Below, piece after piece: positions 1-64,000 of a stretch of DNA of 64,000 bases. Each line of letters starts with the position of its first letter. Position 1 is the first letter of the stretch. The position numbers were made by a program, and so were the translations under genes. This DNA is from Sphaerolaimus hirsutus. Taxonomy: Eukaryota; Nematoda; Chromadorea; Monhysterida; Sphaerolaimidae. The stretch covers positions 21,739,792 through 21,803,791 of the forward strand of contig OZ038456.1 of assembly GCA_964036195.1 (NCBI GenBank), in the 5' to 3' direction. The notes beneath the pieces are model-generated. The model had not been told where the DNA came from, did no database searches, and saw nothing but the letters and a program-made list of their open reading frames with translations.

Positions 1-855
1 GAGCCATTCAGAAAATGGGCGCCAAGCGCCAAGGGCGCCACAGAAAAAGAGCGCCAGGCGCCAAGGGCGCCATGGCGCCATTCGGAAGGCGGGCGCCAGG
101 CGCCAAGGGCGCCACGGAAAGAGGGCGCCAAGCGCCAAGGGCGCCATGGCGCCATTTGAAAAATAGGGCGCCAGGCGCCAAGGGCGCCAGGATAAATAAG
201 TGCATACAACACCCTGCGTGTGCTAAAAGTGTTTCTACAGCACCCTAGTATTTACATGCATTCACTACTTAATTTGCGTTCTCCAAGGTGTAATGAACAA
301 AGACAACACTAGCAACAACAAAATTCGTGTAAAATTCACATGACAATTCAAACACAATGTATATTGTCATTTGACAGCAATCCATTCACTTCAAATGGAC
401 AAAAAACGGAATTGCAACGATTTGAATCCGTTGATTTATGATTTTGCAAGTTCAACGTTCCATCATTATCGTCTTCTGGTCTGTCAGACACATCTGATGA
501 ACCGTTGCACAAAAGATTTATACCCACTCACACCACTTCCACTCACACCGTCCATTTTCTGGCGAATTCAGATCATCCATAAATGCGTTTTTCATATTTT
601 TTTCCATTTATACAGCACTCACCTTGAAACCCTGCTGGCGCCTTTTTGGCGCCCTTTAAAAGCAGGGCGCCAGGCGCCAAGGGCGCCACGGCGAAAGGGC
701 GCCAAGCGCCAAGGGCGCCATGGCGCTTTTCAGAATGTGGGCGCCAGGCGCCAATGGCGCCACAGAAAAAGGGCGCCAAGCGCCAATGGCGCCATGGCGC
801 GGCGCCCTTTGGCGCCCTCAAATGGCGCCAGCGCCATGGCGCCATTCCATCACTA
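1..855. mobile_element. hAT-like element with GGCGCC arrays, left end outside window
   Basis: Two blocks of iterated GGCGCCAAGCGCC-type words (1-190 and 640-850) flank a unique middle. The right terminus reads ATTCCATCACTA at 855, matching the TAGTGATGG terminus of the copy at 39393-40259, where an 8-bp target duplication is visible. The open frames across it are low-complexity shadows. The 190-640 middle shows no recognisable gene. Confidence 0.7.
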
Positions 856-905
856 ATGTACAGTTATATATGCCTATAAACACATATTTATACAACTATG
901 TAATT

Positions 906-1430
906 GTTAGATTTTTCTACGTCTGAGTATGGTGAATTTCCAATAATTTCTGGTGAAATAATAGCCCCCCCCTCGAATAAACCCCCCCCCCCCACCCTCG
1001 AATTATCCCTCCTGAAATTTTGGGGTAATTTTGAAATAATAAACCCCTGGGGGTATTTCGAGGTAATACGGTAGTTCAAAATTGCAAAATTGGCTCCATT
1101 TTGCCAATTATCACCTATTTCCACTGTTTTCATCTGTATACATGGTTTCATCCGTATTATGGGGGGTTTATTATTTCGCCCACAAAATTTGAGGGGGGTT
1201 ACTTCGAGGTGGGTTTTTTCGAGGGTGGGGGATAATTCGAGGTAATACGGTAGTCTTTTTGCAGCTGCAACGTAAATTAGCAGTAATAAATACATCATGT
1301 ACATTGCATGCATGACATATTAATAACGATTATGACGTACATCATTCCAGTTGGAGGGGGGCGGTATTTCGAGGGGGGTTATTATTTCACCAGCCCATTT
1401 TGAGGGGGGGGGTTAATTCGAGGGGGGGTT
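906..1430. mobile_element. Cluster of TACCGTA-type MITE fragments
   Basis: Repeated words of the form CCCCCCTCGAATAA and GGGGGTATTTCGAGG occur here, with termini GAGGTAATACGGTA at about 1073 and 1252. A further G-rich block lies at 1350-1430. This looks like at least two overlapping copies in opposite orientation. No coding capacity is seen. Confidence 0.65.
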
Positions 1431-1456
1431 ATGTGTGTCTATAGTGAATTCAAATT

Positions 1457-2135
1457 TTTTGGCTGGCTGCCAACTTCACATAAGGGCTCCGATAATAAGG
1501 TGTCACAAGGTGAAATTTTCGCTATTGTGAATGTCACAAGCACAAATTGGGACTTTGTGCTGCATATGATTTAGAGTGCTTAGTTAATTTGAACCCCCTT
1601 CCCCACCCCTTGAAAAGTTCCCACCCGCATGTACCCAATCAGACCTCCCTGACCCAAGATATGGTGGGTCTGAAAAAAAGTAAATCGCTAGTGTATTTCG
1701 AATGCGGGCTGCTTGCTGACGCATTGGTTTTCACTGGCAATCATAGGCGACATAAGTGCTTGTGCTCTTTTGAATGTCACAAGCAGAATTTTTGGTGTTA
1801 CAAGCAGAAATTTCACTGTCACATTGTGACATTCACAAGCGGAATTTTTGGTGTCACAAGCAGAAATTTCACTGTCACATTGTGACATTCACAAGCGTAT
1901 ATTGTACAAGAGTGAAAGCTCAAAATTAGCTCGAAATTGCTAAAATTGGCTCCAATTTGCCTATTTTCACCTTTAGAATCACTATTTTCACCTATATAAA
2001 TACATGGTTATATATCTATTTTTAGCCAATTTTATTTATATTTTTGGCTGGCTGCCAACTTCACAAAGGCTCCAATAAGCAGGTTTTACAAGGTGAAATT
2101 CTGGCTACTGTGAATGGCACAAGCGTAAATTGGTA
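1457..2135. repeat. Direct repeat pair and short tandem repeat
   Basis: A segment beginning GGCTGGCTGCCAACTTCACA occurs at about 1457-1545 and again at about 2043-2135. Between them, 1786-1900 carries a roughly 60-bp unit repeated twice (CACAAGCAGAAATTTCACTG words). A related unit recurs at 13042-13098 in the intron of a lectin paralog, so this is probably old intronic sequence of the same family. No gene is recognised in 860-2140. Confidence 0.5.
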
Positions 2136-2141
2136 CCTTGC

Positions 2142-2343
2142 GCCGCCTATGCTGCAAATTATTATTTCAAATCATTTCAACGCAGACGTGCCAGCAAATT
2201 GCAAGCCGCTCAGACGGGAACCAAATCGCTGCTTCGCAGTCATGCGAAATGCTGAACTTTTGAGGGGGGTGAAACTGAGAGTTACTGCAAAAAAAGGGTG
2301 GCACTTTGCCAATTTTGGAATTGCCATTAGGCCTTTTTTTTAG
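2142..2343 (+). pseudogene. Degenerate CTLD exon (lectin family relic)
   Basis: The translated stretch PPMLQIIISNHFNADVPANC followed by PLRREPNRCFAV is clearly related to the first half of the CTLD in the copies at 4812-5079 and 8468-8735 (LQIAVRNHCNTGAPANC, EPNRCFTV). Downstream the reading frame is lost: the residues matching the KARGGTLPILD region appear in a shifted frame, and a stop follows at 2341-2343. No signal-peptide exon or second CTLD half is seen nearby. It is most simply the 5' relic of the gene whose transmembrane exon lies at 3538-3653. Confidence 0.7.
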
Positions 2344-2430
2344 AACAGGGTTACAATGTTGTTTCAGAAGGAAGTGAAGACGAATTTATTTACTCATTAT
2401 CATTTTTGGTTGCAAGGATAAACACAAAAT

Positions 2431-3360
2431 GGGCTACTTACACAGGCCCCGGCCGGGGACCGGTCCCCGGCAAAAAATAAAATTATTCAAAAGTCTATAA
2501 TTGGCATGTATAGGTTGTTTGCATGTTAATTAGGTGAATTATCACCAAATTAGCATGCACAAAATTTTTGCAAGACGATTACACGCGCTGATGCATTTTC
2601 TTTGGGGGAGTGTATAATTTTTTTGGATTTGTCTGAATTTTGGCATGTGAGTACGCATGCCAAATTTCAGCTCAGCGCGGTTACTGGTTGTTATTTTATT
2701 CATACTTCAATTTTTTTGATCACTGTATTTTTGTATAGTGATCAAAATCCTGCCGGGGACCGGTCCCCGGCAATGTCGAAATGGCCCTGACTGGGGTCAG
2801 ACGTCCCCTGTGAGAAAAATTTTTTCAGTAAACAAAGAATTTTGGTCCCGGACAAGGGACGTTCGTCCCCGATCGGGGACAAATTTTTCGTCCCCTGCCG
2901 GGGACGAACGTCCCCGGTCAGGGACCAAAATTCTTTGTTTACTGAAAAAAAAATTTCTCACCACGGATGTTTGACCCCGGTCAGGGCCATTTCGACGTTG
3001 CCCGGGACTGGTCCCCAACAGGATTTTGATCACTATACAAAAATACAGTGATCGAAAAAAATTGAAGTATAAACAAAATAACAACTGGTAACCACGCTGA
3101 GCTGAAATTTGGCATGTGTACGCACTAAACGAATGAGTACTCACATGCCAAAATTCAGACAAATCAAAAAAAATTAATACACTCCCCCAAAGAAAATGCA
3201 TCAGCACATGAAACTGTCTCAAAACAGTTTTGTGCATCCTAATTTTGTGATAATTCACCTTATTAACATGCAAACAACCCATACATGCCAATTATTCACT
3301 TTTGAAAAAAAATATTTTTTGCCGGGTCCCGGTCCCCGGCCGGGACCTGTGTAATTAGCC
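2431..3360. mobile_element. 930-bp foldback transposon with 8-bp target duplication
   Basis: An almost complete inverted repeat is centred near 2885, with arms of about 430 bp rich in CCGGGGACCGGTCCCCGG words. The ends read GGGCTACTTACACAGG and CCTGTGTAATTAGCC and are inverted copies. CACAAAAT at 2423-2430 is repeated at 3361-3368. The empty site is visible in the paralogs at about 6796 and 11530 (CACACAAAGTGGGGAAGATTGG), which confirms insertion into the stalk-TM intron of the relic gene. It has no protein-coding capacity. Confidence 0.85.
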
Positions 3361-3537
3361 CACAAAATGGGAAAGATTGGGATGACACACATTTGTGTTC
3401 CTTCAATTTTTTGTATCCTAGTATGTTTTACAAGTGTAAATGTGGATACATCTAAACAACTGTTAGACCAGCCAAACTCAAGTTGAATAACAACCAAAAA
3501 CATCCACAGAAACAACAACAGCAGACACCACTGTCAA

Positions 3538-3653
3538 TTCTGGTTGCGGGCTTCTGCACAGGGTTGGGCATTGGTGCCATTTGCATGACTGCGCTCTACA
3601 TTGGCTACATCTGCTACAGGAAACATCACAGAGTGTACTATTTGGAAAAGTAA
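3538..3653 (+). pseudogene. Transmembrane and tail exon of the decayed lectin copy
   Basis: The exon encodes LVAGFCTGLGIGAICMTALY, continuing into IGYICYRKHHRVYYLEK and a stop: one hydrophobic helix and a short basic tail, as in the copy at 11734-11849. It is open throughout and has the same 116-bp length as that exon. The base before the homologous exon start is A rather than G (CAA instead of CAG or TAG), so the splice acceptor present in the paralogs is missing. That fits a dead copy. The 3' sequence up to about 3720 resembles the 3' region of the copy ending at 11849. Confidence 0.75.
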
Positions 3654-3785
3654 TTACTAAAGTTATTTATGTGTGATTTTGGTGATTGGTGCATTGGGAT
3701 GGTGATATGAAAAATTTATGAACAATTACCTACTGGAATGATTCAATTGCAATTTGTCTACTTGAATGTTTTCTATAAAAAAGCA

Positions 3786-4044
3786 TACCGTATTTCCTCG
3801 AATTATCGCCCAGGGGTTTATTTTTTCTGAGTGAAAATTTTGAGAGAAAAAAGTGAAAAATGCAACAATAACAACCATTTATAAGTTTTTACTGCCTTAT
3901 ATAAGGATGTAGATTGTATAAACGATGTTCTAACGTAACACAGTAAGTGTTTTGAACGTCTATTAGGCATTTCCCGGACCACAAATTCATAGTGCCGATT
4001 TTGAGGGGGGTATTTCGAGGGTGGTATTTCGAGGAAATGCGGTA
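3786..4044. mobile_element. TACCGTA MITE
   Basis: Terminal inverted repeats TACCGTATTTCCTCGAA and GAGGAAATGCGGTA bound the element, with C-rich and G-rich subterminal words. It has no open frame of interest. Confidence 0.75.
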
Positions 4045-4254
4045 CCTTGTGAGTTGTGGGTCTATTGGGGAAAATTCCTGTAGATGGAAAATTACATTAT
4101 TGAAATTTACATCATTGACAGCCATCGTTTCAAACCTCACAATCAACATTTTAAACTCTGTGAAGTGTCATAATTGTCTGCTGTTTGTTTAATACTTGCG
4201 TAATTTTGCCAGTCTACGCAAACACACAAATATCCCAAAATTCTGCTATAAATC

Positions 4255-4535
4255 ATGGGCAATCGCACACAATAAACACTCACTAAAACTCTACCAAAAA
4301 GCCTGGCAAGCTGCCAGGCCCGGCAGTGACAGATTACCTAAAGTGGACAAGTGACAAGGAAATTGGTAAGTTCAAAGGACAATCCTAATTCCTAAGTGAT
4401 ATTCGAATCGTATTCAGATGCCTCTTGTGGGTGAATTCGCACTTGACTTACCACCTGTCACTTTGCTAGTCACTTGTCAACTGGCAGAACCGTCCCAAAC
4501 AAGTGCACGCGAGCGCGGGCGGCTGCGACAGGAGC
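4255..4535 (+). promoter_or_regulatory. Upstream region of lectin gene copy 1
   Basis: The region is shared with the other + strand copies (7912-8191, 12590-12816) and partly, inverted, with 27660-27790. It contains several CAAGTGAC and GTCACTTG motifs in inverted orientation (about 4348, 4457, 4468) and a GC-rich stretch just before the ATG (GCGAGCGCGGGCGGC). Conservation of these words between diverged copies suggests a shared promoter or 5' leader. No transcription start can be fixed from sequence. Confidence 0.45.
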
Positions 4536-6418
4536 ATGGACTTGGGGCGGGGCGTCCCGCTGGCGGCACTCCTCCTGTACAGTGGGGGCGCGTGGGCGCT
4601 TGGCACCAAGCCAACAAATCATGCTGGCACCAGGCCAGCGGCAGGTACAAATCGCGCATCATATCAAGTGAAATCAAGCCTAATTGAGTACATTGAAAAC
4701 ACTCAATTAACTCCCCCCTCGAATAGTACCCAACCCCGTATAGAATCGCACTTTGTCAGTTCAGTCAGGAGAACACACAGGAGGACCTATTCAAGGAGGG
4801 AGTTATTCAAGGGTGGACTTATTTGAGGATATACGGTATGTCGCTGCAAATTGCTGTTAGAAATCATTGCAACACAGGCGCACCAGCAAATTGCGTGCCA
4901 CTCAGCCAGGAACCAAATCGCTGCTTCACAGTCTTGACAAATAGCGGATCTTTCTGGGGAAGTAAAGCTGAGAGCATCTGCAAAGCTAGGGGTGGCACAT
5001 TGCCAATTCTGGACAGTTACAATGCAACGTTTGACCTTGACACACTAGTATTCAACCTCGACGTGTCAACAACCATCAGGTGTCGTTCTCAGACCTTGTA
5101 AAATGCACTGTAACACATCAAATACAAAGTTTCAATAGTATGTAATAAGTCATGAAAATGCCAAACGTCTAGTAAGATTGTAAATTAAAAACTGGATGTT
5201 TTTGACAATTTTCATGACATTTCACTATTGCAGGATTTTTTACCGTATTTTACATGACTTTTAACAATTTGCATGACATTTGTCATTTTACAGGGGAGGG
5301 GATTCTCCTTGACTTCTCTCAATTTGCATGACACTTAACTATTGGCAGGACATTTTACATGACTTGTGACACTTTGCATCACATTTGATACTTGCTGGGC
5401 ATTTTACAGAGTCTGTGAGTGGCACCAGGTGGGAAATGGTGTGGGTAGATGGACATCCTCCAGAGGAATTAACCATTACAACAAGGGATAACTGGTATTT
5501 CAGCAATGGAGAAAAGATCCCAGTGACTGGATTTTGGTACGACAAACAGCCCAACAATTATCCCTTACCCCCTTGTCATTGCGTCGCCAGATCAGTACCT
5601 GTTGGCAGTCATCCTGACTTCGGGAATGGCCTCCAATATGACTATTCATGTGGTCAAAGTGCAATTGCTCGGGGTCTTTCAGTTCACATTATTGTATGTG
5701 AATTTTCGAAAGGTTTGCCTGTTTGTCTGGTGTAGTGATCTTTTTTTCTTTTTTTCCGGTGCGTTTTCCATCACTGGTGTTCAGTATACGGGATGGTGGA
5801 AGCGTCAATCAATGTTTGCATCTGCATTCAGTTTTTGAATGAATTTTCAAATTGGAACTCTGAAAACTGGTTTGTGTGGCCACAATCTTGTGGTAACTTT
5901 TTTACACATAAATTTTGATTTCTCACTGAATATACAAAAAAGGAAAAATGCTTTTTTTACTCGGCCATTGGCGCCTGGCGCCCTTGGCGCCCAGTTTCTA
6001 AAAAGTGCCATGGTGCCATTGGCGCCTGGCGCCCTTTTTTTCTGGCGCTTTTCCATCACTAGCCGGGTATCATTATGTGCGGGCCGGGTATATGTGCGTA
6101 GAAGCGCACCCTCGGTTGATTATATGCGGGGCAAATTTCAGAAAATTCTTAAAACTATGAGAAAAATACCTGAAAGTTATAAAAAATACCAGAAAAATGA
6201 TGCATGCATAGTGAATGAAGTAAACATGAAGAAGAATGAATGAAGAAATATCAACTGAATAATTTGTTTCACGGAGTTGTAAATAGTAAACCCAAGTGTT
6301 TCATCACATTTATATGATAAAATAACCAGCAACAATAGCAGGTACATCATCTGTGACAATGATGACGACAACAACAACAACAACACCAAGAGCGACGACA
6401 ACAAGAGCAATGACAATG

Positions 6419-6464
<46 letters not shown>

Positions 6465-7011
6465 CTGCAACAACTGCAACAGCACAAACTACAAGAGAAA
6501 TAAACATCACAATTCCAGCTGAAACACAGGTCTCCTCTATTCACAGGGGATGTCAACGTCACAAATACCATACCTCACTTACAACTCAAATTTAAATTAC
6601 ATTTATTTACTTTTTACTTGGATACTTTGAATACCTTTTCCCTCGGATTATCATCCCCCTCAAAATTTGCACTCTGAAAATATAAACCCCCTGGGGGTAT
6701 TTGAAGGAAATACGTTAGAACAAATATAAAAGTTCAGAAAGATGTGAAAATGAATTTATTTATTATCAAAGCATACATACTGTTTGCGAAGGATCCACAC
6801 AAAGTGGGGAAGATTGGGTTGACTCACATTCGGGTTCCTTTTTTTTGGGGGGGGGGGGGTCCCTGTCATGTTTTACATCAGTTTTACAACAATATTTACA
6901 TTTAGACAATTGTGCTGCCAACAAAGCTCAGGTTGAATGAACGACCAAACACAGACAAAAACATTCGCAGAGCGCACACGAGCAGAAACCAGAAGTAGTT
7001 CTGGCTGCTGG
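4536..7011 (+). CDS. Type I membrane C-type-lectin-like protein, copy 1 (3' end in gap)
   Basis: Proposed exons: 4536-4644 (signal peptide, MDLGRGVPLAALLLYSGGAWA, donor GCAG|GTACAA), 4812-5079 (first CTLD half), 5429-5712 (second half), 6342-6551 (stalk) and 6999-7011 (start of the transmembrane exon, cut by Ns). All junctions keep frame (phases 1, 2, 1, 1). The CTLD shows paired N-terminal cysteines (NC, NRCF), ICKARGGTLPILD, WVDG, DNWYFSNG, GFW, QPNN, YSCG and a closing VCEF. QPN stands where Ca-binding lectins have EPN or QPD, and no WND is seen, so calcium or sugar binding is uncertain. The stalk is Thr-rich (ACA repeats) and ends INITIPAETQVSS with an N-glycosylation site. An extracellular recognition role is inferred. 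The full-length equivalent would be about 328 residues. Confidence 0.82.
4700..4838 (+). mobile_element. MITE end fused to the lectin CTLD exon
   Basis: C-rich words (CTCCCCCCTCGAATAG) and the terminus GAGGATATACGGTA lie immediately before TGTCGCTG, which is internal to the homologous exon in the - strand paralog (25235-24956). The element therefore replaced the start of this exon. In-frame phase-1 acceptors remain inside the MITE (TTATTCAAG|GG at 4811/4812, alternatively 4802/4803). The same arrangement is present at 8356-8494. Confidence 0.65.
5080..5428 (+). mobile_element. Introner-like element forming the intra-CTLD intron, copy 1
   Basis: The intron starts GTGTCGTTCTCAGAC-CTTGTAAAATGC after an exonic CAG. 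It ends GCATTTTACAGAGTC-TGTGAGTGGCAC followed by CAG. The two ends are inverted repeats of about 30 bp with some mismatches. The donor GT is the first dinucleotide of the element and the acceptor AG belongs to the second CAG. Splicing joins ATCAG to GTGGGAAATG in frame (TIRWEMVWVDG). Paralogs at 33-32 kb and 47-46 kb have an uninterrupted CTLD here apart from unrelated hAT insertions. Confidence 0.7.
5962..6061. mobile_element. Truncated GGCGCC hAT-like element
   Basis: GGCGCCTGGCGCCC words end in GGCGCTTTTCCATCACTA at 6061. Only the right end is present. A similar truncated block sits at 10727-10828 in the duplicate copy. Confidence 0.65.
6634..6717. mobile_element. Decayed TACCGTA MITE remnant
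   Basis: The words CCCTCGGATTATCATCCCCC and GGGGGTATTTGAAGGAAATACG form a degenerate inverted pair. An equivalent remnant lies at 11367-11438, so insertion predates the tandem duplication. The G-run at 6848 is also shared. Confidence 0.5.
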
Positions 7012-7211
7012 NNNNNNNNNNNNNNNNNNNNNNNNNNNNNNNNNNNNNNNNNNNNNNNNNNNNNNNNNNNNNNNNNNNNNNNNNNNNNNNNNNNNNNNNN
7101 NNNNNNNNNNNNNNNNNNNNNNNNNNNNNNNNNNNNNNNNNNNNNNNNNNNNNNNNNNNNNNNNNNNNNNNNNNNNNNNNNNNNNNNNNNNNNNNNNNNN
7201 NNNNNNNNNNN
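7012..7211. other. Assembly gap (200 N)
   Basis: Exactly 200 Ns, as in the other two gaps, so this is a placeholder length. It removes the transmembrane exon of lectin copy 1. Confidence 0.99.
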
Positions 7212-7351
7212 CTTTTTTGTAAAGAAAACCATATTTAAATTTTTAAGTACTTTATGGAGCACACACTATACAGTTTTCTGAATTATGACATCATTGTTCA
7301 TATTAATGATAAATACTGCACATATCTTAGTCGGCCTGTGGCCCCCAAAAA

Positions 7352-7789
7352 GAAGTATATCTCATCAAAAATGGCTAAAGCCAACAAAAAGTGGACACTG
7401 CACCGATATTGCAGTCAGGTGTATGCATTTAAATGTCTATGCATTTAAATGTCTATGCATTTAAATGTATACACCAGCGTGAGCTTATTGTATGTCTGAA
7501 TTGTGCATCATTTCCACACAGCTCACGCTGGTGTGATAAAGTTGGGTGAAATTGAACTACATTTCACCGGTGTTCCTTGAAGAAACCCTTGATATACTTC
7601 TTTTAAGAGCTCAACCACACTGTAACATTAAGTGATATACTCCTTTTCAGAGCTCAAACTCACAAACACACTGTAGGATAGTATATGATATATTTCTTTT
7701 CTGCATTTCGATGCATACACCTGACTGCAATCTCGGCGCAGTGTCCACTTTTTGTTGGCTTTAGCCATTTTTGATGAGATATATTTACT
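7352..7789. repeat. Foldback repeat with internal 18-bp tandem repeat
   Basis: Text at 7352-7430 (ATCTCATCAAAAATGGCTAA, GTGGACACTGC) returns inverted at 7705-7789. Between the arms, ATGCATTTAAATGTCT is repeated three times (about 7422-7468), and a smaller inverted pair (CAGCGTGAGC / GCTCACGCTG) lies inside. It sits between the two tandem lectin copies. No gene is seen. Confidence 0.7.
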
Positions 7790-7911
7790 ATTTTTTGTCA
7801 ACATTTTGAACTCTGTGAAATGTCATAATTGTCTGTTGTTTGTTTAATACTTTGTGAAATTTTGCCAGTCAACGCAAACACACAAATATCCCAAAATTCT
7901 GCTATAAATCA

Positions 7912-8191
7912 TGGGCAATCGCACACAATAAACGCTCACTAAAACTCTACCAAAAAGCCTGGCCAGCTGCCAGGCCCGGCAGTGACAGATTACCTAGAGT
8001 AGACAAGTGACAAGGAAATTTATAGGTTCAAAGGACAATCCCAATTCCTAAGTGATATTCGAATCGTATTCAGATGCCTCTTGTGCGTGAATTCGCACTT
8101 GACTTACCACCTGTCACTTTGCTAGTCACTTGTCAACTGGCAGAACCGTCCCAGACAAGTGCACGCGAGCGCGGGCGGCTGCGACAGGAGC
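7912..8191 (+). promoter_or_regulatory. Upstream region of lectin gene copy 2
   Basis: Near-identical to 4255-4535, with the same CAAGTGAC / GTCACTTG inverted words and the GC-rich leader before ATG 8192. Confidence 0.45.
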
Positions 8192-11849
<3,658 letters not shown>

Positions 11850-11865
11850 ATACTAGGGCTGTGAT

Positions 11866-12260
11866 CAGGGGTCTCCTAGATTTTAACCCTCGGGGGTTGG
11901 ATAGATAGCTCAGCGGCCTCCGTGATAGATGGCTGGAACAAAATTTTGAGGGGTTTGGGGGGGAACGCTTTTAGGCTTTTTCAGGGTGTAGAAGGAAGAA
12001 AAGGGTGAAAAATTGCTAAAAGTAGGTATAAAATAGCTCAAAATGGGTATACAAGAGCATATAGTACTAAAAATAGCTAAAAATACGTAAATAGAAACAG
12101 GAACTAGTGATTCTAGAGGCGAAAATCTTTAAAATGGTATGAAAGATAGAGATTTCGAGCGAAAATTGGGGTATCGTTTCTCAATAATCACTCTAGAAAG
12201 GTAGATAGCTGGGTGATTTGGGGGGTAACCCCAAACCCTCCCCCCCATCGGAGACCCCTG
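11866..12260. mobile_element. hAT-like MITE 17 bp after the copy 2 stop codon
   Basis: Ends CAGGGGTCTCC and GGAGACCCCTG are exact inverted repeats. Flanks GCTGTGAT (11858-11865) and GATGTGAT (12261-12268) match at 7 of 8. The interior has the words GATAGATAGCTG and TTTGGGGG. It interrupts the 3' region conserved with 3654-3720. Confidence 0.8.
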
Positions 12261-12589
12261 GATGTGATAGTTGCAAGTGATCCTGGTGATTGAAGCATCG
12301 GGATGTTGATATGAAAAATTTGTGAACAATTAGCTACTAGAATGAGTCAATTGTGAATTTTTCTCTGTGAATGAATGTTTTTGCCAGGAAAGTATACCTT
12401 GTGAAATGGGGGTCAATTGAGGGGCATGGGGGTTGGCAATGGCACTGAAACACTTGAGCAATGTATAAAGATTTGACCTTGTGACAAGCTTGTCTACCAT
12501 TCAAACAATTGTGAAATTATGCCAGTCAACGCAAAGACACAAATATCCCAAATTCTGCTAAAAATCATTGGCTGTGTGACCGAATAAAC

Positions 12590-12816
12590 GCTCAACAAAA
12601 CAATACCAAACATGCCCAGCGGTGTCTAATTACAGAGGTTAACAAGTGACGAAAAAACTGGTAAGTGACAAACGATAATTCCAGTGACAGGGAAACTGAC
12701 AAGTGACAAGAAATCCCATCAATAAATATAGGTAGTTGTCACTTTGCTAGTCACTTGTCAACTGGCAGAACCGTCCCAGACAAGTGCACGCGAGCGCGGG
12801 CGGCTGCGACAGGAGC
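12590..12816 (+). promoter_or_regulatory. Upstream region of lectin copy 3
   Basis: Contains at least five CAAGTGAC or GTCACTTG words (about 12645, 12664, 12694, 12737, 12749) and then the same leader GTCACTTGTCAACTGGCAGAAC as copies 1 and 2. The density of these words is highest here. Confidence 0.45.
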
Positions 12817-14542
12817 ATGGACTTGGGGCGGGGCGTCGCGCTGGCGGCACTGCTCCTGTGCAGTCGCGCACCCGGCGCATGGGCGCACAGCACCAAGCAA
12901 ACAAATCCTGGCGCCAGCACAACGACAGGTACACATCGCGCGTATTTTTCAATTGCATTTTGCCAAATGTGTAATACAAATTCAAATATACATTCAGAGC
13001 ATAGGCGGCGTAATCAAATACTTGTGCACTTTTTGTAAAGTGGAATTTTTGGTGTCACAAACAGAAATTTCTCTGTCACATTGTGACTTTCACAAGCCTG
13101 TATTGTACAAACAACAGTGAAAGCTCAGGGGTGTTCCCCTCAGGGCACATATACCTAAAGACGGCAAAATGTGCCAGGCACTGTTTTCCGCACCAAAGTC
13201 ACATCGTGATTGAGGCAAAACTGGGAAAAACTATTTGCTAAGATTCATACCACAAGATAGCTGAGATTGTGCTCCTTAAGCATTCACAGCCTCCCAGAAG
13301 GTTCACTGTCATGATTTTATACCTAAGAAACCAAAAAGTCATCAAAAAACTGCATTTTTGAATTCTTAGGTATAAAATCATGACTGTGAACCTTCTGGGA
13401 GGCAGTGGATTTTGAAAGAGAACTATTTCAGCTATCTTGTGATATGAATCAGTTAATAGTTTTTCCTGGTTTCACCTCAATCACAATGCAACTTTGCTGC
13501 GGAAAACAGTGCCTGGCACATTTTGCCTTCTTAGGTATATGTGACCTGAGAGGAAAACCCCAAAAAGTCTCTGGATTCTGATAGAGAACGCTCTCAGCTT
13601 CACAACCATGTGTGTCTTCTGCCTTGTCCTGGACACAGTTAAGGTGTGAATCCGAATGCAATCCGCTGGAATCAGCTCTGCCAGCACGTTTTGGCTTCTT
13701 GGGTAAATTGGTTTCAGCAAACCCCTGAACTATCTGTGGATTCTAAAAGAGCACATTCTCGGCTTCGCAACGATATAAAATAAAGCCTATACATACACTC
13801 AGGTAAAGTTTCAGCCATGATGCAATGACATCAGATGATCAAAATTATGCCTTTTTGATTTCTTAGTTATAAAATCGTGGGGTGAACCTTCTGGGTGGCT
13901 GTGGATTCTGAAAGAGCACAATCTCAGCTATCTTGTGGTATGAATCATAGCGAATAGTTTTACCCAGTTTCGCCTCAATCACAGTGTGACTTTGCTGAGG
14001 AAGACAGTGCCTGGCACATTTTTTTTTTTTTTTTTTTAATTTTTTTGAAAAATGTTTTTTCTTGGAAATTAGGTGGTTTCCCAACTATGGTTTCCAATGT
14101 TTCACATTCAACCTATGGTATATTCAACATTTGCATGTTAGTAAGGTTAAGCATGCAGCATTTTAGTCTCAACTGGTCTGCACAGTTATGTAGTGGTGTG
14201 CACTAACTAGGCTTTTTCAAGATGTAAACAATCACTAAAAATGTGAGAAACAAATTAAAACTTACCTAGATATATAAGCACTGATACAAATTAAAAAGAC
14301 ATATAAGCACTGATACAAAGTAAAAAGACATATTTATTGAGACTTAAAGAAAAATAAAACAAACCAATCCTTATTTGAATGAACCATAAAACAGTCTAAA
14401 ACATTTACAGACAGAGCAAAACCCTGTGTCAGTTCTGGTTGCTGGCTTCTGCACAGGACTGGGCATTGGTGTAATTTTGATAGGAGTGATGTACATCAGC
14501 TATTATTGCTACAGGAGGAATACCAGAGATTTCTATCTGTAA
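12817..14542 (+). CDS. Reduced lectin-family gene: signal peptide and transmembrane exons only
   Basis: Exon 12817-12928 encodes MDLGRGVALAALLLCSRAPG and continues GAWAHSTKQTNPGASTTT, with donor GACAG|GTACAC. Exon 14433-14542 encodes LVAGFCTGLGIGVILIGVMY, then ISYYCYRRNTRDFYL and a stop, with acceptor GTGTCAG|TT. Both junctions are phase 1, so direct splicing would give an in-frame protein of about 73 residues with no extracellular domain. No CTLD or stalk exon is visible in the 1.5 kb between, which is occupied by foldback repeats. It is either a deletion derivative or a gene making a short membrane peptide. Expression is unknown. Confidence 0.6.
13137..13566. repeat. Foldback repeat in the intron of copy 3
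   Basis: An inverted repeat with arms of about 200 bp: TATACCTAAAGACGGCAAAA, GAAAAACTATTTGC and CCCAGAAGGTTCACTGTC on the left return inverted on the right. A related single arm (CTTCTGGGTGGCTGTGGATT, CAGTGCCTGGCACATTTT) lies at 13740-14030. No coding capacity. Confidence 0.75.
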
Positions 14543-14654
14543 AAATAGGCATGAATAAATTTGCAATTATATTGGTTTGTGATCATTGTGATTTATGGAT
14601 GAAAATACTGATTAATGCAAGTATGCATATTGTGTGATCATTACAAATCAAACT

Positions 14655-15389
14655 ACAGTGTTTCCTCGAATTACCCAGAGGGTTTTTTTATTTCACCAGC
14701 AAATTTTGAGGGTGGGGGTCGATGCAAGGGTAACAAAGATGTATAAGCGTCTATGGACACATAAAAATTTTTAATCCCTGTCCTAGTGCAATGCAGTCAT
14801 TGTAAATATTACACAGTTCACAAAATGCAGTATTTGTCACTTACATTATCTTCACAATCAATTCGTGTGGGGTATTTCAAGGGGGTCTATTTTTCTCCCA
14901 GTTCACTAAGATCAGACCTGTGAACTCGGGTAGCTCGAGGGTGAGTGAATTCAAGGGGGAGATTAGAAAAAATATGATCATCAAACTTTTTTCAAGGCGG
15001 GTATTTTTTCCTCAGCTCACTTAGACTTGGGGGTATTTCGAGGGGATTCAAATGGGATGTCGAAGAAACGCAACGTATACGCGAAGTACTATGCGGGAGA
15101 ATTTTGTAAATCGCCCAAAAATTGTGTAATTTTAAACATATTAGTTTACGTACATTGTAAGTAAATAAATATAGGTAAAAATATGCAACAGTTGCCATTT
15201 AATTTGTTGTCGTTTTTTTACGCATGCTTTGTGGTCCGGGTAACGCAGAACACGCGTTAAAAACATGTCAGAACAGGGTCTACCATCTGCATACTGATAT
15301 AGCCTATAGACTGACTCGTTTAACCCCCTCCCTCAAAATTCTCACTCTGAAAAAATAAGGCCCCTGGGGGTATTTCGAGGAAATACGGT
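14655..15389. mobile_element. TACCGTA-type MITE, long copy
   Basis: Starts TACAGTGTTTCCTCGAATTAC and ends GGTATTTCGAGGAAATACGGTA. The interior has GGGGGTATTTCGAGG words and a non-coding core. Confidence 0.65.
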
Positions 15390-15394
15390 ATTTC

Positions 15395-16140
15395 ATTTTT
15401 ACTTACCCCTGAATACAGAAAACGTAAAGTATTATTTTACTTTTACACTGCGTAAAATGTAAGAAAACGTGAAAACGAGTCTTTTTACTCAGGGAAAACG
15501 AACAAGTGAGAGTTTTTTTCAATTTTGTACCCACGAAAGTGTAAAAGTGAATAAAAATCGTCGGGGGGTCGTTAGTTACAGTACTCGTGGCCATTTTCAT
15601 CGTTTACGCTGCCATTTTCGCAGCCGTCTCAGTCGTAAACGACCTTTTTACGAGCTGTTTCACTGCTCAAAAAATACCCCGAACTTGCACGTACATTTTT
15701 CTGAATTTACGTTTTCTGTACTCACGTACTTTCAAGAAGTAAGCGTAAAGGTGAGTACTAGTATTTTTTCTAGAGGAAACGTAAACGTATTTACGCAGTA
15801 GTACTATAGTATTGTGGCCACACAGACTAGTTTTCATGGTTCCAAAATGAAAACTGGTTCCCATCCCAATTCAAAGCTTGCTGAGGAGCCGACGAACGAC
15901 GTTCAAATCCAAAAGTGTTGAATCATGTTGCTAATAAAGTTAGTGTTGAAAAAATAGTGCGGTATGCGCAGCACAATGTACATAGCTGGAATGAAATATA
16001 TGTGTACCATTCCATTATACGTAGTGTTACTCGTCAGCAAGCTTTGAATTGGGATGGGAACCAGTTTTTATTTTGGAACCATGAAAACTAGTCTGTGTGG
16101 CGCCATTATATACGTATTTTTCGATTAGGTAAACGTAAAT
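15395..16140. repeat. CGTAAA-rich block and inverted repeat
   Basis: 15395-15800 is rich in AAACGTAAA and TTTTTACG words typical of the CAGAGTTGTT hAT-like family, but no termini are visible. 15822-15890 (CACACAGACTAGTTTTCATGG, CCCAATTCAAAGCTTGCTGA) returns inverted at 16035-16102. The sequence GACGAACGACGTTCAAA at 15889 recurs at 62641, pointing to a dispersed repeat. Confidence 0.5.
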
Positions 16141-16480
16141 ACATTTTAAGAACTTGCTGCCCAGCGCCTTTTCGTGCGCGTCAACTAAAAATTTCATAAA
16201 GCAATGAATTCAGAAACAATTAGAAGGCCATAACATAGCAAATACTTCCAGATTGCATCCACTCATCCTTCAAAGCGGTTCAAATGCGACAACTGTTTTC
16301 TATATTATACATAAAATACGTATGGTAATATGCATTATTTCTCACCGCCGAGTTATAGAGTGTGGAAAACACCTGGGATTTAGGTTGTTGTGATTGGTGT
16401 TCTAAAATGGGTGATTTTTGAAGAAAAAATTACTATAGTCTCAGAAAATCTCTCTAAAATCAAGTCTAATCAAATATACC

Positions 16481-16824
16481 TACCGTAAATACTCGAATAA
16501 TTCCCCCGCCTTGAATAATTCCCACCCCCCTCGAATAATTACCCCCCCCCCCCTCCTTAGAGGAGTGGGGAAAAAAGGCCCCCCTCGAATAATCCCCCCC
16601 CCCCTTATGGTAAAGTTTTTGCATCAATTTGAACAAAAATTACATGTTATTTAGTAATTAAAGCATATTTCATGTAATAAGTTCATAGAAACATGTTTAA
16701 AATTTTTGACGAAATAATTATTCCCCCTTGAATAATCCCCCCACCCCCCTCGAATAGTTCCCCCGTCAAAAGAGTCTGACGATCAAAATAATTCCCCAGG
16801 GGATTTTTTCGAGTATATACGGTA
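16481..16824. mobile_element. TACCGTA MITE, ACTCGAATAATT subtype
   Basis: Ends TACCGTAAATACTCGAATAA and TTTCGAGTATATACGGTA. Internal words are CTCGAATAATTCCCCC. Confidence 0.8.
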
Positions 16825-16848
16825 AGTATCTCCCGAAAAACCCTGGGA

Positions 16849-17261
16849 TACCGTATTTCCTCGAAATACCCCCAGGCAGTTTATTCTTTCAGAGTGGAAA
16901 TTTTGAGGGGGGTATTTCGAGGGGGGGCTTATTCTAGGGGGGTTTATTTATTTCGCCAGAAATTTTCGTGAAGGGGGTTGTAAAGAATGGGCTTTGACGT
17001 ACCCAAAACAGTGATAAAGGTGACCTCACAATATATTTCCATACATATCAACGTGTCGCACATACACATACACTAGTCTACCTGTCGCTGCGATGCAAAT
17101 TTACATCAATTAATACATCATGTACCATTTATACATGATGTACCTTTTTCCAGACGGGGGTATTTCGAGGGGGGGTTATTTTTTCCTCAGCTCGAAAACA
17201 CCAGGGGGTATTTCGAGGGGGGGGGGGTTATTCAAGGGGGGTATTTCGAGGAAATACGGTA
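16849..17261. mobile_element. TACCGTA MITE, CCTCGAAATA subtype
   Basis: Ends TACCGTATTTCCTCGAAATA and TATTTCGAGGAAATACGGTA are perfect inverted repeats. It lies 24 bp from the previous MITE. Confidence 0.85.
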
Positions 17262-18400
17262 TTTCTCCTCAATTTTTCTGAGATTTTTTCGATAGTTTCA
17301 AAAATCCCGATAGAAAATCTCAAAAATCTCTGAAAGAAAATATGTATAGGTATTGTATAAGGCTATCTGGGGAATCCCGGAAGGAACAGATAAAAAATAT
17401 TAGACATTCTTTTATTGATTTAAAAAATGTAAAACTTCAAACGTTTTTGCTAGTTGTGCTCTGTAGTTTTGTGTGGGAAATAGTGCGAAATCTCTGTGGG
17501 GGAAAAAAGCTAAATTTTTATCGTTTACCGCAATTTATCGTTTTTTATTCCTTTCCATGACTTTTTTACCCCCAGCGCCATTTCTCCAGACTTTTCTACA
17601 ATTTCCAATCACTAAGATGTGTACATATGTCACCACAGAAGCAAATGTCCCAACAAAACCGAAATCCGGGAGGGAGCAAAAAGTATGAATTTCGGATTGT
17701 CACATTCGCTACTCACTTTCTCACGACTACTTCACTTGTTCAATGTAAAATAAAAGTTTATAAGTGCAATTATTGTAAATTGAATATCCTGTCTTTTCGA
17801 TTTAATTGGAAGGCTCAAATTTTACGAAAGACGCCCGAAATTTAGTGGCTGACAGATGGATGAAGGTGCGTTTATGCATTTTTTAATTCGGAAATTTTGT
17901 TTTTGTTTTTTTTCTGTTGAAAATAATATTGTTTTGAATCAATGTGACTACAATAAGTGGGACAAAAAGAATTAAAATGGTACATTTCACTGTCTTGAAA
18001 AGAAAAAGTGACAAGTCAATCCAATGCCAGATACCTTGGAAAATGACAAGTAATGCTGATTTTTGGTTGAAATGCTCTTTTGTATACCAAAGACATTCCA
18101 ATTTGACTTGACACATAGGAGTGAGCTTGAAATCGAAATCTTGATGCGGTGTGCATACTGAAAAATGAAGGAAAAAAATCTTGACTGGGATTGACTGCAA
18201 TCTTTCACTATTTGATTGACATTGAATTATTGAATGCACAGTTTTTTTTCTGTAGTGTCTTCATACGACCTCCCAGTTTTAACTGTCGTGCCTGTGAGAG
18301 CATTTTTAAACTCTTTCGGGTTTTTTCTCATTTTGGCAGGTTTCCAATTTTTGCGGAGAACAATTAACGCAAGATGAGGGCGTGGTATACGCTGCACTAG
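17262..18400. other. Unannotated, AT-rich sequence
   Basis: Only short open frames without recognisable domains or splice context occur here. Nothing supports a gene. Confidence 0.5.
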
Positions 18401-18409
18401 TTGTCGACA

Positions 18410-18868
18410 TGCCACTCCCATACCCTGTAAAAGAACCTGTAAAGTGTAAAAGACCGTATGAGTGTAAAATACCCGGTAAAATGTCATGTGTCATGTAAAA
18501 GGCCCTATAAAATGTCATGTGTGATGTAAAAGACCCTGTAAAATGTCATATGTCATTTAAAAGACTCTGTAATATGTCAAATGTCATGTAAAAGCCCTGT
18601 CATGTGTCATGTGTATCCCAATCTTTTTATCGTATCGAAATCTTATATTTTTTGTATCCAAATCTTATATTTTTTGTATCCAAATCTTACTGTTTAACAT
18701 AATATTAGGGTACACAAACATGGATATGATAAAATAAGATTTGGATACACATGCCATTTTACAGGGTCTTTACATGACATTTGATATTTTACATGGTCTT
18801 TTACATGACACATGACATTGTACATGGTCGTTTACATGACACATGACATTTTACAGGGTCTTTTATGA
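18410..18868. mobile_element. Intergenic foldback of the introner-like family
   Basis: The left end ATGCCACTCCCATACCCTGTAA resembles the element terminus GTGCCACTC-CCAGACCCTGTAA. The arms repeat ATGTCATGTGTCATGTAAAA and, inverted, TTTTACATGACACATGACAT. The centre has TGTATCCAAATCTTA facing TAAGATTTGGATACACA. The same arms and centre occur in the intron at 29550-29927 and at 30730-30990. It shows what the element looks like outside a gene. Confidence 0.65.
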
Positions 18869-19058
18869 GAAAACAGTCTGCCAACTGCTTATCTCCAAAC
18901 TGTTTTGCATGGGCAAAATGAGAATTTTTTTGAGAATTGTCTGGAATCCTTCAAATCAGGAAAATGTTTTTTAATTCTTACCCACACTTTAAGACAAACC
19001 TCTCAACCATAGGATGAGTGCTGTGAGAATGAATAAAAACATCTGAAGTTTTGATGTC

Positions 19059-19542
19059 TACCGTATTTCCTCGAAATACCCCCCCTCCAAATACCCCCCC
19101 CTCGAAATACCCCCCCTCCAAATACCCCCCCCCCTCGAAATACCCCCCCTCAAAATGGACACTATGAACTTATAACCCCCCCCCCTCGAAATACCCCCCC
19201 CCCCTCCCAAATTGTGTGTATAGAGAACGTAAATGACAAAGGCTGCGGTTTGTCATCTGGGTAATGCAAAACACACGTTAAAAACGATGACTCTGTTAGG
19301 TGAGAACAGTGATTATACGTCTACACACTTATACAAGTCTTTAGAGTCTTATAAATGGCGATTTTTGTTGCATTTTCGACGTCTGCGTACGTTTCAGACG
19401 ACAATTTAGTACTCGGTTTTCAAAAAATTTCTGGTGAAATAATAACTCCCCCCTCGAAATACCCCCCCCCTCGTTTAACCCCCCTCAAAATTCTGACTCT
19501 GGAAAAATAACCCCCCCGGGGGTATTTCGAGGAAATACGGTA
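19059..19542. mobile_element. TACCGTA MITE, CCTCGAAATA subtype
   Basis: Ends TACCGTATTTCCTCGAAATA and TATTTCGAGGAAATACGGTA. The core contains ACGTAAATGACAAAGGCTGC, shared with 47740-48198 over several hundred bases. Confidence 0.85.
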
Positions 19543-19900
19543 ATCGGAATATCGTTCAATTTTACTAGAAACTTACCACTTTTGTCACTTCACACATTCC
19601 GAATGAGTAAAAGACAAGTAAAATGACACTTATTAGCCTGAAATAACGGAAAATAGACAGCGATGAATAAAATATTAAATATTTGTTTTGTCTCGTATTT
19701 AGGAACTGCCCAGGTGAAGTACATATAACTAATCTCGAATTTCAAGGTAAATTTATGTCCTGACGCTTTATTTATGGTTTCCGTATTCAAATGTATACTG
19801 GAGGGACGTAACACTATAAATACAATGAATGCTACCATATTTTGATGAATAAGGTTACGTGTAAAATTGTACAGCAAATTCACCCAAAGTGGGACAATGT

Positions 19901-20109
19901 GCTTGCGCACACTAGTTTTCACACAATTTTGAAAACTCACAAATCAACTTAGAACGCATTTGAGTTTTCTTCAATGAGGTGGCTGTCAACTACAGTTGAC
20001 GGAGATTAAAAATGACTCATTGTGGAAAACTCAAACACGTTGAAACTTGAAAGCTCTTTCATGAGTTTTCCAAATTTCGTGCGAAAAATAGTGTGCGCAG
20101 GGCCATTGT
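19901..20109. repeat. Foldback repeat
   Basis: GCGCACACTAGTTTTCACAC on the left returns as GTGCGAAAAATAGTGTGCGC on the right. The centre is GTCAACTACAGTTGACGG. Half of it recurs at 22822-22944 (GCGCACACTAGTTTCCACAC, CCGTCAACTGTAGTTGACGG). The ORF at 19590-19940 is not supported by any domain. Confidence 0.65.
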
Positions 20110-20358
20110 GATCTGATGAGAAAATTCTTTTACGTCTGTTCGTTTATTCATATGGGATATGGATGGTAGATTTCATTGGAAGGTGTGCTGTCAGTGGACT
20201 ATAGGTAATGAAAGTTTCGAGGGTAATTACCATCGAATGTGCCAAATAATAGTACCTAATTTATGCTTGCGAGAGCATAGCATAATAGCTAGGTAATAGT
20301 TAACTTAGGTAACTGTTTAAGGTGGGGAATTTCTTCTGGCAACACTAGTAAATATAGA

Positions 20359-20475
20359 TTCTGTATTTCTTCTAATTTAATCGTAGAAAAGCGCCGTTGT
20401 ATTTTTCGTCGATTTTTACCTGCCGTTCTTTTATTCTATTGGAGGTATGCCGTTCTATTAGAAAATATACGGTAT
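20359..20475. mobile_element. MITE of the CTAATAGAACGGC subtype, short copy
   Basis: Ends TGTATTTCTTCTAATTTAAT and CTATTAGAAAATATACGGTA, with the word CCGTTCTATTGGAGG. Confidence 0.55.
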
Positions 20476-20738
20476 GAAGGTGTTAGACATAAGTAAAAGC
20501 GTTGGTAGATACCGTATTTCCTCGAAATACCCCCCCTCGTTTGACCCCCCCCTCGTTCGACCCCCCCCCCCCCCTCGAGACCACTATGAAACAATCACCC
20601 CCCCCTCGAAATACCCCCCCCCCCCAGATTAAGTGTAAAGAGGACGTACATGACAAATACTGCAGTTTGTGTTCTGCGTAGTGCAGAACACACGTTAAAA
20701 CAATCTCGTGATCACGTTAGAACAGTGATTATACCATC

Positions 20739-21164
20739 TACCGTATTACCTCGAATTATCCCCCCCTTGAATTAACCCCCCCTCGAAATACCCCCCCTAA
20801 AATTCGGCTGAGGAAATAATAAACCCCCCTCGAAATACCCCCCCTAAAATTGAGTGTAAAGAGAACGTACATGACAAATACCGTAGTTTGTGATCTGTAC
20901 AATGCAGAACACACGCTAAAAGTGATGATTAAGTGATGTAGGGAAGGGCTTATGTGTATATAAATACAGTTATATATGCCTATAAACACATATACATCTA
21001 CGTAAATGTTCGATTTTTCTACGTCTGCGTATGCGGAATTTCCGAAAATCTCTGGCGAAATAATAGACCCCCCCCTCGAATAAACCCCCCCCTCGAATTA
21101 TCCCCCCTCAAAATTTGCTGGCGAAATAATAAACCCCCTGGGGGTATTTCGAGGTAATACGGTA
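20739..21164. mobile_element. TACCGTA MITE, TTACCTCGAATTA subtype
   Basis: Ends TACCGTATTACCTCGAATTA and TTTCGAGGTAATACGGTA. Inserted in the outer MITE at 20510-22160. Confidence 0.8.
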
Positions 21165-21343
21165 CGTACTACTATTAGTCTACAGGAGTCTATACATGTC
21201 AGTTATTGATGCATTTTTCTACCCCAGTGTACATCAAAAACGACGATTTTGTACTAGGATTTGAAAAAAATTCTGGCGAAATAATAACCCCTCCCCCTCG
21301 AAATACCCCCCCCCCTCGTTTAACCCCCCCCCCCTCTCGGGAC

Positions 21344-22104
21344 CAGAGTTGCGAAAGCGTATTTACGCTTACCCAAAATACCCGGGTAAATGGGTATTTA
21401 TATTTACGCTTACGCTTACGCTTTCGTAAAATACCCGTACGCTTTATTACGCTTTCCTGGCTGAAATACCCGGGTACTAAAAGCGTAAAAAGACTTTTCA
21501 TACGGTCCAGTTGTACGCTTTTGAAAAAGCGTAAAACCACAAAAAAAGTGAACAAGAGAATGAGGTGTACCAAAAATAAATGACTGCATGTGTGCTGTAG
21601 CGTACTGTACATAGCGGCACATGTAAATACAAAGGTGTCGAAATACGAACGTCTGGCCTAAATTGTGTTGTCTAGCAAAGGTTTAGATTAAAAAAATTTT
21701 TGACCAACAATGGATTCTGACGACAATGTTATCGCCGTCGACATCGCTAACTCCGAGTTAGAAGATGGATAAGTGTCACTGTCGATGAATTGCATCGACA
21801 TCCAAGAGCAGACTACCAAGTGGGCATCGGAAAAATCTTGCTGAAAGCTTGTGTTGATGAGAAAAATTTGAAATTATGAATGGATATGATAAATAAATAC
21901 ATCTAAATGTAAAAGCACGCCTTTTTCCCATGCTCAACGAGCAAGAGCACTTTCCAAAAAAAAATTACGCTTACGCTTTTTTTTTACGCTTTCCTAGGTA
22001 TTTTAAAAATACCTTATGCTTTTAGTATCTATACACAAAATCTGGAAACTGTATTTACGCTTACGCTTACGCTTTCCAAAAATACCGGTATTTTAACAAC
22101 TCTG
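21344..22104. mobile_element. hAT-like element (CAGAGTTG family) with exact 8-bp target duplication
   Basis: Ends CAGAGTTGCGAAAGCG and TTTTAACAACTCTG. CTCGGGAC at 21336-21343 is repeated exactly at 22105-22112. The interior is rich in TTACGCTTACGCTTTC. No transposase frame is present. Confidence 0.88.
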
Positions 22105-22160
22105 CTCGGGACCACTATGAAACAAACACCCCCCGGGGGGTATTTCGAGGAAATACGGTA

Positions 22161-22821
22161 TATATATAGGTACCTTAATAAAAACACCCAGTTGCATTCT
22201 TAGTAAGCATTTGCAGTCAAGCTGAAAATGCGCTACTTCAAACAAAAAATCATTGTTCACTCCAAATCTCAAAGGTAAATATGTTTGACTTTATTCTTAC
22301 ACCTGTTTTGTTCATCTTTTAAGCCTATCATATCGTTTAACAGTCAAAATCATGTAAACATTTTTTTCAAGTCAATAAATACCTATTTAGGCAAATAAAT
22401 ATACAGTGAAGCATGAAATTTTTCAATTGGCTGGTTTGAATTTGCCAGATATAGTTTTTTTGTATTTGTTTGACTTTTATTTGGTTCCTTTTTCTAGCGA
22501 TATTTTGTATTTAGATGTTTCATTTGGGATAGTAACAATGGCTTTCAATTTCGTTTTATTAATCCGAATAAGGACGATAATTAATTAGGATGAAATTCGA
22601 GTAAGACTTTTACACACCAAATTTTTTAAAACTCATCATTCAATAATCCGAGGCATCGAAAATGTTTTGTTGGGTGTTTTTGTTAGTGTTTTTGTACCGA
22701 CCAAATTTGTCTGTGTCGTGTTTTTCCTGAACCTGAAAATCTGAACCCTATTCAAAAAATAAGCTATAGAAAAGATGACATTGAAATGGCCACGTTTTTT
22801 GCTCACTTAGTTTTTTTATAA
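22161..22821. other. Unannotated sequence
   Basis: AT-rich, with one 60-residue hydrophobic open frame at 22406-22588 that has no family resemblance or splice context. No gene is claimed. Confidence 0.4.
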
Positions 22822-22944
22822 TGGCCCTGCGCACACTAGTTTCCACACGAAATTTCGGAAACTCATAAAAACTCAAACGTGTTTGAGTTTTCCACAATGT
22901 GTCATTTTTTATCTCCGTCAACTGTAGTTGACGGCCACCTCATT

Positions 22945-23340
22945 GTAGAAAGTTGTAGGCTTTTTCAGTGCATAGAAGGCCGAAAGGGGAAAAAACGCTA
23001 ATAATCAGTTAAAAGTGGCCAAAAGTAGGTTTTAAATAGCTAAAAACAGGCATATAACCATGCGTATAGCTGGAGAGCACGATTTTGAAGGTGAAAAACT
23101 ATAAAAAGGTGCGAAAATTGGTGATTTTTAGCGAAAATTGGGGCAAAATTTCTCAAAAACCACTCCAGATAGATAGATAGCTGAGCGATTTGGGGGGGGG
23201 GGGTCTTTGGGGGTAGTAGCCAAAAATTTTGCCTCGGTATAGATAGATAGCTGAGCGGCTTCCGGGATAGATAGATAGCTGGCGGATTTGGGTGGGGCAG
23301 CCCCCCCCCCTAGGAGACCCCTGGCGCAGGCACAATAATG
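22945..23340. mobile_element. GATAGATAGCTG-type element copy
   Basis: Shares AGGCTTTTTCAGTGCATAGAAG, GATAGATAGCTGAGCGATTTG-GGG and TAGGAGACCCCTGG with the element at 11866-12260. The left end is unclear. Other partial copies lie at 32690-32820, 42470-42640, 47280-47400, 48240-48320, 49085-49240 and 51286-51450. Confidence 0.5.
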
Positions 23341-23349
23341 TGCCTACAC

Positions 23350-24530
23350 CAGAGTTGTACAAATACCGGTATTTTTGGAAAACGTAAACGTAAACGTAAA
23401 TACCTTTTCTCAATTTTAAGTATTGATACTAAAAGCGTAAAATACTTTGAAAGTACCCGGGTAAACGTAAAAAAAACGTAAACGTAAAAATATTTTGAAG
23501 CGTTCCCATCATCAGAGCGTTCCCATCATCAAAACCTCACCTATTCTTAAAGTTTGCTGAACATGATGAATAATGTGAAGTATTTATTCATCGTCAAGTA
23601 CACGGTGAGTGGAATCTAATACACCCCGCGCATAAGGTTCCTGCACGGGCAACTTTTTTTGTGTTTATAATTGCGATTTGTGATGACGATGTGCCAGTGG
23701 GGGGCTGATTTTTGTATCAAAATATAGCCAGAACATTTCATTACCAAAGTATGAAATTCCAGCCCCCCAACTTTATCGTACCCCCTAGCATTATCATAGA
23801 AGTGAACTTTTGTTCCTGGCGCATGAACTTTTGTCTACGCCAATTTCATTTTGGGGACTACATGGGATGGGGGTAGAATAAAGCTAGGGTGTATTTTATA
23901 TGTAGGTAGAGAAATGTTTTGGCTATCTTTTTCCACCAATATCAGCACCCTAGCGCGTTGTCATAATGAATCACAATACATAAACACACCAAAAGTCGCC
24001 GCGCACAAACTTTATGCATAGGGTTTTGAAAATATTCTAAAAAATAGCAGTTTTTCTATTTTCCATAAGATTTTTACGTTTTCCATAGTACCCGGGTATT
24101 TTGGTCAGGAAAACGTAACAAAACGTAATGGTACNNNNNNNNNNNNNNNNNNNNNNNNNNNNNNNNNNNNNNNNNNNNNNNNNNNNNNNNNNNNNNNNNN
24201 NNNNNNNNNNNNNNNNNNNNNNNNNNNNNNNNNNNNNNNNNNNNNNNNNNNNNNNNNNNNNNNNNNNNNNNNNNNNNNNNNNNNNNNNNNNNNNNNNNNN
24301 NNNNNNNNNNNNNNNNNNNNNNNNNNNNNNNNNNAAACAACGATTTTGTACTAGAATTTCAAAAAATTTATGGTGAAATAATAACACCCCCCTCGAAATA
24401 CCCCCCCTCGTTTAACCCCCCCCCCCCCCCCCTCTCGGGAGCACTATGAAACAATCACCCCCCGGGGGGTATTTCGAGGCAATACGGTACATATACTTTG
24501 AAAAAAAGTTCAGTAATTCTAACAACTCTG
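23350..24530. mobile_element. CAGAGTTG hAT-like element(s), interrupted by a gap and a MITE end
   Basis: Left end CAGAGTTGTACAAATACC and right end TCTAACAACTCTG (24530). The flanks do not form a matching 8-bp duplication, so these may be ends of two elements. A TACCGTA MITE right end finishes at 24489. Confidence 0.5.
24135..24334. other. Assembly gap (200 N)
   Basis: 200 Ns of placeholder length. Confidence 0.99.
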
Positions 24531-24539
24531 CAAATGATC

Positions 24540-24657
24540 GGTAAAATGTCTATCCTTCTTTGATACTTTACAGGGCGTTTTACATGACATTTTGACACTT
24601 GTCTTGTCACGTCATTTGACACCTTACAGTGTGATTTACAGGGTCTGGGAGTGGCAC
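24540..24657 (-). mobile_element. Second introner-like element end in copy A
   Basis: Directly after GATCAG, at a position uninterrupted in paralogs (AAACAGCCCAACAAT in copy 1), the - strand continues GTGCCACTCCCAGACCCTGT-AAATC. Arms of TGTCAAATGACGTGACAAG type follow. The other end is not seen, having been cut by an hAT-like element end. Confidence 0.6.
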
Positions 24658-26782
24658 CTGATCTTTGAACCAAAACCCATCGACTGGAATCTTGTTTCCA
24701 TTGCTGAAATACCAGTCATCCCTGGTTGTATTATATGGATCCTTTGAAGGATGCCCATCCACCCAGACATTCACAAACCAGGCGCCACTCACGGACCCTG
24801 TAAAATGCCCTGTAAAATGTCAAAGGTTGTATCAAAAGTCATGTATGTTTTCTTTGTTTTGATTGAACATTTGACATTTGTCGTGACAATTTACTTGACT
24901 TTTGACTTTGTATTTGCTATTTTACATGGCATTTTACATGTTATGCGAGTGGCACCTGTTTATTATGGGATCCGCTAATCCGCTGTTGTATACTAGTTTG
25001 TCAAGGTCGACCGTAGCACCGTGACTATCCAAAATTGGCAAAATGCCACCATTATCTGCGCAGTAGGTCTCAGCGTCGCTTGCCCAGGATTGTCTAAGAC
25101 GCGGCATGATTGCAAAACACCGGTTTGGTTCCCGGCTGAGTGGCTGGCAATTTGCTGGCACGCCTGTGTTGCGGTGGTTTGAAATGACAATTTCCAGTGT
25201 CGAGCGATGCGGCAGCGACACGCATTCAAAGCACACTGGGTTTGTCTTTTTCGCCTTTTACAAGGTGTAATGTCATTGCAGTACCATATTTGTTTTAATA
25301 GAAGGGCATCTCCAATAGAACGTACACTTTTCCGACATTTTGCGGAATAATAGATTTTGCATTATATTTATACCGTATTACCTCGAATTAACCCCCCCTC
25401 GAAATACCCCCCCCCCAATGCAGTGTAAACAGCATGTACACAACAAATACCACAATGTGTGAACTGTATTATACATAACACCAGAGTTGCGAAAGTGTAT
25501 TTACACTTACCCGAAATACCCGGGTAAATGGGTATTTATATTTACACTTACACTTACACTTTCATAAAATACCCATACACTTTTTTTACACTTTCCTGGG
25601 CAAAATACCCGGGTACAGAAAGTGTATTTTTTTCTTTCAGATGGCCCTGTTTTATGCTTTTGAGAAAGCATAAAATAGGGTCATGTACAAAAAATGCATG
25701 GAATGTAGAAAATATGGCAAATGTCCAAACTGGCTTTTGATATATAACCTTTGATCAGTACTCATGGTATTCTACAGTGTCATCATACTTTTGAAAAAGG
25801 ACAAGATCAATGGAAATTCACCAGCTGAACACAAAGTCAACTTTTGCATTGACATTTTTGCATGTCCATTCTTGCTTTGAACCAGTGTGTATCACATTGC
25901 TTAATCAGTAAAATATCAACACTGAAAAAGTGCCATTATTAGGGAACTTCATACCACTACAGTATTTGTTACAGTCTGAAATGTTTCATAAAAGGCTGTA
26001 AAATGTGAAATAATGCATGAAAATGATAAATAATTTGATATAAAGGTGAGAACAGCGGTGTTTTCTGATGCTCAACAGTGAGAGCTCTTTCCAAAAAAAA
26101 ATTTACACTTACACTTTTTTTACACTTTCCTAGGTATTTTTAAAATACCTTACACTTTTGGTATCCATACTCAAAATTTGGAAAGTGTATTTACACTTTC
26201 ACTTACACTTTCCAAAAATACCTGTATTTTAACAACTCTGCATAACACATGCTAAAACTGATGACTGAGTGACGTTAGGGAAAGGTTTATGTGTATATAC
26301 ACTTGTATATGCCTATAAACACTCATACGTCTCTGACAATGTTGTATTTTTCTATGTCTGAGTATGGCAAATTTAATAAAATTTCTGGCGAAATAATAGA
26401 CCCCCCCCCCCCCTCGAATAACCCCCCCCTCGAATTCACCCCCCTCAAAATTTGCTGGCGAAATAATTAACCCCGATGAAGGTATTTCGAGGTGATACGG
26501 TAAATAGAAGGACAGTCTCCAGTGGAAGGGCACAAAGACTGCTGGAATTGTGCCAAATGCATAAAAATACAAAATCTCAGTGGACGCTGTAATCTAGTGG
26601 CTTTGGTGCATTGATTTTGTGATATTTTAACATCAAATCTTGAATGAACTCTATGTATCGTCATTCTATGAACACTTCGAAAAACCTCGACAGAACAAAT
26701 GTTGAGGGCGTATACCTGACGCCGGACCGCAACTGCACAGGAGGACCAGTGCCGCCAGCACGACGCCCCGCCCCAAGTCCAT
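24658..26782 (-). CDS. Lectin-family gene, - strand copy A (3' part missing)
   Basis: Exons on the - strand: 26782-26716 (MDLGRGVVLAALVLLCSCGP, donor TCAG|GTATAC), 25235-24956 (CTLD first half: CFECVSLPHRS, ISNHRNTGVPANC, EPNRCFAIM, ADNGGILPILD) and 24787-24658 (WVDGHP, DDWYFSNG, PVDGFWFKDQ). Phases 1 and 2 match the + strand copies, and the third exon ends in phase 0 at a new introner-like donor after CAG (FKDQ). The rest of the CTLD, stalk and transmembrane exons are not found downstream; the region ends in transposon sequence and a gap. This copy preserves the original start of the CTLD exon (acceptor ACCCAG|TG) that is lost in copies 1 and 2. It is probably truncated, and functionality is doubtful. 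Confidence 0.72.
24788..24955 (-). mobile_element. Introner-like intron inside CTLD, - strand copy A
   Basis: The intron starts GTGCCACTCGCATAAC-ATGTAAAATGCC after AACAG. Its far end carries the inverted terminus GGCATTTTACAGGGTCCGTG-AGTGGCGCC. Here the flanking CAG after the element is CTG, so the in-frame acceptor is probably GTGAG|TGGC inside the terminus. Only 168 bp long, it is the shortest copy. Confidence 0.6.
25371..26502. mobile_element. TACCGTA MITE carrying a nested hAT-like element
   Basis: Ends TACCGTATTACCTCGAATTA and TATTTCGAGGTGATACGGTA. It sits in the signal-peptide intron of - strand copy A, and apparently inside an older CTCCAATAGAACG-type MITE (words at 25295-25325 and 26507-26535). 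Confidence 0.78.
25482..26240. mobile_element. hAT-like element with exact 8-bp target duplication
   Basis: Ends CAGAGTTGCGAAAGTG and TTTTAACAACTCTG. CATAACAC at 25474-25481 is repeated at 26241-26248. It is closely related to 21344-22104, with TTACACTT words replacing TTACGCTT, a CpG-decay-like difference. Confidence 0.88.
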
Positions 26783-27092
26783 GCTCCTGTCGGAGCCGCC
26801 CGCGCTCGCCATGCAGCTGCAAGTTGAGCAAATTAAGTGTGCAGAGTGTTTAAAAGTGTGTAAAAGTCAATGGACTTTTCACTGTACAGTTTTGTTGCAC
26901 ATGATTGCTTATGTCGCAAAGTCAAATTTTCAATTCCATTCGTTTCATATTGGTTATGTCCAGTCATTTCTCACACAGAGATAACAATCTAATGTCAGTC
27001 TTTTTGGCCCAGTGCCAGCATTTCGTAATGTGTTTCAAGAAGGGCGCGTTAAGGATCACGTGTGCATTTCGTTGGGCTGTTTCATTACATAC

Positions 27093-27497
27093 TACCGTAT
27101 TTCTTCTAATAGAACGGCATACCTACAATTGAACGGCACCTCCAATAGAACGGCAGGTTTTGGCAGTTTTTTGCACTCACGAAATTAATTGAACGGCAGG
27201 TAGAAATTACGTTGGAAGAGTGCCAGAACACACAAATATAAGAAAAACAGTTGGTGAAAACATCCAAGCTGTTCAGAACTATGATTTGGGGTCATTTTCG
27301 CATTTGGTTTTGTTTGAATTGATGCTCTGATAGTAAAATGTTGTTTGATTTTTGATTAAAAACACTATGTTCAAATTAAAAATGTCTGAAAAATAGAACG
27401 GCAGCCTCCAATAGAACGGCACCTCTAATAGAGCGGCAGGTAAAAAAAGTTGATGAAAAAAATAGAACGGCGCTCTTCTATTAGAATAAATACGGTA
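27093..27497. mobile_element. MITE of the CTAATAGAACGGC subtype
   Basis: Ends TACCGTATTTCTTCTAATAG and CTATTAGAATAAATACGGTA. Internal words are CCTCCAATAGAACGGCA. It lies upstream of - strand copy A. Confidence 0.82.
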
Positions 27498-27659
27498 ATT
27501 TCATTGCATGTAAAGTGAAAAGTCTGTCAACTTATGGAAATGCACCATAAATTTGAATGGCACCATTCAAATGCGGCCCATTCAAAAAAGCACTGGGCTA
27601 TAGGCGAATAGCCACGATGGGCGCAGTGCCACAGTTCCAGTTCCATATCTAATGTAAAC

Positions 27660-27800
27660 TAAATTTGTAAAGTGCAATACTTTTCACTTGTCAGTTTCCC
27701 TGTCACTTTAGTTATCACTTACCAGTTTCCTTGTCACTTGTCCACTTAGGTAAGTATTTAGATACTGCTGGGCTCGGCAGCTTGTCAGACTTTTTGGTAC
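27660..27800 (-). promoter_or_regulatory. Upstream region of - strand copy A
   Basis: Inverted copy of the CAAGTGAC-rich leader: CACTTGTCAGTTTCCCTGTC, TTATCACTTACCAG, CTTGTCACTTGTCC. It is separated from the signal-peptide exon by the MITE at 27093-27497. Confidence 0.45.
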
Positions 27801-27961
27801 AGTTTTTGTGGACCCTCATGGTGTCGGAATGCCGGTGTTTTATGGCGGAATTTGGGATATTTGTGTGTTTGCGTTAACTGACATAATTTCGCAATGATAG
27901 AAAAATTCAAGACAACTTGAGCATTTCCGTTCCCCATAGCCCATACACAAACTGCTAAATA

Positions 27962-28423
27962 TACGTATTATATCGAATTAACCCCCCACCCTTGAATTAC
28001 CCCTTGAAACTCCCCCACCCCTCGAAATACCCCCCTCAATTTGGCTGAGGAAATAATAAAAAAACCCTCGAAATACCCCCCTAAAATTGAGTGTAAGGAG
28101 AATGTACAAGACAAATACCGCAGTTTGTGATCTGTACTGTACAGACTGTACTAGACAGACTGTAAATACAATGCATGATAAAACCGATGATTGAGGTACG
28201 TTAGGGAAGGGTTTATGTGTATATAAATACAGTTATATATGCCTATAAACACATATAAATCTATGTAATTGTTTGATTTTTCTACATCTGAGTATGGGGA
28301 ATTTACAAAAATTTCCTGCGAAATAATAAACCCCCCTCGAATAAGCCCCCCTTGAATTATCCCCCCTCAATTTTTGCTGGCGAAATAATAAAACTCATGG
28401 GGGTATTTCGAGGTAATACGGTA
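27962..28423. mobile_element. TACCGTA-type MITE, TTACCTCGAATTA subtype
   Basis: Starts TACGTATTATATCGAATTAA and ends TATTTCGAGGTAATACGGTA. The interior contains AAGAGAATGT-like core words shared with 20739-21164. Confidence 0.7.
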
Positions 28424-28701
28424 CTTCATTTAATAGAAAGGTTGATCTCGAACAGAAGTAAACTTTGTTGACTTTTCGGGCACAAAAAATGGACGGGTTG
28501 TCACTAACGGAAGAACTCCTGGAATTGTGCAAAAGCGTAGAAAAATCGTTGTGGGAACCCGCGCCGACCCGAACTGAACAGCAGAACGATGACTGTCAGA
28601 CAGTCCCATAATGTTTTTTTTCCACTGGCAAAATTTTCCTCTATAGACAATTCACAAGGATGGCTTGCTGCCAAAAAATACCAATGTGAAAAATGCGCAA
28701 T

Positions 28702-29169
28702 TACCGTAAATGCTCTAATAATACAACAGGTCTCCAATAATACGACATCTCCAATAGTGCGACAGGTTTGGGCATGTTGTGTGACAATAATCCGACACTC
28801 TCCAATAGTGCGACACTCTTCAATAGTGCGACACCCGAGAAATAGAAAGAAAAAGCGACATAACGATGTCGCAATCTGCGGAAGCCGCGGATTCGGCGCT
28901 TTTGGCGGCAGTTCACAACAGTCGCTCGGCAGTTCGCAAGGCTGGCGGCAGTTCACAACAGTCGCTCGGCAGTTCGCAAGGGTCGGCGGACAGTTCGCAA
29001 GGGCGCCAGTCGCGTCACAACCGCCACTATTCACCGGCGGATAAGTTGTTGATTTGACGAAAACAATAATGCGACACTCTCTAATAATGCAACATCTCCA
29101 ATAGTACGACACCTAAAAATGTGCTGAAAAAAATAGTACGACTGTCGTATTATTAGAGCATTTACGGTA
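28702..29169. mobile_element. MITE of the CTCTAATAATACGAC subtype
   Basis: Ends TACCGTAAATGCTCTAATAA and TTATTAGAGCATTTACGGTA. Subterminal words are CTCCAATAGTGCGACA. A tandem GGCGGCAGTTCACAACAGTC repeat lies in the middle (28900-29010). The open frame across it is a by-product. Confidence 0.82.
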
Positions 29170-29451
29170 AATCACTTTATCTGGGCATTTTTCACATTTC
29201 TTTCATACCACCATGATGAAAATCAGGACAGCAAAATAGCTGAGCAGTAGCTATGAATTATGATAGACACATAAGGGGTTGACCCCCTACAACCCCCCCG
29301 ACAGACACGCGCAATTCATAGGGCATGCTTTGCTGCCAAAAACATTCATGTGAGAAGTCACAATTGAATCATTCAAGTAGCTACTTGTTCAATTTTTTTT
29401 CATATCACCATCCCAATGCATCAATCACCAGGATCACATGCAAAAATTTCT

Positions 29452-32400
29452 CTAGTATTTACTCTCGCAGGAAGTACTCTGTGTATGTTTCCTGTAGCAG
29501 ATGTAGCTAATGTACAGCACTGCTATGCAAATTGCACCAATGCCAAAACCTGGGGGCAGTCCCAAGCCCTGTGGGTAAAGTGTTAAGTAAAGTATCAAAT
29601 GTAAAGTGAAATGCAAAGTCAAATGTCAGCTTTCATGTAAACTGTTATGGTAAGTGTCAAACGTAAAATCAAATGTAATGTAAAGTGTCAATTGTGTATC
29701 CAAATCTTTTTTTTTGTATCCAAATCAAAATTTTTTGTATCCAAACTTTATTTTTCGACATATTTGAATACAAAAACATAAGACTTGGATATGAAAAATA
29801 AGATTTGGATACACAACTGACACTTCCTTCTACATTTAACACTTTGCATGAGAATTCACATTTGACTTTGTGTTTGACTTTACATTTGACACTTTACTAC
29901 ACACTTTACAGGGCTTGGGACTGCCACCTGTGAAGAAGCCTGCAGTCAGAACTGTCAATGGTTTCTGCTCGTGTTGCATCTGTGGATTTTATTGGTTGTG
30001 TTTAAGTTCATTCAACTTGAGTTTGGTTGATCTCAAATTGTAAAAAGTCTGTTTGGTTCAACCTCACTCATGTAAAGCATCGTAAAATGGTTCATTTAAC
30101 TTGGTTTATCTTGGTTGGCCTCATAGTTGCATAGTTGTTAAAACGTATTTACTTTTACTCATCAAATAGGCATACTCAAGTACTGAGTAAATACCTTACA
30201 TTTCCTCTGAAAAAGTACCAGTACTCGCTGTTATGTATACTTTTTGACTGTACTCGATTGCAAAAAACGTATTATATATATTCTAGATAGTCTTTTATAT
30301 AGACTTATTTGGGATACTTGGATAATAAGTAAATTAATTTGTTTCCGCTTCCATCTGAAACAAAACTGTTATCCAGTTCTATTATACATATAGGTATGTT
30401 CAAAGTGTGCAAGTAAATATAATACTACAAAAGTGCAATTTAGAATTGGTATAATAAGGTGGAGTATTGATAGCTTTTACATCCCCTGTGAATGGAGGAA
30501 ACCTGTGTTTCAGCTGGAACTACAATGTCTATTTTTCTTATTGCTGCTGCTCTTGTAGTAGCTGATGGTTTTGTTGTTGTTCTCATTTTTGTCACAGATG
30601 ATGTACCTGTCATTGTTACTGGGTATTTTTTCATAATAATGTGAGTAAATGTTCAGGTTTATTATTACCATGTGGAATAATTATACACTGTTGCAAATTC
30701 ATCTGGAGTCACTCCCAAGTCTCCCAGAACCCTGTAAAAAACGCTGTAAAGCGTGAAATACTCTGTAAAATATCATGTGTCATCTAAAAGATCATGTCAA
30801 GCGTCAAATGTCATGCAAATGACCCTGTAAAGTGTTATGTGTATCCAAATATTATTTTATAGTATCCAAATCTTATGTTTTTGTATCGACATGTTATGTC
30901 AAAAAGAACAATTTGGAAACACAAACATAAGATTTGGATATGATAAAATAAGATTTGGGTACACATTACACTTTACATGGACTTTTACAGGGTCTGGAAG
31001 GGATTGCCCCCTGGGAGTATATTAATCCGGTTGAGCAGTGGCCCTTTTTTCTCAGATAAACGGCTGTTAGATAAACGACCCTCTAAAAGTATCAAATTTC
31101 ATTGAATGAACTGAATTGTTAGGAAAACAAATGTGAGACATCTATCTTAAAGCTGAGCAATTTTATGCAAGGAACCCACAATTTTTGCTAAACTTTCCAA
31201 TATAAAATTGCACAACAAACCTGTCTTAAATTCACACACCAGTACATTGGCTGGTTTTATATGTCCATTTGTTGGAAATGCACCACATGGATGGTCAGTT
31301 GCTGCCTTCACAAGTAATATGAAGTTTCTTAATTTTGGTAAGAAATGAAAATTTAAAGTATAATAACATAAAAGTTGCCACAAAATTACAGTAGGATATG
31401 TGACTTGCTAATTTGAACAAAAATATACCGTATTTGCTTGAAAAATGCCACCTTAAAAAATCCCCCTCGAATAATTCCCCCGTTTAATGGGTGAGGAAAA
31501 ATCATGCCCCCAAAATTTGAGGGGGGGGGGGTTAATTCGAGGGGGGGGGTTAATTCAAGGGGGAATAATTCGAGGTAAAACAGGCGTTTGTGTACCGATC
31601 TGAGTTCATGTCCAAATATATTGTATTGATGGGGGGGGGGGGGGGTAGTGATGGAAAAAGCGCCAGGACTTTGGAGCCAAGCGCCAAAAGCGCCATGGCG
31701 TTTTTCCAAACCCCAGCGCTAATGGCGCCAGAGCAAAATGGCACCAAGCGCCAGAAGCGCCATGGCGCTTTCTGCTTTGGCGCTGGCGCTTTGTTTTACA
31801 AAATTTGTCTAACCCCCCCCCCCTCAAAATTCTCACTCTGAAAAAATCACCCCCCGGGGGGTATTTCGAGGAAATACGGTACTTTCAATCGCCAAGCTGT
31901 AAACGCACTGATAATCTGATTATTCTCCGTATGCATCGGCACGGTTTGGGGACGGGCAGGTTGTTCGGCTGGTTGAATTCGTCGTGCGGTGGGTCACTTG
32001 TATGAAACCAAAAGCCATTTTCCGGGATCGCTTTGCCATTGCTGAAAAACCAGTTACTTTTATTTTTTATCTCGGCATCTGAATGGGAACCCTTTTTTGG
32101 GTGTCCGTCGACCCAGATTTGAGCATCGGACGTGGCTTTCTCAGGTACAATCCGATCTACGTCTTGCATTGCATTGACAGAGTGGAGTTGTTAGAAGTAC
32201 TGATATTTTTTGAAAGAAAACGAAAAAATAAAGTATTTATTTTTACTCTCTGCTGAGTACAGAAAACGTAAATAATGTTTTTTACTTTTACTCATGAGTA
32301 AACATGGGTAAATTACTTTCGTTTGCGGATGATGAAAAATGGGTATTTTTGAGACATTTTGTCCCAATTTCCCAAACTTTTTCACCCTCAAATTCACTAG

Positions 32401-33082
32401 ATTTTAACGTTTTTAATGTGATTTTAACCCTCATTTTTAATATATTTTGGATGTGTTTACCGATTTATAACTTTTTTTCTCCCTTTTTTCCCTTTATGCC
32501 TTGAGAGATCTGAATACGTTTTCTGTACAAGCATACTTTCAAAAAGTATACGAGTAAGTGAGTGAGTACCGGTGTTTTTCGGGAGGAAACGTAAACGTAT
32601 TTATGCAGTACTCGAGTAGGTAGGCATAGGCTTGCTTGACATCTAACCCGCTTGTCATGTAGGTAGACATGTTGCGGGGGTCCCATCGGGGAGGGGGCAG
32701 CTCAGCTAGCTATCCATCCCCAGGCTACTATTCCCAGGCTACTATTCCCAGGCTACTATCCCCTAATACCCCCACAAATCACTCAACTATCTAGGTATCT
32801 ATGACTTTGAGCAATTTTTCCCGATTTTTAAAAAGATCGCTACAATAAATTAAGTAGGTAAAATACACGTATTTATAGAGTAAACGTAAATACATTTCAA
32901 CAACTATGTGACAGAGTCCAAAATTGGCAGTGTGCCACCAAGTTGATTGCAACGATTTTCTGTTTCAGTGCCCCAGAAAGTTCCGGACGCATTCACAACT
33001 GAGAAGCAGCGGTGCGGTTCTCCACTGAGAGCGGTGCAGTTGAATAGACTCTTGGAACAGAGTGCCCTTGGCCAGTAGAGAT
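29452..33082 (-). CDS. Lectin-family gene, - strand copy B (CTLD split by hAT insertion)
   Basis: From 33082 downward: CTLD (acceptor TCACAG|AT; FNCTALSGEPHRCFSVV, GTFWGTE, GGTLPILDSV), interrupted by an hAT-like element (32909-32184), then NAMQDVDRIV, WVDGHP, SNWFFSNG, PENGFWF and NQPNN. The last CTLD part (DHPCGAFPTNGHIKPANVLV, CEF) lies at about 31310-31222 beyond a MITE, probably across an intron (donor TATCA|GTGCGT). The stalk exon 30606-30481 is short (42 codons, TTTKPSATTRAAAI, IVVPAETQVSS). The transmembrane exon is split by an introner-like intron: 29951-29928 and 29549-29452. Tail residues after CYRKH are frameshifted relative to paralogs (TQSTSCESKY). No signal-peptide exon is found. 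As assembled the CTLD is disrupted. Confidence 0.7.
29550..29927 (-). mobile_element. Introner-like intron inside the transmembrane exon
   Basis: - strand exon ...GGCTTCTTCACAG, then GTGGCAGTCCCAAGCCCTGT at the 5' end. The 3' end is the inverted form ACAGGGCTTGGGACTGCC, followed by CCCAG|GTTTTGGCATTGG. Donor GT and acceptor AG are both present. Splicing gives LTAGFFTGFGIGAICIAVLY in frame, against LVAGFCTGLGIGAICMTALY in an uninterrupted paralog. CAG is present on both sides. The centre has facing TGTATCCAAATC and GATTTGGATACACA. Paralog exons at 3538, 11734 and 14433 have no intron here. Confidence 0.78.
30730..30990. mobile_element. Foldback of the introner-like family in an intron of copy B
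   Basis: Arms ACCCTGTAAAAAACGCTGTA and CTTTTACAGGGTCTGGAAGG, with a TGTATCCAAAT / AGATTTGGGTACAC centre. It lies in the CTLD-stalk intron, so it need not supply splice sites here. Confidence 0.6.
31426..31881. mobile_element. MITE cluster within lectin copy B
   Basis: Left end TACCGTATTTGCTTGAAAAA and right end TATTTCGAGGAAATACGGTA. The middle holds part of a GGCGCC hAT-like element starting TAGTGATGGAAAAAGCGCCA at 31646. Confidence 0.65.
32184..32909. mobile_element. hAT-like element inside the CTLD coding sequence of copy B
   Basis: Ends GGAGTTGTTAGAAGTAC and TTTCAACAACTATGT. GACAGAGT at 32176-32183 is repeated exactly at 32910-32917. Removing the element and one duplicate joins the CTLD halves in frame (GGTLPILDSV + NAMQDVDRIV), proving that the ancestral CTLD had no intron here. 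Confidence 0.88.
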
Positions 33083-33092
33083 CTGTGATTAT

Positions 33093-33652
33093 CAGGGTTG
33101 GTTGTAGTAAATTTATTTTACTGAATTTGTAGTAAAATTGTATTTATTTTTATTTATTTTTTAATTTTCTATTTTATTTTTATGCTTTTCTTCAATTTTC
33201 CATTTTATTTTTATTTTATCCTTCAATTTTCCATTTTATCTTTATTTTCTATTTTAGTTTGTGACCAGGATTGGTTTTTCTAAAATTAATTTTACTAAAA
33301 TTGTATAACATTTGTATTTTATTTTACGGTATTTCCTCGAAATACCCCCCCCCCCCTCGAAATACCCCCCCCCTCAAAATGGGCACTATGAATTTGTGGT
33401 CCGGGAAATGCATAACAGCCGTTCAAAACACTTTCTGTGTTACGTTAGAACATCGTTTATACCATCTACATCCTGTAAAAACTTATAAATGGTGGTTATT
33501 GTTGCATTTTTTTACGTTTTTCTCTCAAAATTTTCACTCTGAAAAAATTACCCCCGGGGGAGGGGTTATTCGAGGAAATACGGTATTCATGTTTTATTTT
33601 ATTTGATTTTATTCTTAAATTTATTTTTATATCTGATATTTTGCCAACCCTG
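33093..33652. mobile_element. hAT-like element at the CTLD splice acceptor, with nested MITE
   Basis: Ends CAGGGTTGGTTGTAG and TTTTGCCAACCCTG. Flanks GTGATTAT (33085-33092) and GTGATGAT (33653-33660) match at 7 of 8. The insertion lies 10 bp upstream of the copy B CTLD exon start, so the region before the acceptor is now transposon. The interior is ATTTT-rich and contains a TACCGTA-type MITE at 33325-33585. Confidence 0.75.
33325..33585. mobile_element. TACCGTA-type MITE nested in an hAT-like element
   Basis: Ends ACGGTATTTCCTCGAAATAC and TATTCGAGGAAATACGGTA. Its core (TTGTGGTCCGGGAAATGC) is shared with 3786-4044 in the other orientation. Confidence 0.75.
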
Positions 33653-33779
33653 GTGATGATGGACAAATTACTATACAAAAGATGCAGTGTGTAAATTCTA
33701 TTTTTTGTTTCCGTTTTGTAAAGGTCAAATTTTTACATTTGTGTTTTTCATTTTCTGACAGCCGAAATTTTTTTACCCA

Positions 33780-34190
33780 TCTGATTCCGTTTAAGCCCCC
33801 CCCCTCACTTAAGCCTGCTTAAATTTGCCGGCAAAATTATAAACCCTATGGTGGGGGGGGGGGGGGGGGTTCGAGGAAATACGGTACATACACGGCACGA
33901 TTTTCATGACAAAACCCAGTTTTTATGCTTATTTGTGATTGATAAAATATTCAGATCCGTGCAGTACCAGTAGTATATACATACTACTGGTACTGCACGG
34001 ATCTGAATATTTTATGTTGCTTTGTCACACACTCATACTAAAATAAAATATCTACCGTATTTCCTAGAAATATTCCTCCGGGGGGTGATTGTTTCAGAGT
34101 GAGAATTTTGAGGGGGGGGGGGGTTAAACGAGGGAGAGGGGGTATTGTTCGAGGGGGCTATTATTTCACCAGAAAATCATTGAACTCCCA
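33780..34190. mobile_element. MITE fragments around a perfect hairpin
   Basis: A MITE right end finishes at 33887 (TTCGAGGAAATACGGTA) and another left end starts at 34054 (TACCGTATTTCCTAGAAATA). Between them, 33942-34014 is a palindrome with arms of about 34 bp (ATCCGTGCAGTACCAGTAGT facing its complement). Confidence 0.6.
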
Positions 34191-34719
34191 GGTCCCAGTA
34201 CTTATTTGTTGTCTGTATGTACGCGAACATAGAAAAATGCAACAATAAGCATGCAACACAAACATTGTTTTTAATGTGTTCTGCATTGCCTGGGTCACAT
34301 ACCGTACCTTTTGTCATTTACGTCCCCTTAACACTACAGTGCGCGCAGATATTGTTTTGCATCGCCGCTCTGAGTAGGCTCCGCCCACTTTTGTGTTTTC
34401 GCCCCTGCGGGACATCCCTCGAAAATTGCGGACTTTCCGTCAGGCTCACCGTTTTTGTGTGGGCCCAATAATGACAGTCAATATTCTACATCTCCACCTA
34501 TACAATTTCGAGAGAACTGCACGCTAAGGATGCTTCAATGCAAAAGATAGGAGGCACAATCACAGGCCTCATTGTGCCCGATTCGTGTGTGTTTTTGCAC
34601 ACAATGCAGTCACTATTTATTAGTACAAATGCCCTTTACAAACACGATCCACAATCTTGACAAACAGGGTTAGTAGATGGCAAAGTTGCTTCCCAAGAAT
34701 GCAATTACACATGTATAGG

Positions 34720-34920
34720 GGGTTGACTTGAGTTTTTAGGGGCTGAGTTTACAATTCAGGGTTGAGTTGATGGGTGTTGATAAATTAGGGTTGAGTTGAC
34801 AGAAGTTTAAAGATAAGGGGCTGTTGACACAAGTTTAAAAATTAGAGGCTGAGTTTATGGGAGTTGAGTTGATGGGTGTTTGCCAAATTAGGGGCTGAGT
34901 TTATGGGAGTTAACAATAAC
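34720..34920. repeat. Diffuse GGGGCTGAGTTTATGGGAGTT repeats
   Basis: Irregular copies of the unit that is regular at 36740-37145. The preceding stretch 34190-34700 shows nothing recognisable. Confidence 0.5.
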
Positions 34921-34979
34921 ATTACCATAATCCTTAAGTGAGGCCCCCGGGGCTAAAAAATATAAATTGTGATATAATG

Positions 34980-36740
34980 CATTTGTGGGTTACTGATTAC
35001 AATGATTTGAAATATGCACTCCATTCTGACAGTACATTACGATAACCCTGAAATTGAACCCAAAATGGGGCCAAAATTTTCAAATTGTGAAATGATGCAT
35101 TGTGGGTTTCTAATTGCACTGATTTGATATATAATGCACACCATTTTGACACTACATTACCATAACCCTGAAAATGAACCACTGGGGCCAAAAACTTTCA
35201 ATTTGTGAAATGATGCATTTTTGGGTTTCTGGTTGCACTGATTTCAAATTTAGGTTTCTGATTGCACTGATTTGATATATGCACTCCATTGACACTACAT
35301 TACCATAACCCAAAAAATGAACCCATGGGGCCAAATACTTTCAATTTGAGAAATGATGCATTTTCAGGTTTCTGATTGCACTCATTTGAAATATGCACTT
35401 CATTTTGACACTACATTACCATAACCCTGAAAATGAACCACTGGGGCCAAACAATTTCAATTTGTGAAATGATGCATTTTTGGGTTTCTGATTGCACTGA
35501 TTTCAAATTTGGGTTTCTGATTGCACTGATTTGATATATGCATGCACTCCATTTTGACACTACATTACCATAACCCTCAAAATGGACCCATGGGGTTAAA
35601 TACTTTCAATTTGAGAAATGATGCATTTTCGGGTTTCTGATTGCACTCATCTGAAATATGCACTTCATTTTGACACTACATTACCATAACCCTAAAATGA
35701 ACCCCCTGGGCCAAAAACTTTCAAATCATAAAATGATGGATTTGTGAGTTTCTGAGTGTAGTGATTTCAAATATGCCCAGGGCTTAAAAAATTAGAAATT
35801 GTGAAATGATTCAATGTGGGTTTCTAATTGCACTGATTTGAAATATGCACTCCGTTTTGACACTACATAACCCTGAAAACTACATAACCATAACCCTGAA
35901 AATGAACCTCTGGAGCCAAAAACTTTCAATTTGTGAAATCATTCATTTTTGGGTTTCTGATTGCACTGATTTCAAATTTGGGTCTATGATTGCACCAATT
36001 TGATATATGCACTCCATTTTGACACTACATAACCATAACCCTGAAAATGAACCTCTGGAGCCAAAAACTTTCAATTTGTGAAATCATTCATTTTCAGGTT
36101 TCTGATTGCACTCATTTGAAATATGCACTTCATTTTGACACTACATTACCATAACCATAAAAATGAACCCACTAAGCCAAAAACTTTCAAATCATAAAAT
36201 GATGCATTTGTGGGTTTCTGATTGTAGCGATTTCAAATATGCACACCATTTTGACACTACATTACTAAAACTCTGAAATTAAAACCCCTAGACCCAAAAA
36301 TTTCTAATTGTAAAATGATGCATTTTGCAGGTTTCTTATTGCACTGATTTGAAATGACTCAATTTCAACTCTACATTACTGTAAGCCTTAAATTGAACCC
36401 ATGGGGCTAATAAATTAGAAATTGTGAAATGATGCATTTGTGGCTTTTTGATTGCCTTGATTTGAAATATGCACTTCATTTTGACACTACATTACCATAA
36501 CCCTGAAAATGAACCCCTGGGCACAAAAACTTTCAATTTGTGAAATGATGCGTTTGTGGGTTTTATATTGCAGTGATTTGAGATGTGCACTCCATTTCTA
36601 CTCTACATTACCATAACCTTTTAAGTCTAACCCTTGGGGCTAAAAAATTGAAAATTGTGAATTGATGCATTTGTGGATTGATGATAGTGATTTTTTGAAA
36701 TATTCATACCATTTTCACACTACATTACCATAAACCTGAA
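34980..36740. repeat. Tandem array, unit roughly 120-190 bp
   Basis: About ten to fourteen irregular copies of a unit containing GAAATGATGCATTTTTGGG, TTTCTGATTGCACTGATTTG, GACACTACATTACCATAACC and CTGAAAATGAACC. Period and divergence vary. Satellite-like, non-coding. Confidence 0.9.
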
Positions 36741-37145
36741 AATGAGTTTACGGGAGTTTCCAAATTAGGGGCTGAGTTTATGGGAGTTTCCAAATTAGGG
36801 GCTGATTTTAAGGGAGTTTCCAAATTAGGGGCGGAGTTTATGGGAGTTTCTAAATTAGGGGCTGAGTTTATTGGAGTATCCAAATTGGGGCTGAGTTTAC
36901 AGCAGTTTCCAAATTATGGGTTGAGTTTACAGGAGTTTCCAAAATTGGGGGCTGAGTTTATGGGAGTTTTCAAATTAGAGGCTGAGTTTATGGGAGCTTA
37001 CAAATAAGTGGCTGAGTTTATGGGAGTTTGCAAGTTAGGGGCTGAGTTTACGAGAGTTTGCAAGTTAGGGGCTGAGTTTATAGGAGTTTCCAAATTAGGG
37101 GCTGAGTTTACAGGAGTTTCCAAACTAGGGGCTGTGTTTACAGGA
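36740..37145. repeat. Minisatellite, unit about 30 bp
   Basis: Some 13 copies of TTTATGGGAGTTTCCAAATT-AGGGGCTGAG with few changes. It is open in frame as a Gly/Val/Lys repeat on one strand, which is not evidence of a gene. Confidence 0.93.
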
Positions 37146-37470
37146 TTTAGAAGGGGGTCCCCATGGGGTGCCATTTTTGGGGGGTCTCCAGGGGGTGCCA
37201 TTTTCTGGAGGTACATATGGGGGTGCCATTTCAAGGGGGTCCACATAGGGTGCCATTTTTTGGGTGGTCCCCAGGGGTGCCATTTTTTGGTGGTCCTCAG
37301 GGGGGTGCTATATTTTTTTTTGCAGGGGGGTCCTAAGGGGGTGCCATTTTGGGGTGGTCCCCAGGGGGTGCCATTTTTGGAGAGTCCCCAGGGGGAGCCA
37401 ACTTTGGGTGGGTCCCCAGGGGGTGCCATTTTTGTGGGGGTTCCTAGGGGGTGCCATGTTTGGGGCGGAG
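37145..37470. repeat. Minisatellite, unit about 30 bp, G-rich
   Basis: About ten copies of GGGGGTCCCCAGGGGGTGCC-ATTTTTGG, directly following the previous array. Confidence 0.92.
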
Positions 37471-38890
37471 TAACAGTGGCACATGGCTCGGTGCCAATAC
37501 GCACAGGAATTTCTGCGCGCACTGTAAATGCTTCCGCATGCTTCGTTATCCTGATTATCAAGGAGACATTACTAAAATAGTTAGCACAGGGTCACCACTT
37601 ATGTGAACTTGTGTCGGCTACCATCAGCAACCATTTATGGTTGCTTAATCGCATTCTGCAGCCATTATCGGTGACGCGGACAGAAATTCCGTGTCTTTTA
37701 GTATCCTTTGTACTGTATCCAATTGTATACTCCGGTTACCTTACACCTTGCACGCGTGGTTCCCGCTGGATGTGTGCCAACGATGGTTAACGCATGCGAG
37801 TTTCATAAAAAGATAATAAAATTGATTGTTGTTATAATGTTATTCATTAACATATTCACATCGATGATTTTTTAAAATTTTTTTACGGAGATCGCATGAT
37901 TTAATAATCATTGGCACGCTTCCAACACGAGACATAAATCAGTGCGAGGGCAGAGTATCACGTACGCCGAGTATATCAAACTGTATCCAATACAAACTTG
38001 GACTTGCGCCAATTTCACATACGTGTCCCGATCCTTTTCTGACGCGATCACGCATTCTGTGGAAATACGGTGTCTCATGGCTCCGCCTTTCATCGTTATC
38101 TAACCGCGCATTTTGGGTGAAAAAGCTGTAATAATGTCGATGTTAAGGCGGGTTCAACAGTTTTGAATTTGGGAATTCGAATTTTTTCAAAACAAAAAAG
38201 GAAAACAGAAGGGCGTTTACAAAAAAAATTGTTGTTGTTTTTTGTCCGTGTCTTGCATTGTTTTGCTTAGATTTTTGGCTAAAATATCAGAATTTATTTT
38301 CGCAGATACCGTGTAAATGACCGCTCAAGCTGTTTACAACCTTCGCTATGGGAATTCGCATATTTTTCATACTATAATTTCCACGTTGTGGCGAAACCGC
38401 GCACGCTGGCTTCAAACTTTCCGACGGTTTGTGTATTATGTATTTATTTTTGTTAAGTGCCTAGGTAGGGTTTATGCGTTTTTTTGAGTTTATACTTCGC
38501 TTTTGCCAATTTACTTGCCATTTCACTTCGCTTTTGCCAATTTTATTCTCAATTCGTTTCGCAGTTGCCATTTTATTCTCAATTTGCGGAACTGGCACCA
38601 GTTCTCTGAGGGTTCGGACTCGGAGTTAGTGTTGTTACTTTTCGTTGTTGATATTTGAAACGCGGGAAATGTCTGATGTTTGAAGATTTCCAGTGTCGGT
38701 GTTTGATATTATTTCGATGTTTCGGTTTTACAATGCTAATACTTAGTTCGCTGAGTCTTGGCATCGTGCCAAGTTTTGGCGGACAAGGGATGATCGTTTT
38801 TCTTGCTAAATCTTGATACTGCGTGCATTTCAAGAATGTTCAGAAGTAAATATTTTTCCCATACAACTTGAATCCGCTTTCCGATTCCTC
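37471..38890. other. Unannotated sequence
   Basis: Looks unique. Short open frames at 37908-38093 (-) and 38579-38833 (-) show no recognisable domain. 38460-38590 has three CTTCGCTTTTGCCAATTT-like repeats. No gene is claimed. Confidence 0.4.
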
Positions 38891-38894
38891 CCTT

Positions 38895-39060
38895 CTAGGG
38901 TTCAAACGGGATCCCGATACCGAATCCTGAGAAATTACAGGATTTTGTGATCCCGATCCCGAAACCTCAATCCCGATCCCGATCCCGAAATTTGAAAAAG
39001 CCAATCCCGCTCCCGAGAAATCCTGCTCCCGAGAATTTTGAAAATCTCATTGTAAAAATC
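38895..39060. mobile_element. End of a GGGATC-word element
   Basis: Starts TAGGGTTCAAACGGGATCC and continues with repeated GATCCCGATCCCGA. The terminus equals that of the ATATCGA element at 48325-49079. A second end with GATCGGGATC words and ...CCGTTTGAACC lies at 58700-58860. Confidence 0.55.
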
Positions 39061-39270
39061 CCCGGAGAGAAGATTGTATTCACATGAAGTTATACCTGAT
39101 GCAAGTTGCTTAATGATCCTTTGTATAATCCGTTCCATTTCATGATTTATTTCACACATGCTAACTTCCCAGTTCATGATCCAAATCATTCATAATCCTT
39201 CACCATTTTCACACTATTCACTTCGTTCACCCATATTTATGTGCCGCTTTTTTCTGCACCTGTGTGCCAT

Positions 39271-40656
39271 CAGAGTTGTTAAAAGTATGAAACTTTTTTT
39301 TCAAAGTGTGTGTAAACGTAAAGTATTTATTTTTTACCCACCCCTTGAGTACGGAAAACGTAAAGTAAAATTTTATTACTTTTACTCATAAGTAGTGATG
39401 GAATGGCGCCATGGCGCTGGCGCCATTTGAGGGCGCCGCGCCATGGCGCCCTTTTCTTGTGGCGCCCTTGGCGCCTGGCGCCCACTTTCTGAAAAGCGCC
39501 ATGGCGCCCTTGGCGCTTGGCGCCCTTTTCTTGTGGCGCCCTTGGCGCCTGGCGCCCTGCCCTAAAAGGGCGCCAAAATGGCACCAGCAGGGTTTCAAGG
39601 TGAACGCTGTGTAAGCGCGTCCATGGATGGTCTAAATTCGCCAGAAAAATGGACGACGTGATGCGAGTGAAAAGAAATCTTTCATCTAGCGGTTCATGAA
39701 ACGTTCTAAATCAGAAGCTGACATGACTAATGAACTGTCGAATCTGCAAACTAGTAAATCAACAGATTCAAATCATAAGAATTCCACTTTCACCTGCTTT
39801 GGATGCATTGGAGAAATTTTTTTGTAGTGAATGATGCATTGTTTTGTCAAATGACAATTTATATTGTGTTTGAATTGAATGTCTCTTGTGAATATGATTT
39901 ATGCAAAAGAATTTGTGTATGGTCTCAGTTTTTGTTAAGTATATTCTGGAGAATGTAGATAAATAAGTGAATGTGTGCACTGCAGTTCTGGGCAAATGTG
40001 CAGGGTATTATGCACACTTATTTAATTTGGCGCCCTTGGCGCCTGGCGCCCTTTTTTCAAATGGCGCCATGGCGCTCTTGGCGCTTGGCGCCCTATATCC
40101 GTGGCGCCCTTGGCGCCTGGCGCCCACTTTCTGAATGGCGCCCTTGGCGCTTGGCGCCCTTTTTCTGTGGCGCCCTTGGCGCCTGGCGCTCACTTTCGGA
40201 ATGGCGCCATGGCGCCATTGGCGCCTGGCGCCCTTTTTTCTGGCGCTTTTCCATCACTACTCGTAAGTAAACGTGAGTAAACGTACTTTTCCTCGCAGAA
40301 AATGTAAACAGTACTTCTGAAAAATGTCCCCAAAATTTTCGAGAAACGTCGCTCAAAATCACCCATTTTCATAACTTTTTGTCTATTTTTTGCAATTTTT
40401 GACCATATATTTGGTACTATACCCATTTTCGACTAGTTTCCCATATTTTTTGCACATTTTCTCCCTTTTTTCCTTCTATGCCTTAAAAACCTATATAAAA
40501 GACAATCTAAAATACGTCTTCTGTACTTGAGTACTTTCAAAAAGTATACGTAAAAGCGAGTACCAGAACTTTTTTCAGAGGAAACGTAAACGTTTTTACT
40601 CTGTACTCGAGTATACGTATTTATCGAGTAAAAGTAAATACGTTTTAACAACTATG
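39271..40656. mobile_element. hAT-like element in the tail-coding sequence of lectin copy C
   Basis: Ends CAGAGTTGTTAAAAGTA and TTTTAACAACTATG. TGTGCCAT at 39263-39270 is repeated exactly at 40657-40664. A GGCGCC element (39393-40259) is nested inside. Confidence 0.88.
39393..40259. mobile_element. GGCGCC hAT-like element, complete copy
   Basis: Ends TAGTGATGGAATGGCGCCA and GGCGCTTTTCCATCACTA. CTCATAAG (39385-39392) and CTCGTAAG (40260-40267) match at 7 of 8. Dense GGCGCC words fill both ends around a unique middle. Confidence 0.85.
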
Positions 40657-43600
40657 TGTGCCATTTGATGGAGTTTTTTTGCGCTGTTCTGTACACCAAA
40701 ATATTGCCATGAATATGCCAAATGCAGCTGCATGTATTCCCAGACCACAAAAGACTCCACACGCTGCGATGCCAATGAAGTTCTGCATGAAGTTATCAGG
40801 TTTGATTAAAAAAACTGGTGTGATGTGAGCATGTAACAAATGTATGTGGAATCCATAAAAGCGGACTAGGGTTGGCCGCTGTTTTTTTAAAACGTTTTTT
40901 ATTAAAAACGTTTTTTTTTTTAAAACGTGACGTCCGAAATGTTTTTTTAAAAAAAAAACATCGACCGAAATTTTTAGTACTAAGCACTAGGTATTTTGCA
41001 AACTTTTTGCGCACAAGCGCGCAATTATTCACACACAAATTGACATTGGTGGTTGTTTTCATTAGTTTTGTGGCATTTTTAGTCTCAATGTATCCATTTA
41101 TATATGCTGCCATGGGTTAATAAGCCGTCATATGTCGGTGTAGTATAAAAGATTGAGGTAATGTGCTTCCATGTACCTCCACAGTGTGTAACTTCACTCC
41201 CAAAGTAACAACCTCCTTTTATAACCTTGTTTCATCACTATTCCGTGCAAGGACGTATCCAGGGGGGGGGGGGGGGGGCGGGGGGGGGCTGCAGCCCCCC
41301 CCTTCCCGGGGTGAGACCTAAAAAGTCCCGGAAAATGCCACTTTTCCTATATATTTTACGATGTTTCTTAAAAATTTTTGCGCGCAAGCGCGCAATTTCT
41401 TGCCCATGCATTGTATTTACAGCGGATCGGCCCCTGAAAACCAATTTCCTTGGAAATGAACAGATTTTTCCAAATTTTGCTGTATATGCATGCATATTTA
41501 CATACATACAAAGCGGTTCCTGGCGCTGGCGCCAACGCCAATAGCGCCATGGCGTGGCGCCTTTGTATGGCGCTAGCGCCAAAACGCCTTCCCTATATAG
41601 GGAAAAATTTGTGGGGGGGGGCTGAGCCCCCCCCCGTTCGCCGGTCCCCGTAAACAAGCAGCCCCCCCGCTCAAAAATCCTGGATACGTCCCTGATTCCG
41701 TGCCAAACTTTATCTGAAGTCACGAACATTTGACTATAAGGCGATATACGAACGTATCGACAAAAGAATGGATATTTTTGACACAAATCACCACTTCTAA
41801 TGCTATCCCATGGCTCAACAGCCATTATATGGTCATATATAACATCACAGAGTATTGCCACTGTCTGATATACCTATATATGTTGACACAAAATCATATC
41901 TGGGAGCTTTAAAAAAACGTTGTTTTTTAAAAAAACATCGAGTTAAAAAAAACGTTTTTTCCAACTCTAGTTTAGACATTAACTTCAAACCAACCACCAC
42001 TTACATGTCCAGCGGGAGGTATTGTTTTTCCTTCTGTTGTAGTGCCATTTGTCCCTGTAAATGACAGATGTGAGTTGAGTTAACACCATGCAGCTAACTA
42101 TCTATTTATCTCGGAAGAAGATCAGTTATCTATCTATCTATCAACTTTCAGGTGGAAGGTAGACAACATTTGCTGAGCAAATGAACTCATTCTACACCCC
42201 TCATCAGCATGTCAAAATGTACCAGTTTCATTTGTAATGTTGTGTTTGTGCTGGCATTTGTTATGGTTAGCATTCAAAAAATCACCTGTGATTTATATTT
42301 TCGAAAATCACAATAAATATAAATATATAAGATTTATATATTTATTTATTTTTTAAATCTCAGTGATATATTTATATACATTTTTTAATTTCCAAAAAAA
42401 TTATCACTGAGAAAATCACTCCTACTAGATAAATATATTGAACTGAAAATAGTTATACAACTGGCTACGCGTGTATAGCCTAAAATAGCACTTTTGTAGG
42501 TGATAATGGGCAAAAAGTTATTAAATTAGAGATTTTAAGCAAAAATTGGCAAAAATTTCTCAAAAATTGCTCTGATAGCTAGACATCTGGCCAATTTGGG
42601 GGTTCGGGGCGGGGGGGGGCGCCAAAATGCATTTCAAAATTGTCCTGTGGCTAAAATAGAACTAAAATTAAGTTGATACCAAAACCAGTTGACATCCAGT
42701 GTGTGTAGCGCCATAGGTTGAGTGCGAAATGTTTTTGAAATTGTCATCAAAGTTTTATGCTAAATTTTTGTATTGTGATGGTTGCTGCATGTTTTTAACA
42801 TGTCAAATATTGTATTGAAATGAATACTGCTTGATCACTGCTAATACATGGAGTGTGCCCTATTTGAATACGTTTTTTCTGCTTGCAAACAGTAAATAAA
42901 ACCCAAAATATAGCTTTAAATCGAGGTAAAGTATGAGTGATTTTTTGAGAGTTTTTTTCCGCTTAGAGTTATTTTTTGTATTTTTTTCTTCATTCTGGGT
43001 TTCGCTGCACATCAACAGGGGACGAAAATGTTCAGCAGGAACTGCCCACTGAACTCAATCAGTGGTTTTCTGAGTTCCACCAGTAATTTTCAGTAATTTA
43101 TATATATGTATTTTCTGAAAAGCTGGAGAGATTTATATATATTTATTTTTTTTCTTCAAAATTCTGAGTGATTTATTTACACATATTTTCTGGAAAATAG
43201 GTCATTTTTTCAAATGATAGCAATGGTTGATGTGCAAGCCAATGCCGCTAATCCAAATAGGCGGCGCTGCACCCCCCTCCCCCGGTGCTCATCTAGGCAA
43301 CCCCAGTGTCGTAGCCAGGGGTTTCGTGTGGTGGGGGGGGGGGGGGGCAGATTGTTTATGAAACCCGGGATGGGGGGGCACCCCCCTAAAATATGACTGC
43401 TGTAGTAGGGAAGTTGCGCAATGGCGCTGGTGCCGTTTGTAGGCGCAATGCCATGGTGCATTAGAACCAAAGACCACTGTATATGTAGGTATGTATTTTA
43501 CATATGTACCAAGGACGTAGCCAGGGGGGGGGGCGGGGAGGGCGGCGGCCCCCCCCCCCTTCCCGGGCCGGACCAAAAAATGTGCCAGAAATGGCACTTC

Positions 43601-45352
43601 CAGAAGACGATTTTGTCGACAGTTTGAAAAAATTTTGCGCGCAAGCGCGCATTTTCCGTTCGTATGTGGCTGTATATGCCTGTAAAAAAACAGACGTATA
43701 CTGGTGTTTTGGCGCAAATGCCAACGCCAGTGGCGCCATGGCGTGGCGACTATGTATGGCGCCAGCGCCATGGCGCCATTCCCCTACTACAGGGTAAAAT
43801 TTTAGGGGGGGGGGCGCCGCCCCCCCCGTTCGCCGGGCTCAGTATACAATCCGCCCCCCCCCGCTCAAAAATCCTGGCTACGTCCCTGATATGTACATAT
43901 ACAGCGACATGTAAACATTCCAGTGCATTTTCACAGAATATCAGGTAGTCATGACCTGTAAAGTGAAAATGCCGTGACCTGCAAAATCACAATGCCTGTC
44001 ATGTGAAGTAAAATGTGCACTTGCATGCAACATTTTTGTAAAATGACCTCAAAATCGTTGCACCACAATACATTTCCTCACATTTCTTATGTCTCACCCC
44101 CCAGAGGGTGGCTGCCCCCCCCCCCCCCCCCGCTGGCTATGTCACTGGGGGCCCAGCATTTCAGTGGGGCATATGATGACCACTGGGTGGGTCTACACTC
44201 TACATGGGTAAACATGAGCACGGGGTCTCAGCTGAGTGGAACAATATGGCATTTCATTTGTATACATCAACTATTTTGTTGCAATCATTGAACCTGTTGT
44301 TGTTGAAATTGTAGCTGTAGATGTGCTGGCAGGTGTTGGTGTTGTGATTGATGCAGGTTTTGTTGTAGTATACGTCTGAGTTGTAGTAGTTAGACTTGTC
44401 AATGTACTTCTAATCACCGCGGTAGTGGGTGTCGGTACCAGAGTTGTTAAGATTACTGAACTTTTGCAAAGTATATGTATATGTAAAATACTTTATTTTT
44501 ACTCACCGGAAAATATAAACTCATGTGCATTTTTCTTTTGAGAAATGTAAAAGGGGATTTTGCATGTGTCATATTTATAAGTGGGTACTTTTTCATGGAA
44601 AATGTAAAATGCTAGAACGTTTTACATGTGATACAGATTTTTACATTGGAATACATAACAGATATTGTTTTTAAAATTGTTTTTAAGTAATTTTTATAGG
44701 AAAATGATTTGATTTTTTCAAGTTTTCTTTTTTCACCAAAAAGGATTGTGATTTTAACTTTCTGGAAAACATTTTTTGTACACATGAACTTCTCAAAAGT
44801 AAAAGTACAGGTGAGTATAGGTAGTTGAAAAGTATAAGTACAGGTGAGTATAGGTAGTTGAAAAGTATCTATAAATGTATTTACTCAGCAATTGAGTATA
44901 GCTATTTTTTGAGTAACTGTAAATACATTTAAACAACTGGTTGGTACAGTTGAAGTTGGAATTGTGGTGGTTAGAGTGGTTGGTTTGGTAGATTTTGCCA
45001 TAGTTGTTGATGTGGTTGAAGTAGAGGTTGTTGTAGTGGTTGTTGTAGTGGAGGTGGAAGCGATTGTCACTTTTGTAGTTGTTGAAATGGTGGTTGTTGT
45101 TGTAGAGGTGACCGTGGTTGTTGATGTTGTTGTTGGTGTTGTTGTAGGTGTTGTTGTAGATGTTGTTGTTGGTGTTGTTGTAGGTGTTGTTGTAGGTGTT
45201 GTTGTAGGTGTTGTTGTAGGTGTTGTTGTTGGTGTTGTTGTTGGTGTTGTTGTTGGTGTTGTTGTTGGTGTTGTTGTAGGTGTTGTTGTAGGTGTTGTTG
45301 TTGGTGTTGTTGTTGGTGTTGTTGTTGGTGTTGTTGTTGGTGTTGTTGTTGG

Positions 45353-45406
<54 letters not shown>

Positions 45407-47693
45407 GGGTGTCGATGTTGTAGATGTTGTAGATGTAGATGTTGTTGGTGTAGATGTAGATGTAATTCTAGTTCGCTCCTTTGGTGGATATTTCTGTCTT
45501 GGTCTGGTGCTAGTTTCCACTGTTGGTACACCTGAAGATGTAATGTTTTATGTCTGTCTCATTTTCAACTTTTTTATGTCTGTCTCATTTCCATGCACGA
45601 GATAGGAAGAAATTATTTACATTTTTCTAATTGTGGGTCATATTTGATGATTTGCAGTTGATGTGGTAAAAAACCATTAACTAGAACCCAAACATGCAAT
45701 GCTAGCAAAAAAAGCAAAGGTTAAACATAACCAAAAAAATATCTTTCAGCAGATAAGACAGCTGAAAATGAAACATAACCATTCATCCTGGCGCCATTTC
45801 TAGTGCCATCCAAAAGAGTGGCGACAGCGAAAATGGCGCCAAACGCCAAGGGCGCCATGGCGCCATTCGAAATAATGGCGCCAAGCGCTAGATGGCGCCA
45901 CAGAAAAGGGCGCGAAGCGCCAATGGTGCTATGGCGCTGGTTCCCTTTGGCTATATTAAAGGGCGCCAGCGCCATGGCGCCATTCCATCACTAACTATGA
46001 TGCAAGAAAAATTTACTAAAATGGATACTGGAGATTTATATTCACATTTGTCAGTGCAAACAAGTCATTATTCACTTCGGTTTGGTAATTTTTTGGGATA
46101 GGGATGGGATCTTGAAATATTGGGAATTTTCAATAACTATTTATTGAAACAATGTGCCCATTTTATATCATTGTACCATGATTCATCATTTAATATTTAT
46201 ATAAGTTGCAAAATGCCAATATCATAGATTGCACATGTTTTTTATGCAGAAAATTGTTCTAGCATAAATCCATAAGACTGAGCTGCCCATAAAAAAATAG
46301 GAATTTGCGGAATGTTAGCTTGTAGCGATTCAGCTTAAAAATGGGGATTTTCTAGGGATCTGGATTGGGGTTGAGAATATTTTACAGGATTTCAGTTGTA
46401 GCATTGGGAACAAAATCTGGACCCAAAATAAATTAATGCTTGCTTTTTTGTGGTAATTAAACATTGATTAGGTCCTATTTAATTTTTTCAGTAACTACAT
46501 CACAGAGATACATGCTGCAAATGAACAAAAACTTACTCATAACAAATTCACAAACAACTACATTGACCCTTTGGTTGTTTCCAACTAATGAACATGGAGC
46601 ATTATATTGCTTGTTACCTCCCCTCTGATATTTATTTTCGATTTTTCTCTGAATGCAGCGGCTTTTTTCCGGATTGTTAGGCTCATTAGGTAACCAAAAT
46701 CCATTTGCTGGAATAGGTTGCCCATTACTAAAGAACCAGTCTTTTTTGGTTATTTTTGTCTGTGTCGGTGATACTTTTGGGGTCCCATCAACCCAGAATA
46801 TGTATGGATATTCGAGAGTCCATTGCATTCCATTCATCATATCATCAATGTCCACCAGTTAGGGATGACTGGAGTTTTTTTTGGATAAACACACAGGTTT
46901 TTTGTTTGTTTTGGATGTTAATTGGTAGCATCAGCGGAATACCAGGGCCTTTGGACCTATGGGGAGGTGGGTGTGCGCTACACTTGTTCCCAGTAAAGAA
47001 AAATGTGGTTTATGGTAGATTACGGTGACCCACTTTTTTACTGGGAACAAGTGTAGCGCACACCCACCTCCAAATAGGTCGAAAGGCTCTGGTATTCTGC
47101 TAGCATCAAATCCGTTTTTTTTAAAGCACAGCCAAAACGTTTAGTATTTACTTATGTGCTTAGGTATTTTGTAATTTTTCACATGTGATTTCTGCTGGAT
47201 ATTTTTACTGGTTTTGTGACGATTTTAGTGTAAATGCTTCCATTTTTTCATGTTAGTGTCATGTTTTCATGTTACCCAACTCGCCCATCTATCCCAGTGG
47301 CAAGATTTTTTGACTACACTGTCCCCTGAACCCTCACCCAAATCGGCTATCTATATATCTGCAGTGATTTTTGAGAAGTTTTACCCCAACTTTTGCTCAA
47401 AATTGCTTACTTTTAAAGAACTTTAAAAAATTGTTTGATAAAAAACCAGGCTGATAAAACAGGGTTGTCAAAAAACCACATTTTTTCCATCCCTACTACC
47501 ATTGCACTCTCACTGTCTAAAAGTGGTAGTTTTCCACCCTCTTTTTCACAATCTGCCCTTGAGAAATATTCAGTATACCACCACTTAGCTCCTGGCGCTT
47601 CATATTTCTGGGCAGCAATGCAGTGTAGTGGTTTGGATTTGAGTGGCTTGCAATTAACTGATATCTTGGTGATTGCCAATGGAATGTGAATGC
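40645..47693 (-). CDS. Lectin-family gene, - strand copy C, with three exonic hAT insertions
   Basis: CTLD exon 47693-46537 (acceptor TTTCAG|GC, donor ATGA|GTAAGT): VNCKPLKSKPLHCIA, CEKEGGKLPLLDSESAMV, [hAT 47495-46860], DIDDMMNGMQW, FWVDGTP, DWFFSNGQPIPANGFW, EPNNP, VVVCEF. The EPN tripeptide is the mannose-type motif, but no WND follows. Stalk exon 45531-44294 is long and Thr/Pro-rich (TTPTTT repeats), interrupted by an hAT at 44939-44439. Transmembrane exon from 40814: FIGIAACGVFCGLGIHAAAF, then GIFMAIFWC, and a tail ending prematurely at 40645 inside the third hAT. Subtracting each element and one target copy leaves the CTLD exon at 513 bp and the stalk at 729 bp, both phase 1 to 1. No signal-peptide exon is found. 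Probably a disrupted gene. Confidence 0.72.
40867..41969. mobile_element. TAGGGTTGG foldback element with nested element
   Basis: Ends TAGGGTTGGCCGCTG and TTTTTTCCAACTCTA. Subterminal words are TTTTTTAAAACG and AACGTTTTTTATTAAAAACG. It contains GCGCACAAGCGCGCAA. It lies in the stalk-TM intron of copy C and hosts 41248-41694. Confidence 0.65.
41248..41694. mobile_element. hAT-like element (GGACGTATCCAGG family), exact 8-bp target duplication
   Basis: Ends CAAGGACGTATCCAGG and CCTGGATACGTCCCTG. ATTCCGTG at 41240-41247 is repeated at 41695-41702. Contains GCGCGCAAGCGCGC and GGCGCCATGGCG words between G-run and C-run blocks. Confidence 0.88.
42050..43300. other. Intronic sequence of copy C with a GATAGATAGCTG element fragment
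   Basis: Lies between stalk and TM exons. 42470-42640 matches the 11866-12260 family in part. 42290-42420 and 43080-43200 are AT-rich ATTTATATATATT stretches. Nothing coding is seen. Confidence 0.45.
43306..43509. mobile_element. Partial CAGTGTCGTAGCCAGG element
   Basis: Left terminus CAGTGTCGTAGCCAGG with a G-run block and TGGCGCTGGTGCCG words. Its right part is interrupted by the element at 43510-43888. Confidence 0.5.
43510..43888. mobile_element. hAT-like element (GGACGTAGCCAGG family), exact 8-bp target duplication
   Basis: Ends CAAGGACGTAGCCAGG and CCTGGCTACGTCCCTG. ATATGTAC at 43502-43509 is repeated at 43889-43896. Interior as in 41248-41694. Confidence 0.88.
44439..44939. mobile_element. 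hAT-like element inside the Thr-rich stalk exon of copy C
   Basis: Ends CAGAGTTGTTAAGATTAC and ACATTTAAACAACTG. Flanks GTCGGTAC (44431-44438) and GTTGGTAC (44940-44947) match at 7 of 8. Beyond it the Thr-rich frame continues (STLTSLTTTTQTYTTTKPAS) to the donor ACAACAG|GTTC at 44294. Confidence 0.85.
45130..45410 (-). repeat. Coding microsatellite (ACAACACCA / ACA) of the stalk
   Basis: GTT-rich on the + strand; on the - strand it encodes TTPTTT-type repeats of a mucin-like stalk. The Val-rich + strand frame is the shadow. Confidence 0.85.
45782..45993. mobile_element. GGCGCC hAT-like element, partial
   Basis: GGCGCCAAGCGC words end in GCCATTCCATCACTA at 45993. The left end is not delimited. 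Confidence 0.6.
46860..47495. mobile_element. hAT-like element splitting the CTLD exon of copy C
   Basis: Ends TAGGGATGACTGGAG and TTTTTTCCATCCCTA. Flanks CCACCAGT (46852-46859) and CTACCATT (47496-47503) match at 6 of 8. Removal restores AMV|DIDDMM in frame. A foldback (about 46938-47098; TGTGCGCTACACTTGTTCCC and its inverse) is inserted inside. Confidence 0.75.
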
Positions 47694-47739
47694 CTGAAAG
47701 TTCTTTTCGGTACAATATGTTGATATACCTAAGAAAATT

Positions 47740-48198
47740 TACCGTATTTCCTCGAAATACCCCCCCCCCTCGAAATACCCCCCCCCCCCTCGAAATACCC
47801 CCCCCTCAAAATGGACACTATGAACTTATAAACCCCCCCCTCGAAATACCCCCCCCCCCAAATTTAGTGTATAGAGAACGTAAATGACAAAGGCTGCGGT
47901 TTGTCATCTGGGTAATGCAAAACACACGTTAAAAACGATGACTCTGTTATGTGAGAACAGTGATTATACGTCTACACACACTTATACAAGTCTTTAGAGT
48001 CTTATAAATGGCGATTTTTCGTTGCATTTTCGACGTCTGCGCACGTTTCAGACGACAATTTAGTACTTGGTTTTCAAAAAAATTCTGGCGAAATAATAAA
48101 CCCCCCCTCGAAATACCCCCCCCCCTCGTTTAACCCCCCCTCAAAATTCTCACTCTGAAACAATAAACCCCCCGGGGGTATTTCGAGGAAATACGGTA
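47740..48198. mobile_element. TACCGTA MITE, CCTCGAAATA subtype
   Basis: Ends TACCGTATTTCCTCGAAATA and TATTTCGAGGAAATACGGTA. The core is nearly identical to 19059-19542 (GGTTTGTCATCTGGGTAATG). Confidence 0.85.
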
Positions 48199-48324
48199 TA
48201 CAAAATATAATTAGATGGTGTAGCTACACTGATATAGACTGTCATGGGCCAAGGCAGGGGTCTGTGGTGGGGGTTGCGGGGGTTACCCCCAAATTGTTTG
48301 GTTATCTATCTATCCTGGAGGCTG

Positions 48325-49079
48325 TAGGGTTCAAACGATATATCATATCGAATATCGGATATCAACCATTTTTTAATATCGAATATTGAATATCTATATC
48401 GAAAATTTTGAAAAAATATCGATAATCGATATTGAATATCGACTTTTTTTCTCAATATATCGAACCTGTATTGTGTCCCCAAATGTACTTTTCATTTTCA
48501 TTTTGAGATGTTGATGGTTGATCTGATGTGCTTATAGTATTGTATTTGATGAGTAAAAGTACAGTATTTATAATGTCATTGTTGTTGGAGCGCTAAATTT
48601 GAAGCCAGAAAACGCTGTTATACTTTTTTTTGCAACATGCCCTTAAGCAATTAGGTTAGGATGAACTGTAATATCTACCAATTGTTATTTGTCTGATACA
48701 CTTTGATTCATCATGTTTTTCTTCTATTTTCTACCATTGAGTGATGTAAAGCTTGTTAAAATCACTTACCATTCAAATTTCAGTAAAGAGATGATTAAAC
48801 ATGTGTGCAACCACATGAAAATACAATATGCCACTTGAAATATGCCTTGCTATACCAAAAGCATATCGCAATATCGAAAATATCGAAATATCGAATATCG
48901 AATATCGACCATTTTTCAATATCGAAAATCGAATATCGATATCGAGGTTCCATATTGTATCGATATCGAATATCGAGTTTCAGAAAAAAATATCGAATAT
49001 CGAATATCGATATCAAAAATTTTGAAAAAATATTGAATATCGAATATCGACATCGAAAAGTCAAATCGTTTGAACCCTA
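48325..49079. mobile_element. hAT-like element with ATATCGA arrays, exact 8-bp target duplication
   Basis: Ends TAGGGTTCAAACGAT and AATCGTTTGAACCCTA. GGAGGCTG at 48317-48324 is repeated at 49080-49087. Both ends are packed with AATATCGAATATCGA words around an AT-rich middle. It is inserted in a GATAGATAGCTG element. Confidence 0.88.
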
Positions 49080-49246
49080 GGAGGCTGCTCGTTTTTTTTG
49101 GCTACTATCCCGTGAAACTGTTACCCCCACCACAATTGCCCAGCTATGTGCTATCCGTAGCAATTTTTAAGAAATCTTGCCCCAATTTTTACTCAAAATC
49201 GCTAATTTTCATTTTTGCTTTTTTCAGCTCCAAAATCACTAGCTCG

Positions 49247-49794
49247 TAGGGTGTCAACAAACACTTTTTGGCGGAAAACGGAAACGGAAACAGAAAAAAA
49301 TTTGCACTTGCCGGAAAACGGAAATGGAAACGGAAAAAAATTTCCACCTGCTGGAAAACGGAAAACGGAAAAATGAAAGCCCGGAAAACGGAAACAGAAA
49401 CGGAAAAAATTGCTGAAATTATGCTGGAAACGGAAAAAAATTTCTGAAATTTTGCTGGAAATGGAAAAAAAATTGCAGAAATTTATCCAGAAATCAAAAA
49501 ATTTGCAGAAATCTTGCTAGAAATGGAAACAATTCACATAATTGAGAACCTGCATGCATGTTTACCAGTTTGGCTGAAACAGAAAACAGAATTGAGCCAG
49601 AAAATGAAAAAAAGTTGGAAAAACAGACAATTGAGCCGGATAACGGAAAAAAGGCAGAAAAACTGAAATTTTAGCCGGAAAACGGAAAATGAGCCGAAAA
49701 AACGGAAATGGAAAAAAAGATTTAGCAGCCGGTAAACGGAAATGGAAAAAAAAAATTTGCCTGCGGAAATGGAAAACGGAAAGTTGACACCCTA
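49247..49794. mobile_element. hAT-like element with GGAAAACGGAAA arrays
   Basis: Ends TAGGGTGTCAACAAAC and AAGTTGACACCCTA. Flanking AGCTC is shared on both sides, but an 8-bp duplication is imperfect. The copy at 61597-62242 has an exact one. Confidence 0.75.
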
Positions 49795-49883
49795 AGCTCA
49801 TGTGTCTTATTGCATTGCATATTGCAAGCTTCCATTTTGGGAGGCTGTTGTGTAATGATAAACCATGATATATTGTAGTAATA

Positions 49884-50344
49884 TACAGTCATCTCCGGGT
49901 TAATCGTTCCCCCGGTTAAAGGGTTCCCCGGGTTAACGGGTTAATGGGTTAATTTTGAAAACCGGTGACATGTGTGAACTAAATTCCCCGGATTAAAGGT
50001 TTCCCCGCATTCCCGATTATCGGGTGGGATTTTTGAAAACAAATGGCATTTTTATGTAAAAAAGGGCTTTAGTTATCGGTTATTTTGAGCATTGAACAAA
50101 CCCGAAGCAACCCATCGTGTGCAAGCGTCGAAAAATGCACAGTAAACATTGAAAGTTTCTATTTCAATAGCATTTACCTTCACTCATTGGTGATCTAAAT
50201 TATGGTTCTTTTAATTAGGTGCTAGTTTCAGGCACCAGCACCATGGCGCTTTTACACATCATGTCCCCGGTTATCGGGTTCCCCGCATTATCGGGTACTT
50301 TTTCAGAAATTTCACTCCACCCGATAACCCAGGGATTACTGTAT
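49884..50344. mobile_element. pogo/Tigger-like MITE with GGTTAACGGG words
   Basis: Ends TACAGTCATCTCCGGGTTAA and TAACCCAGGGATTACTGTA. Flanking TA and the CAGT-CTCCGGG style termini resemble pogo/Tigger elements. Internal words CCCCGGTTATCGGGTTCCCC are repeated. Confidence 0.6.
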
Positions 50345-50444
50345 ATTTTAATATCAAACCAATGTGTTTCCACTGTGGAAAATCCAGGGGTACTAAATGG
50401 GAAGGGGGTAATATATCTAACACCTCTGGAGTAGCCATTCACAC

Positions 50445-50850
50445 TACTGTATTTTTTCTAATAGAAGGGCGCCCTTCTATTTTTTATCAACTTTTTTACC
50501 CGCCCTTCTATTGGAGATGCCCTTTTATCGGAGACCGCCCTTCTACTTTTTTTCGTCAACATTTCACCCAATCTTTTCCAAGTTCTGCCAAGGTTTTTCA
50601 AAGTGATACGTCACAGACACGCTTCGTTCAACATTTGAGATAAAAATAGCACAAAATCAATGGACAAAAGCCACTAAATCACAGCATCTGCTTTTTTATG
50701 CATTTGGCACACTCCCAGTACTTTCTGTACCTTCTTTTGGAGACCGCACTTCTATTTATTTTGTGGCCCAAATTAAGTCAAAAAAGTGTACCTTCTATTG
50801 GAGACACCCTTCTAATAGAGACCCGCCCTTCTATTAGAAGAAATACGGTA
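50445..50850. mobile_element. MITE of the CTAATAGAAGGGC subtype
   Basis: Ends TACTGTATTTTTTCTAATAG and CTATTAGAAGAAATACGGTA. Words CCCTTCTATTGGAGA alternate at both ends. Confidence 0.8.
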
Positions 50851-51002
50851 TATGAACCAAAACCATGTCATGTGTGTATTATTGATTCAAAGACAAACCA
50901 ATGAGTATCATCACCAATAATTCCACAGGGATGAACGCCATTTTTACTGGGTAGTTTGCTTTTGATTTGCTGCTTTCTCCTGAAAAGTGAAGGAAAATGT
51001 GT

Positions 51003-51600
51003 ACCGTATTTACTTGAATAATTCCCTCACCTCAAATAATCCCCCTTGAATAATTCCCCCTGTTAGTGCGAGTGAGGAAACATAATTCCCCCCTCGAATA
51101 ATTCGCTCTTTAAGCATATTATAAATTTGATAATTTGTTGTGTATACTTAGAACAAAAATGTTATGTATGCTGTTAATAAAGCATATTTCATGAAATGGG
51201 TTCATAGAAACATGCTTGGAGATTTTGCCGAAATAATTATTCCCCCTTGAAGAATTTCCCCCCCCCCAGGGGTATCTTTAATTTTGACCCTCCGAGTGGT
51301 TGGATAGATAGCAAATGGCTCCTCCGGAGGGATAGATAGCTGAAAAATTTTCTGGGGGGGGGGGGGGTTGGGGTGGTTCGATATATAGGCTTTTTCGCTC
51401 CTCCGGAGGGATAGATAGCTGAAAATATTTCTGGGGGGGGGGTTGTGGTGGTTCGATTTATACCGTATTTACTCGAATAATTCCCCCTACTTGAATAATT
51501 CCCCCACTCGAATAATTCCCCCCTGTTAGGCGAGTGAGGAAAAAATAATTCCCCCACTTGAATAATCCCCCCCCCCAATGATGGAAGGTAGTTAATGCAC
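51003..51600. mobile_element. Two ACTCGAATAATT MITEs flanking GATAGATAGC sequence
   Basis: MITE words at 51003-51270 (TACCGTATTTACTTGAATAA, ending in C-runs) and 51461-51590 (TACCGTATTTACTCGAATAA). Between them is a duplicated CCTCCGGAGGGATAGATAGC unit (51318-51450). Confidence 0.6.
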
Positions 51601-51710
51601 ATTTATTTCAAAAACAATCGATGAAGTCAACCCAAGCAAAAGAGCTGTGTGTGGTTTGATTCACTGAATGCAAATGCAGTACATCGGGTGTTCAAAGATG
51701 CAAGTGTGCA

Positions 51711-52485
51711 TAGGGTTGGAAAAAAAACGTTTTTTTTTAACTCGATTTTTTTTTAAATAAAAAAAACGTTTTTTTTATTAAAAAAAACGTTTTTTTATTA
51801 AAAAAAAACGTTTTTTTTTAATAAAAAACGTTTTTTTTTAAACCTCCCAGATATGACCTTGTGTCAACATATATAGGTATATCAGACAGTGGCAATACTC
51901 TGTGATGTTATATATGACCATATAATGTCTGTGGACCCATGGGATAGCATTATAAGTGGTGATTTGTGTCAAAAATATCCATTTTTCATCGACATATTGT
52001 TCGTATATTGCCTTATAGTCGAATGTTCGTGACTTCAGGTAAAGTTTGGCACGGAATAGTTATCAAACAAAGTTATAAAGGGAGGTTGTTACTTTGAGAG
52101 TGAAGTTACACACTGTGGAGGTACATGGAAGCACATTACCTCAATATTATTTACTACAGCAACATGACGGCTTATTAACCCATGGTTAGGGTTGGCCGAT
52201 GTTTTTTTAAAAACGTTTTTTATAAAAAAAAAACGTTTTAAAAAAAAAAAAACATGACATCCAAAATGTTTTTTTTTTAAAAAAAAACATCAACCGAAAT
52301 TTTTAGTACTAAGCACTAGGTATTTTGCAAAAGTTTTGCGCGCAAGCGCGCTATTTCACACACAAATTGACATTGGTGGTCGTTTTCATTGGTCTTGTGG
52401 CATTTTTAGTATCAAAGTATCCATTTATATATGCTACCATGGGTTAATAAGCTGTCATATGTTGCTGTAGTATATAATATTGTCG
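51711..52485. mobile_element. Two overlapping TAGGGTTGG foldback elements
   Basis: The first starts TAGGGTTGGAAAAAAAACG at 51711. A second, in the other orientation, starts TAGGGTTGGCCGATG at 52190 within ACCCATGGT, a site uninterrupted at 57425. The rest is lost in the gap. The body (GATATGACC, ATATAGGTATATCAGACA) is shared with 56986-57663. Confidence 0.6.
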
Positions 52486-52685
52486 NNNNNNNNNNNNNNN
52501 NNNNNNNNNNNNNNNNNNNNNNNNNNNNNNNNNNNNNNNNNNNNNNNNNNNNNNNNNNNNNNNNNNNNNNNNNNNNNNNNNNNNNNNNNNNNNNNNNNNN
52601 NNNNNNNNNNNNNNNNNNNNNNNNNNNNNNNNNNNNNNNNNNNNNNNNNNNNNNNNNNNNNNNNNNNNNNNNNNNNNNNNNNNNN
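52486..52685. other. Assembly gap (200 N)
   Basis: 200 Ns of placeholder length. Confidence 0.99.
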
Positions 52686-52739
52686 TTCCGACATTGTTTT
52701 AACGTGTGTTCTGCAGTACACAGAACACAAACTGCCATA

Positions 52740-53341
52740 TTTGTGATGTACGTTCTCTTTACACTCAATTTGGGGGGGGGTATTTCATAGTGGTCTCGAG
52801 AGGGGGGGTCAAACGAGGGGGGGGGGGTATTTCGAGGGGGGGGGGGGTATTTCGAGGAAATACGGTATTGTCGCAAAAGTTAAAATTTTCTCTTTTGTCA
52901 TCTCATGAATACTGTAGATTCCATGCAAAGTTTTCACTGTATTACCTCGAAATACCGCCATGGGGGTTTACTATTTCGCCAGCAAAATTTGAGGGGGGTT
53001 AATTCGAGGGTGGGATTATTTGAAGGGGGTCATTATTTCGTCAGAAATTTTCGTAAGGATAAAGGAGTAAATAGTTGGCATTTGTGTACCCAAAACAGAT
53101 AATAAATGTGTTCTTGCAGAATATATTTGGACATAAAAACGTTAATAGCCACACAAACTTGTCCATGCGTAGCTGCAACCAAATTAGCAGTAATAAATAT
53201 ATCATAGTACACTGCATATTTATGTACATGATGTACATCATTCCGGAGGGGGGTATTTTGAAGAGGGTGGTTTATTATTACCCCAGCCCATTTTGAGGGG
53301 GGGGGGGTAATTCAAGGGGGATAGTTCGAGATAATACGGTA
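52740..53341. mobile_element. TACCGTA-type MITE ends
   Basis: A right end finishes at 52867 (TATTTCGAGGAAATACGGTA). A further copy runs about 52936-53341 (ACTGTATTACCTCGAAATAC to TTCGAGATAATACGGTA), with the core GTTAATAGCCACACAAACTT. Confidence 0.65.
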
Positions 53342-53816
53342 TAACAATTTCGTGCAAGAATGTCATATTTCCGGAAGTTACCATATTTTTATGAATCGAG
53401 TTGCCTGAGAAAATAACATAATTCACTGCGATAGAACCCGAATCAAATACCTCAAAAAGTAACCCCCAATGAAACCCAAAATCATACCCCCGCTTAAATA
53501 AAACCCCCACCAAACTTGCAGACGATTCAGGTGGCCTTTTATCCGGAGATGCCTTATTAAGTGGCGCCATTGATAGAGGCGGGGCTGCGGGCAAACGAAT
53601 GTACATTTACAATATTGGGGATAAATGATAGGATAATTGATTGGTGATATTGGAATTGTTTACTTTGAATGAACGGAGTGACTTATTGTTATTATGGAAA
53701 ATTATCCGTATGGGAACTTGGCAGCTTGCCCACTATTTGACATCGCTATAAATATTTACAAATACAATAGGGTAAAAATAGGTATATAACCATGTATACA
53801 TACGAGAATAACGACT

Positions 53817-54104
53817 ATGTACGTGAAAATTGGCAAAATGGATCACATTTTATCGGGTTTGAGCAAAGAATTGGGGAAACATAACTTGGATCTAGACGTG
53901 GGTCAAATGGTTTGGCTAGCTTGGACTAAATGGCAAGTTGCCATACGTAACCCGATCCGTTATTGTAGGTATACCCCGCAGACAGCACAGTATGTGTCCG
54001 CTTACGCAAGTACTTACGCTTACAAATGTCTTACGCGCCCAAAAAAAAAACGAAAAAAAGAAACCTTTTTGGAGGGAAACAGATTCTATTATTTTCAAGG
54101 TTAA
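53817..54104 (+). CDS. Possible small exon or gene, unrecognised
   Basis: An open frame of 95 codons whose first 56 residues (MYVKIGKMDHILSGLSKELG, VGQMVWLAWTKWQVAIRNP) look more like ordinary protein than the repeat-derived frames elsewhere. The following part is low-complexity and Lys-rich. A GT (TAG|GTATAC) after residue 56 could be a donor. I recognise no family, and it may be chance. Confidence 0.2.
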   Translation: MYVKIGKMDHILSGLSKELGKHNLDLDVGQMVWLAWTKWQVAIRNPIRYCRYTPQTAQYVSAYASTYAYKCLTRPKKKRKKETFLEGNRFYYFQG

Positions 54105-54815
54105 TTTTGTGATATTTAAAAGCTAAATCAACTACGTTTTTTCTTTGGATCAGTGCCAACTGCCCATTGCTCACTTCACAATAAAATAAGAATTAAAGCA
54201 TATTATGGGCAGTTTGTTTTATATAAGATAATCATATAACAATAAGTCACTCTACTCGACCACTGAGATTGTTTGATCAGATTTACAATTTGAGTTTAAA
54301 GTGCATTTGTTAAGTAAAAATGTTATCGAATTATGGCTGTTGATTACGTGAAAAATGTATCTATTTATATCCCATGACATTTTGAAGGTGCAGCTGTATG
54401 ACGAAATAAAAAAATATATGGAAAAGTTGAAAAATACTTTATATTGTTCATATGATTTATGTTGTGAACTGTGTTTGAATGTTTTAGACACTAGAATGAC
54501 ACACAAACCTTGATGCACTATTCAAATCTTACCATCTTGTACTCTGAAATTGTCAGAGGTTACAAGCGGAAACTCGTTGCTGGTTTTGCATGAAACTTGC
54601 AACTGTTAGCTGGAGAAGTGCCAAAAATTATCCAATACCTTTAAAACGTGCCCTCATCGGTATCGAATATTGAATGTTTTAAGCGAAAATGTTCATCTAC
54701 CTCCTGAAAAAGGCGGAGTCTTTCACCATCCGACCCCAAAACAAAAAAAAGAAACTTTTTTCGCTGCGTGTCATTCTCGGTGTATCCAGAGATCTATCTT
54801 ATTTAAAATACAAAA
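54105..54815 (+). promoter_or_regulatory. Upstream region of the clathrin light chain gene
   Basis: Lacks obvious transposon words, unlike its surroundings, which fits a conserved promoter. Contains AAAGGCGGAGTC at about 54708 and an A-rich stretch before the ATG (AATACAAAAATG). No TATA box can be assigned. Confidence 0.35.
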
Positions 54816-57800
54816 ATGTCCGACCCAGTAGCTGATTTTCTCGCGCGCGAACAACATGATTTGGCCGGACTTGATGATGAATCTCCGAAAACTGATTCTC
54901 AGCCAGACGGTGAGTGAATGTGATTTTGGCGGTGTGCCAAATTTTCTTTTATGTGTTTTGTTTGTTTATTTAGGGAGTAACGTCTGTCCTTTCTTATCAA
55001 CTGCGCTTTATTAGCTGAGAATTATAGTTTTTTTTATCTGTAAAATTTGACACTAATATTAGTGATTGAGTATCAACTTTTTAAAAAATATTCAGCCCAA
55101 ATTCATTGTGAAAACTTATATCGGCGTTTTATACTTATTGTCAGTACTTTTCTATTGCATACGGCGCGTGGCTTGGGTCAAGGAGTGTGCAACAGACGTC
55201 ATTATGCGGCTTAGGCGGATTACACGGAGTGTGCAACATGACTTTTGTAGATAACTTATGAAATATAGACAAAGAAATGATTGACTGCATGATTACATGC
55301 CACAGAATGCGTCTTGATAAAACTAAGCAAAGTTTTTACCTGCATGTGAAAGACAGCCAGTTGCAAATAAAGTTTCGAAAGTCTGCAAATCATTGATAAT
55401 TCCCCCTCCCACATCCGAGAAGTTCATTTGTAACACAATAAATCGCTGCATTGTATGGTATTTTACTTAGCATATGAATTGGGCTATTTGTGCTTGTGAC
55501 ATCTGTTGCACACTCATTGACCCAAGCCACGCGCCGTATGCAATAGAAAAGTACTGACAATAAGTATAGTGAACCCTTATATCACCTTGTGCTAAACGGT
55601 TTTTTTAACAGCCGCAACAATTTTTCGTCGTATAAATGGCAATATCTCCCGATGCTAATTTCAATACTTTTTAATACAGATTTCGCCAATCGATCAGATG
55701 TCGTTACTTCAGCATTGGACGTGAATCCCGGTAATTTTGATGGGTCCCTTGTTTTGCTATGGTGAACTATATGCACTTTTTGGGTATTTTTCATTAAAAA
55801 AACTTGCGTATATATGGATAATCTTTGTCGATAGTGTATAGAACAAAGGAGAAAATGATAATCACTAAATCAAATTGACACTGGTAGCAGTTTCGAGAAA
55901 AATACTACAGAAATAATCATCGCATAAGTGTTGTAGCTCAGTTTTAAGGTACATCAACCGCAGAAACAAGGCATTTATACCGATCATGAACGAATGAACC
56001 ACTTGTATGACCCGATTTCGTAATGAAAAATTAACCAAAACGTGTTAGATAGATTTTTTATTACGTTTTTCCGTGTATCGATTAGGGATGGCCGCTGTTT
56101 AAAAAAAAAGTTAAAAAAACAGGCATCGAAACCGTTTTTTTTAAACAACAGCCAACAATTTTTTTTACTATGTACTAGGTATTTTGCATTTTTTTTGCGC
56201 GCAAGCACGCAATTTCACATACACTTTACCATTTGTGATTGTTTTCATTGGTTTTGAGGCATTTTTAGTGTGAAAGCTTCCATTTGTTCATGCTATTGTG
56301 TCATAATAGGCCGTGATATGTGAGTGTAGCATATAATATCCAGCCAATGTGCTCCCGCATACTTCTACAGTGTGATACATCACTGTCAATGGATTAGCCT
56401 TATATGGTAACCTTGTATGAGTGCTATTCCATGCAAAACTTGACTTGAAGTCACGAACATTCGACAAAATGCGATATACATAACAAGTTGACAAAAAAAG
56501 ATATTTCTGACAGAAATCACCACTTAAAATGCTATCCCATGGCTCCACAGCCATTATGTGGCTATATATCACATCACAAAGTACTGGCAATTGTTTGACA
56601 TACCTGTATATGTTGACCCATAACCATATCTGGGAGCTTTTAAAAAAACCGTTTTAAATTATAAAAAAACGTTGTTTTTTTATAAAAAACGGGGTCGTTA
56701 AAAAAACGTTTGACCATCCCTAGTATCGATACCGATACTCTAGATATGACAAAATGACAATTTAAACAAACATAATTGTGTTCTTTCTAAAAAAATTTCT
56801 CTTCACTCATGTATTTCAGGTGGCGGTTTTGAGCTGGACACTCCAATGTCCGAGCAAAATGCATTTGGCAATGTGCCAGATGGGGAAGACTTTGGCACTG
56901 GACAGGACAGCGTCACTACCAATGGATTTGCGGATCAAGTGTGTTTATCGATTTGAATTGAAATTAGATTTTATGATGTTAAGATTAGGGTTGGAAAAAA
57001 AACGTTTTTTTTTAACTCGATGTTTTTTAAAAAAAAAAACGTTAAAAAAAAAAAAACGTTTTTAAAAAAAAAACGTTTTTTTTTAAAAGCTCCCAGATAT
57101 GACCTAGTGTCAACATATATAGGTATATCAGACACTGGCAATACTCTGTGATGTTAAATATGACCATATAATGGCTGTGGAGCCATGGGATAGCATTATA
57201 AGTGGGCATTTGTGTCAAAAATATCCATTTTTCGTCGACATATCGTTCGTATATCGCCTTATAGTCGAATGTTCGTGACATCAGGTAAAGTTTGGCACGG
57301 AATGGTGATCACACAAGGTTATAAAAGGAGGTTGTTACTTTGGGAGTGAAGTTACACACTGTGGAGGTACATGGAAGCACATTACCTCAATATTATATAT
57401 TACAGCAACATATGTCGGCTTATTCACCCATGGTAGCACATAGAAATGGATGTTTTGATACTAAAAATGCAACAAAACCAATGAAAACAACCACCAATGT
57501 CAATTTGTGTGTGAAATTGCGCGCTTGCGCGCAAAAAATTTGCAAAATACCTAGTGCTTAGTACTAAAAATTTCGGCCGATGTTTTTTTAAAAAAAAAAA
57601 CATTTCGGACGTCATGTTTTTTTTTAAAAAAAAACGTTTAAAAAAAAACATCGGCCAACCCTAGTTAAGATGGAAATATACCGTTTCCAGCATGTGTGAC
57701 CGGATAAAAAATAACATCAACAATGGATCATCTCATATTCAAACAAAAAACACACCACAAAAAAATCCCCACTCCCAATCAAGGTTACCAACCTCAAATC

Positions 57801-59176
57801 ACCCCCCCCCCAAAAAAAAAAAAATGAAAAATAAAACCTGACGCCAAATTCCCCCCGCCCCCCCCCAGGATCTTGGTCCCCCCGAGCCCGAAGTCGAACA
57901 AGAGCCTGAACCAGTGCAACCTGAAGTCCCTCGGATGGAACCTGATACTATAGTGAGGTGGCGTAGGGAGGAGGCTGAGAGGTTGCGCAATAAGGGTGAG
58001 TTGAGGTTGTTGTTTTTGTTGGTTGATGTATTTGATGTGATTTTGATGCATTCAAATCAAATGGCATTTTGAACCGCGTGGGCGCGCACGCTGTTTAAAG
58101 TTTCAATTGTTGATTATAAAGTGCTAAATTTTGAACCTTTTCTTTCGACATAAATGGAAGCGGTGGCTTTTCACGAAATGCGTTTGTACAGGGACAAAAA
58201 AGTCCAGAAAACAATTTTTTTTGTCCCCCAATAATTCTCCTTATTAGACAATTTATGCACTTCTTCATATTTATAAAACTTTTCATGTACAATTTACATG
58301 CGTAAATCCATATCCACTAACATACTCCATCCACGAGCCAAAATAAGCCGCCACCCCCTTTTACACAGACGCAGAAGAAGCGGAACGCAAAGAACAGTGG
58401 CGCCAGGCGGCCCGCAAAGAACTGGACGATTGGTACGCCCAGAGAAAGGAACAGTTGAAAAAACAGAATCAGGAAAATCGGTTTGTGTCCGGGAACAAGT
58501 GTGGCTAAGATTTTTATTGGGAGATTTTTTTTTTGCTAGATTTTTTCATTCTGGTTGATTGAAACGTTCTAGTATTCAAGAGTTTTTTTAAATTAAGTAA
58601 GGAGTCTAAAAAACCCTGGATGCCACATAATTGGCTTATAACGCACTCTGATTCCGTTAACATTTCTCGGTGCAAAAAAATCATCAGCTAATTTTTTATA
58701 GGAATGGGGATTTTGAAAATTTTCGGGACCGGTATCTGGATCGGGATTGCTTTTGCTGGTCATCGGGATCGGGAACGTTTCATGTTTTCGGGATCGGAAT
58801 TGGGGCTTCGGGATCGTGATGTCAATATCCGGAAGATTATCGGGATACCGTTTGAACCATATTTGAAAACTTTTTGCCTCGGGGAAAAATAAACGTTTTG
58901 GGGGTGGAGGTAACCCCCCCCCAACCCCCATCCCCTGCTAGACCCTTGATTTAAAACTCAATCCCACACATAAAATATCTCCCACCAAATCTCAGCAAAG
59001 CCGAACTTCAATTCATCGAGTCTCGGGATGCAGCGACGCCCGGAAAAGACTGGGAACGTATCGGGACATTGTGCGAATTTAACCCGAAACAAGCGAAACA
59101 AACCAAAGATGTTACTAGAATGCGGGCGCTTTTGGTCCACTTGAAGCAGGGTGGAGATAAAGGCGTGGAAGAGTGA
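54816..59176 (+). CDS. Clathrin light chain
   Basis: Five exons: 54816-54909, 56820-56938, 57869-57995, 58369-58480, 58996-59176 (stop TGA). All have GT-AG junctions and keep frame, giving 210 residues, normal for the family. The N-terminus MSDPVADFLAREQHDLAGLD matches the conserved DPAADFLAREQ-type segment. RMEPDTIVRWRREEAERLRN followed by AERKEQWRQAARKELDDWYA is the heavy-chain-binding coiled coil. The C-terminal TPGKDWERIGTLCEFNPKQA, then KQTKDVTRMRALLVHLKQ, is the family's C-terminal signature. The protein coats vesicles in endocytosis and Golgi sorting by binding clathrin heavy chain. Introns 1 and 2 have received transposons (55130-55569, 56083-56722, 56986-57663) without touching exons. 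A single gene is seen here, not separate A and B forms. Confidence 0.93.
55130..55569. mobile_element. Foldback element in clathrin light chain intron 1
   Basis: Inverted repeats of about 65 bp: TACTTATTGTCAGTACTTTT, CATACGGCGCGTGGCTTGGG at left, and their inverse ending at 55569. The centre has no coding sequence. Confidence 0.8.
56083..56722. mobile_element. TAGGGATGG hAT-like element, exact 8-bp target duplication
   Basis: Ends TAGGGATGGCCGCTG and GTTTGACCATCCCTA. GTATCGAT at 56075-56082 is repeated at 56723-56730. Subterminal A-run and T-run with ACG words. In clathrin light chain intron 1. Confidence 0.88.
56986..57663. mobile_element. TAGGGTTGG hAT-like element, exact 8-bp target duplication
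   Basis: Ends TAGGGTTGGAAAAAAAACG and AACATCGGCCAACCCTA. GTTAAGAT at 56978-56985 is repeated at 57664-57671. The middle contains GCGCGCTTGCGCGC. It lies 47 bp after exon 2 of the clathrin light chain gene. Confidence 0.9.
58690..58860. mobile_element. GGGATC-word element end in clathrin light chain intron 4
   Basis: ATCGGGATCGGGA words end ...GGGATACCGTTTGAACC, the complement of the start at 38895. The far end is not delimited. Confidence 0.5.
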
Positions 59177-60910
59177 AGTTCGGCTTTTTTGTGTCTTTAT
59201 GGCTGTTTTGTGATGAAGTATTGTGTGTGACATGAGGTGTGGCGGGTTGGGAATGGGTTATTCGTCATGTGACGATTAATACATCATGCTAATTACGTAA
59301 GATCCGCCATAACTTATGCCGCTATAACTTATGTGGTTACACACTTCGGTGATAGTTTAAAGTTGCATACATTTTGGAAATTTGATTTGTTTGCTTCAAC
59401 TACGGAGTTATGTTGTTATTTACACGGTTTTTCTAGGAGTTTGTCCAATATCCAGAATGTACGCATCAGAGTACAAATAGCTCATGTTATTTGATGTGTA
59501 GAAGCTCGATTTTTAGAGAGATAACGAATTGAACTTCAGAAAACAGAATGCATCCTGACGATGACACTTAATCAACTTTTATTTTGAGCTTTTACACTTA
59601 AGAATAACCGATTTTCACCAGTTTTTTTCTGGGGAGGGTCTGTTGCGCAACAAAAAAAATAAACCTATGCGTTGTCAAATTTTTGTGGTTTTGATTGGCT
59701 GTCAGTCGGAATCACGCCGATAAAAATTGTGATATGTATTTCTGAAATGTCGATTGATAAATTGATTGTGGATACACAACTTACATACTATTTATGTCTC
59801 GATACTTTGAATACATAACTTACATACTATTTATGTCTCAATACATAGTTGCAATCATTTTCAACAGTGATATTGAAATAGAAATTGTTTCTGTGAAATC
59901 GCCATTCCTAGAAACCATGAATAATTATCCTATTCATGTATTTGCTTGGGTAAGTATGGATTTCCAGATATCATTACAATTATAAAAATTCCTGTGATAA
60001 CCAGGGACACGAAACAAACATAATAAACATTGAGGAAAGTAGCTATTTACGTTTTCTAGCTCTGAGGAAAGTAGTTATTCAAGCAAGTACGATTTTTTTG
60101 TATATCTTAGATTATTATTCACCTGAATGCAACATTGTCATTTCCGGGGGTAAATTAACACTGTAGAATTAATTGGATAATCTTTTCTATCATTCAATAT
60201 TCACTTCATAAATATTCTATTCTTTAGCAGTTGTTAAATCATTGAAAAAATAACTATCCTTTACTGATTTAAAATGAAGATTTTTTTTCAGTTCATACAC
60301 TGGTTAGAAATCTAAAAGTTCTTTAAAATAGCTTTCGAAATTCAATTTTACCGAAACTGAAAAATCACCCAGTGTGTGAGCTTTGAATAAAATAACCCCA
60401 TAGCATAACTTCTAACGGAAATCTGCTTAAATTTCTGTTATTAGTACAGCTTGCAACATAACACCCTATGGTTGCGGATATTTCCTAACAAAATATATGT
60501 GATATTTTTATTATGATACATTAACAGCCTAAATGAGTTTTCGAAGTTTCGGTATTTAACTAGTGTTTAGGGCACATTCAAAAAAATAAAACATTGGTGC
60601 TCTAAAACAGTAGTTGACGCTTGTGTGTCAACTGGCCCATGTCAACTCAGATTTCGGCTTCACGTGTCGCACAGCGATCTTCCAATGCACTTGTCATGAT
60701 ATTTATTTTTCAACATTGCCGCACATGCATTTGGCGATCGCTATCCGACATGTGAAAACTGGAAACTGAGTTGACACAGAACAGTTGACACACATGTCAA
60801 CTAGTGTGTGACACCATCAACAACTAACCCAACCCAAAACAAACCTTCCACTCCCGCACCCACCCAGACCGATGTGACCACCTCCATGTAAACAGTCCCC
60901 GCGGCACTAG
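59177..60910. other. Intergenic region between clathrin light chain and the next gene
   Basis: Mostly unique AT-rich sequence. 59776-59850 is a two-copy tandem repeat (ACATAACTTACATACTATTT). 60612-60803 is a foldback (GTTGACGCTTGTGTGTCAAC / GTTGACACACATGTCAAC). No gene is recognised. Confidence 0.5.
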
Positions 60911-63689
60911 ATGTCCACCGGCGAGCGCCTGTACGGGTCGGGCCTGCTCGCGCCCAGCGCCAACTCCAATGGCACCGCGCAGCATTTGCACATGTATGGC
61001 GCCGGTGGTAGTCAGGTGTGAGGGGTTCGGTTTTGTGGATTTTTGTTATGTTCGTGTTTTTTGGTAGTTTTGTGTGCGGTATTTGTTGGCTTGGAGGAAA
61101 TTTAAGTTTTATAGGCATCGTTACAAGCTTTTATGCTTTTGTTGAAAAAACTGTTAAGAAACCCGTAGTCACCACAAGAGTGTACAAAATGCATGTGGAG
61201 GTGCTTACAGTCTCTATGTTTACACCGTCGTGGTTTTGACGTAAAGTTTCAAAACCTCTGATCAAAATTGAAACTTTAAAATTCCGACCTTGAAATTCAG
61301 GGCGTTTCCGACGGGGGCGGCAGCAGTGGGTTGCAACACGCTCTGTCCGTAATCACTTCGCACGCGCCTAACTCGCAGATTAACAAGTCAGTTTGGTGCC
61401 TTTTTGCATGGGTCGGTCCCAGTGGCGTAGCCAGGGGGGGCGGCCGCCCCCCCCCTTCCGGGGTGAGACATAGGTGTTCTCGTGCAACGATTTTGGGGTC
61501 AATTTTCAAAAATTTTGCGCTTGCGCGCGCATTTGTGCTTCACATTACAGGCATTTTTATATCACAGGTCGCGATCGGCTAAAGTTGGGTGAAAATTAGG
61601 GTGTCAAATTTCCGTTTTCCCTTTCTGTTTTCCGCAGGCAAATTTTTTCCGTTTTCTGTTCCGTTTTCCGGCTTCTGAAGTTTTTTTCCGTTTTCCGTTC
61701 CGTTTTCCGGCCACATTTTTTTCCGTTTCCGTTTTTCCGGCGCATTTTCCGTTTTCCGGCTACATTTTAAGTTTTTCCGCCTTTTTCCCATTTTCCGGCT
61801 CAATTTCCTGTTTTTCTGCTTTTTTCCGTTTCCCGCCTCAATTTTCTGTTTTTCCACCTCATTTTACCTTTTTTGGCTCAATTTTCTGTTTACTGTTCCA
61901 GCCAAACTGGGAAAAAATTCATGCAGATTGTCAATTATGTAAAAAAAATTCTTTTCCCAGCAAAATTTCTGCAAATTTTTCCCTCTTCCAGCAAAATTTC
62001 AGCAAATTTTATCCATTTTTTGGTAAAATTTCTGCAAATTTTTACCGTTTCCATTGAAATTTTATTTTTCCGTTTCCGTTTTTCCGGCCTCTTTTTCCGT
62101 TTTCCGGCCACTGATATTTTTTTTCTGTTTACGTTTCCGTTTTTCGCCTAGTGCAAATTTTTTTCCGTTTTCCGTTCCGTTTTCCGGCCGCTGAATTTTT
62201 TTTCCGTTTCCGTTTCTGTAAAAAATTTTTTTTGACACCCTAGTGAAAATGCACTCAATTCTGTCCAAGTCGCTGTATACGTATGTGTAAAATACATACA
62301 TTTACAGCGGTCTGTGGCGCCAATGACGCCATGGCGCGGCGCCTACGAATGGCGCCGGCACCATGGCGTGGCGCTTACGAATGGCGCCAGCGCCATGGCG
62401 CAAGTTCACTACTACAGGGGTCAAATTTTAGGGGGGGGGCGCCCCCCCCATTCGCCGGTCTCCGTAAACAATCCCCCCTCCCCGCTCAAAAATCCTGGCT
62501 ACGCCACTGGTCGGTTCCAGACCCTGTAAAGTGTCGAATGATCATGTAAAGTGTCAAAGTCGATGAAAAATGCCCCGGAAAAAGTGATGTCACACGCCCT
62601 TTGCGATTGCACATCCCGATTCAAAGCTTGTTGCCGAGTGGACGAACGACGTTCAAACGCAATCTTTCAATCCGGAACGGAACCAGTTGACATTTGGTGT
62701 CGATGTCAACAAGCGTGTGTGAGACCTTCACAGGGCATTGTACATGACATCTGACACATAACATGACATTTTACATTCATTTTTCACGATACAATGAACT
62801 ATATAAATATGTCAACTATTTTACAGACGCAACGCTGACACAAATATGGGTCAAACATCACAAAATGCAGATCACACTGCGTGGGCAGTTTTGCAGGGCA
62901 CAGATGGTGCTAATACTGATTTGGAGAAAACTCTTTTAGCTCAAGATCGATTGATATCCGTGTTTGAAGATGGTAAGTTTTTTAAAATGAAACATGAGTT
63001 TTTTTTGATAACTTTTTTCGAAGGTAAAAGTATCTCCAAATTTTTGCACAATAGATTTAGGGAATTTTTCTGGGGGTGTCGAGGGGGTTGTATTGGGGTG
63101 CCTGGGGTTGATACCTGGAAGACTTCATACTGGGTAACAAACATCTATGGGACATTTTTCTTTTTTTGAGAACGGGGCCTTGTGCCGATTCTGCAAGTGG
63201 AGAAGTAAAAAACAAAACAAAGAAACAATAAGCTGTGGTATTTATGTAAAAAAAATTACGTAGAAGAAAAGTAAACTAAAAAATGAACTTTTTTGACTGT
63301 TCTCTTATAACTTTAGTTTTCTTCTAACTGTTGAAATTACTTTATATACTTTTTACTTTTCTTCACACTTTTTCTTTTTTACTTTTTATCATTTTAAAAT
63401 AGTCCTCTCCAGTTGCGTAATTGACACCTTGTCTGATTTACCCCCCCCCCCCAATCCTCCACGCTAAACAACTAAAACAGAATCAGCACAACAATCAGTA
63501 CCCCCAACCCCCCCCCCCAGAATTCTCCTATCTACGCAATTCGATCGGCACTTTGAGGCGGCGGGCGGCAGCGAACGCTCGCACAGTGGACACGCAAATC
63601 GGCGAATTGAGACAGCTGGCGCAGAATATGGCGCTTGGCGCCGGTCCTGGCGCTGGCGCTGGCGCCCAGTTTTCAAACCAGAGACACCC
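60911..63689 (+). CDS. Unrecognised gene, 5' exons, probable coiled-coil protein
   Basis: Exons inferred from GT-AG sites and frame: 60911-61015 (MSTGERLYGSGLLAPSANSN; donor TCAG|GTGTGA), 61301-61386 (GVSDGGGSSGLQHALSVITS; donor CAA|GTCAGT), 62827-62972 (DTNMGQTSQNADHTAWAVLQ, LEKTLLAQDRLISVFED; donor GATG|GTAAGT) and 63521-63689 (FSYLRNSIGTLRRRAAANAR, TQIGELRQLAQNM; donor CCC|GTGAGT). The frame is continuous through all four, about 168 residues, and the gene continues outside the window. A TAG stop lies immediately before the ATG. LEKTLLAQDRLISVF and IGTLRRRAAANARTVDTQIG have heptad-like spacing. Exon 4 ends in an Ala/Gly stretch made of GGCGCT/GGCGCC words. I cannot name the family. Confidence 0.65.
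61420..62509. mobile_element. CAGTGGCGTAGCCAGG hAT-like element with nested element
   Basis: Ends CAGTGGCGTAGCCAGG and CCTGGCTACGCCACTG are exact inverted repeats. Flanks GTCGGTCC (61412-61419) and GTCGGTTC (62510-62517) match at 7 of 8. It lies in an intron of the unrecognised gene and hosts 61597-62242. Confidence 0.88.
61597..62242. mobile_element. TAGGGTGTCAA hAT-like element, exact 8-bp target duplication
   Basis: Ends TAGGGTGTCAAATTTCC and TTTTTTTGACACCCTA. GTGAAAAT at 61589-61596 is repeated at 62243-62250. Filled with TTTTCCGTTTTCCGG words. Confidence 0.88.
62517..62826. mobile_element. Introner-family arms in an intron of the unrecognised gene
   Basis: CCAGACCCTGTAAAGTGTCG at 62517 and CACAGGGCATTGTACATGAC, ACATGACATTTTACATTC at 62728-62780 match the element arms. 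The outermost GTGCCACTC ends are absent. The intron's acceptor is CTATTTTACAG|ACGC at 62826. GACGAACGACGTTCAAA at 62641 also occurs at 15889. Confidence 0.45.
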
Positions 63690-63696
63690 GTGAGTG

Positions 63697-64000
63697 CAGG
63701 GACGTATCCAGGATTTTTGAGCGGGGGCTGTTTGTTTACGGAGCCTCGCTCAGCCCCCCCCCTAAAATTTTGCCTACAGAGTGACTGAATGGCGCCATTC
63801 GTAGGCGCCACGCCATGGCACCATTGGCGTTGGCGTTGGCGCCAAGAGCCGCTGTATATGTATGTAAATATAAATACATACAGTGCGCGCAGAAATTTCT
63901 GTTTTTTTGTTTTTTTTTTGTCTGCGTAAACAACTAGTCCCAGTGGTACCCCGCGCACTCGTGCCCGCCTACATTTTAAAACCGAACGCCATTTTCCCTA
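63697..64000. mobile_element. GGACGTATCCAGG hAT-like element, right end beyond window
   Basis: Starts CAGGGACGTATCCAGG 8 bp after the exon donor at 63690, then C-run and GGCGCCATTCGTAGGCGCC words. The end is outside. Confidence 0.65.

Follow-up and report, generated by a model that had tools for sequence, protein, structure and literature searches.

How does a coding exon that is continuous in the paralogs of a gene come to be split by 378 bp in one member of the family, and is the segment that splits it an intron? The question is raised by a transmembrane exon on the minus strand of the window, i.e., the whole stretch of 64,000 nucleotides that was analysed (C9:21739792-21803791, in a genome of 348 Mb). 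We put at roughly 85% the probability that the inserted segment, hereafter I1, is a non-autonomous DNA transposon (a MITE) that entered the coding exon at a CAG and is removed today as a spliceosomal intron. Gain of this intron by DNA transposition is very likely. The features of the interrupted exon are the following:

29550..29927, minus strand: I1, made of a 375-bp MITE (29553-29927) and the second copy of the CAG (29550-29552)
29927 and 29550, minus strand: predicted donor GT, starting from 29927, and predicted acceptor AG, ending at 29550
29928..29930, minus strand: CAG, the first copy of the target duplication and the last bases of the upstream half-exon
29928..29970, minus strand: 5′ portion of the split exon as far as traced (EQKPLTVLTAGFFT)
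29455..29549, minus strand: 3′ portion of the split exon (GFGIGAICIAVLYISYICYRKHTQSTSCESKY)

Along the minus strand, the order is TTCTTCACAG, the 378 bp and GTTTTGG. The MITE has the ends GTGGCAG...CTGCCCC (in fuller form, GTGGCAGTCCCAAGCCCTGTAAAG...CCCACAGGGCTTGGGACTGCCCC), after which the second CAG is found. An earlier note on this DNA had described a segment of this length with inverted-repeat ends that splits a transmembrane exon, and both its coordinates and its ends were reproduced: complementarity reaches 95% over the 21 nt of the outer arms (29552-29572 and 29908-29928) and 84% over the 73 nt of a second pair of arms. The order of the sequence also confirms that the GT of the element and the duplicated CAG stand where that note had placed the donor and the acceptor, both of which are predicted sites. 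When 29550-29927 is cut out, the junction becomes TTCTTCACAG^GTTTTGG and the protein EQKPLTVLTAGFFT^GFGIGAICIAVLYISYICYRKH (^ marks a boundary here and below), with the transmembrane frame intact; when I1 is left in, the reading frame hits an in-frame stop within the element. The arrangement of I1 and its flanking CAG copies is the sole configuration that allows exact end-to-end splicing, and, outside the element, the site is without any remaining intron sequence. From the frame and this configuration, we infer that I1 is spliced in vivo.

The donor, CAG^GTGGCA, does not fit the general donor consensus strongly. A splice pair internal to I1 (CCT^GTAAAG with TTTACCCACAG^GG) was considered and rejected, as the use of both sites leaves 37 nt and breaks the frame (hand count). 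As RNA, I1 is predicted to fold into a single long hairpin (-187.2 kcal/mol, z -20.6 with 100 shuffles), in which the first two and the last five bases are unpaired.

A genome search with the protein of the transmembrane exon gave 12 matches at 10 loci, eight of them uninterrupted and two interrupted, each of the latter counting as two matches in the total. Three uninterrupted exons lie within the window, and the claim that exact removal of I1 restores a helix like that of three intronless paralogs was reproduced with respect to both the frame and these exons:

3519..3626, plus strand: paralogous transmembrane exon without insertion, TGCACAGGGTTGG at the site
11718..11822, plus strand: paralogous transmembrane exon without insertion, TGCACGGGGTTGG at the site
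14414..14527, plus strand: paralogous transmembrane exon without insertion, TGCACAGGACTGG at the site

The second interrupted locus, L009, is found ~50 kb from the window copy. Since the insertion and its flanks are common to both, the two insertions derive from a single event followed by duplication. The two elements have diverged: L009 has an additional block of ~400 bp, and a 12-bp gap inside the element and smaller changes also separate them. Such divergence, with an open transmembrane exon in either copy, is what an intron would tolerate.

Regarding the host gene, the label of "lectin" comes from the earlier note and is not confirmed by the databases: Pfam (E up to 10) did not recognise the host protein, and a PDB sequence search with it returned a single, unrelated match (E 0.24). 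The region C9:21676488-21918560, which includes the window, holds a cluster of divergent genes with the motifs WVDG...QPNN...VCEF and a lectin-like look; two sequences of this cluster were tested, and neither matched a Pfam family.

The same mechanism appears, from the sequence, to have acted at four sites of the gene family, namely I1 and three others (I2, I3 and I4). The corresponding features in the window, together with a related element near I1, are the following:

5080..5428, plus strand: I2 in paralog 1, a 349-nt predicted intron in phase 2, CAG^GTGTCG...GTGGCACCAG^
8736..9079, plus strand: I2 in paralog 2, 344 nt, inserted as in paralog 1
24782..24955, minus strand: I2 in a third gene, A2, with CTG as the acceptor-side target copy
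24635..24657, minus strand: I3 in A2, represented by its 5′ terminal repeat alone, CAG^GTGCCACTCCCAGACCCTGTAAA following FWFKDQ
30706..31010, minus strand: element related to these, flanked by CAG on either side (GGGGCAATCCC...GGGAGTGACTC) and located upstream of the exon that bears I1, outside the recognised coding exons

The I2 copy at 5080..5428 has related terminal repeats, and its removal restores the frame exactly. The I2 site is also filled in three genes outside this list (L110, L111 and L115). In A2 and in its close relative L111, the acceptor-side target is CTG, which leaves exact splicing without an AG; in L111, an AG within the repeat would preserve the frame with the addition of 9 nt. 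In L110 and L115, it is the donor-side target copy that is CTG and not CAG. The left and right target copies of I2 are, in general, observed to vary by paralog (CAG/CAG, CTG/CAG and CAG/CTG). I3, in phase 0, is complete in L110, has its 5′ end in A2 (24657) and L111, and has a few extra bases at its 3′ end; this end was not found within the window for the A2 copy. I4, in phase 1, was found in L114 on C7, and, as its codon and phase differ from those of I2, we infer that it is independent of the latter.

Seven copies were tested at these further sites (I2 in paralogs 1 and 2, L110, L111 and L115; I3 in L110; I4 in L114). GT...AG is found at the element ends in 6/7 and the frame is restored in 5/7; in the other two, there is too little exon to judge (L115) or the acceptor is lost (L111). 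The predicted splice sites coincide with the element ends at I1, I2 and I4. Empty sites are also available for comparison: two exons of the window (31888-32190 and 46544-46858) lack I2, paralogs 1 and 2 lack I3, and the uninterrupted paralogs at the further sites include C9:21907918-21908346 (query 1-154; part of it is L116) and C9:21918117-21918560 (query 2-154), both being examples among 53 genome matches. Insertion into exons that have intronless relatives, a trait of introners, is found at I1, where 8/10 loci are empty, and, given these uninterrupted paralogs, at I2 and I3.

Six predicted introns were also folded (40 shuffles each), with z from -4.2 to -23.9; these include two I2 copies and an intron with different inverted-repeat ends. 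The latter is predicted at L112:16-213 (C13), in another paralog, where its ends are CAAGTGAATGAGTAAAACAGCATTTAGAAGT / CAAGTGGAGAAGTAAAAAAGCATTTAGAAGT and its z is -4.6, and it is possibly another kind of intron-making element.

The mechanism that we propose for these sites would begin with an insertion that duplicates a 3-bp target, CWG, a duplication that can be read directly from the copies. An element in sense orientation has GT at its start and CCCC at its end, and between two CAG copies it reads CAG^GTGGCAG...CTGCCCCCAG^. The predicted donor is the element's own GT and the predicted acceptor the AG of the duplicated target, and removal of the segment between them returns the original codons. 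The spliceosome would use this element-end GT and this target AG, and the hairpin formed by the inverted repeats would draw the ends of the intron together. Under this scheme, end splicing would be possible only where the insertion leaves CAG on the sense strand, CTG insertions being excluded. Mobilisation would depend on a PIF/Harbinger-like transposase (PHIS) of the NuwaI type.

The 18-nt end ACAGGGCTTGGGACTGCC has 1,628 + 1,662 = 3,290 exact copies in the 348 Mb of the genome and its reversed control has 0, an abundance that exceeds chance; the I1 element belongs to a large MITE family. A related end, GTGCCACTCCCAGACCCTGTAAA, of the kind found at I2 and I3 (family-2), occurs 558 + 568 times in the genome. 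For a closer view, 76 distinct complete copies were drawn from 108 loci (L001-L108) that had been picked for their likeness to the window copy or for an exact match to end patterns. Both ends of these copies are at most 3 substitutions from the consensus and 100-500 bp apart, with at least 60 bp of flank; copies outside these limits, including L009, were left out. The end types are GTGG/GGGG in 55 copies and GTGC/GGGG in 9, and the modal length is 192 bp (18/76). The terminal inverted repeats and/or target duplication by which introners are known are found in this element.

The triplets that flank the element are identical in 46/76 copies, and they are an identical CWG in 44/76. The two target copies differ in the other 30, by one mismatch in 19 and at two or more bases in 11. 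The single mismatch affects the middle base in 16 of the 19 and is A versus T in 13 (CAG/CTG combinations); the middle base may be partly derived from the donor site. A duplication of 4-5 bp (CAGG or CCWGG) was considered and dropped, as more copies agree with a CWG target and symmetrical element ends.

An explanation that is compatible with our reading of I1, and which goes beyond it, is that the elements form a dedicated introner family that prefers genes and is a major source of introns across the genome. The presence of four sites within one gene family, the polar, splice-ready ends of most sampled copies and the hairpins all speak in its favour, and we nevertheless consider it rather unlikely. 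If splicing mattered for most copies, CAG^GTGG would be expected to outnumber CTG^GTGG. In the whole genome, the GT end follows CAG in 371 + 396 = 767 cases and CTG in 395 + 398 = 793, which is a ratio of ~1:1 with no excess of the spliceable type. Similarly, an excess of open frames in the joined flanks was not found in 75 of the 76 sampled copies (one was dropped because of its ambiguous orientation, and the sample is made of copies with ends like those of I1). In this annotation-free test, at least 60 open codons were observed in the GT sense in 6/19 copies flanked by CAG/CAG, 11/24 by CTG/CTG and 13/32 by other combinations, and in the antisense in 7, 9 and 15, respectively. With CAG and CTG counts about equal across the genome and open frames not in excess among the sampled copies, nothing in these annotation-free counts indicates that coding exons contain more than a minority of the copies. 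Additionally, the introns examined belong to one gene family only. A long open frame is formed by the joined flanks of L002, a CTG-target copy where exact end splicing is impossible and with which two other CTG-target copies, L005 and L007, have flanks in common; no Pfam match was found for this frame.

The description of the element as an introner, made in the earlier note, is supported by the sequence for I1, given its terminal inverted repeats, the CAG duplication, the lack of extra residues if it is spliced and the three additional sites in the family; it is not supported for the MITE family as a whole, for which neither a CAG bias in the genome nor an open-frame excess in the sample was found. 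The genome search with the element ends that the note suggested did recover an abundant family. The counts above come near to the outcome that the note itself had set against its proposal (copies almost exclusively outside genes and unrelated to splice sites), as far as the family is concerned and not I1. On present evidence, the element is better described as a splice-competent MITE than as a dedicated, gene-targeting introner.

It is considerably less probable that a plain MITE insertion broke the gene, i.e., that the element stays unspliced and this copy encodes a truncated transmembrane protein. In its favour, read-through of the element meets a stop and open flanking frames are not in excess among the sampled copies. 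Against it, I1 sits in the only configuration permitting exact splicing, neither duplicate has lost the open frame of its exon halves in spite of the divergence of their elements, and five copies at three further sites are GT...AG and frame-restoring. Finally, an old ancestral intron, later overgrown by a MITE and lost from the paralogs, could find some support in the related element upstream, outside the coding exons (30706-31010), but is very improbable, as the termini of the element are the splice sites to the base, the acceptor is the target duplication, no intron sequence lies beyond the element and the intron is absent at 8/10 loci.

Returning to the splice-competent MITE, a source for its mobilisation was sought among the transposases of the genome. 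The DDE_Tnp_4 domain is typical of PIF/Harbinger transposases, and at least 163 matches to it were obtained in the genome. No DDE_Tnp_4 match was tied to the ends of this element, and in the one 900-bp piece inspected (L109) these ends are absent at up to 6 mismatches. The idea that an excess of ~190 nt with TGA codons in the DDE_Tnp_4 matches was this element was dropped, as L109 shows apparent ordinary short introns without such ends. Many of the DDE_Tnp_4 matches have near-identical scores; genes so numerous and so alike suggest recent activity of a PIF/Harbinger-like transposon. As for the host, the genome has Wnt exons (32 matches, best E 3.5e-35, against none in 14 control genomes), and, Wnt being specific to animals, these indicate an animal.

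Among known transposons, those of the NuwaI group (within PHIS, which comprises PIF/Harbinger, ISL2EU and Spy) have been described, in the sections devoted to them, as reported from animals only and as producing 5′-CWG-3′ target duplications; their terminal inverted repeats (TIRs) measure 12-61 bp, with GGG usually as the first three bases, and they are mobilised by a DDE transposase and a Myb/SANT partner protein (Han et al. 2015, PMC4482050). The element described here resembles them in its CWG duplication (identical in 44/76 copies, with 13 more that have A/T in the middle), its animal host, its TIR of tens of bp and one end, which is GGGG here and usually starts with GGG in NuwaI. By contrast, its other end is GTGG or GTGC (64/76 copies with a GGGG partner), and intron-like insertions are a feature here, whereas the creation of introns is unmentioned in those sections (PMC4482050).

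Introners derived from DNA transposons have been characterised as nonautonomous elements with TIR and/or target duplication that insert into exons and leave the length of the mRNA unchanged (Gozashti et al. 2022, PMC9860276). In the portions of that work that concern us, genic enrichment is given for 161/175 genomes, and, among animals and land plants, only two groups with introners are listed, both of them animals. For instance, the legend of its Fig. 2C shows that the introner of Chrysochromulina carries its 5′ site and co-opts the 3′ one, with 4-bp duplications and no TIR (PMC9860276). The likeness lies in one splice site being borne by the element and the other obtained from the duplicated target, both being predicted sites here; in contrast to the introners described there, the duplication here is a 3-bp CWG, the TIRs have a polar GT end, the host is an animal and genic enrichment is not seen in the present sample (PMC9860276). 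The hairpin introners of Amoebophrya were defined among non-canonical introns, and a general mobilisation by transposases was ruled out by the authors in their account of them (PMC7789003). They share with I1 the inverted repeats at the intron ends, the short direct repeats at the boundaries and a predicted stem-loop joining the exons, although here the predicted sites are of the GT...AG type and CWG is the target (PMC7789003). Introners with a CWG target or of the NuwaI group were not found in the titles and first lines of the abstracts of the open-access papers listed in the literature searches. The mechanism itself is known from introners, and its combination with a CWG target from which the junction takes its CAG was not met among those papers.

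How new introns originate has long been asked, and few animals have been reported to carry transposons that make introns. The CWG preferred as a target by a known group of transposons matches CAG, the exon side of a splice junction, and this overlap would give a simple rule, open to testing, for the conditions under which a DNA transposon creates an intron free of cost for the protein. The gene family described here provides a natural series in this respect, as it includes empty sites, sites filled with intact splice sites and sites filled where the acceptor has been lost. As a tentative and so far doubtful extension, a NuwaI-type MITE system in an animal may have acquired ends that are now polar and splice-ready, in which case its sense insertions at CAG in coding exons would be silent introns, and repeated bursts of such insertions would, at least where gene families diverge rapidly, have made introns.
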